Assembly (NCBI GenBank): GCA_003559375.1
Contig: PWLN01000350.1
Span: forward strand, 1-39,933
Direction of reading: 5' to 3'
DNA length: 39,933 bases
Origin: Balneolaceae bacterium
GTDB taxonomy: Bacteria > Bacteroidota > Rhodothermia > Balneolales > Balneolaceae
The notes under the pieces were generated by a model, which worked only from the letters and a program-made list of their open reading frames with translations, was not told the DNA's origin and made no database searches. This document shows positions 1 to 39,933 of the stretch, one piece after another. Numbering within the stretch: position 1 is the first letter of the stretch; every line of letters begins with the position of its first letter. The position numbers were made by a program, and so were the translations under genes.

Positions 1-1055
1 ACATCACCATTCAGGCGAATGTTGCCAACCTTGCTGTCTCCTTCATCATCGAATCGGAAAAAAATTGATTGGCTGTCGGATGCCCATTGCAATGAATTGA
101 TATCACGATCCAGATTGCCGGAAAGAACACGCAGATTTGAACCATCACGGTTCATGAGGTAAAGCAGATCGAGCTGATACCCAACAAACCGGTTTTCATA
201 ACCTGTAAATGCAATATACTGTCCATCTGGTGACACTACCGGTGCTTGATGCGGACCCCGTCTGTTGGTTAACTGAGTTTTTTCACCTGATTCGATGTTC
301 ATTTCATAAATTTGTGCATTGGTTGGATCCAGAGCGGCGTTTTCCGAAAAGTTAGCAGTAAACAAGATGCTCTGGCCTTCCGGCGCCCAAGACGGTGAAA
401 GGTAATTCACATTTCCGGAAGTGAGCTGACGTGGAGCACCGCCATCTGCAGAAATCAGAAAGAGATGATGATATCCTTCAACCATTAACCCTGGGCTGCC
501 GTCTGCCCGGTATTGCACATGTTCAATTACTTTTGCACCTGGTGCCCATTCAGCTCCCGGTGGCGGTGAAGGGTAGGTTGCAATAGATGGTGTAGGTGCA
601 GGAATTCTCATGCTGAACAGCAACTTGCTTCCATCCGGTGACCACTTAACATTTCCGGGGCTATGAGTCAGGTTGGTAATTGATGCGGTTTCGCCGCTAT
701 CCATCCAGCGAATGAAAATCTGGCTTGAACCTTCTTCATTTGATGTGTATGCAATTCTTGTTCCATCTGGCGACCATTGAGGTGTACCATAAGATGATAT
801 CCCGGATGTGAGCGGTTTATGATTTTCGCCATTAAATGAGATGTTCCATAGATTTGTGTAGCGGCGGTCTGTCATAATATCGAACTGATGCCTTACATAC
901 ACAATTGTATTTCCATCGGGTGAAATTTGAGGGTCGGCAACGAACTGAAGCATAAAAACATCAAGATAGTCGAAGGGCTGTTTTTGAGAATTTGCAGAGG
1001 TAAACGCAATAATCAGGATTAAGGCTGTAAATAATAAAGAATAGAGATATTTCAT
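1..1055 (-). CDS. S9-family peptidase / TolB-like beta-propeller N-terminal region, C-terminus truncated by the window edge
   Basis: Reverse-strand reading from ATG at 1055 gives MKYLYSLLFTALILIIAFTSANSQKQPFDYLDVFMLQFVADPQISPDGNTIVYVRHQFD...; repeated 'SPDG' blades (PQWSPDGTRIAYTS, VKWSPDGSKLLFS, PVVSPDGQYIAFTG), signal peptide, no stop before position 1. Missing from the ORF track because it is open at the edge. Confidence 0.8.
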   Translation of the reverse strand, partial: MKYLYSLLFTALILIIAFTSANSQKQPFDYLDVFMLQFVADPQISPDGNTIVYVRHQFDIMTDRRYTNLWNISFNGENHKPLTSGISSYGTPQWSPDGTRIAYTSNEEGSSQIFIRWMDSGETASITNLTHSPGNVKWSPDGSKLLFSMRIPAPTPSIATYPSPPPGAEWAPGAKVIEHVQYRADGSPGLMVEGYHHLFLISADGGAPRQLTSGNVNYLSPSWAPEGQSILFTANFSENAALDPTNAQIYEMNIESGEKTQLTNRRGPHQAPVVSPDGQYIAFTGYENRFVGYQLDLLYLMNRDGSNLRVLSGNLDRDINSLQWASDSQSIFFRFDDEGDSKVGNIRLNGD

Positions 1056-1247
1056 CTTGTGCAATGGGTTTCTTCTAAATGATTTCAGATAATTAATTCA
1101 GGGTAAAGATAAGAAACCATTAAATAGAATTATCTTACTTCGGATTTTTATTGCCACAGAAGACTCAGAGTTACACAGAGGGTTTTTCTGTGTTAATCAG
1201 TGGCTAAAAAAGATATTGTCTGATATTTAGCGAGTATCCAAATATAA

Positions 1248-2090
1248 TTAGGGACTCAGAAAAAGAGGAATATTGGACGAAGTAATTAAATCATGCGTAT
1301 TTGATCCGAATGTAAGGCGTTTTATCGCTGATACAGCATGTGCACCCAAAACGGTTAGTTGAGTGCCTGTCACTTTCTGATGGGCTAATATCTGTTCAGA
1401 AGGTTTAGGCCCAAGGAGTACGGTTTTTGAAATGTTTTGAAAACCGTGTTCTCTTAGATATGTTTCAGAATAGCCAAGAAGCGGTTCCTCATCAGGGTTT
1501 TTCTTATCTGATACATACAAAAGTTCAATTTCAGCTTTGCCCCTGTCAGTTATCAGATGGATGAAGCTTTTTAACGAGCGGGCAGCAGGATTGCTTCCAT
1601 CAAAAGCGACTAAAATTTTGTTGAATTCATGGTAACTATCTGTCACAACAAGTGTTGGGCACACACCATGCTTAACAACCTGTGCCAGGGTTTTTGTTTC
1701 TCGATCAGGTTCATTGTAAAAAAAGTGTGATTCTCTTCCTAAAATCAGTAAATCATGATATTTCATGTCATCAATGATTCTCTCAACGGATGCCCCTTCT
1801 TTCTGGATAGCCGTATAACGCACTCCCGCTTTTTCAACGGATTTTTGAAAATTGTCGAGCAGTTTTTCCGCTATATCCCTGCTTTCTTTAGTAAGTTCTT
1901 CCCAAAGATTACGAGCATGATGGGTTGCATCCGGCTTCCCGATAATACCGGATGGATAGATATTGCTCATGTCAACAACAGCAAGGCCTGTTACAGAGGC
2001 TTCAAACTCACTGGCCAATGATATGCCATATTGAGTGGCAACGGGAGTATCTTTATCGGTATCAAGTGCAATCAGAATACGTTTTATCAT
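1248..2090 (-). CDS. universal stress protein, tandem UspA domains
   Basis: 280 aa; MIKRILIALDTDKDTPVATQYGISLASEF and a second domain FNKILVAFDGSNPAARSLKSFI...TVLGAHAVSAIKRLTFGSNTHDLITSSNIPLFL. Confidence 0.85.
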   Translation of the reverse strand: MIKRILIALDTDKDTPVATQYGISLASEFEASVTGLAVVDMSNIYPSGIIGKPDATHHARNLWEELTKESRDIAEKLLDNFQKSVEKAGVRYTAIQKEGASVERIIDDMKYHDLLILGRESHFFYNEPDRETKTLAQVVKHGVCPTLVVTDSYHEFNKILVAFDGSNPAARSLKSFIHLITDRGKAEIELLYVSDKKNPDEEPLLGYSETYLREHGFQNISKTVLLGPKPSEQILAHQKVTGTQLTVLGAHAVSAIKRLTFGSNTHDLITSSNIPLFLSP

Positions 2091-2124
2091 ATTGATAATT
2101 AATGATTAAATTGAAAATTTATTT

Positions 2125-2147
2125 AGCTATCAGCTATCAGCTATCAG
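2125..2147. repeat. (AGCTATC)x3 heptamer tandem repeat
   Basis: agctatcagctatcagctatcag in the 2091-2550 intergenic region. Confidence 0.85.
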
Positions 2148-2550
2148 TAACTTGAATTCACGCTTGTTTTTAATATTAATTCTTTGACCCAAAAAGACTA
2201 CAATTTTTTAAACACGGCATTTTATGTATACCTCTGTGTACACTAACTCTCACTTATTACATTAAGCCTTTAACTGTAAAGTAGAACCAGAAACTTGAAA
2301 AGAAAATAGGGGGATAGCTTAATTATTATGGTACGATGTGAAATTGGAGGCAAGTAATTTTTTTGCCAAGGAAATACGAAAACCTCTGTATTACTGTGTC
2401 TCCGTACGCTTTACCAAAAAAAATCACATGTTTCCACAAACTGCATTTTGATAATTAAAAGAAATCACTATAATCAACCATGCTGCCAGTATAAACCATA
2501 TCATTAATCATAGCAGTAAAAACTTTCACTAAAGAATCTATCAATCATTT

Positions 2551-2805
2551 ATGGATGATCGTGCAAAGGCTTACTGGAAAAGAAACCTGACACTTGTTAC
2601 GGTACTTTTGATTATTTGGTTTGTAGCATCCTACGGTTTTGGGATTTTACTTGTAGATCAACTAAATACAATCAGAATAGGTGGCTTTCAGCTTGGTTTC
2701 TGGTTTGCACAACAAGGCTCTCAGTACGTATTCATTATTCTCATCTTCATTTATGTTTACAAAATGAATAAACTCGACAAGGAATATCAGTTTGATGAAG
2801 AATAA
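2551..2805 (+). CDS. DUF4212 small membrane subunit of a sodium/substrate symporter
   Basis: 84 aa, two TM segments, AYWKRNLTLVTVLLIIWFVASYGFGILL; directly upstream of the SSS permease. Confidence 0.85.
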   Translation: MDDRAKAYWKRNLTLVTVLLIIWFVASYGFGILLVDQLNTIRIGGFQLGFWFAQQGSQYVFIILIFIYVYKMNKLDKEYQFDEE

Positions 2806-2860
2806 ACACATCATTCAACAATATCAAAAAATCAACAATTGGCTTGCTGTAAGGGAATAG

Positions 2861-4543
2861 ATGGGTATTCAAGGGTGGACATTTCTCATTGTCGGGGCAA
2901 CATTCGCATTATACATCGGTATTGCGATATGGTCGCGTGTAGCATCTACAAGTGATTTTTATATTGCTGGCAGCAGGGTTCATCCCCTGGCCAACGGTAT
3001 GGCTACTGCTGCCGACTGGATGTCGGCCGCCTCTTTTATTTCAATGGCTGGAATGGTCGCTTTTTTAGGGTATGACGGATCTGTTTACCTGATGGGCTGG
3101 ACAGGAGGATATGTTCTTCTTGCTTTGCTTTTAGCTCCCTACCTGCGAAAATTCGGAAAATTCACGGTTCCCGATTTTGTAGGCGACCGGTACTATTCCG
3201 ATACTGCACGGGTTGTTGCCATTCTCTGTGCCATCTTTATCTCTTTTACCTATGTTGCCGGACAGATGCGTGGAGTTGGCATCGTATTTTCCCGTTTTCT
3301 TGATGTACCGATTACGCAGGGTGTCATCATAGGCATGGTGATCGTTTTCTTTTATGCCGTTCTCGGTGGAATGAAAGGGATTACCTATACTCAGGTTGCC
3401 CAGTATTGTGTGCTGATATTTGCCTACCTGGTTCCGGTTATTTTTGTTTCACTGATGATGACAGGAAACCCTATACCACAGCTTGGTTTTGGAGGAACTG
3501 TTGCCGATGGTTCCGGAGAATACCTTCTCGACCGTTTAAACGGTTTGATGACCGACCTAGGATTTGATAAATATACTGATGGTTCAAAGCCGACAATCGA
3601 TGTCTTTTTTATAACGGCAGCCTTAATGGTTGGAACAGCAGGGCTGCCCCATGTTATTATCCGGTTTTTTACAGTTCCGAAAGTGCGTGATGCCAGGATT
3701 TCAGCAGGTTATGCACTCATTTTCATCGTGCTTCTTTACAGCACTGCTCCTGCAGTTGCTGCATTTGTGAAAACCAATTTGATCACTACAGTAAACGAAG
3801 TACCGTACCGCGATGCTCCGGAGTGGTTCCATAACTGGGAGGCAACCGGCCTTCTCCGTTTTGAAGACCGGAATAACGATGGAATCATACAATATCATGC
3901 CGATCCTGCAATTAACGAACTCAGAATTGATCCGGATATCATGGTGCTTGCCAGTCCTGAAATTGCACAGCTTCCAAATTGGGTAGTAGGCCTTGTGGCA
4001 GCGGGGGGCCTTGCTGCAGCACTCTCTACGGCAGCTGGTCTTTTGCTTGTTTTGGCAACAGCCATCGCCCACGACCTTCTCAAACGGACCATGATTCCTA
4101 CGATGAAAGAAAAAACTGAACTGGGCATCGCGCGGATAACCGTATTCTTTACTGTTATGATTGCCGGTTATTTTGGCGTGAATCCGCCAGGTTTTGTGGC
4201 TCAGACTGTGGCATTTGCATTCGGACTTGCAGCCGCGTCCTTTTTCCCGGCCATTTTGATGGGCATCTTTTTCAAGCGAATGAACAAGGAAGGTGCGATT
4301 GCGGGCATGACAGCAGGTATCATTTTTACCGCATCATATATCATCTATTTTACGTTCATCAATCCAGAAATTAATAACGCAGATTACTGGTGGTTTGGAA
4401 TTTCGCCTGAAGGAATTGGCACTGTTGGAATGTTTATTAATTTCGCGGTTGCACTTGGTGTGGCAAAATTTACCAAAAAACCTCCTCAAAGAATCCAGGA
4501 GCTTGTTGAAAATATCAGAATTCCCCGCCAAATGGTAAAGTAG
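2861..4543 (+). CDS. sodium:solute symporter family (acetate-permease-like, VC_2705-type) large subunit
   Basis: 560 aa polytopic; SDFYIAGSRVHPLANGMATAADWMSAASFISMAG typical of the SSS family; paired with DUF4212. Confidence 0.88.
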   Translation: MGIQGWTFLIVGATFALYIGIAIWSRVASTSDFYIAGSRVHPLANGMATAADWMSAASFISMAGMVAFLGYDGSVYLMGWTGGYVLLALLLAPYLRKFGKFTVPDFVGDRYYSDTARVVAILCAIFISFTYVAGQMRGVGIVFSRFLDVPITQGVIIGMVIVFFYAVLGGMKGITYTQVAQYCVLIFAYLVPVIFVSLMMTGNPIPQLGFGGTVADGSGEYLLDRLNGLMTDLGFDKYTDGSKPTIDVFFITAALMVGTAGLPHVIIRFFTVPKVRDARISAGYALIFIVLLYSTAPAVAAFVKTNLITTVNEVPYRDAPEWFHNWEATGLLRFEDRNNDGIIQYHADPAINELRIDPDIMVLASPEIAQLPNWVVGLVAAGGLAAALSTAAGLLLVLATAIAHDLLKRTMIPTMKEKTELGIARITVFFTVMIAGYFGVNPPGFVAQTVAFAFGLAAASFFPAILMGIFFKRMNKEGAIAGMTAGIIFTASYIIYFTFINPEINNADYWWFGISPEGIGTVGMFINFAVALGVAKFTKKPPQRIQELVENIRIPRQMVK

Positions 4544-4748
4544 GGGATAACTAAGACCCCGGCAGCTAAAGCAGATAGATAGATTTTTTCACATAAACTT
4601 TGTCTCCTCGCACAAGATTCCAAAAAGAAAAGGGGATCTATTCGGCTCTTTTTCTCCCTTTTTGTTACCAAATTATTAAGTGGCACATCAAAATATACGT
4701 TCAGGCAATCTAAATAGCTTTTACATGATTTAATAATCAATGGCCAAG

Positions 4749-4787
4749 TTAACAGGATTTTAAAATTGAGTTAACAAAATGGTAACA
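4749..4787 (+). promoter_or_regulatory. candidate Pho-box-like array (four hexamers at 11-bp period)
   Basis: TTAACA(4749) N5 TTAAAA(4760) N5 TTAACA(4771) N5 GTAACA(4782), located 68 bp upstream of the TonB receptor start. Confidence 0.5.
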
Positions 4788-4855
4788 TGGCCCGCCTTTC
4801 TTTACTCGTGAAGTTACTTATCCAAAAAACTAACGGGAATTAATAGATAATAGCT

Positions 4856-7669
4856 ATGGTAAACAAGATAACATCAATGTGTCTGTGTTTTGCACTATCT
4901 TTATTTTTAGTGCAGTTCTCATCGGCACAGAATGAAGGTGGAAGAGCGAGTATATATGGCATCGTAACCGATGCCGAAACAGGTGATCCATTAACAGGTG
5001 CTACAGTTTTAATACTTGGTACAAATATTGGAACGGCAACTGATATCGAAGGCCGATTCAGGCTGCGCAGAGTTCCATCGGGAGATCAGATTTTGAGAAT
5101 TAACTTCATCGGTTATGAACCGTTTGAGGAAGAAATAAGTCTCGAGACCGGTATTGAACTCAGGAAAAATGTTTCGCTAAATGTCACAAGCCTTGTATTG
5201 GAAGGAGTGAATGTTGTTGCGCAAGCCGTTGGCCAGGCAGGTGCTTTCAATAAGCAGCGTAATGCGCCAAATATCATGAACGTCGTTTCCGATGAACAAA
5301 TTCAGCGATTTCCGGATCTTAATGTTTCAGACGCACTACGAAGAATGCCTGGCATATCAACAGAAGAATTTCGTGGAGAAGCCACTGCCATGTTTGTACG
5401 TGGTATGGCGCCTGGTTTGAATACAGTAACTCTGGACGGTGAGCGATTGGCTACTACAGGAACTACAGACAGGGATGTTGCTTTGACCGGCCTCTCTTCT
5501 GATCTGGTTGGAGCTATTGAAGTCGTAAAAGCAATAACACCCGACATGGATGCTGATGCAGTTGGTGGTTCCGTAAACCTTGTTGCAAACCGTGCTGTTG
5601 GAAATCAGCGCATTTTCAATATAATGGCATCCGGCGGATGGCATAACCACGCCGGGCTGGGAAATCCCAAGGCAAGCATCCATTATGGCCGTTCTCAGGG
5701 TAATCTCAGCTATTCTTTGCGAGGCAATATTGGACGTGAAAATCGCCGAATGGATGATATACGCCATTTTTGGAGTGAACAGGAATTCAATGGCAGTATG
5801 ATAGACCGGATTGACCAGATGAGAATCGGGGCATATGAGTTTCAGACTGACCGATACGCTCTTTCTGGACGCCTTGATTACAGGTTAAGCGACAATCACT
5901 CCATTTTTGCCCGCGGCCTTTATAATATGCGCGACAAGCGGGGGATAAGGCACCAATTCAGGCTGCGTCCGGATCGTGGCAACATCGTATCTCTGAATGG
6001 CACAGTATATGAAATAGACAGGACTCGTGTAGAACCGATTGGCAGACAGAATCATATACAAAATGAACTTGCAAGTTTTACAATTGGTGGTGAGAGTGAT
6101 TTCAGCAGTATGTCTATGGATTACAGTGTTACATATTCATACGGCACTCATAATATGCCGTACCAGGAGTATCTGCGGTACAGGTTGAATAATGTGCCTA
6201 TGACCTATGATGTATCAGACCGCAATGCAGCAATTGTTTCCTGGATAAATGGATCTGAATCCTTAGTGAGTAATCCTGCGAATTACAGAATGACACGGTA
6301 TGAAAACCGTATCGATGATGTGGTTGATCAGGATATCAATACACGTGTAAATTTCAAAATGCCGTACAATCTCGGAAATGCAGCAGGTAATTTTCAGTTT
6401 GGGGGAAGATTTTTCCACAAAAACAAGCAGCGCGACCACGAGGTGATTGAATTCAATGATATTAACGGTACGTTTTTGATGAGTGAAGTTGCTTCAGAGA
6501 ATTTTCACAGAACTCTTGTTGATGGCCGTTATGACATCTTCCATACAGTTGATTGGTCGAAAGGTACCCCGTTCAAGAATGCGAATATAAATAATTTTGA
6601 AATGGACTCAGATGATACTCTCGAATACTACCTTGTTTCTGATCCGGCTGATTATGTTGCAACAGAAACCATTGCAGCAGCATATCTGATGAGTACTATT
6701 GAATTTGGTGACTGGATGTTCCTTGCCGGTGTAAGGGCCGAAAATACAGGCACAACATATGAAGGCAACAGAACATTGATCAATGATAGTGGTGAGTTTT
6801 CTGGCCGTCAACGATTGGATGAAAGCAATACCTATCTCAATTTCTTCCCGATGGCACACATACGGTATAATATTACAGACAGATCGAACCTGCGTTTTGC
6901 GTGGACAAATGCAATTGCCAGGCCTTCATTTACAGACCTGGCTCCATATGAAATAGCAAACTTCGAAAGCGAAAGCGTCAGAAGGGGTAACCCAAATTTG
7001 CAAGCATCTCGTGTGATGAACCTGGACTTGATGTACGAACAGTACTTCAGAAGTATTGGGATCATTTCGGCCGGTATCTTCTACAAGAGCCTGCAGGATT
7101 TTGTATTCGAAGAGGTGTCTGTTGAAACAACGGGGAATTTTGCAGGGTTTGAAACAAGAATGCCGCAAAATGGCACAACTGCCGAAGTATTTGGCGCAGA
7201 AGTAGCATGGCAGCAAAGGCTTCACTTCCTCCCGGGTGTATTGAGTGGTTTGGGTGTATATACGAATTACACATATGCAACCTCCAGGGCACAACTCAGA
7301 ATTGATCGTGAAGTAGAATTACCGCGACAGATTCCACATGTATTGAATGCCGCTCTCACATATGAAAGAGGAGGGTTTTATGGAATGTTATCATATAACT
7401 TCCAGTCTACCTACCTGTATCAGGTTAGTACTACTCAGGTATCGAATCACAGAAGCCACCTGTTCCCGACTAATGACCGTTATATGAGATGGCAGGAAAG
7501 GCTGGACCTCACTCTGAGGTATCAGGCTAACGATTTCATGCAGATATTTGCTGATGCACGTAACCTCACCAACTCACCACAGTTGTGGTACGATGGAGGG
7601 CCAGAATTCCATTACCGTTCTTCTTTCAACCACATCAATGCTACAGTGGGAGTAAGGTTTACATTCTAA
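4856..7669 (+). CDS. TonB-dependent receptor with N-terminal carboxypeptidase-regulatory-like domain
   Basis: 937 aa, signal peptide, IYGIVTDAETGDPLTGATVLILGTNIGTATDIEGRFRLRRVPSG, plug SDALRRMPGIS...VRGMAPGLNTVTLDGERL, C-terminal ...NATVGVRFTF. Confidence 0.92.
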   Translation: MVNKITSMCLCFALSLFLVQFSSAQNEGGRASIYGIVTDAETGDPLTGATVLILGTNIGTATDIEGRFRLRRVPSGDQILRINFIGYEPFEEEISLETGIELRKNVSLNVTSLVLEGVNVVAQAVGQAGAFNKQRNAPNIMNVVSDEQIQRFPDLNVSDALRRMPGISTEEFRGEATAMFVRGMAPGLNTVTLDGERLATTGTTDRDVALTGLSSDLVGAIEVVKAITPDMDADAVGGSVNLVANRAVGNQRIFNIMASGGWHNHAGLGNPKASIHYGRSQGNLSYSLRGNIGRENRRMDDIRHFWSEQEFNGSMIDRIDQMRIGAYEFQTDRYALSGRLDYRLSDNHSIFARGLYNMRDKRGIRHQFRLRPDRGNIVSLNGTVYEIDRTRVEPIGRQNHIQNELASFTIGGESDFSSMSMDYSVTYSYGTHNMPYQEYLRYRLNNVPMTYDVSDRNAAIVSWINGSESLVSNPANYRMTRYENRIDDVVDQDINTRVNFKMPYNLGNAAGNFQFGGRFFHKNKQRDHEVIEFNDINGTFLMSEVASENFHRTLVDGRYDIFHTVDWSKGTPFKNANINNFEMDSDDTLEYYLVSDPADYVATETIAAAYLMSTIEFGDWMFLAGVRAENTGTTYEGNRTLINDSGEFSGRQRLDESNTYLNFFPMAHIRYNITDRSNLRFAWTNAIARPSFTDLAPYEIANFESESVRRGNPNLQASRVMNLDLMYEQYFRSIGIISAGIFYKSLQDFVFEEVSVETTGNFAGFETRMPQNGTTAEVFGAEVAWQQRLHFLPGVLSGLGVYTNYTYATSRAQLRIDREVELPRQIPHVLNAALTYERGGFYGMLSYNFQSTYLYQVSTTQVSNHRSHLFPTNDRYMRWQERLDLTLRYQANDFMQIFADARNLTNSPQLWYDGGPEFHYRSSFNHINATVGVRFTF

Positions 7670-7685
7670 TTTAGTTTTTTGATTC

Positions 7686-7726
7686 GCCACTGAAACACGG
7701 AGTAAAGATTTCCGTGTTTCAGTGGC
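7686..7726. repeat. perfect 16-bp inverted repeat (hairpin) between TonB receptor and alkaline phosphatase
   Basis: GCCACTGAAACACGGA - gtaaagatt - TCCGTGTTTCAGTGGC; no T-run follows, so not a classical terminator. Confidence 0.85.
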
Positions 7727-7830
7727 AATTAATAAAACACACCTATATTACTGGTCAGAATCTCCCAGCCCCTTACAAACTGTCGAATACGCTAAAATTT
7801 TATATCGATATAGTCTAACAAACCTCAAGA

Positions 7831-9282
7831 ATGAATAGAAAAGACTTTCTGAAAACCGGAATGGCAGCAGGATTGGGCTCGGTCATCCATCCTTTTTTGA
7901 TGCAGAAATCCCCATCGCCAGTCAGCGGCAGGGCAAGAAATATCATCTTCTTTTCATACGATGGTTTTACCTGGGAAGATTTCACCTCAGCACAACATTT
8001 TTTTTACAGAAATTATGGAAAAATGCTTCATTTAGAGCGGTTGTTTAAGAAAGGTTTAGCTGGAAGCATGATGTCACACAGCCTTACAAGTATGGTTACA
8101 GATTCATCTGCAGCGACAACTGCGTGGTCAACAGGAAGAAAAATTGTGAACGGCTCTCTGTCCATTTATCCTGGTGGGCAGGAACTCACTACAATACTCG
8201 AACTTGCTAAAGCTCGGGGAAAATCGACCGGTGTCATCACTACCACAACTGTTACACATGCAACCCCTGCAGGATGGATTGCAAAGCATATGAATCGCAG
8301 GGATGAAGAAAACATCGCTCAACAATACGCCGCATTTCAGGCGGATGTGATGATTGGAGGGGGCATGGAAGCTTTTGATGCTGCATTAAGAAGCGATAGA
8401 AAAGATCTTTACAAAACGTTTCTTGATAAAGGGTATGAGGTGTTGACAGACCACCATAAACTTGCAGAAGTTTCATCAAATAAGCTTTTGGCAACTTTTG
8501 GTGAAGGTCATATAGCATACGAGATCGACCGAAAGTTTCGTAGATCTGATACCCCTTCGTTAAAAGAGATGACGCTAAAGGGAATTGAAATTCTAAACGG
8601 TTCAGACAACGGATTTGTCGTACATATAGAAGCAGGCCGGATTGACCATGCCAATCATCGCAATGATGCCGGTGCTGCACTATGGGAAATTCTGGCAGCC
8701 GATGAAACCCTCGGAATTCTGATGGATTTCGTCGACAATAATCCTGAAACTCTACTCATTATGGCAAGCGATCATGCCACAGGAGGCGGTACGGTATACG
8801 GAGTAGGAGAGAGGTATCGTGCTTCATCAGAGATACATGATCTGTTGAATAAAAGAACAGCTTCATTCCCCTGGATCATGTCACAGATTGGCAATTCTCC
8901 ATCAGAAGGAGTGATCATAGATGTAATTCAGGATGCGGCCGGTGTACGGGTGAGCCGCTCACAGGCTTCTATATTAAGAGAGGCCATTGCGGGAGAAATG
9001 GTGATGCCGGATCCGGCTGCATATCCCCGACAGCCTGTTGCAACCCTCGCCTACATTTTAAAAGGCGGGACCAATGACGATCCCACTCATCTTAATATTA
9101 ACTACACCACAACCCAGCATACAGCCGGTGCGGTGCCTGTGGCAGTTTACGGAAATGGGGTTGTGGTAAAGCCATTCGGGCTGGTTGATAATACTGATCT
9201 CTATTACTGGTTAACCGACGCACTCGGAATCAGCCATGAAAATCCGGTTATGACTGCCGAAGCCGCTCTTGAGTATTTCTGA
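7831..9282 (+). CDS. alkaline phosphatase (PhoA superfamily), exported
   Basis: 483 aa; Tat-like N-terminus MNRKDFLKTGMAAGLGS; SMVTDSSAATTAWSTG active-site region; HIEAGRIDHANHRND; SDHATGG; TTTQHTAGAVPV. Confidence 0.9.
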   Translation: MNRKDFLKTGMAAGLGSVIHPFLMQKSPSPVSGRARNIIFFSYDGFTWEDFTSAQHFFYRNYGKMLHLERLFKKGLAGSMMSHSLTSMVTDSSAATTAWSTGRKIVNGSLSIYPGGQELTTILELAKARGKSTGVITTTTVTHATPAGWIAKHMNRRDEENIAQQYAAFQADVMIGGGMEAFDAALRSDRKDLYKTFLDKGYEVLTDHHKLAEVSSNKLLATFGEGHIAYEIDRKFRRSDTPSLKEMTLKGIEILNGSDNGFVVHIEAGRIDHANHRNDAGAALWEILAADETLGILMDFVDNNPETLLIMASDHATGGGTVYGVGERYRASSEIHDLLNKRTASFPWIMSQIGNSPSEGVIIDVIQDAAGVRVSRSQASILREAIAGEMVMPDPAAYPRQPVATLAYILKGGTNDDPTHLNINYTTTQHTAGAVPVAVYGNGVVVKPFGLVDNTDLYYWLTDALGISHENPVMTAEAALEYF

Positions 9283-9598
9283 GGAAAGTTAAACCATTGG
9301 GTTTAGCTACGAAGGTGCAGAGGCACTAAGTTTGATGATTTTTTGACGGATTGATTTTACCCATCTTCATCTGAATTCGTTACCCATCATTTCACATTTC
9401 TTATTCTCTCTGTGTCATTGTGCCTCCGTGTGCCAATAAGCAATACTTTTCCAGCATGCATAAAAGATTTAAGATGATATCATCAAAAGATCAGACTACA
9501 AACCCTGTCTCAAATACAGAAATTTCATCTTGCAATTATGCTAATTTGAACTCATTATTCAACAATCTTGACAGAAGGGAAAAAACAATAATGTTCCG

Positions 9599-10741
9599 AT
9601 GAAAAGAATTAAAAAGAAAGCTGTATCCACACTCAATTCCATCTTTCTGCAATATCCTCATAAACAGATCTACCGTAAACCACCGGGACATATTCCCGGG
9701 ACACCTGTACACACTGGCGTCAGGCATCTTGAAGATATTCTGATGACGGTTCATGATTACGATGAGGAGCATTACGATGTAATTCCCATCGAAAACATAG
9801 AAAAATCTGAATCTTATTTGCAGAGTAAATCCAAAACATGGATACAAATAAGAGGCTTGCATGATATCGAAACGCTAAAAAATGTGTGGGATTACTTTGA
9901 TCTTCACCCTCTTGTTCAGGAAGATGTTGTGAGCACCTCTCAACGGCCGAAAGTGGAATACTATTCCGGGCACATTTATATCGTTCTCAGAATGATTGTT
10001 CATCGTGATATTAAAGTTGACGGAAAAAAACTTCAGACCGAACAGATCAGCATCGTTATTGGACCCAATTATGTACTTTCTTTCCAGGAGACAAATGAGC
10101 CTATATTTGACCCGGTTCTGAAAAGGCTTCAGATTCCGACGACCCGGTTACGCAGATTCGGCCCAGACTATCTTGCCTATGCCTTGATGGATACCATTGT
10201 AGACCACTATTTTCATGCGCTTGACGAGATCGGAGAAGCGATCGAAAAAACTGAAGAGCTGATCATTAATGACCCAAAAACCGAACATCTGCAAAAAATC
10301 CATGCATTGCGCCGGGAGTTGATTTTTTTCAGGAAATCGGTCTGGTCGCTCAGGGATGGTATCAACTCGCTAATTCGCGACGATAGTCCATTGATATCCA
10401 ATGATATTAAAATTTTTCTCAGAGATGTATACGACCACATTGTGCAGGTGATAGACAGCATCGAAACAAATCGTGAAATGGTGATTGGACTCTTCGATAT
10501 GTACATGTCTGGCCTTAGCAATAGAATGAACGAGGTGATGAAAGTGCTCACAATTATCGCTACCATTTTTATCCCGCTAACTTTCATCGCCGGTATATAT
10601 GGTATGAACTTTGATCCGGAAGTAAGCCCGTTTAACATGCCTGAACTGAACTGGTATTTTGGTTATCCACTATCGCTTTTGCTTATGCTGATAGTTTCAC
10701 TTGGAATGTTGCTTTACTTTAGGCGAAAAGGGTGGCTGTAG
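9599..10741 (+). CDS. corA: CorA family magnesium/cobalt transporter
   Basis: 380 aa; C-terminal IPLTFIAGIYGMNFDPEVSPFNMPELNWYFGYPLSLLLML with the GMN signature. Confidence 0.93.
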   Translation: MKRIKKKAVSTLNSIFLQYPHKQIYRKPPGHIPGTPVHTGVRHLEDILMTVHDYDEEHYDVIPIENIEKSESYLQSKSKTWIQIRGLHDIETLKNVWDYFDLHPLVQEDVVSTSQRPKVEYYSGHIYIVLRMIVHRDIKVDGKKLQTEQISIVIGPNYVLSFQETNEPIFDPVLKRLQIPTTRLRRFGPDYLAYALMDTIVDHYFHALDEIGEAIEKTEELIINDPKTEHLQKIHALRRELIFFRKSVWSLRDGINSLIRDDSPLISNDIKIFLRDVYDHIVQVIDSIETNREMVIGLFDMYMSGLSNRMNEVMKVLTIIATIFIPLTFIAGIYGMNFDPEVSPFNMPELNWYFGYPLSLLLMLIVSLGMLLYFRRKGWL

Positions 10742-10760
10742 ATATTCTGTATCAACTGAA

Positions 10761-12752
10761 TCAATAAGTGAGCAACTGATCCAGCTTATCCTTTAACCTG
10801 TAACTGGCCAGATACCCCTCCTCAAGATTTTTATTGAAGGGAACGGGGGTGTGCAGGGATGAACAGCGGATAATCGGCGCATCCAGATAGTTAAAAGCAC
10901 GTTCTGAAATACCGGCCGATATCTCACTCATTGGGCCAAGCACTTCAGACGGTTCTTCAAGCAGAAGAACCCTGCCTGTTTTTTTTACCGATGTAGTGAT
11001 GGCATCCCAATCTAAAGGTGCGAGGCTGCGTAAATCAACGATTTCGATGTTGATGTTTTGCCTTGTGAAAATTTCGGCAGCCTCGAGAGCCCAGTATACA
11101 CCCATGCCATAGGTAATAATTGTAAGATCTTCTCCGTGTTTTACTATACGCGCTGATTCAATATCTATGATCTTGCAATGCTCTTCAACGTCGGCACGAA
11201 TGCTCCGATAGAGTTTCTTGTGTTCAAAAAAAAGTACCGGATTGGGGTCAAAAAAAGCGGTGTAGAGCATGTTTTGCGCATCTTCTACGGTTGAGGGAAC
11301 CAGAATCCTCAAACCCGGAAATTTCATAAACCAGCTTTCCGGGCATTGCGAATGAAATGGTCCGGCGGCCACCCCTCCGCCATGAGGGGCCCGGATGGTT
11401 ACATTCATTTCCGGAATCCAACGGTAACAGGCCATTGACAAATTATTCACAATTTGGTTGAAACCGCAGGAAAGGAAGTCTGCGAATTGGATCTCCACCA
11501 CAGGTTTATAACCTTCAACTGCAAGCCCGATAGCAGCACCGATAGCTCCAGACTCTATGATGGGTGTATTTCGAATACGATCTTTTCCAAATTTCTTCAC
11601 AAAACCCTCAGTAACCTTAAAAACACCCCCATACTCGGCGATATCTTGACCCATTATAATCAGTGTTTCATCTTCCTCAAAAGCTTGTTTGTGTGCATCA
11701 TAGATAGCATCTACAAAACGTTTTTCCCTTGATTTTATATGACGGATGCCTTCACTCGAGGGTTCCAATGCAGGCTTCAATGATGCTCGCTGAAGTTCAG
11801 TTTGTTGATCAAACACCGGATAATCAGCTTTTAGGGCTCTTTTTAAATCGTGTTCGAAAACTTTTTTCAGGTCAACGTTTATTGCATTTAATTCACTTTG
11901 GTCAGAAACATGGCCTACATGTATCAGCCATTCTTCAAACCTGTGAATCGGGTCTTTCGGGAGCCATTCTTTATATTCTGAAACCGGCACATAAAACGTT
12001 CCGGAAGCCTCCTCATGTCCGCGCATTCTGAACGTTTTTGCCTCAATCAAAACAGGAGTACCATCAGTAGCCAATTTTCGGGCCGATTCTATGGCATCCT
12101 GCATTGCGAAAAAATCATTTCCATCCACAATCAGCCCATGGATACCGTAACCTGCTGCCCGATCGGCAAGATGTTTACATGCATATTGTTCCCTGGTGGG
12201 AGTTGATAGCCCGTAACCGTTATTTTCGATGATAAAGATAACCGGCAGTTTCCAAACTCCAGCCAGGTTCAGGGCTTCATGAAAATCTCCCTCACTTGTA
12301 GCTCCATCACCGCAAAAACTGACAGCAATCTGCTTTGATCCTTTCAGCTTTTGTGCCAGTGCAATACCATCAGCAACCGGCATTGTAGCTGCCAGATGTG
12401 AAATCATTCCGAAAATCTTGTATTCCGGTATTCCAAAATGAAACGACCGATCGCGTCCACCGGTGAAACTATCTGCCCGTCCAAATAGTTGACAAAAGAG
12501 AGTATATAATGGAACTCCCCGGGTTGTGAAAATCCCAAGATTCCGGTGCATTGGAAGGATGTAGTCATTTGTATCAACAGTAAGTGCTGTTGCGACAGAT
12601 ATCGCTTCCTGACCGATTCCGGAGAACCATTTACTGATTTTGTTTTGCCTGAGAAGAGTCAGCATTCTGCGCTCAATTAATCTCGGGAGCTGCAAATGAC
12701 GGTAATAAGAGAGTGCTGTCTCTTTAGAAATTTTTTTTCGGGGGGATATCAT
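10761..12752 (-). CDS. fused alpha/beta E1 component of a thiamine-diphosphate 2-oxo acid dehydrogenase (branched-chain/acetoin type)
   Basis: 663 aa; alpha part SFCGDGATSEGDFHEALNLAGVWKLPVIFIIENNGYGLSTP; beta part IMGQDIAEYGGVFKVTEGF...IESGAIGAAIGLAVEGYKPVVEIQFADF. Confidence 0.9.
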   Translation of the reverse strand: MISPRKKISKETALSYYRHLQLPRLIERRMLTLLRQNKISKWFSGIGQEAISVATALTVDTNDYILPMHRNLGIFTTRGVPLYTLFCQLFGRADSFTGGRDRSFHFGIPEYKIFGMISHLAATMPVADGIALAQKLKGSKQIAVSFCGDGATSEGDFHEALNLAGVWKLPVIFIIENNGYGLSTPTREQYACKHLADRAAGYGIHGLIVDGNDFFAMQDAIESARKLATDGTPVLIEAKTFRMRGHEEASGTFYVPVSEYKEWLPKDPIHRFEEWLIHVGHVSDQSELNAINVDLKKVFEHDLKRALKADYPVFDQQTELQRASLKPALEPSSEGIRHIKSREKRFVDAIYDAHKQAFEEDETLIIMGQDIAEYGGVFKVTEGFVKKFGKDRIRNTPIIESGAIGAAIGLAVEGYKPVVEIQFADFLSCGFNQIVNNLSMACYRWIPEMNVTIRAPHGGGVAAGPFHSQCPESWFMKFPGLRILVPSTVEDAQNMLYTAFFDPNPVLFFEHKKLYRSIRADVEEHCKIIDIESARIVKHGEDLTIITYGMGVYWALEAAEIFTRQNINIEIVDLRSLAPLDWDAITTSVKKTGRVLLLEEPSEVLGPMSEISAGISERAFNYLDAPIIRCSSLHTPVPFNKNLEEGYLASYRLKDKLDQLLTY

Positions 12753-12913
12753 TAATTAAAATTTTCTGTGTAATTTTGCTTACTTGAAAATGAAGTTAAT
12801 TCATACTCACTATAAACAATAATACTGACCTTATGGACAGGAAAAAAAGACAATTTGTTAATCAATATCTCTCTAAAACTTAGCACTAAAATTATATAAA
12901 AGGGTTCATTAAA

Positions 12914-13318
12914 ATGGAAGCACTCGGAAGACAAATCCTTGTTGAATTTTATGACTGTGACAAGTCAAAACTTAATGATGTCAGTTATATAGAAACATCC
13001 CTTATACAGGCGGCAAAAGCATCAAGAGCAACTCTCATCTCCCATAATTTTCATAAGTTCAGTCCATACGGTATAAGCGGTGTGGTAGTAATTGCAGAAT
13101 CACATATCGCTATCCATACTTGGCCGGAATATAATTATGCAGCTGTCGATATCTTTACCTGTGGCGATACAATTGATCCATGGATTATCCAGGAGTTTCT
13201 GAAAGATAGCTTTGAGTCACAAAATGTATCGAGCATGGAAATGAAACGCGGTATGTTCAAAGTTCCAGCCGGACAAAAACTGCTATTCAAACCCGATCAG
13301 GAATATCAGGCTAATTAG
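12914..13318 (+). CDS. speD: adenosylmethionine decarboxylase proenzyme (pyruvoyl-dependent)
   Basis: 134 aa; HNFHKFSPYGISGVVVIAESHIAIHTWPEYNYAAVDIFTCG; self-cleavage serine expected at codon 63 (13100-13102). Confidence 0.93.
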   Translation: MEALGRQILVEFYDCDKSKLNDVSYIETSLIQAAKASRATLISHNFHKFSPYGISGVVVIAESHIAIHTWPEYNYAAVDIFTCGDTIDPWIIQEFLKDSFESQNVSSMEMKRGMFKVPAGQKLLFKPDQEYQAN

Positions 13319-13325
13319 ATATTAG

Positions 13326-13353
13326 TCTTGAGTCCTGAGTCTTGAGTAATGAG
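13326..13353. repeat. heptamer tandem repeat TCTTGAG/TCCTGAG/TCTTGAG/TAATGAG
   Basis: four units with exact 7-bp period just after speD. Confidence 0.8.
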
Positions 13354-13422
13354 AGCTAACTATATAAATCATTAATTTATATTTAACTTTCATTTAAGCT
13401 TATAATAATAAAATAAATTATT

Positions 13423-13456
13423 CTCAAGACTCAAGACTCAAGACTCAAGACTCAAA
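13423..13456. repeat. heptamer tandem repeat (CTCAAGA)x4 + partial, inverted relative to 13326-13353
   Basis: ctcaagactcaagactcaagactcaagactcaaa directly read upstream of pdaD. Confidence 0.9.
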
Positions 13457-13495
13457 CTAAATCCTAATAAAATACTAACAACAAAAAAGTTCACG

Positions 13496-13969
13496 ATGGT
13501 ACCAACCCCAAATATTTATTGTCTTGTAAGTGGAGCCGCGGAAGGACGTACGCGGCTGAATGCTTTTGATGAAGCACTCCTCAAAGCAGGAGTCGGAGAT
13601 ACCAATCTTGTGCGTATGAGCAGTATTCTGCCGCCAGCGGCACAGGAGATTTCTGTTAGTGAACTGAAACTTCCAAAAGGCGGCCTGATTCCGCTTGCTT
13701 ACGGAACCATAGACAGCACTACTCCGGGGCAGCTGATTTCAACGGCAATTGGTATAGGAATTCCAGAAGACGATGAAGAACCCGGTGTAATTATGGAATT
13801 TGAAGACCATTCGCCTTTAGATACTGTTGAAGCAATAGTAAGGCAAATGGTTGTAGATGCATTTGAATACCGTAACCGAAAACTGAAAGAGATTAAATCT
13901 ATAGGGATTGAACATAAGGTAGAACGATGCGGCGCGGTATTCGCTGCTGCAGTTTTATGGTATAAATAG
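13496..13969 (+). CDS. pdaD: pyruvoyl-dependent arginine decarboxylase
   Basis: 157 aa; RMSSILPPAAQEI with Ser-Ser self-cleavage site (13619-13624), GGLIPLAYG, C-terminal ERCGAVFAAAVLWY. Confidence 0.9.
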   Translation: MVPTPNIYCLVSGAAEGRTRLNAFDEALLKAGVGDTNLVRMSSILPPAAQEISVSELKLPKGGLIPLAYGTIDSTTPGQLISTAIGIGIPEDDEEPGVIMEFEDHSPLDTVEAIVRQMVVDAFEYRNRKLKEIKSIGIEHKVERCGAVFAAAVLWYK

Positions 13970-14017
13970 TCATGAGTCTTGAGAAAATTATTTTCTTAAT
14001 TTCTTGAATTATGACGT

Positions 14018-14051
14018 TGACAGGTTCCCGAACAACACGGGAACGCTGTCA
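14018..14051. repeat. inverted repeat/hairpin upstream of speE
   Basis: TGACAGGTTCCCG - aacaaca - CGGGAAC(g)CTGTCA; 13-bp stem with one bulged base. Confidence 0.8.
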
Positions 14052-14091
14052 GGTCATTGAATCTGAATCTGGAACTCTGACGCTGACAGGT

Positions 14092-14112
14092 CTTTTCACT
14101 TTTCACTTTTCA
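14092..14112. repeat. (CTTTTCA)x3 heptamer tandem repeat followed by T-run
   Basis: cttttcacttttcacttttcacttttttt directly before the speE ATG at 14125. Confidence 0.85.
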
Positions 14113-14124
14113 CTTTTTTTAATA

Positions 14125-14976
14125 ATGCCACTTCAATACAACGAATACTACAATGAGAAAACAGGCCTCACGATTGGCTTGAATAAGCTTCTTTTTTCAA
14201 GGCAAACTGATTACCAGCTTGTGGAGGTGTACGAAACCGATACATGGGGGAACCTGATGACGATAGACGGTATGGTAATGCTGAGTGAAAAAGATGAATT
14301 CGTGTATCATGAAATGCTCACACATGTGGCCATGTTTACTCATCCGAAACCAAAAAGGGTACTGATCATTGGTGGGGGAGATGGGGGAACTGCCAGGGAA
14401 GTGATGAAACATGAATCTGTTGAACAGGTTGATATGGTGGAAATCGACAAGGCAGTAGTTGAAGCATCTAGACTCCATTTCCCCGGTGTGGGCGATTTTG
14501 ATAACCCGAAACTTAACGTATTATTTGAAGATGGGATCGCCTTTGTTAAAAATGTTAAAGTACCGTATGATGTCATCATTATTGATGGTTCGGATCCGGT
14601 TGGGCCTGCTGAAGGACTGTTTGAAAAGGATTTTTACCAATTTTGCATTGAGGCATTAACGGAAAACGGGGTTCTGACCGCACAGACCGAAAGCCCCTGG
14701 GTTGAATCTTATTATCCCAGCATGCGGAAAATATTTCATGCACTGGAAGATCTTTTCCCATTGTCTGGCATGTATTTAAGTTATATACCTCTATACCCCG
14801 CCGGTATGTGGTCGATGGCATGCGCTTCTAAAAGTTTTCATCCGCTTCATGGTGATGTAATTGAGCGAATAAATGAGGCCAATCAGATTCTTGACGGGCT
14901 GAGGTATTATAATTCAGAAGTTCACACTGGTTCTTTTGCACTGCCCAATTTTGTGAAAACAATTATTGAGAGATAA
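14125..14976 (+). CDS. speE: spermidine synthase (aminopropyltransferase)
   Basis: Start placed at internal ATG 14125 (MPLQYNEYYNEKTGLTIGLNKLLFSRQTDYQLVEVYET) rather than 14011; VLIIGGGDGGTAREVMKH, DGSDPVGPAEGLF. Confidence 0.93.
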   Translation: MPLQYNEYYNEKTGLTIGLNKLLFSRQTDYQLVEVYETDTWGNLMTIDGMVMLSEKDEFVYHEMLTHVAMFTHPKPKRVLIIGGGDGGTAREVMKHESVEQVDMVEIDKAVVEASRLHFPGVGDFDNPKLNVLFEDGIAFVKNVKVPYDVIIIDGSDPVGPAEGLFEKDFYQFCIEALTENGVLTAQTESPWVESYYPSMRKIFHALEDLFPLSGMYLSYIPLYPAGMWSMACASKSFHPLHGDVIERINEANQILDGLRYYNSEVHTGSFALPNFVKTIIER

Positions 14977-15352
14977 TTGGATTGATGGGTTGCCTGATAG
15001 ATGTTTTTGATCCATGAGCATTTGGCTCCGGGATAAGTAAAACAAATATAATATTCAGCTTTTCTTTGCATAGCGAACCTATCGAAGTGAGGGAAGGCTT
15101 ATAAAACGAAAGGTGAATTTGGTGTATATTTTCGATAGCACACCAGTACAGAAAAAATTCCTGCCTCACAGATGCCTCGCTCTCAAAATTTCAAAAAATT
15201 CTGAAAATTTTGTAAGAATATAAGGTTGATTGACCTCTTAATCGATGAAAACAGTATTGTAACCTGTTGTTGCACAATTTTATCTGTTATAACTCATCGC
15301 TTGGAAGCCTGTTGAACTCTTGCCAAATTGCGGATGTTTTTTTGGCTAAAGC

Positions 15353-15371
15353 CGCCTGTAAGTAGCAGGCG
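15353..15371 (+). promoter_or_regulatory. small hairpin in the rhodopsin leader
   Basis: CGCCTG - taagtag - CAGGCG ending 27 nt before the ATG; preceded by GGC-taaa-GCC. Confidence 0.35.
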
Positions 15372-15398
15372 ATAAACTTAAACCAATAAAATACGCAT

Positions 15399-16262
15399 AT
15401 GGAATTAATCAGTTCTTTAGGGAATTCCACGTTCGAAAATTACGTGGGTCTCGGTACGGGCTACACAGAGATGGCATATCAGATGTCAGCACATGTGCTC
15501 ACACTGGGTTATGCTGTAATGTTAGCAGGCCTTCTTTATTTTATACTTACACTGAAAACTGTTGCACCAAGATACCGGATATCCTCGGTTTTATCGGTGG
15601 TAGTAATGGTGTCTGCTTTTCTTCTTTTACTGGTTCAGCAACAAAACTGGACTGGAGCGCTCTCCTATGATGTCGAAACGGCAAGATACGTTCTGGGCAG
15701 TTCCACTGACCTCTTTAATAACGGATACCGTTATTTGAACTGGCTGATCGACGTTCCGATGTTGCTCTTTCAGATCCTGTTTGTAGTTACACTTACGAAA
15801 AGTAACTTTAGTTCAATCCGGAACGGTTTTTGGTTCTCGGGAACTGCCATGATACTCACAGGGTATGTAGGCCAGTATTATGAAGTAACAAACCCGGCAC
15901 TATTTTTTGTCTGGGGCTTTATATCAACTGTATTTTTTGTTCATATTCTTTATCTGATGAAAAAGGTGATAGATGAGGGCAAGGAAGGGGCTCCACCCAA
16001 AGCAAAGGCATATCTGGGAACCATCTGGAAATTGTTTTTATTTTCCTGGATGTTATACCCCGGAGCTTATTTAATGCCATACCTTTTTGGGGGTCTGGAA
16101 CCAGCAATTGACAGTGAGATGGCTGTTGTTGCACGTCATATCACCTATACAGTTGCAGATGTGAGCTCTAAAGTGATATATGGCATATTACTAACCCTGA
16201 CAGCTCAGGAAATGAGTAAAGCAGAGGGTTACGATTATGAAAAGATGGAGAATGCTATATAA
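15399..16262 (+). CDS. light-driven sodium pump rhodopsin (NDQ-type, KR2-like)
   Basis: 287 aa, seven TM; RYLNWLIDVPMLLFQ gives N114/D118/Q125 (NDQ motif, 15738-15773); Schiff-base lysine K258 in ADVSSKVIYG (16170-16172). Confidence 0.95.
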   Translation: MELISSLGNSTFENYVGLGTGYTEMAYQMSAHVLTLGYAVMLAGLLYFILTLKTVAPRYRISSVLSVVVMVSAFLLLLVQQQNWTGALSYDVETARYVLGSSTDLFNNGYRYLNWLIDVPMLLFQILFVVTLTKSNFSSIRNGFWFSGTAMILTGYVGQYYEVTNPALFFVWGFISTVFFVHILYLMKKVIDEGKEGAPPKAKAYLGTIWKLFLFSWMLYPGAYLMPYLFGGLEPAIDSEMAVVARHITYTVADVSSKVIYGILLTLTAQEMSKAEGYDYEKMENAI

Positions 16263-16290
16263 TTTAAATTAATAGTATCTGATATGAGCA

Positions 16291-16324
16291 AAATGCCTTG
16301 ACTTTCGAAGCAAGGCATTTTTTT
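16291..16324 (+). terminator. Rho-independent terminator of the rhodopsin gene
   Basis: AAATGCCTTG - actttcgaag - CAAGGCATTT followed by T-run. Confidence 0.88.
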
Positions 16325-16344
16325 CCCATTAAAGACCCTGAAAA

Positions 16345-17757
16345 TTAGCGCCCACGCTTCATCAGATAACCAGGATCGTTCGAGATGCTTAATACATAAA
16401 CATGTGCACCCGGCAATTTTTCAGGAAGCTCAATTGTCAGGTAATTACCTTCCTGTATCCAATTTAATAGTTCTCCGGTAGCTAAAAGTGAAACTTCAGC
16501 ATCTTGCGATGCCTGTATCCATGGAATGGTGATCTTATCAGAATCAATATCATTCATAAGCATTACATATAGCGTATTATCTTTCCATGTAAATCGGAGT
16601 TCATCGTCAGCTGTTGTTTTTGCTTCAGCTGTAAACCAGGGCCGTGTTCCGTAAATAGCTTCACCATTGGTATTTAGCCATTCACCCAGGCCGAGTAACA
16701 GATTTTTCTGGATATCCGGAATCGTACCATCCGCTTTAGGGCCTACATTGAGTAATAAGTTGGCATTTTTTGAAACATTATCAACCAGCATCTGAACGAG
16801 TTCGGTTACTGTTAAATAATCCTCAAGAATCTCATTACTGTTATATCCGAATGACTGCCCCATTCCTCGTGTATTTTCCCATTTGTGGTCAATAAGCCTG
16901 TCTATTACATCGTATTCATACTCCTGAGTGAAGAAATCACCGAAGATTCCACGCACTTGCCCCCAGCGGTCATTAATTGCCACCTCCTTACCCCATTCCT
17001 CAGCCCTGTTATAATAATAGGCTACAAGCTCTCTTGTGCGAAATACTTCCAAAGGAGCCATCCAATCTCCGTCGAGCCATAGAATATCGGGTTCGAAAAG
17101 GTCAATGATCTCACGAATTTTAGCGTGCATAAATTCTATATAATCATCATTGAGGTAATCGGGATGCGGCCCCGAAAATTCCGGCGTATAGTAGTTGAGT
17201 AAACCATGATAGGAGGGGCCGTATTTCATGTTTCTTGCACGTACTGCTTCACCCAACTCAGCCATCAGATCCCGTTCCGGGCCCATTTGTGCGGCGTTCC
17301 AGTCTGTAAGTTTCGAATCCCACAGAGGGAAACCATCATGATGTTCACCTACCGGAATCACATATCTGGCCCCCGCCTTCTCAAAAAGTTCAGCCCATTC
17401 TTCAGGATCCCAGTTTTCTGCTTTCCAAAGCGGGATAAAATCTTCATATTCAAAGTTCTCGCCCCACGTATTTCTGTGATAATCATATACCGGATGTTCA
17501 CTTTGATACATATATCTGGGATACCATTCAGAGTACATCCCGCGGGGAGCCCACGCAGGTACAGAGTAGACACCCCAGTGTATGAAGATGCCAAATTTTG
17601 CATCCCGGAACCATTCCGGTGTTTCATGTTTCAAAATTGAATCCCAATTTTGATTCCATGTCTGTGCCATAACCGTGTAATTGAAGGTTTGCAGGGTAAA
17701 GAAAAAAACAAATACATAAGTTAATATACAGGCGAATTTTTGATGGCAGGTTTTCAT
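16345..17757 (-). CDS. alpha-L-fucosidase, glycoside hydrolase family 29, secreted
   Basis: 470 aa; signal peptide; PEWFRDAKFGIFIHWGVYSVPAW, AGARYVIPVGEHHDGFPLWDSKLTDWNA, LLLNVGPKADGTIP. Confidence 0.9.
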   Translation of the reverse strand: MKTCHQKFACILTYVFVFFFTLQTFNYTVMAQTWNQNWDSILKHETPEWFRDAKFGIFIHWGVYSVPAWAPRGMYSEWYPRYMYQSEHPVYDYHRNTWGENFEYEDFIPLWKAENWDPEEWAELFEKAGARYVIPVGEHHDGFPLWDSKLTDWNAAQMGPERDLMAELGEAVRARNMKYGPSYHGLLNYYTPEFSGPHPDYLNDDYIEFMHAKIREIIDLFEPDILWLDGDWMAPLEVFRTRELVAYYYNRAEEWGKEVAINDRWGQVRGIFGDFFTQEYEYDVIDRLIDHKWENTRGMGQSFGYNSNEILEDYLTVTELVQMLVDNVSKNANLLLNVGPKADGTIPDIQKNLLLGLGEWLNTNGEAIYGTRPWFTAEAKTTADDELRFTWKDNTLYVMLMNDIDSDKITIPWIQASQDAEVSLLATGELLNWIQEGNYLTIELPEKLPGAHVYVLSISNDPGYLMKRGR

Positions 17758-17995
17758 AGTGTTGAATTGGTTAATTAGATATTAAAGTCTATAATTAATT
17801 TAATAGATAAAAGAGTGAAAATGAAAAGCTGGAGAGGAGCGGAAGCACCGACAAACATGTCGGGATGATAAGTGAACCACTTGCGCTATCTACTACGCCA
17901 AGTTTACTCGCGAAGTATCAACGAAGTTGTGGCTTCTTAGAACTGGAAACCTTTGCCGGGTAGAAAAGCCGGATTTTCAAAACTTTTAAAGACCG

Positions 17996-18604
17996 TCATT
18001 CTGATAATTGAATTTTTTTTAAAAATTGTGCATAACCCATTGAATCTTCGCTTTTCAAAACGATTTTTTCAGTGATATTTTCCAGAAATGATTCACTCAA
18101 TACCGGGTAAGGGTCACCGAACCACTCTAATGCAAAGGTGTAATAAGTTTTTTTATTGATACCAATTTTTGTGTACTCAACCTGGCACCCACAGTCAATA
18201 ATTTCAGTAATGGGAACTATTTCAGGGCTCCTGTTACCATCTAAATCTTTTAATTTAATTCCCATCCTTCTTTTCAGGGTTGCGATCCATCTGTATTTAT
18301 TCAAGGATATAATTTCTTGGGCTACCGGATCAATCTGATTCACACCAAAACTCCATTTGATCCACTCTTCATAAAGGCCTTTTACGTTAGGCGAAAGCTT
18401 TCCCAATACAGGAGAGCTGATACGATGTTTCACTTCGATATTTCCCTCACGCAGTTTGATGTTCACGTCATCTTTTTCCAGCGGCAGATAAAAATCTGTT
18501 CTGGATTCGATATTTTCAAAATTTAAGCCATATCGTGTGAACCATTCAGATATCGAGCGGTCTGGTTGATCCGAAAACCATCTTATTTCTTTGCTTTTAT
18601 ACAT
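17996..18604 (-). CDS. conserved hypothetical protein, possible CYTH-like fold
   Basis: Start moved to ATG at 18604 (MYKSKEIRWFSDQPD...) because the track ORF start overlaps gltA and a terminator; RTDFYLPLEKDDVNIKLREGNIEVKHR resembles CYTH-type triphosphate-binding strands (weak). Confidence 0.55.
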   Translation of the reverse strand: MYKSKEIRWFSDQPDRSISEWFTRYGLNFENIESRTDFYLPLEKDDVNIKLREGNIEVKHRISSPVLGKLSPNVKGLYEEWIKWSFGVNQIDPVAQEIISLNKYRWIATLKRRMGIKLKDLDGNRSPEIVPITEIIDCGCQVEYTKIGINKKTYYTFALEWFGDPYPVLSESFLENITEKIVLKSEDSMGYAQFLKKIQLSE

Positions 18605-18645
18605 AGGTTGAAATGAGATCAAATGATGTGCAGATACTAAATTAA

Positions 18646-18678
18646 AAAGCCCTGTCAAACATAGTTTAACAGGGCTTT
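18646..18678 (-). terminator. Rho-independent terminator of citrate synthase
   Basis: AAAGCCCTGT...ACAGGGCTTT stem, followed on the minus strand by TTTTAAT. Confidence 0.8.
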
Positions 18679-18698
18679 CATATTTTAGAAAAAAGTTT

Positions 18699-19853
18699 TT
18701 AACGATCTTCGACTGGTGTCCATGGCAGGTTTTTTTCACCAATATAGAGAGCGCGTGGCCGAATGAGACGATTGTTTGCTTTTTGCTCGAAGAAATGTGC
18801 TGTCCAGCCTGAAATTCGGCTCATTGCGAAAATGCACGTGTACAGATCTGGTTGAATTCCTATGGAGTAGTAAACGGTTGCAGAGAAAAAGTCAACGTTT
18901 GGGTCGATATTTTTCTCTTCCTTCATAGTTTTTACCATGGCTTCCGACCATTCATAGAGGTATACATGACCTGTTTCTTCAGATAGCTCTTTCGACATTT
19001 TACGTAAATGATATGCCCTGGGGTCGAATGTTTTATAAACCCTGTGGCCAAAGCCCATAATCTTCTCTTTGCGGTCGAGCTTGGCTTTCGTGAAGGCAAC
19101 CGGATCAGCATTTTCACCCTGCTCTTTTAAAATAAGTAAAGTATTCATAACGGCAGTATTTGCACCACCATGAAGTGGCCCTTTCAGAGCGCCAATGGCA
19201 CCGCTTACAGCTGAGAAGATATCAGATTCTGTGGCACAGATACTACGGCATGTAAATGTTGATGCATTCATTCCGTGTTCTGCATGAAGTACGAGACATA
19301 AATCCATTACCCGTTCAGCAGCCTGTCCCGGCTTTTCATCATTCAACATGTACAGGAAATTGAATGCAGTGCTTCCATCCTTAAGTGGAGCTACTACCTC
19401 TTTGCCATTTCTGGCCCTGTCGAAAGCTGCGATAATGGTAGGAATCTGGGCGGTCATAATGATTGCATTGTATTCATCAGAAGCATCATCATCAACAAAA
19501 TCGGCTAACATGGAAACGGCAGATCGAACCACTGCCATGGGTTCGGCTTTTGGATTCGTAGTTTTTATATACGTGAGCACCGGTTCAGGCAGCTCTCTGT
19601 TTGCCTGTAGTTTTTTATGTAGTTCATCAAGTTCGGTTTGATTTGGAAGACGGTCATACCAAAGCAGGAAACAAACTTCTTCGAATGTGGCGTTTTCTGC
19701 AAGGGTGTCTATATGATAGCCGGAATAGATGAGTTCACCGGTCTGGCCGTTGATGTTACTTTTTGTAGTCGAAAAAGCAACAATTCCATCAAGCCCCTTG
19801 TTGATATGTGGATATTCGTTTAGATCAATATGTGATAGGTTGTGCTCCGCCAT
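18699..19853 (-). CDS. gltA: citrate synthase
   Basis: 384 aa; LKGPLHGGANTAVMNTL, KEKIMGFGHRVYKTFDPRA, SRISGWTAHFFEQ..NRLIRPRALYIG. Confidence 0.93.
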   Translation of the reverse strand: MAEHNLSHIDLNEYPHINKGLDGIVAFSTTKSNINGQTGELIYSGYHIDTLAENATFEEVCFLLWYDRLPNQTELDELHKKLQANRELPEPVLTYIKTTNPKAEPMAVVRSAVSMLADFVDDDASDEYNAIIMTAQIPTIIAAFDRARNGKEVVAPLKDGSTAFNFLYMLNDEKPGQAAERVMDLCLVLHAEHGMNASTFTCRSICATESDIFSAVSGAIGALKGPLHGGANTAVMNTLLILKEQGENADPVAFTKAKLDRKEKIMGFGHRVYKTFDPRAYHLRKMSKELSEETGHVYLYEWSEAMVKTMKEEKNIDPNVDFFSATVYYSIGIQPDLYTCIFAMSRISGWTAHFFEQKANNRLIRPRALYIGEKNLPWTPVEDR

Positions 19854-20084
19854 TTCTTATTCTGATTTAATATTTTCAGGTTATTGCACTGGTTCATGCC
19901 GTTTCCCGGCGTATTGTAATTCAGCATAATTGAGCTGAAATAGTCCTGAATGTTAGCCGTTCAGTGCATCTGTATAAGTTAGTTAAAATACAAAAGAGTG
20001 TTTGAATTTAGAAGCTCTTTTGAATTGTTTTAACAGTTGAATTTCAGAATATATAACAGTTCTGATTTAATCTGGATTCCGAAT

Positions 20085-20861
20085 TCATACAGATTCAGAT
20101 GAATTTCTTTTTGCCTGGTTCCAATAATAATCCATCTCTTCAAGATTAGATTCTGAGATGGTTTTTCCGTTTTCCTCAAGTTTTTTCTCAATGTATCTGA
20201 AGCGGTCTTCAAATTTTTTATTGGCAAGCCTGATGGAATCTTCAGCATTCAGTTTAAGAAGACGGCCTACATTTACAAGGCTGAATAGTAAATCCCCGAA
20301 TTCTTCCCTGCGGTTTTCATGATTCTGGGAAGCAATCGAACCTCTCCATTCATCAATCTCTTCATTCAGCTTTTCCCATGCAAGCTGCCATTCTGCCCAG
20401 TCAAAACCAACATTTGCTGCTTTTTCCTGCATCCGCTGTGCCCTGATGAGTCCTGGCAATTGTTTTGGTATTCCATCCAGTATCGAATCTTTTCCTTCCT
20501 TGAGTTTTATGGTTTCCCAGTTAGACGCAACTTCAGCGGTGTTTTTAACATCCGTTTCTCCAAAAACATGAGGATGTCTGCGTATCAATTTTTCTGATAT
20601 CCGGAAAATTACATCATCTATCGTAAATTTATTTGTTTCTGAAGCGATACTGCTATGAAAAATAACGTGGAGCAGCAAATCACCAAGCTCTTTTGACAGT
20701 TCATCGTAATCTTTTTTTTCGATGGCATCAACGGTTTCATACGCTTCTTCGATTAGATTGTCTTTGATAGATTCATGCGTTTGTTCGCGATCCCATGGAC
20801 ACTCTTTTCTTAAAATGGTTATCAGCTCAACAAGGTCTTCAAATTTTCGAGATGGCAACAT
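20085..20861 (-). CDS. mazG: nucleoside triphosphate pyrophosphohydrolase MazG
   Basis: 258 aa; LRKECPWDREQTHESIKDNLIEEAYETVDAIE..ELGDLLLHVIFHS; second repeat EFGDLLFSLVNVGR. Confidence 0.93.
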   Translation of the reverse strand: MLPSRKFEDLVELITILRKECPWDREQTHESIKDNLIEEAYETVDAIEKKDYDELSKELGDLLLHVIFHSSIASETNKFTIDDVIFRISEKLIRRHPHVFGETDVKNTAEVASNWETIKLKEGKDSILDGIPKQLPGLIRAQRMQEKAANVGFDWAEWQLAWEKLNEEIDEWRGSIASQNHENRREEFGDLLFSLVNVGRLLKLNAEDSIRLANKKFEDRFRYIEKKLEENGKTISESNLEEMDYYWNQAKRNSSESV

Positions 20862-21005
20862 ATACTTCGTTCATAGATTTCATGTATCATTTGAAAGTAG
20901 TAAAAAATCATGCTGTTTTTATCTTTAAAAGTATAGCATGATAAATTGATTATATCTGATTATTGGCTGGAATCTTGAAGGGCAACCTTTTTTTATTGAT
21001 CGAAA

Positions 21006-22271
21006 TCAGGTTTGCCTTTTCTTTTTCTCAGCTGCCGGGAACAAAACATTATTGAGTATCAGCCTGTAACCGGGGCTGTTGGGGTGCAGGCTCAGGTCTG
21101 TGGGGGGATCGCCTACTCTATGAGTATAATCTTCGGGATCATGTCCTCCATAAAAGGTGAATGTACCCTGGCCATGATTTCCATGGATATATTTTGCCTG
21201 GTCGCGCCCGGGCGATTCACCCAGGATCACAACATTGCTTTTGATCTTGTCTTTCTGAAATGCAGTGGCCTGTCCATAAAATCCTCGTATACTGCTCACA
21301 TGATTTTGAGTGAGCATTGTTGGAACAGGGTCCCATTTCGCCGAAAACTCAAATAAAGTAAAATAATCGAGGCTCTCGCTGATCCGATTCAGATCTACCT
21401 CTATGTCAATATCTGCATGTTCGTAGATATAAGGATCTGTATTTACCTGAAAGTTTTCAAACGCAAAAGTGTTTGAGAAATTGAGTCGTTCATTCACATT
21501 GGGATCAACCGGATCTCCATCCAATGGTGTTGGTACGATATCGAGGCCGTCTGCAGCAAGTGCTATATCGAATGTATCCGTAGCCGAACACATGGCGAAC
21601 ATAAAACCCCCGGCTGCCACAAAATCCCTGATCTCGTGAACAACTGCCAATTTAAGCTGGCTCACTTTTTCAAAACCAAGTTCTGCAGCCATCTCCTCAA
21701 GCTGTCTCACTCTCGTGATATACCATGGAGCATTCCTGTACATTGCCCAGAATTTTCCGTATTGGCCTGTAAAGTCTTCATGGTGCAGGTGGAGCCAGTC
21801 ATAATCACTCAGTACACCGGATAATATTTCAATATCATAAACTGTATCGTAAGGTATCTCCGCATAATCCAGTGCAAGCGTTACCGCATCATCCCAGGGG
21901 AGGGAAAGAGGAGGTGAATAAACGGCAATTTTGGGTGCCGTTTCAAGATTAATGCTGGCCATGTTAACGTTCGGCTGTTCAACATAATTTATGATTTCAG
22001 CTGCTTCAGCCTCCGATATTACTTCTACCCTTACGTTGCGAATACGGCTCTTTCTGACAATTTCATTTTGGTTTGTTGTTAAAAAGCTGCCGCCTCTGTA
22101 GTTTAACAGCCACATGCCACTCTCGCCATCAGCTATATGATTAAATATAATACCATAAGCCTTCAGGTGGTTTGTCTGGCTGGCATCCATTGGAATTAAA
22201 ACCCTTTCCTGTGCCTGCAGCGTAGTGGCTGATGTTATTAAACCAACTATGATGAATAAAATTAACTTCAT
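21006..22271 (-). CDS. exported protein of the family often annotated 'asparagine synthetase B' in Bacteroidota (function unproven)
   Basis: 421 aa with signal peptide; ERVLIPMDASQTNHLKAYGIIFNHIADGESGMWLLNYRGGSF; no recognisable AsnB glutaminase/synthetase motifs. Confidence 0.6.
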   Translation of the reverse strand: MKLILFIIVGLITSATTLQAQERVLIPMDASQTNHLKAYGIIFNHIADGESGMWLLNYRGGSFLTTNQNEIVRKSRIRNVRVEVISEAEAAEIINYVEQPNVNMASINLETAPKIAVYSPPLSLPWDDAVTLALDYAEIPYDTVYDIEILSGVLSDYDWLHLHHEDFTGQYGKFWAMYRNAPWYITRVRQLEEMAAELGFEKVSQLKLAVVHEIRDFVAAGGFMFAMCSATDTFDIALAADGLDIVPTPLDGDPVDPNVNERLNFSNTFAFENFQVNTDPYIYEHADIDIEVDLNRISESLDYFTLFEFSAKWDPVPTMLTQNHVSSIRGFYGQATAFQKDKIKSNVVILGESPGRDQAKYIHGNHGQGTFTFYGGHDPEDYTHRVGDPPTDLSLHPNSPGYRLILNNVLFPAAEKKKRQT

Positions 22272-22281
22272 ATCGGTAGTT

Positions 22282-24258
22282 TTAAATAGATGAAAAATCT
22301 AACGCTTGTAATTTATCTCTCACAAAAGGTGCATAAAAACCATCAGGAAATTCCATGATAATATCTTCAAGGAGTTCGGTGAGATAATCTACTGAAAGTT
22401 TGGATGCAACAAGGAAATATTGTTTGTTAAAAAAACGGTCTTCAGCAGTAATGTGTGTGTCAGTAGTTTCAGTTTGAGAATCAGTTCCAATGAAGTTGTA
22501 GCTGTAATCAGCTATTGTAACATCGCCATTGGCAAGAAGATAAGATTCAATCAGCATGGCTTTATCCCATAACAGGCGTTCTTTCAGAGGTGAATAAGGT
22601 TGAGAGTTCAGTACGCGGTCAATCAGTGATAATAAAAGCAGGTTGTATTTTGCCGGTATAGTCGCATTTAATTCAACCAAAAGGTCATCAGCAAATGGAT
22701 GATGGGTATTCGCCAAAATAGGCTCAAGCTGATCCAGAGCTTCTTCGTAACTACCAGTATGAATGCCAAATAAACTTTCACTGATATTTCTGAGAACAGT
22801 ACCTGTTGTATCAGCGCGCTTTCCATTTTTTATCCACATGCGAAGCTTGATTGCATCATTTGCGTAAAATGAGGTATGCCGGCGTTCAAGGCTCCTGAGC
22901 TGTATGTCGGCAAATTCGAAATCACCGGCAAAAAAATCGGCCAGGCTAAGGTAGTAACGCGCTCGTTCCGACAGATTAGAGTTATCTGTAGACCTGTCGG
23001 CACGAGTTAGTGTTTGCCGGGCAGTTATGAAATCTTTCTTGAACATGGCTATTCTGCCTTCAGCATAATAAGTAAAAGCGTCATCTATGGCAGCCGGAAC
23101 ATTTTTCATTTCATGGTACCAATGCTCTGCTTTATCAATATCTTTATAGAAATCAATTGAGAGGTCTATAATTCGAGAAAAAACCCTGTCGATTCGGTCA
23201 TAATTTGGTGCACTTATTATGATTTGTTCATTCAGGTGATATGCTTTGGTTTTTAACTCGTTGTATCTGAGCTCAGATTCAAGATTATTCTGCTGGAGAT
23301 ACTGAACCCATTGAGTATAGACCATGGCAAGTTCTTCACGAGCCCGATTGCGAACTGTTTCGCTGCTGTCGTCGAGGTAATATTCATAGGCTTGTACAGC
23401 GAGTTCAAACTGCCTTGCTGAAAGAAACTGAGTTGCAAGTGAAAAAAGAGAATAGATCGTATACCCGGTTCTGTTTTCGTATTGACGGGCGAGGGTAAAT
23501 GCACGCTGATACTCTTCAGTTTCAAGGAGCAGCCATGCCAGAAGCTGATAAAGAGGGGAGTATGCTTTATGGTTAATATCCAAATCCATAAGCTGGTCTT
23601 CGAGTTCGAATGCTGCAATTTGATACAAATTGTTATCCCGCATTCTCAGGAACCTTTGCTGCACCAGGCTCATTTGGTCGGGAGAATGAATGATGAGCCT
23701 GAAGTACTGTTTAACAGACTCCTCAAACCTGCCGGCCTGCATGTAGGTGTTGGCAAGTTCATTTAAAAACATTGTTTCATCCCGGAAGTAATTCTGTGCA
23801 GAGCGATAGAGCTCAATTGCAGCGTCATATTCCTGACGTTCCAGCATCGAAGAGCCAATTGTAAAGTAGGCCTGGATATTGCTGCGGTTTTCATTCATCA
23901 GAGTCATCCATAACTCATATGCCTCATCCCTGTTACCTCTGAGATGAAAAATTTCGGCTAAACGCAGTGGAGAGCGTAATCCGTATCTGTTATCTCGAAT
24001 CTGTTCACGTGTTACAGCTTCAGCTTCGTCAAACATTTTGAGATTGATAAGGCACTCAGTGTATTGGTCAAAAAAAACATACGACCTGGGGTTGTTTCTG
24101 TAAAGTTCTTCGAAGATGGGTAATGCTTCTTCATATTTCTGTTGTTGCATCAACCTGTTGGCTTGTTGGTATTCATTAACCTGAGAGTAACACAACGATG
24201 TGAGCAGAACTGAAAAGAGAATTGTATATAGTAAAAAACGCAACATTTGAAAGGTCAT
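22282..24258 (-). CDS. TPR-repeat exported protein
   Basis: 658 aa; signal peptide and helical TPR-like units (YEEALPIFEELYRNNPRSYVFFDQYTECLINLKMFDEAEAV). Confidence 0.8.
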   Translation of the reverse strand: MTFQMLRFLLYTILFSVLLTSLCYSQVNEYQQANRLMQQQKYEEALPIFEELYRNNPRSYVFFDQYTECLINLKMFDEAEAVTREQIRDNRYGLRSPLRLAEIFHLRGNRDEAYELWMTLMNENRSNIQAYFTIGSSMLERQEYDAAIELYRSAQNYFRDETMFLNELANTYMQAGRFEESVKQYFRLIIHSPDQMSLVQQRFLRMRDNNLYQIAAFELEDQLMDLDINHKAYSPLYQLLAWLLLETEEYQRAFTLARQYENRTGYTIYSLFSLATQFLSARQFELAVQAYEYYLDDSSETVRNRAREELAMVYTQWVQYLQQNNLESELRYNELKTKAYHLNEQIIISAPNYDRIDRVFSRIIDLSIDFYKDIDKAEHWYHEMKNVPAAIDDAFTYYAEGRIAMFKKDFITARQTLTRADRSTDNSNLSERARYYLSLADFFAGDFEFADIQLRSLERRHTSFYANDAIKLRMWIKNGKRADTTGTVLRNISESLFGIHTGSYEEALDQLEPILANTHHPFADDLLVELNATIPAKYNLLLLSLIDRVLNSQPYSPLKERLLWDKAMLIESYLLANGDVTIADYSYNFIGTDSQTETTDTHITAEDRFFNKQYFLVASKLSVDYLTELLEDIIMEFPDGFYAPFVRDKLQALDFSSI

Positions 24259-24863
24259 TGCTGATGAAATAATGTTTTATGTATGTTAGGCATCTCTTTT
24301 TTTAGATGTTGATAAAAACTGTTAAGGGGAAACCCGACAACATTATAATAATCACCACTGATTTTTTTAACGAACAGTGACCCTGAATCGTCCTGAATAC
24401 CATAAGCGCCTGCTTTGTCAAATGGACTTCCACCCTGTATATATAGATCAATTTCTGATTCATCCAACGGAGAAAAGGTCACATTTGTTCTCTCGGCAAA
24501 TGAAAAATCTTTTATAATGGTTCCTTTTTCTTCCAATCTGGCTATATATACACCTGAATACACCTCATGTTTTCTGCCACTTAGAAGACTCAGCATTCTT
24601 CGGGCATCATCTGTTCCTGCAGGTTTACCCAGAATTTTTCCATCAATCACTACAATAGTGTCTGCAGCAATAATAAGGCAATGTGAATGGCGTTTGGCAA
24701 CATCTTGCCCTTTTATTTTTGCAAGATGCCGGACAATCTTCTTATAGCTTTTGTTATTGATAATCTCTTCATGTATATCAGATGGATCTGTTTCAAAATT
24801 TACTCCAATCTGTTTCAGCAACGTTGCACGCCTTGCACTTGCTGATGCAAGAATTACCTTCAT
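24255..24863 (-). CDS. maf: Maf-like septum formation / nucleotide pyrophosphatase
   Basis: 202 aa; MKVILASASARRATLLKQIGVNFE, ADTIVVIDGKILGKPAGTDDARRMLSLLSGRKHEVYSG; overlaps the TPR gene by 4 nt. Confidence 0.92.
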   Translation of the reverse strand: MKVILASASARRATLLKQIGVNFETDPSDIHEEIINNKSYKKIVRHLAKIKGQDVAKRHSHCLIIAADTIVVIDGKILGKPAGTDDARRMLSLLSGRKHEVYSGVYIARLEEKGTIIKDFSFAERTNVTFSPLDESEIDLYIQGGSPFDKAGAYGIQDDSGSLFVKKISGDYYNVVGFPLNSFYQHLKKEMPNIHKTLFHQQ

Positions 24864-24978
24864 AATATTTATGAAATTATAACCGGTTTCATTTTTTCAG
24901 TTATTCAGGAATTGAATAACTTACGCAATCGCAATTGTACATAAAACCAATAAATCACTAAATGATCAGGTAACCTTT

Positions 24979-25239
24979 ATGCCGGAGAAGAAAAAGCTGA
25001 GAACTAAAAAAGAGATAAAGCCAATGCTTTTCACTTCATTGAATTACAAAACGTTGGGTATGGGAGTACTATTAGTTCTCACAGGTTTTACAATTATGCG
25101 TATCGAAAATGAAGTATACGGTTTTATCTCTCTTTATATCGCACCGCTTATAATTCTTGCAGGTTATATTATTGTAATATTTGCAATCCTGAAAAAAGAA
25201 CCTGAAACCGGTAATCCCGGTTTGAATTCTTCTAAATAA
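24979..25239 (+). CDS. small membrane protein, DUF3098-like
   Basis: 86 aa, two TM helices. Confidence 0.55.
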   Translation: MPEKKKLRTKKEIKPMLFTSLNYKTLGMGVLLVLTGFTIMRIENEVYGFISLYIAPLIILAGYIIVIFAILKKEPETGNPGLNSSK

Positions 25240-25246
25240 TTCTGTT

Positions 25247-26089
25247 GTGTACCGCTTAACCAACTATGTTTTTGGATTTGCGATTGTGTATCTATTCATT
25301 CTTGAAGCCAGGATGAGTGATCATAATTTAATACTCATAGCTTTGGTTCTTTCGTCCACTGTGGCATTTATAGCATTTCTTTTGAATTGGATAACACTTG
25401 ATGCCATCAAAAGTATCATTATTCTGGGCACTATTGTGCTTGGTTTCAGTGGCTGGTATACTGCCCTTGCTGTTATTTTATTTTTTGTATCTGGCAGCCT
25501 GTTGGCCAGGCGGAATATGGCATACAGAGAGTCTAAAGTATTTACTTTTGTACCTGTATACCGTGATTATGGCAGGAGGGACGGGTATCAGGTTTGGGCC
25601 AATGGATTTTGGCTTGCCATATTTTGCATGGCCTGGTTTTTAACAGGCATACCGGGTTTTTATATTGCAGCGTTCACTGTTATTGCCGCTGCAGCGGCTG
25701 ATACCTGGGCTACCGAGGTTGGAACACACAAACCTGGTAACACATTTAATATACTCACGCGAAAACCTGTGGACCCTGGTGAGGACGGAGGTATCAGTTT
25801 AAAGGGCAGTTTAGCTGCTGTAGCAGCGGCAGCATCGGTTTCACTGATGCTGGTACTCAGCGATGAAATTATTCCGGGGAATGCAATCTTTCTGGTTTTT
25901 TTGTTTGGATTTTTAAGCTGCTTCATCGATTCTTTGCTTGGAGCATTTTACATACAAAAAAAATGGAATTTGACTATTCCTAAAGATTTTAGCGGCGGCA
26001 AAGACGGTTTTTCCAACAGCCTCATTAACTGGGTTTCTACAGGCATCAGTGGTACTCTTTCAATGATAATCTCACAGTTACTTTTTTGA
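25247..26089 (+). CDS. DUF92 family membrane protein (TIGR00297-like)
   Basis: 280 aa; GTG start; AAAAADTWATEVGTHKPGNTFNILTRKPVDPGEDGGISLKGSLAA; GFLSCFIDSLLGAFYIQKKW. Confidence 0.85.
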   Translation: MYRLTNYVFGFAIVYLFILEARMSDHNLILIALVLSSTVAFIAFLLNWITLDAIKSIIILGTIVLGFSGWYTALAVILFFVSGSLLARRNMAYRESKVFTFVPVYRDYGRRDGYQVWANGFWLAIFCMAWFLTGIPGFYIAAFTVIAAAAADTWATEVGTHKPGNTFNILTRKPVDPGEDGGISLKGSLAAVAAAASVSLMLVLSDEIIPGNAIFLVFLFGFLSCFIDSLLGAFYIQKKWNLTIPKDFSGGKDGFSNSLINWVSTGISGTLSMIISQLLF

Positions 26090-27396
26090 TGAAATGGTAT
26101 AAACGACTGCACTGGCAAATCATAATCGGGCTCTTACTTGGTTTATTATGGGGATTGCTATCTGGATTTATTGGCCTTACAGATTTTACTTCCGGATACA
26201 TCAGGCCGGTTGGAACAATCTTTATTGACCTTTTAAAACTCATCGCTGTTCCACTGGTACTGGCCTCACTGGTAGTTGGGGTATCAAGCCTTAACGACAT
26301 GGCCCGTTTATCAAAAATGGGAGGTAAAACGATTGGAATATATATGGTTACAACTGTTCTTGCCATAACTATTGGATTGACGGTTGTAAATGTACTTCAG
26401 CCCGGTGCCACATTGCCCGATGAGACCCGAAGCGGGCTCATGGAAAGTTACAGTGAAAATATTGAAGAAAGGGATTCTGCTGCTGTAAGAGTACAAGAGC
26501 GCAATATTATGCAGTTTTTGGTAGATATTGTTCCAGAAAACTTTTTCCAGTCAGCAAGTAATAATACGAATATGCTTCAAATTGTATTTGTTGCAATTCT
26601 TCTTGGAATAGGCCTAATCAATATACCGGCACAAAAAGGGGAACCGCTGATACTCTTCTTCGAGTCTCTGAATGATGTGATCATAAAGATTGTGGATCTC
26701 ATTATGAAGACAGCACCTTATGGAGTATTTGCACTTATGGCGGCGGTAATCGTTGATCTTACCGGTGACGATATTGGTCAGGCGCTTGTTTTACTCAGTG
26801 CATTAGGGTGGTATTGTATAGCAGTATTAATTGGGCTGCTTTTACATGTTTTGATTGTTTACTCGAGCCTTTTCAAGCTCTTCAGTAAAATGAAACTGAG
26901 AGATTTTTTCAAAGCAATACGTCCGGCAGTATTGCTCGGCTTTAGTACGAGTTCCAGCCTCGCCACACTTCCAGTTACCATGGACAGGGTTGAAAAAAAC
27001 CTCGGAGTGAGTGAAGAAGTTTCAAGTTTTGTATTACCAGTTGGTGCAACCATCAACATGGATGGAACAAGTCTTTATCAGGCTATCGCAGCTGTTTTCA
27101 TAGCTCAGGCGCTTGGCATGGACCTTACCATAGCCCAACAATTAACCATTGTGCTCACAGCAACAGCTGCATCGATTGGGGCGGCCGGGGTGCCAGGCGC
27201 TGGTATCATTATGTTGGTTATCGTTTTACAATCTGTTCAGGTTCCAATCGAAGGAATCGCATTGATATTGGGAGTAGACCGGATTCTTGATATGGCAAGA
27301 ACCGCAGTCAATATAACTGGAGATGCGGCAGTATCAGTGGCAGTGGCATACTCAGAAAACAAACTGGGTGCGCTTCATTTTGATGAAGACGACTAA
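26086..27396 (+). CDS. dicarboxylate/amino acid:cation (Na+/H+) symporter, DAACS family
   Basis: 436 aa; GFSTSSSLATLPVTMDRVEKNLGVSEEVSSFVLPVGATINMDGTSLYQ, AAGVPGAGIIML; ATGA overlap with the upstream gene. Confidence 0.93.
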   Translation: MMKWYKRLHWQIIIGLLLGLLWGLLSGFIGLTDFTSGYIRPVGTIFIDLLKLIAVPLVLASLVVGVSSLNDMARLSKMGGKTIGIYMVTTVLAITIGLTVVNVLQPGATLPDETRSGLMESYSENIEERDSAAVRVQERNIMQFLVDIVPENFFQSASNNTNMLQIVFVAILLGIGLINIPAQKGEPLILFFESLNDVIIKIVDLIMKTAPYGVFALMAAVIVDLTGDDIGQALVLLSALGWYCIAVLIGLLLHVLIVYSSLFKLFSKMKLRDFFKAIRPAVLLGFSTSSSLATLPVTMDRVEKNLGVSEEVSSFVLPVGATINMDGTSLYQAIAAVFIAQALGMDLTIAQQLTIVLTATAASIGAAGVPGAGIIMLVIVLQSVQVPIEGIALILGVDRILDMARTAVNITGDAAVSVAVAYSENKLGALHFDEDD

Positions 27397-27493
27397 ACTG
27401 AAACTATTCCGACATTTTTTTGTTTATGATACTTGTGGTAACCGATTGCGACACAAAATAAACAACACCACTACAGATCATCTCCTAATTTTT

Positions 27494-28417
27494 ATGAAGT
27501 ATCTCCTTTACAGTCTTTTATTTCTCTTCAGCACTTTTTCTGGATATGCCTCTGAATTAAGTATTTATGCTAATAAAGATAGTGCAGATACAGTTTTTGA
27601 ACATAAATTAATTCAGGGTATTGAGGCTTTTTATCAAACTGACTGGGGTTCTGCCAGAAGCATTTTTGATCAATTAAAAGAAATGCACCCTGAAGACCCA
27701 AGGCCATATTTTTTTGAATCGATGATGCCATTTATGGAATACTTTTTTATTGAGCAGTCACCAGAACTGGCAGAAAGTTTTCTCAATAAATCTGAGAAGG
27801 CTGTCGATCTCAGTCAAAAGAGGCTAAACAGTTTCCCCAACGATACCACAATGGTTTTGATGCTTAGCGGACTTCACGGATACAGGGGCCTTGTTGCAGC
27901 AGGCCAGAACCTCCACAGAGTTGCTTTAAACAGTGGCTTAACCGGTTTTAATTACACCAGAAAACTCCTTTCCATGGCATCAGACAGGCCGGATGCCAGA
28001 ATAGGCCGTGGCATGTTCTATTATATGGTGGGTAGTATACCCAGTGGAATGCGTTGGGCAACAAATATGGTTGGCCTCAGAGCGGATATTGAGGATGGTT
28101 TTTTTGAATTGAAACAGGCTGCACAGAGTGAGAGTTACATTAGCAATGATGCTAAAATGATGCTTATGTATCTATATAATAAAGAAGAACGATATGAAGA
28201 TGCTCTTGAATACGCATTACTATTAACAGAAGTTCTGCCCGATAATGTAATTTTTTTATATAAAACGGCAGAAATTTATGAAAAGCTCAATAATAACCAG
28301 TATGCTGCAGACGTATACAGGTTAATAATCGGGAAGAACAATCACTATCTGCAGAGTATCACAGATAAAAGTTCTGAAAGACTTAAAGAAATTGAAAATT
28401 TTACCTTAAGCAGGTAG
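27494..28417 (+). CDS. exported TPR-like protein
   Basis: Start moved to ATG 27494 (MKYLLYSLLFLFSTFSGYASE signal peptide); track start at 27323 overlaps the symporter. Confidence 0.7.
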   Translation: MKYLLYSLLFLFSTFSGYASELSIYANKDSADTVFEHKLIQGIEAFYQTDWGSARSIFDQLKEMHPEDPRPYFFESMMPFMEYFFIEQSPELAESFLNKSEKAVDLSQKRLNSFPNDTTMVLMLSGLHGYRGLVAAGQNLHRVALNSGLTGFNYTRKLLSMASDRPDARIGRGMFYYMVGSIPSGMRWATNMVGLRADIEDGFFELKQAAQSESYISNDAKMMLMYLYNKEERYEDALEYALLLTEVLPDNVIFLYKTAEIYEKLNNNQYAADVYRLIIGKNNHYLQSITDKSSERLKEIENFTLSR

Positions 28418-28481
28418 CAAATAACAAAATAAATATTAAATTTATAAGAGGAGTATATAACTGACTGCTCAATTTGTATAT

Positions 28482-30971
28482 GTGCCTATGCAAATAATGA
28501 TACGTCCTATTATTACATTCATTATATCGGGTGTCACAGTTTTATTTTGGGCAAATTTCTCATCTGTTCATGCGCAAATTGCGCTTTATGATGGCAATCC
28601 AATTGAGATCAGATTTACTGATGTGGGTGCTTCACAGTTAACACAATCGAGACGGAATATAAGCTTAAACGAAATTGGCACGATCATCAGCCCTGATTTG
28701 GGTGAAGTAGATTTTGAATGGATCCCATTTAACATTGAACATTCAGATGCTGCCAACTCATTTATACGCGATGAGAGACAGTTTGTATCTATAGGCAGGT
28801 TATATACAAATATTGAACGGCAGTTATTTACAGTATCATTCAGAAATTTAAGTGAATATGATTTCGGTGGTATGATGGTTGCATTCGATTTTGTTGCACA
28901 TGCCGTCGAAATTCCTGCAAATAAAACTATCAGGCTGAGGTTCCGGGTTAATGATGGAGAATGGCAGTATGCTGAAAATGGCTTGCTCAATACTAACAGG
29001 TTGAGAGCCGATGATCGTGAGTTCAGTTCTGTATCTGTGCAACTCAATTTAAATCAGATATTTCTCAGATCCGGAGATCAGATCCATTTTATGTGGATCC
29101 ATGAAGAAGATGATTACGATAATTTACCACTCTTTCTGCAAAGGATTGAAGTTTTTCCTGATATAAGCAGACATACAAAGCTAAACAGGGGTTCATTAAT
29201 CATCACGGAAATAATGCCGGTGAGCAATGTAGACGGAACCGATTTTGAGTATCTTGAACTCTATAATCCAACGAATGAAGAAGTTCAGCTTAAAGGCATA
29301 GAAATCAAAACATCAGCAGGAAGCCATATTATTCAGCAGGATGTTATTGTTCCTTCTTACGGTGTGATCGTACTTTCAAATCTGGATATATCCGGAATTA
29401 ATGGAATACAGCACAGTTATTACTATAGTGGCAGCATCATACCACAATCAGGTGGAAGAATCGAGATCATTCAGCAAAACGAAGCAATTTCAATCGCTAC
29501 ATATGAACCAACCGAAAGCGGTATTGCGCTGCAGCTCAATGAGATGATTAATGCGTATGACGGATATACCAGCCTTACCAATCTGGCTCCGGCTGATGAG
29601 TCTTTTTTCCCTGAACTATATGGGTCGCCCGGCTCTGTCAGCAATTCTTTACCCATTTACAGAAGGACTCTTCAGCAGCAGGGATGGTATTTATTGTCGC
29701 CACCAGGTAAGCTAAACGCCAGATTAAGCCGGCATCCATCCATACAATACTTCTCGCTTAACGGTGAACCGGTATCCCCGGATTTGATTGAGCCTTATAC
29801 ACCATTTTTTGTATACAAGAATAATCGTGACCCGGTCATTATTTACGCAGAAAGTGTTCAGCGAATCACTACAAGTGAATCATATTTAAGAGAATATCAG
29901 TTCAGCGATGGGCTACGCCTTATATCAGCAGCCCACCCAACCGATACTAATTTTGAAAGTGTACTGAGAAGGAATGGAGTGATAATACCTCCTTTAGTAA
30001 AACAGTGGGATGAGAGGGCACAAGCATTCAGATTAGCCTATCCTGATCAGGCAAGACTTTTAAATTGGACACCATTTATCTTGCCCAGCCAGTTTCGAAC
30101 TTATGCTGCCGCAGGTTCTGCAGGCAGAAGAGGAGTAACAGAAATGCCGCGAAATATCACGTTTAGCCTTTTTGAGGGGGATGGCAGCAGCAGAATGGTT
30201 ATAGACCGTGCTGTACTTGGTTTTCTTCCCCCATCTGTTAATGGTGAACAGATCCGATACGATTTGCCAAAAATTATTCCTGCTTATCGCACACCATCAA
30301 ATACTTTAGCTGGATCTGCTTTTTTATATCTTTCGTCGCCGGAATCGAGAGAACCAAATAATTCTTTCATTCATCTTCCCTATGAAATTAACAGTGAATA
30401 TACTGTAGGATTGGGATACCAGCTCACCCCTGAACAAACATCTGGCCAGGCAATCCTGGAATGGCGAATTCCACCAGATATACCTGATGACTGGATAATT
30501 GAACTGAAAGATCATCAAACCGGCCTTTCAGTGAACATGCGTGACGAAAATAGATATCGTTTCAGATATAGTGTTGTTCAAAACCAGCTGGAGGCTGATG
30601 ACAGGTATGCGGCGATTTCAACAGCTACTGTGGCAGAAAGGAACAGATTTTCAATTGAATTGAAGCCATTTGAAGAGATCAAAGAAATTGTTGAGGAATT
30701 AAGGCCTGGAAGTATAGAATTAAGACAAAATTATCCCAATCCATTTAACCCATCTACAAACGTAACCTTCTATCTGCCGGAAGAACGAACTGTTCGTGTC
30801 GCTATTTATAATATTGTAGGACAGCAGGTTGCAATACTTATAGATGATAATCTTCAGGCTGGTGAACATTCGGTAACGTGGGACGCAACCAATAATCCAA
30901 GTGGAATATATATTGTTCAGCTTGAAACCGGGAACAGGATTCTAACGAGAAAGATTACCTTAATCAAGTAA
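28482..30971 (+). CDS. secreted lamin-tail-domain protein with T9SS type A C-terminal sorting domain
   Basis: 829 aa; signal peptide; LTD region GSLIITEIMPVSNVDGTDFEYLELYNPTNEEVQL; C-terminus LRQNYPNPFNPSTNVTFYLPEERTVRVAIYNIVGQQV..SGIYIVQLETGNRILTRKITLIK. GTG start 28482 or ATG 28488. Confidence 0.85.
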   Translation: MPMQIMIRPIITFIISGVTVLFWANFSSVHAQIALYDGNPIEIRFTDVGASQLTQSRRNISLNEIGTIISPDLGEVDFEWIPFNIEHSDAANSFIRDERQFVSIGRLYTNIERQLFTVSFRNLSEYDFGGMMVAFDFVAHAVEIPANKTIRLRFRVNDGEWQYAENGLLNTNRLRADDREFSSVSVQLNLNQIFLRSGDQIHFMWIHEEDDYDNLPLFLQRIEVFPDISRHTKLNRGSLIITEIMPVSNVDGTDFEYLELYNPTNEEVQLKGIEIKTSAGSHIIQQDVIVPSYGVIVLSNLDISGINGIQHSYYYSGSIIPQSGGRIEIIQQNEAISIATYEPTESGIALQLNEMINAYDGYTSLTNLAPADESFFPELYGSPGSVSNSLPIYRRTLQQQGWYLLSPPGKLNARLSRHPSIQYFSLNGEPVSPDLIEPYTPFFVYKNNRDPVIIYAESVQRITTSESYLREYQFSDGLRLISAAHPTDTNFESVLRRNGVIIPPLVKQWDERAQAFRLAYPDQARLLNWTPFILPSQFRTYAAAGSAGRRGVTEMPRNITFSLFEGDGSSRMVIDRAVLGFLPPSVNGEQIRYDLPKIIPAYRTPSNTLAGSAFLYLSSPESREPNNSFIHLPYEINSEYTVGLGYQLTPEQTSGQAILEWRIPPDIPDDWIIELKDHQTGLSVNMRDENRYRFRYSVVQNQLEADDRYAAISTATVAERNRFSIELKPFEEIKEIVEELRPGSIELRQNYPNPFNPSTNVTFYLPEERTVRVAIYNIVGQQVAILIDDNLQAGEHSVTWDATNNPSGIYIVQLETGNRILTRKITLIK

Positions 30972-31188
30972 CATTGTTTCTGCTTACTGAGTAAAGTTCT
31001 GACATAGATATCCCTTATCTACTACGGCTATGTATTTATTGCGATCATATGAGATTCATATCAGTCCAATTGAATAGGTCTCTGTAAATATCATCTTATG
31101 AACCTTTTGTTAGCGATATATTATGATTTTCTTTAGGTTTTACAAGATGATAATCATTCATTCAAAATCAACTACTCCGTAACCATTT

Positions 31189-32010
31189 ATGCAATACAAA
31201 ACAGCACAGGGATCAGAGGTTCCAGATATAGGCCTTGGCACTTATACATTAATTGGCAAGGAATGTAAAAACACTGTACTGAAAGCTCTTGAGTTAGGAT
31301 ACAGACATATTGATACAGCACAGATATACCAAAATGAAAAAGAAGTTGGTGAAGCGATAAACCTCTCCGGAGTTCACAGGGATGAGATATTTTTAACAAC
31401 CAAAGTTTGGTACACCAATCTTGAACATGATGATGTTTTGCAGTCTGTTGAAGAAAGCCTCAGGCTATTAAAAACATCATATATAGATCTTCTTTTAATT
31501 CATTGGCCAAATAAACAGTATCCGCTGGGGATTACTCTTGAAGCAATGTTGTCTTTGAAAGATCAGGGCAAAATTCTGAATATTGGTGTGAGTAATTTTA
31601 CACCAAAAATGACCAGATACGTAATTGAAGATTTAAGAATACCGATTTTTACCAACCAGGTTGAATACCATCCATTTCTCGGCCAGTTCGACTTATTGGA
31701 TTTATCTTACGAGAACAATTTTTTATTAACCGCTTACAGTCCGCTCGCGAAAGGGGATATATTTCGTGATGCTACACTGAAAAGAATAGCGGATGAGTAT
31801 GGCAAAACACCTGCACAAATTGCTCTGAGGTGGTTAATAGAACAGGAAAATGTTATTGCAATACCAAAAGCCACATCTGCAGATCACTTAAGAGAAAATA
31901 TTGACCTTTATAATTTTGAGCTTTCTGATAGTCATTTTGAAGAAATTGATCAGCTTGATAAGACACGCAGAATTTCAAATCCATCATTTGCACCAGACTG
32001 GGATTCATAA
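31189..32010 (+). CDS. aldo/keto reductase
   Basis: 273 aa; GYRHIDTAQIYQNEKEVGEAI, IDLLLIHWPN, IGVSNFTPKM, IPIFTNQVEYHPFL, VIAIPKATSADHLREN. Confidence 0.92.
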   Translation: MQYKTAQGSEVPDIGLGTYTLIGKECKNTVLKALELGYRHIDTAQIYQNEKEVGEAINLSGVHRDEIFLTTKVWYTNLEHDDVLQSVEESLRLLKTSYIDLLLIHWPNKQYPLGITLEAMLSLKDQGKILNIGVSNFTPKMTRYVIEDLRIPIFTNQVEYHPFLGQFDLLDLSYENNFLLTAYSPLAKGDIFRDATLKRIADEYGKTPAQIALRWLIEQENVIAIPKATSADHLRENIDLYNFELSDSHFEEIDQLDKTRRISNPSFAPDWDS

Positions 32011-32230
32011 GAACAGATAAGAAAACGTAAATTGCATTTTGTGACTATGAGTCTGGATACTTTGAAATTTAATTCCGGCCTGCAATAAATATACTTATAA
32101 ATATATGTAATATCATAAATAAGATGATAGTAAAATTGTAAATATTTAAAATTTTGGTTGAATATTACTCAGATCTTATTTAAAGATTGATTCATTGAGA
32201 TAGCACTAAGTAATGATGAAGAAAGATTAA

Positions 32231-32565
32231 TGTGGATAACTTTAATTGAGTGTGGATAACTGGCAATAATCTTTATACAATCAAAATAATACCTTAATTA
32301 CCCACATTATAGATAATATTTAGATAATATATTGAATTAACAAACATTTTTATATTTAAAAAAAATATATTTTTAAATATATATTTAAATCAATGAGTAT
32401 AACACTTCTCAACTTCGCTCATCATTGTGGATAACTTAGAGGATTTGTGGAAAAGTAATTGAGATTTTTCTTGATGTCTGTTCGTATCACGAATATATTG
32501 CCTGAACCAAATTTTAGTTTCTACCCAAGCCTTACCAATAACATCATACATCAAAATTATCCACG
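32231..32565. promoter_or_regulatory. cluster of DnaA boxes with AT-rich segment (candidate oriC or DnaA-regulated nrdJ promoter)
   Basis: TGTGGATAA at 32231-32239, 32251-32259, 32426-32434 (perfect); TGTGGAAAA 32446-32454; TTACCCACA 32298-32306; TTATCCACG 32557-32565; AT-rich 32307-32395. Confidence 0.7.
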
Positions 32566-32582
32566 AAGCAGGAGAATTATCT

Positions 32583-35500
32583 ATGAAATTCAGCCGTTTT
32601 TACACCAAAACAGAATGGAGAACACCTTACGATCCGATCAAATTTGAAAAAAGGAAATCTGAAATTAAAAATCCTGACGGTTCAAAAATTTTTGAAATGG
32701 CAGGTGTATTAGTGCCATCCGGCTGGTCGCAGGTAGCAACAGATATTATTGCACAAAAATATTTCAGAAAAGCCGGTGTTCCGGTTAAACTAAAAAAAGT
32801 TGCAGAAAAAGGTGTGCCGAAATGGCTTCAGCGTTCAACGGCCGATGAAAAAGAGCTTGCAAAGATTGATGATGATAAACGATACACCCATGAAGTAGAC
32901 AGCAGGCAGGTATTTAACAGGCTCGCCGGGTGCTGGACATACTGGGGGTGGAAACATAAATACTTCAACTCAGAAGAAGATGCAAAAGTATTTTATGACG
33001 AACTGTGCTATATGCTGGCTAATCAGATGGCCGCACCCAATAGCCCGCAATGGTTTAATACCGGGCTATTTTGGGCTTATGGAATTAATGGTCCTGCCCA
33101 GGGTCATTATTATGTTGAACCGGATAGTGGCAAGTTAAAGAAATCCGAAGACGCATATACCCATCCTCAGCCTCATGCATGCTTTATCCAAAGCATCAGT
33201 GACGATCTTGTAAATGAAGGGGGTATTATGGATTTGTGGGTTCGGGAAGCCCGTTTGTTTAAGTATGGTTCCGGGACAGGGACAAACTTTTCTGAACTGC
33301 GTGGTGACGGGGAGCGCCTGAGTGGTGGCGGTAAGTCTTCCGGGTTAATGAGTTTTCTTAAAATCGGTGACCGGGCTGCAGGAGCCATCAAATCCGGAGG
33401 CACAACCCGAAGGGCAGCCAAGATGGTTACACTTGATCTGGACCATCCCGATATTGAGGAATATATCAACTGGAAAGTTCGTGAAGAACAAAAAGTAGCA
33501 GCAATTGTTGCAGGCTCAAAAATTTCCCAGAAACACCTCAAAAATATTATCAGGCTTTGTCACCAACCTGTTCAGATTGATGGTAAATCGCTAAATGGTT
33601 CTGTAAGCAGAGATCCGCTAAAACATAAAGAACTCGGAAAAGCTATCAGGAATGCGAAACGAGATCATGTGCCACTTAACTACATTGAAAGGGTTATACA
33701 GCTCGCATCGCAAGGTTATTCAGATATCGAATTCGATACTTATGATACCGACTGGAATTCAGAAGCTTATATGACGGTTAGCGGGCAAAATTCCAATAAT
33801 TCAGTTCGCATCCCGAATAGTTTCATGAATGCGGTAATTGACGATGGGGCCTGGAACCTCTATGGCAGAATTGATAAACGAAAAGCCAAAAAAGAGGGAA
33901 GAGAACCTGTACCCATGAAGACACTTAAAGCTCGTGAACTATGGGATCAGATCAGTTATGCAGCCTGGTCATGTGCCGACCCGGGAACACAATATCATGA
34001 TACGATTAATGAGTGGCACACATGCCCTCAGGATGGTGAAATAAAAGCGAGTAACCCATGCTCGGAATACATGTTCCTTGATAATACAGCATGTAATCTG
34101 GCATCTCTTAACCTGATGAAGTTTTTCAAAGATGAGAGTTGCGCCGAGTTCGATATTCATTCAATCAGGCATGCATCACGTATATGGACAACTGTTCTGG
34201 AAATCTCGGTACTAATGGCTCAGTTTCCATCCAAAGAAATTGCGGAACTTTCTTACATATTCCGTACTCTCGGGCTTGGTTATGCCAACCTTGGCGCTGC
34301 ACTTATGGTGCAAGGTGTGCCCTACGATAGTAAAACAGGCTTTGCAATTGCCGGTGCCCTTACCTGCATCCTTCACATGAAATCTTATGCCACAAGTGCT
34401 GAATTGGCAAAAGAACTTGGAGCATTTCAGGGATACGAAAGAAATAAACAACACATGCTTCGGGTGATGAGAAATCACCGAAGAGCTGCATATAATTCCC
34501 CGGATAATGAATATGAAGGACTCACAATTAAACCGGCAGGTATTGATGCCGAAAATTGTCCTGCATATCTGCTGGATGCTGCCAGGAAAGATGCTGACGA
34601 AGCAGTGGCTGAAGGTGAGAAATACGGATACCGAAACGCTCAGGTAACTGTGATTGCGCCAACTGGAACTATAGGCCTTGTAATGGACTGTGACACAACC
34701 GGAATTGAACCGGATTTTGCACTTGTTAAATTCAAGAAACTGGCTGGTGGTGGTTATTTTAAAATCATCAACCAAAGTGTACCTCTTGCACTTAAAAATC
34801 TTGGTTATAGCAAACAGGAGATCGATGATATTATTCGGTACGCCAAGGGAGCAGCATCATTAAAAGGTTGTCCTTATATCAATGTAGACAGTTTAAAAGA
34901 AAAAGGGTTCACGAAAGAGAAGCTTGAAGCCATTGATGAAGCACTTCCCGGCAGTTTCGATATAAAATTCGCATTTAATCACTGGACACTCGGAGAAGAC
35001 TTCTGTAAAAAAGTTCTGAACATAACTGAAGAGCAGCTTTCAGATTTTAACTTTGATATGCTCAGATTTTTGGGATACAGTAAAGAGCAGATTCAGGCAG
35101 CTAACGATTATGTATGCGGAACCATGACTTTAGAAGGTGCACCACACATTAAGGATGAACATTTGCCGGTGTTCGATTGTGCAAACAGATGCGGCCGCAT
35201 TGGCACAAGATACATTTCTGCAGCAGGCCACATTAACATGATGGCTGCTGCCCAGCCGTTTATCTCAGGGGCTATCTCTAAAACGATCAATCTACCAAAT
35301 GAAGCTACAGTAGAAGATTTTAAAGACGCTTATATGATGTCCTGGCAGAAAATGCTGAAGGCAAATGCACTTTACCGTGACGGATCGAAACTCAGTCAGC
35401 CGCTTAACTCGATGAGTGATGTGCTTGAAGAAATCGATGAAGAAGATGATGAAACAATCGCAGCTCAGGAAATGATTGTAAAAACAGCTGAGAAAATCAT

Positions 35501-36161
35501 CCATAAATATGTAGCAAGGCGTCAGAAACTCCCATTTCGCCGAAGCGGATACACACAAAAAGTGAAAATTGGTGGTCAGAGTGTATATCTGAGAACAGGT
35601 GAATATGATAATGGTCAGCTGGGTGAAATTTTCATTGATATGCATCGTGAAGGAGCCGCATTCAGAAGCCTGATGAACTGTTTTGCCATTGCTATTTCTC
35701 TTGGTCTACAACACGGTGTACCGCTTGAAGAATTTGTAGACGCATTTGTATTTACCAAATTTGAACCAAGTGGTATGGTTAACGGCAGCCCACATATTAA
35801 AATGACTACCTCAATAATAGATTATATATTCAGAGAGCTTGCTGTGACCTATCTTGAAAGAGACGACCTTGCACATGTGGCACCTGAGGATATACTGTCG
35901 CGAAAGTTAAAACCTTCAGAAGAGCAGGAATTAGCTGATCAGGTAGAAAAAAAGACTATCATCAAAGAACCAAAAAATGTAACTGAGACTGTAGCAACTG
36001 TTGTTCAGTCTTCGGTAAAAGATTCGGATAGTGACTATGACCGTGCCAAACAACTTGGTTATACAGGCGACTCTTGCCCCGAATGCGGCAGCATGACGAT
36101 GATTCGTAACGGTACATGCTTAAAATGCATGACCTGTGGTTCAACGACAGGCTGTTCTTAA
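32583..36161 (+). CDS. nrdJ: vitamin B12-dependent (class II) ribonucleoside-diphosphate reductase
   Basis: 1192 aa; [76 protein letters not shown]-terminal [28 protein letters not shown]. Confidence 0.95.
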
Positions 36162-36218
36162 TAAAAACCTACATCTTAAAATGATGAAGGTAAAGATTGA
36201 CGTGAACCGTCAGATAAG

Positions 36219-36250
36219 CCCGCCGGTTGATCATCGGCGGGTATTTTTTC
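36219..36250 (+). terminator. Rho-independent terminator after nrdJ
   Basis: CCCGCCG - gttgatcat - CGGCGGG followed by TATTTTTTC. Confidence 0.85.
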
Positions 36251-36274
36251 TATTTATATCAGATACAATATAAA

Positions 36275-36982
36275 ATGAAGAAAATCCTCTATATTTTTCC
36301 TCATCCTGATGATGAATCATTTGGGCCTGCACCTGCTATTTCGGCTCAATTAAGACAAGGGAATGAAGTATATCTCCTCACACTTACCAAAGGTGAAGCC
36401 ACGAGCCAGCGGTTCAAACTGAATTTAAGTAAGCAGCAGATGGGTGAGATTCGCTATAGAGAAATGCAATGTGTGGAAAAGGTACTCGGGTTAACGGATA
36501 TGACAGTTTTGGATCTGCCAGATAATGAACTAAAGTATCTTGACCCAATAATAATTGAAGAAACAGTCAGCAAACATATTCAGTTAGTTGAGCCTGATAT
36601 ACTTGTTACTTACGCGGTTCATGGGATTAGTGGTTTTCATGACCATCTTGTTACTCATGCTGTGGTAAAACGTGTTTTTTGTCAGATGAAAAGAAGCAGT
36701 GACAATCATCCTGACAGGCTTGCCTTATTTACAAGAATAGGCGAAACAGATTTTACAGGTAAATTCAGGCTTGAAGCTTCCACGGAAAAGGAAATTGGGT
36801 TTATTGAAAATTGCACCGATGTGGATATGGAAAAATTCAGAAAGGCTCTGGATTGTTATAAAACCTATGCAGATGTTATTGAAGCAAGCAAAGTTAAAGA
36901 GATTGTGACAAATGAAGTTCCATTCGAAATTTTTGGAGAAGATTTAAATACCCGATTGAACTCGATTACTGAAGGCTTATAA
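36275..36982 (+). CDS. PIG-L / LmbE family deacetylase
   Basis: Start moved to ATG 36275 (MKKILYIFPHPDDESFGPAPAISAQLRQGNEVYLLTLTKGEAT); HPDDE motif. Confidence 0.9.
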   Translation: MKKILYIFPHPDDESFGPAPAISAQLRQGNEVYLLTLTKGEATSQRFKLNLSKQQMGEIRYREMQCVEKVLGLTDMTVLDLPDNELKYLDPIIIEETVSKHIQLVEPDILVTYAVHGISGFHDHLVTHAVVKRVFCQMKRSSDNHPDRLALFTRIGETDFTGKFRLEASTEKEIGFIENCTDVDMEKFRKALDCYKTYADVIEASKVKEIVTNEVPFEIFGEDLNTRLNSITEGL

Positions 36983-37071
36983 CTGAATAATTCATCTTCA
37001 AATGTTGAAACCCATTAACAAACTACGGCTAAAATCCCTATTTCTTCAGATTTATCATCAGGTTCAACTCA

Positions 37072-38205
37072 TCAATCATCTCGATTGTTGAAACGCTCTG
37101 CAGCTTTGTACCAAATCTCCTGATTTAAGCTGAAGTCGGGAAAATAGTTGTTTATGAAGAGAACATCGTCACATTTTGTGTCAGTCCATATGTTGTTCTG
37201 AATTTGTAGGCTTCCTTTAATCCAGTAAGACCTGTTCTCCGTAACCAGATGAGAACCACAAGGATAGGGTTCGCTATAGTTTGCTGAGTAAAAAGCAACA
37301 TTACTATATTTCCACTCATGGCTGAACATGGTATTTTCTTTAACTGAAATATTTTGCCCTCCGGCAATTCCAATTCCAACCTGCCCCGGATTTACACCAA
37401 CATTACCGGAAGCAATCTGATAGGAGCCACCACCATCACCAAGCATAATAAATGATCCATATCTGTCATTCCCATGGCCACGAGCACGATTGTTTTTCAC
37501 AAGAATTGGGCTATCTTCTGTACCATGTGACTTGTAAACTGATATCCAGTCCACCACATCTTCTGCTTCACCACGCAGATAAGTACCAAACCGTTCCATT
37601 GCATTATAACTGATTTCTATATTGCTGCCATGGCATTTATCCAGTTGAACAAAGTTTCTGCCAATATTGAGCCCCATATTGTCTCTTATCAAAACCGGAC
37701 CAGTGCAATCCGTAAATAAAACCCCGGAAGTAACTCTTGTAAAATAATTATCCGTTACAGTTACATTCTCAACATTCACCAATCTGATAGCACCATACTT
37801 ATGGCCATTACCAGATCCTGTATTATTTATTGAAAGTCGCCTAAGATGAATATTATTACCTCTTCTAAAAAAGATGCCGTTATCAACGTAATTTCTGATT
37901 TCAATGCCCTGGATTGTTACATTTGTTCCGGTTCCTGAGAAGGCATCACTCACAGTATCAAGCCCGTCCATAATAGCACCATTTTCTCCGATCCACATAT
38001 TTCCTTGCTTTGGATGTCGCACTTGTTGCCCCCGATGAACTCCGGACCTAACTAAAAACACCGTCCCCTCGGGGTGCATATCATTTGCAACCTGGAAATT
38101 GTCACCTACCTCAAGGGTAACTTGATTTGTTGGTGTACTATCGCAACCTGAAAAGAACAATAAATAATACAGTAATATCAAAAGATGTGATGACCACCTT
38201 TTCAT
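37072..38205 (-). CDS. lipoprotein with right-handed parallel beta-helix repeats
   Basis: 377 aa; lipobox LFFSGC; NxxI/NxxV repeat strands (VTIQGIEIRNYVDNGIFFRRGNNIHLRRLSINNTGSG...NVTVTDNYFTRVTSGVLFTDC). Confidence 0.8.
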   Translation of the reverse strand: MKRWSSHLLILLYYLLFFSGCDSTPTNQVTLEVGDNFQVANDMHPEGTVFLVRSGVHRGQQVRHPKQGNMWIGENGAIMDGLDTVSDAFSGTGTNVTIQGIEIRNYVDNGIFFRRGNNIHLRRLSINNTGSGNGHKYGAIRLVNVENVTVTDNYFTRVTSGVLFTDCTGPVLIRDNMGLNIGRNFVQLDKCHGSNIEISYNAMERFGTYLRGEAEDVVDWISVYKSHGTEDSPILVKNNRARGHGNDRYGSFIMLGDGGGSYQIASGNVGVNPGQVGIGIAGGQNISVKENTMFSHEWKYSNVAFYSANYSEPYPCGSHLVTENRSYWIKGSLQIQNNIWTDTKCDDVLFINNYFPDFSLNQEIWYKAAERFNNRDD

Positions 38206-38318
38206 ATAAAATTACCCCTTAAGTGTTTGACCAGATTAACCTTATTTCTATTGGTTTCTGTATATAAGGCAGAGTCCAACATTCTATTTGTAATATAATA
38301 AATAATGAAATTTGTTCA

Positions 38319-39242
38319 TCATATGTTGAATGAATAAAGTTTATCAACAATGAGCATATGAGGCAGTGTCAGTACGCTAATCAGAATAAACATGAGTGTC
38401 AAAAATTTGTCAGCCAATCCTGTTATATCATTGATAAATAACAAAATGAGTAGTCCTCCAATTGAAACGAGAGTAAAAGGCAAAGCAAGCCTAAAAAAAG
38501 TTAAAATGCTTAACTCTTTGTCTTTATGTGCAAAAAAACGCTGCATTTGATAAATATGTCCAGCAGAATGCCAGACTGCAAAATAGAGAGCAAATCCGGT
38601 TAATGGGCCACAGATTTGAAATAATAATATCAGAAGCACCAGATCAGACCAGTAGGCCAGTGGCTTGCGTATTTGTTTTATCAGAGTGAGTAACAGAGAA
38701 TAAGCTATATAGAGAGATACAATTCCTATATAGAGGGCAATGTAAGATTCTGTCAGAAAACCAAATTCTATAAGTTCTGTGCCAGTTGCTTGTGCAATTA
38801 TTGGCAACGTTACAGATAGGTCAGAAAAAATGATTAGACCGATAATTAACATTCCGCGCAATACATAAGCCAAATGATTTTTATTACCATCAAGGAGATG
38901 ATCTTCCATATCTGCCTGCCCAAAATGGTATATGGAAATCATTAAAAAGAGTGCCATTCCAACAACGGGTGTAATTAACCACAATAACCCAATAAATATC
39001 ATGATCAAGATATAGCTGCTGTAAAAATAAAGTGTTCCGTTTTTTTTATTCACTGAACTATTTAATTCTGCCGAGATAATGTGGTCAATTGCACCATGCG
39101 GTATTCCAATAAAAAAGACCGAGACAACCACAATGTAAGGTGCCATCGCATCATGAATGTGTGGTATGAACAGCGCGGCGATTATGAATATGAAGGAGGT
39201 TGAACCCGCGAATAAAATGAAAGTGAATGAAGACCTGAACAC
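38319..39242 (-). CDS. blh: Brp/Blh family beta-carotene 15,15'-dioxygenase (retinal-forming)
   Basis: 307 aa polytopic; FIGIPHGAIDH, YHFGQADMEDH, VWHSAGHIYQMQRFF, LPHMLIVDKLY histidine motifs. Confidence 0.92.
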   Translation of the reverse strand: MFRSSFTFILFAGSTSFIFIIAALFIPHIHDAMAPYIVVVSVFFIGIPHGAIDHIISAELNSSVNKKNGTLYFYSSYILIMIFIGLLWLITPVVGMALFLMISIYHFGQADMEDHLLDGNKNHLAYVLRGMLIIGLIIFSDLSVTLPIIAQATGTELIEFGFLTESYIALYIGIVSLYIAYSLLLTLIKQIRKPLAYWSDLVLLILLFQICGPLTGFALYFAVWHSAGHIYQMQRFFAHKDKELSILTFFRLALPFTLVSIGGLLILLFINDITGLADKFLTLMFILISVLTLPHMLIVDKLYSFNI

Positions 39243-39933
39243 TACGCTCCTGTAAAAATTCTATGTTTCATCTTATAAATCGACCTGAAAAAAGGCATAT
39301 ATGGCAGTTTGGAAAAAATGCCAAGTTCGTTCAAAAAAGTTGTCTGCTCGTCAAGAAATTGAAGAACACGGTCGAATTTATTTTTCCTGAAAAGCTCATG
39401 AAATATCAATACGGAGGTATTGATATCATTTTTAAGAAGGTATAGAAGCATCATGTCATAAACTCGGAACCTATATCCTGAAGGCATTAAGGATGGGATT
39501 TCTTCTCCTTTTTCGAGAGACGAAACAATGGTTCTGCTCATATCATGCAATCTTGAAAACGTATAGCCTGTAGATGGCTTTGTATAGCCGCCCACTGTAC
39601 CGGTATTCATAACCCTGCTACAGTACCATGGATTGTAACGCCTGTCTTCCATGGGTATCGCGCCTTTTTCTACTCTTAGAATTCTGTAGCCATTTTTATG
39701 CAGCCCGAAAACGTCTTTAATATACTCCTCAAGGGCTTCCTCATAGATATGTGTTTCCAGAAGCTGTGTTGAAAATAATGTGTATTCAATGAGTGCCTTA
39801 GTTCTGGTGAAAGGGAGTACATAAAAGAAAGTAACTCCATTTTTCTGAGATGTATTAAAGTCCATCAATGTTGCAGTATCTGGGTCAAACAGGTCTTTTT
39901 CAGTTTCTATTTCCCATCCGATAAAATGCTGTA
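39242..39933 (-). CDS. crtY: lycopene cyclase, N-terminus truncated by the window edge
   Basis: Track ORF extended upstream in frame to the edge (QHFIGWEIETEKDLFDPDTATLMDFNTSQK...); FFYVLPFTRTKALIEYTLFS, TVGGYTKPSTGYTFSRL; stop overlaps blh start. Confidence 0.9.
   Translation of the reverse strand, partial: QHFIGWEIETEKDLFDPDTATLMDFNTSQKNGVTFFYVLPFTRTKALIEYTLFSTQLLETHIYEEALEEYIKDVFGLHKNGYRILRVEKGAIPMEDRRYNPWYCSRVMNTGTVGGYTKPSTGYTFSRLHDMSRTIVSSLEKGEEIPSLMPSGYRFRVYDMMLLYLLKNDINTSVLIFHELFRKNKFDRVLQFLDEQTTFLNELGIFSKLPYMPFFRSIYKMKHRIFTGA

Follow-up and report, generated by a model that had tools for sequence, protein, structure and literature searches.

Which ion does the rhodopsin of a salt-lake-type Balneolaceae bacterium transport, and can the cell supply it with retinal? 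The question is raised by an open reading frame on contig PWLN01000350.1, of which a stretch of 39,933 nucleotides was analyzed (the window). From the sequence alone, the frame had been read as the gene of a light-driven Na+ pump of the KR2 type, recognizable by the NDQ motif in helix C. We compared the protein with characterized pumps, placed it in a tree of its relatives, and searched the surrounding DNA and the genome for genes and signals that bear on its use.

Results and Discussion

The reading frame starts with ATG and comprises 287 codons (Table 1). With a PF01036 match above the curated cut-off (E-value 2.5e-43, 148.6 bits, cut-off 24.6) and the TM7 lysine K258, its product is a type 1 (microbial) rhodopsin; NCBIfam assigned no family to the protein. 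The structure of IaNaR, the Na+ pump rhodopsin of Indibacter alkaliphilus (8JH0, PMC10679507), was matched with 8.6e-130 and 435.6 bits, and chains of KR2 with about 1e-110 and about 370 bits. Since these values and that for PF01036 are so strong, a chance match is excluded. Ordered by score, the solved structures comprise Na+ pumps (370–436 bits), Cl− pumps (about 160 bits), xanthorhodopsin (121 bits) and proteorhodopsins (below 40 bits), H+ pump structures reaching 121 bits at most. Direct alignment among characterized pumps covered KR2 and IaNaR, with pairwise identities of 63.3% and 74.6%, respectively.

Table 1. Features of the rhodopsin locus and of the retinal genes in the window.
Feature	Position	Strand	Evidence
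Predicted Na+-pumping (NDQ) rhodopsin gene, 287 aa	15399..16262	+	ORF, PF01036, structure matches, alignment, trees
Helix C segment R111-Y-L-N114-W-L-I-D118-V-P-M-L-L-F-Q125 with NDQ motif	15729..15773	+	alignment
TM7 segment A-D254-V-S-S-K258 with second Asp and retinal Schiff-base lysine	16155..16172	+	alignment
Filter codons S63 and T266	15585-15587 and 16194-16196	+	positions of KR2 N61/G263 by alignment
TTGAACTC box, 87 bp before ATG	15312..15319	+	common to near relatives
5'-leader hairpin CGCCTG-TAAGTAG-CAGGCG	15353..15371	+	position conserved, sequence variable in near relatives
Intrinsic terminator 3' of the rhodopsin gene	16288..16325	+	fold; stem kept in position in relatives
blh-type beta-carotene 15,15'-dioxygenase gene (makes retinal), GTG start	38319..39242	-	PF15461, 2.1e-54
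C-terminal part of a lycopene cyclase gene, truncated at the contig end	39242..39933	-	sequence match

In the alignment R111, N114, D118, Q125, D254 and K258 correspond to KR2 R109, N112, D116, Q123, D251 and K255, and all six residues of the RNDQDK set of NDQ Na+ pump rhodopsins (NaR) are present. The numbering of the helix C residues in the original prediction was exact, and the retinal lysine and the TM7 Asp which it had located in ADVSSK are indeed found there. Identity to KR2 further includes, in KR2 numbering, E11, Y25, H30, S64, S70, F72, L74, L75, Q78, D102, N106, Y108, W113, Q157, E160, R243 and S254. Of the features described in the KR2 and IaNaR literature, the counterion residues, the residues of Na+ uptake (S64 and Q123), the Arg gate and the extracellular Glu-Glu-Arg cluster, here E13, E162 and R246, are kept. 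H30, mutation of which disturbs the KR2 pentamer, is conserved as H32. The pump-linked residues that are not kept are the two filter positions, KR2 N61 and G263. NaR Subgroup 1 (KR2-like) is defined by Leu or Ile at the position of KR2 L74 and the presence of D102 (PMC11006869). With L76 and D104 at these positions the protein belongs to this subgroup, whereas ErNaR and SrNaR of Subgroup 2 share the NDQ motif and carry Glu at the L74 position (PMC11006869).

Eighty loci of relatives were fetched. In a first tree the branches of the DTE group were inflated; hence it was repeated with a better alignment and 20 DTE rhodopsins from the same bacterial family (14 DTE rows added), NTQ chloride pumps being absent. 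In the repeat tree, which thus holds NDQ and DTE sequences, a single branch with an SH-aLRT support of 100 parts the two types. The original prediction had named a placement outside the NDQ clade as its refutation; in this tree of NDQ and DTE sequences the protein instead lies deep on the NDQ side. The first tree had placed it within a ten-row NDQ clade (support 99/98) which consists nearly completely of Balneolaceae. The closest relatives are two Balneolaceae MAGs with 94–96% identity, the nearest protein being 96% identical. The gene is not rare but common in Balneolaceae and related Bacteroidota; a rhodopsin is present in 47 of 92 genomes of the family. Three NDQ rhodopsins on contigs labelled Gammaproteobacteria (L025), Verrucomicrobiales (L069) and Thalassobius (L061) nest among Balneolota/Bacteroidota sequences, which reflects either transfer or mis-binned contigs.

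These data also bear on the possibility that a DTE-type proton pump or an NTQ-type chloride pump has converged on the NDQ motif. In favor of such an origin stands the shared membership in PF01036 and nothing more; the tree placement, the identity to Na+ pumps over the whole length and the presence of all three cluster residues argue against it, leaving it a negligible probability. At the three motif positions NDQ is found instead of the D-T-E of a DTE proton pump or the N-T-Q of an NTQ chloride pump. Identity as a DTE proton pump is refuted by the sequence.

The gene itself appears intact. Comparison with the related locus L003 gave a dN of 0.04 versus a dS of 3.6; to the two nearest orthologues dN amounts to 0.03–0.04, with synonymous sites saturated or nearly so. 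The protein is thus under strong purifying selection. A search of the genome, which is 92% complete, yielded no second rhodopsin.

The original prediction had also proposed a terminator of its own for the gene, and this proved to be real. The region 16260–16335 folds with −17.3 kcal/mol (z = −3.1) and forms the stem AAAAUGCCUUG...CAAGGCAUUUU followed by U's; at this position a stem of other sequence occurs in three relatives (L002, L003 and L006). A simple consensus terminator scan listed none, probably due to its loop limit. With 422 bp to the upstream spermidine synthase gene and a convergent gene downstream, the rhodopsin gene is likely monocistronic. A TTGAACTC-like box lies 79–88 bp upstream of the ATG here and in nine relatives and is a possible promoter element. 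Between box and start codon a hairpin is located that recurs at the same place in eleven related loci. In most of 18 near relatives it stands roughly 27–52 bases before the ATG, where the arms differ in sequence and still pair. MAFFT alignment of the 5' leaders registered the arms poorly, and a per-sequence test against shuffled sequence was used. The combined p was 2e-7 for the 18 near relatives, a value that is too small because the region was picked once the sequences had been inspected and these are related to each other, and 0.98 for 23 more distant loci. Neither the Rfam nor the tRNA scan of the window gave a hit, so the hairpin matches no known RNA family; as a guess, it might stabilize the 5' end of the mRNA.

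Upstream, the rhodopsin gene is preceded by genes of the polyamine pathway coding for AdoMet decarboxylase, pyruvoyl arginine decarboxylase and spermidine synthase; downstream follow the convergent alpha-L-fucosidase gene and the citrate synthase gene. The polyamine block is retained 5' of the rhodopsin gene in six relatives, which suggests vertical inheritance of this location within the group. For an ORF of 248 aa (17996–18742, minus strand) Pfam gave no family. Read from its TTG start, it overlaps the citrate synthase ORF at this end, and the actual start codon therefore probably lies more internally. The window also holds genes of two Na+-coupled symporters of the families SSF (2861–4543, plus strand) and SDF (26086–27396, plus strand), which fits a cell that exploits a Na+ gradient. 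A search of the genome for NqrB gave a marginal and partial match only, near a contig start.

A pump of this kind would remain idle in a cell that lacks retinal or keeps the gene silent. In favor of such a state, contig ends of the draft assembly interrupt the lycopene cyclase gene and an intact copy cannot be read; its N-terminal part is probably located on contig C442. Purifying selection, the conserved terminator and a complete blh gene speak against this reading, which we consider highly improbable. The blh and lycopene cyclase genes are found on the same contig, 22 kb from the rhodopsin gene, and their overlap by 1 bp suggests a crtY-blh operon. A gene of the phytoene/squalene synthase family occurs elsewhere in the genome. 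The cell probably produces its own retinal via CrtY and Blh. In seven relatives no more than about 3 kb separate blh from the rhodopsin gene; given the distance of 22 kb here, a rhodopsin-blh operon is not claimed.

The filter pair N61/G263 of KR2 has been described as conserved across the NaR family (PMC10572131), and changes at these residues alter K+/Cs+ transport (PMC10608830). Here, S63 and T266 are found, as in IaNaR. Over 106 NDQ rows, which are skewed to near relatives of our sequence and include duplicate loci, the pair is Ser/Thr in 85, Asn/Gly in 11, Ala/Thr in 8 and Ala/Ala in 2. Asn and Gly co-occur at these positions without exception (11/11). Throughout the branch of our sequence, the pair is either Ser/Thr or Ala/Thr. 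A far-reaching reading would make Ser/Thr the common filter state of the NDQ clade and Asn/Gly a state mainly confined to flavobacterial pumps, with a measurably different Na+/K+/H+ selectivity of the S/T pumps; taken as a whole, we regard it as unlikely. For the protein itself, the effect of filter changes in KR2 could indicate a selectivity other than that of KR2, e.g., appreciable K+ or mainly H+ transport. IaNaR, however, carries the same pair and pumps Na+ (PMC10679507), and the K+-pumping mutants of KR2 have bulky or Pro residues rather than Ser or Thr, which makes a different selectivity very unlikely.

Na+ export is the best reading by homology because of the conserved residues, the constraint on the protein, the single rhodopsin and the retinal genes. 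With high confidence, we therefore regard the protein as a predicted light-driven outward Na+ pump of the KR2/IaNaR type (Subgroup 1). The original assignment to the NDQ Na+ pumps agrees with the tree, the conserved KR2/IaNaR residues and the retinal genes. Judged from close homologues, light would isomerize all-trans retinal on K258 and the Schiff-base proton would move to D118. Coming from the cytoplasm, Na+ would then pass S63/T266, S66 and Q125 and be held near N114/D118 and D254. A swing of R111 and opening of the E13-E162-R246 cluster would release it to the outside. If Na+ is absent, H+ would probably be pumped, as in KR2.

In comparison to known systems, IaNaR is similar in the NDQ motif, counterions, extracellular cluster, D102 equivalent and S/T filter pair. 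It differs in that our sequence has one additional residue in the F-G region and Leu instead of Asn after T266; its host is a Cyclobacteriaceae species, unlike ours. KR2 of Krokinobacter eikastus (PDB 4XTL, 3X3B and others) has the same NDQ motif and active-site residues and differs at the uptake filter. 'Candidatus Cyclonatronum proteinivorum', a soda-lake Balneolaeota isolate reported in 2018, belongs to the same phylum and has an NDQ rhodopsin; its cells showed light-induced alkalinization of Na+ medium (PMC6243061). Within the NaR cluster this rhodopsin was presented as a lineage of its own (PMC6243061). Putative Na+ rhodopsins were reported in 2016 for the soda-lake MAG T5-Br10_B2g13 (LKNA01, PMC4766312). 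Its loci L012 and L041 code for NDQ rhodopsins 86–89% identical to ours with nothing essential different, and L041 falls in the supported ten-row clade. Na+ rhodopsins of soda-lake Balneolaeota were thus already published in 2016 and 2018, and the present protein is a further orthologue of a pump already described.

Conclusion

The locus apparently carries an ordinary, intact gene for a light-driven Na+ pump, as far as can be judged from sequence comparison. The Balneolaceae branch of Na+ pumps thereby gains another orthologue, in a cell with its own retinal genes. The Asn/Gly pair of KR2 is the basis of ion-selectivity engineering. With Ser/Thr or Ala/Thr in place of the pair described as conserved, the branch to which our sequence belongs offers a natural comparison set for work on selectivity.
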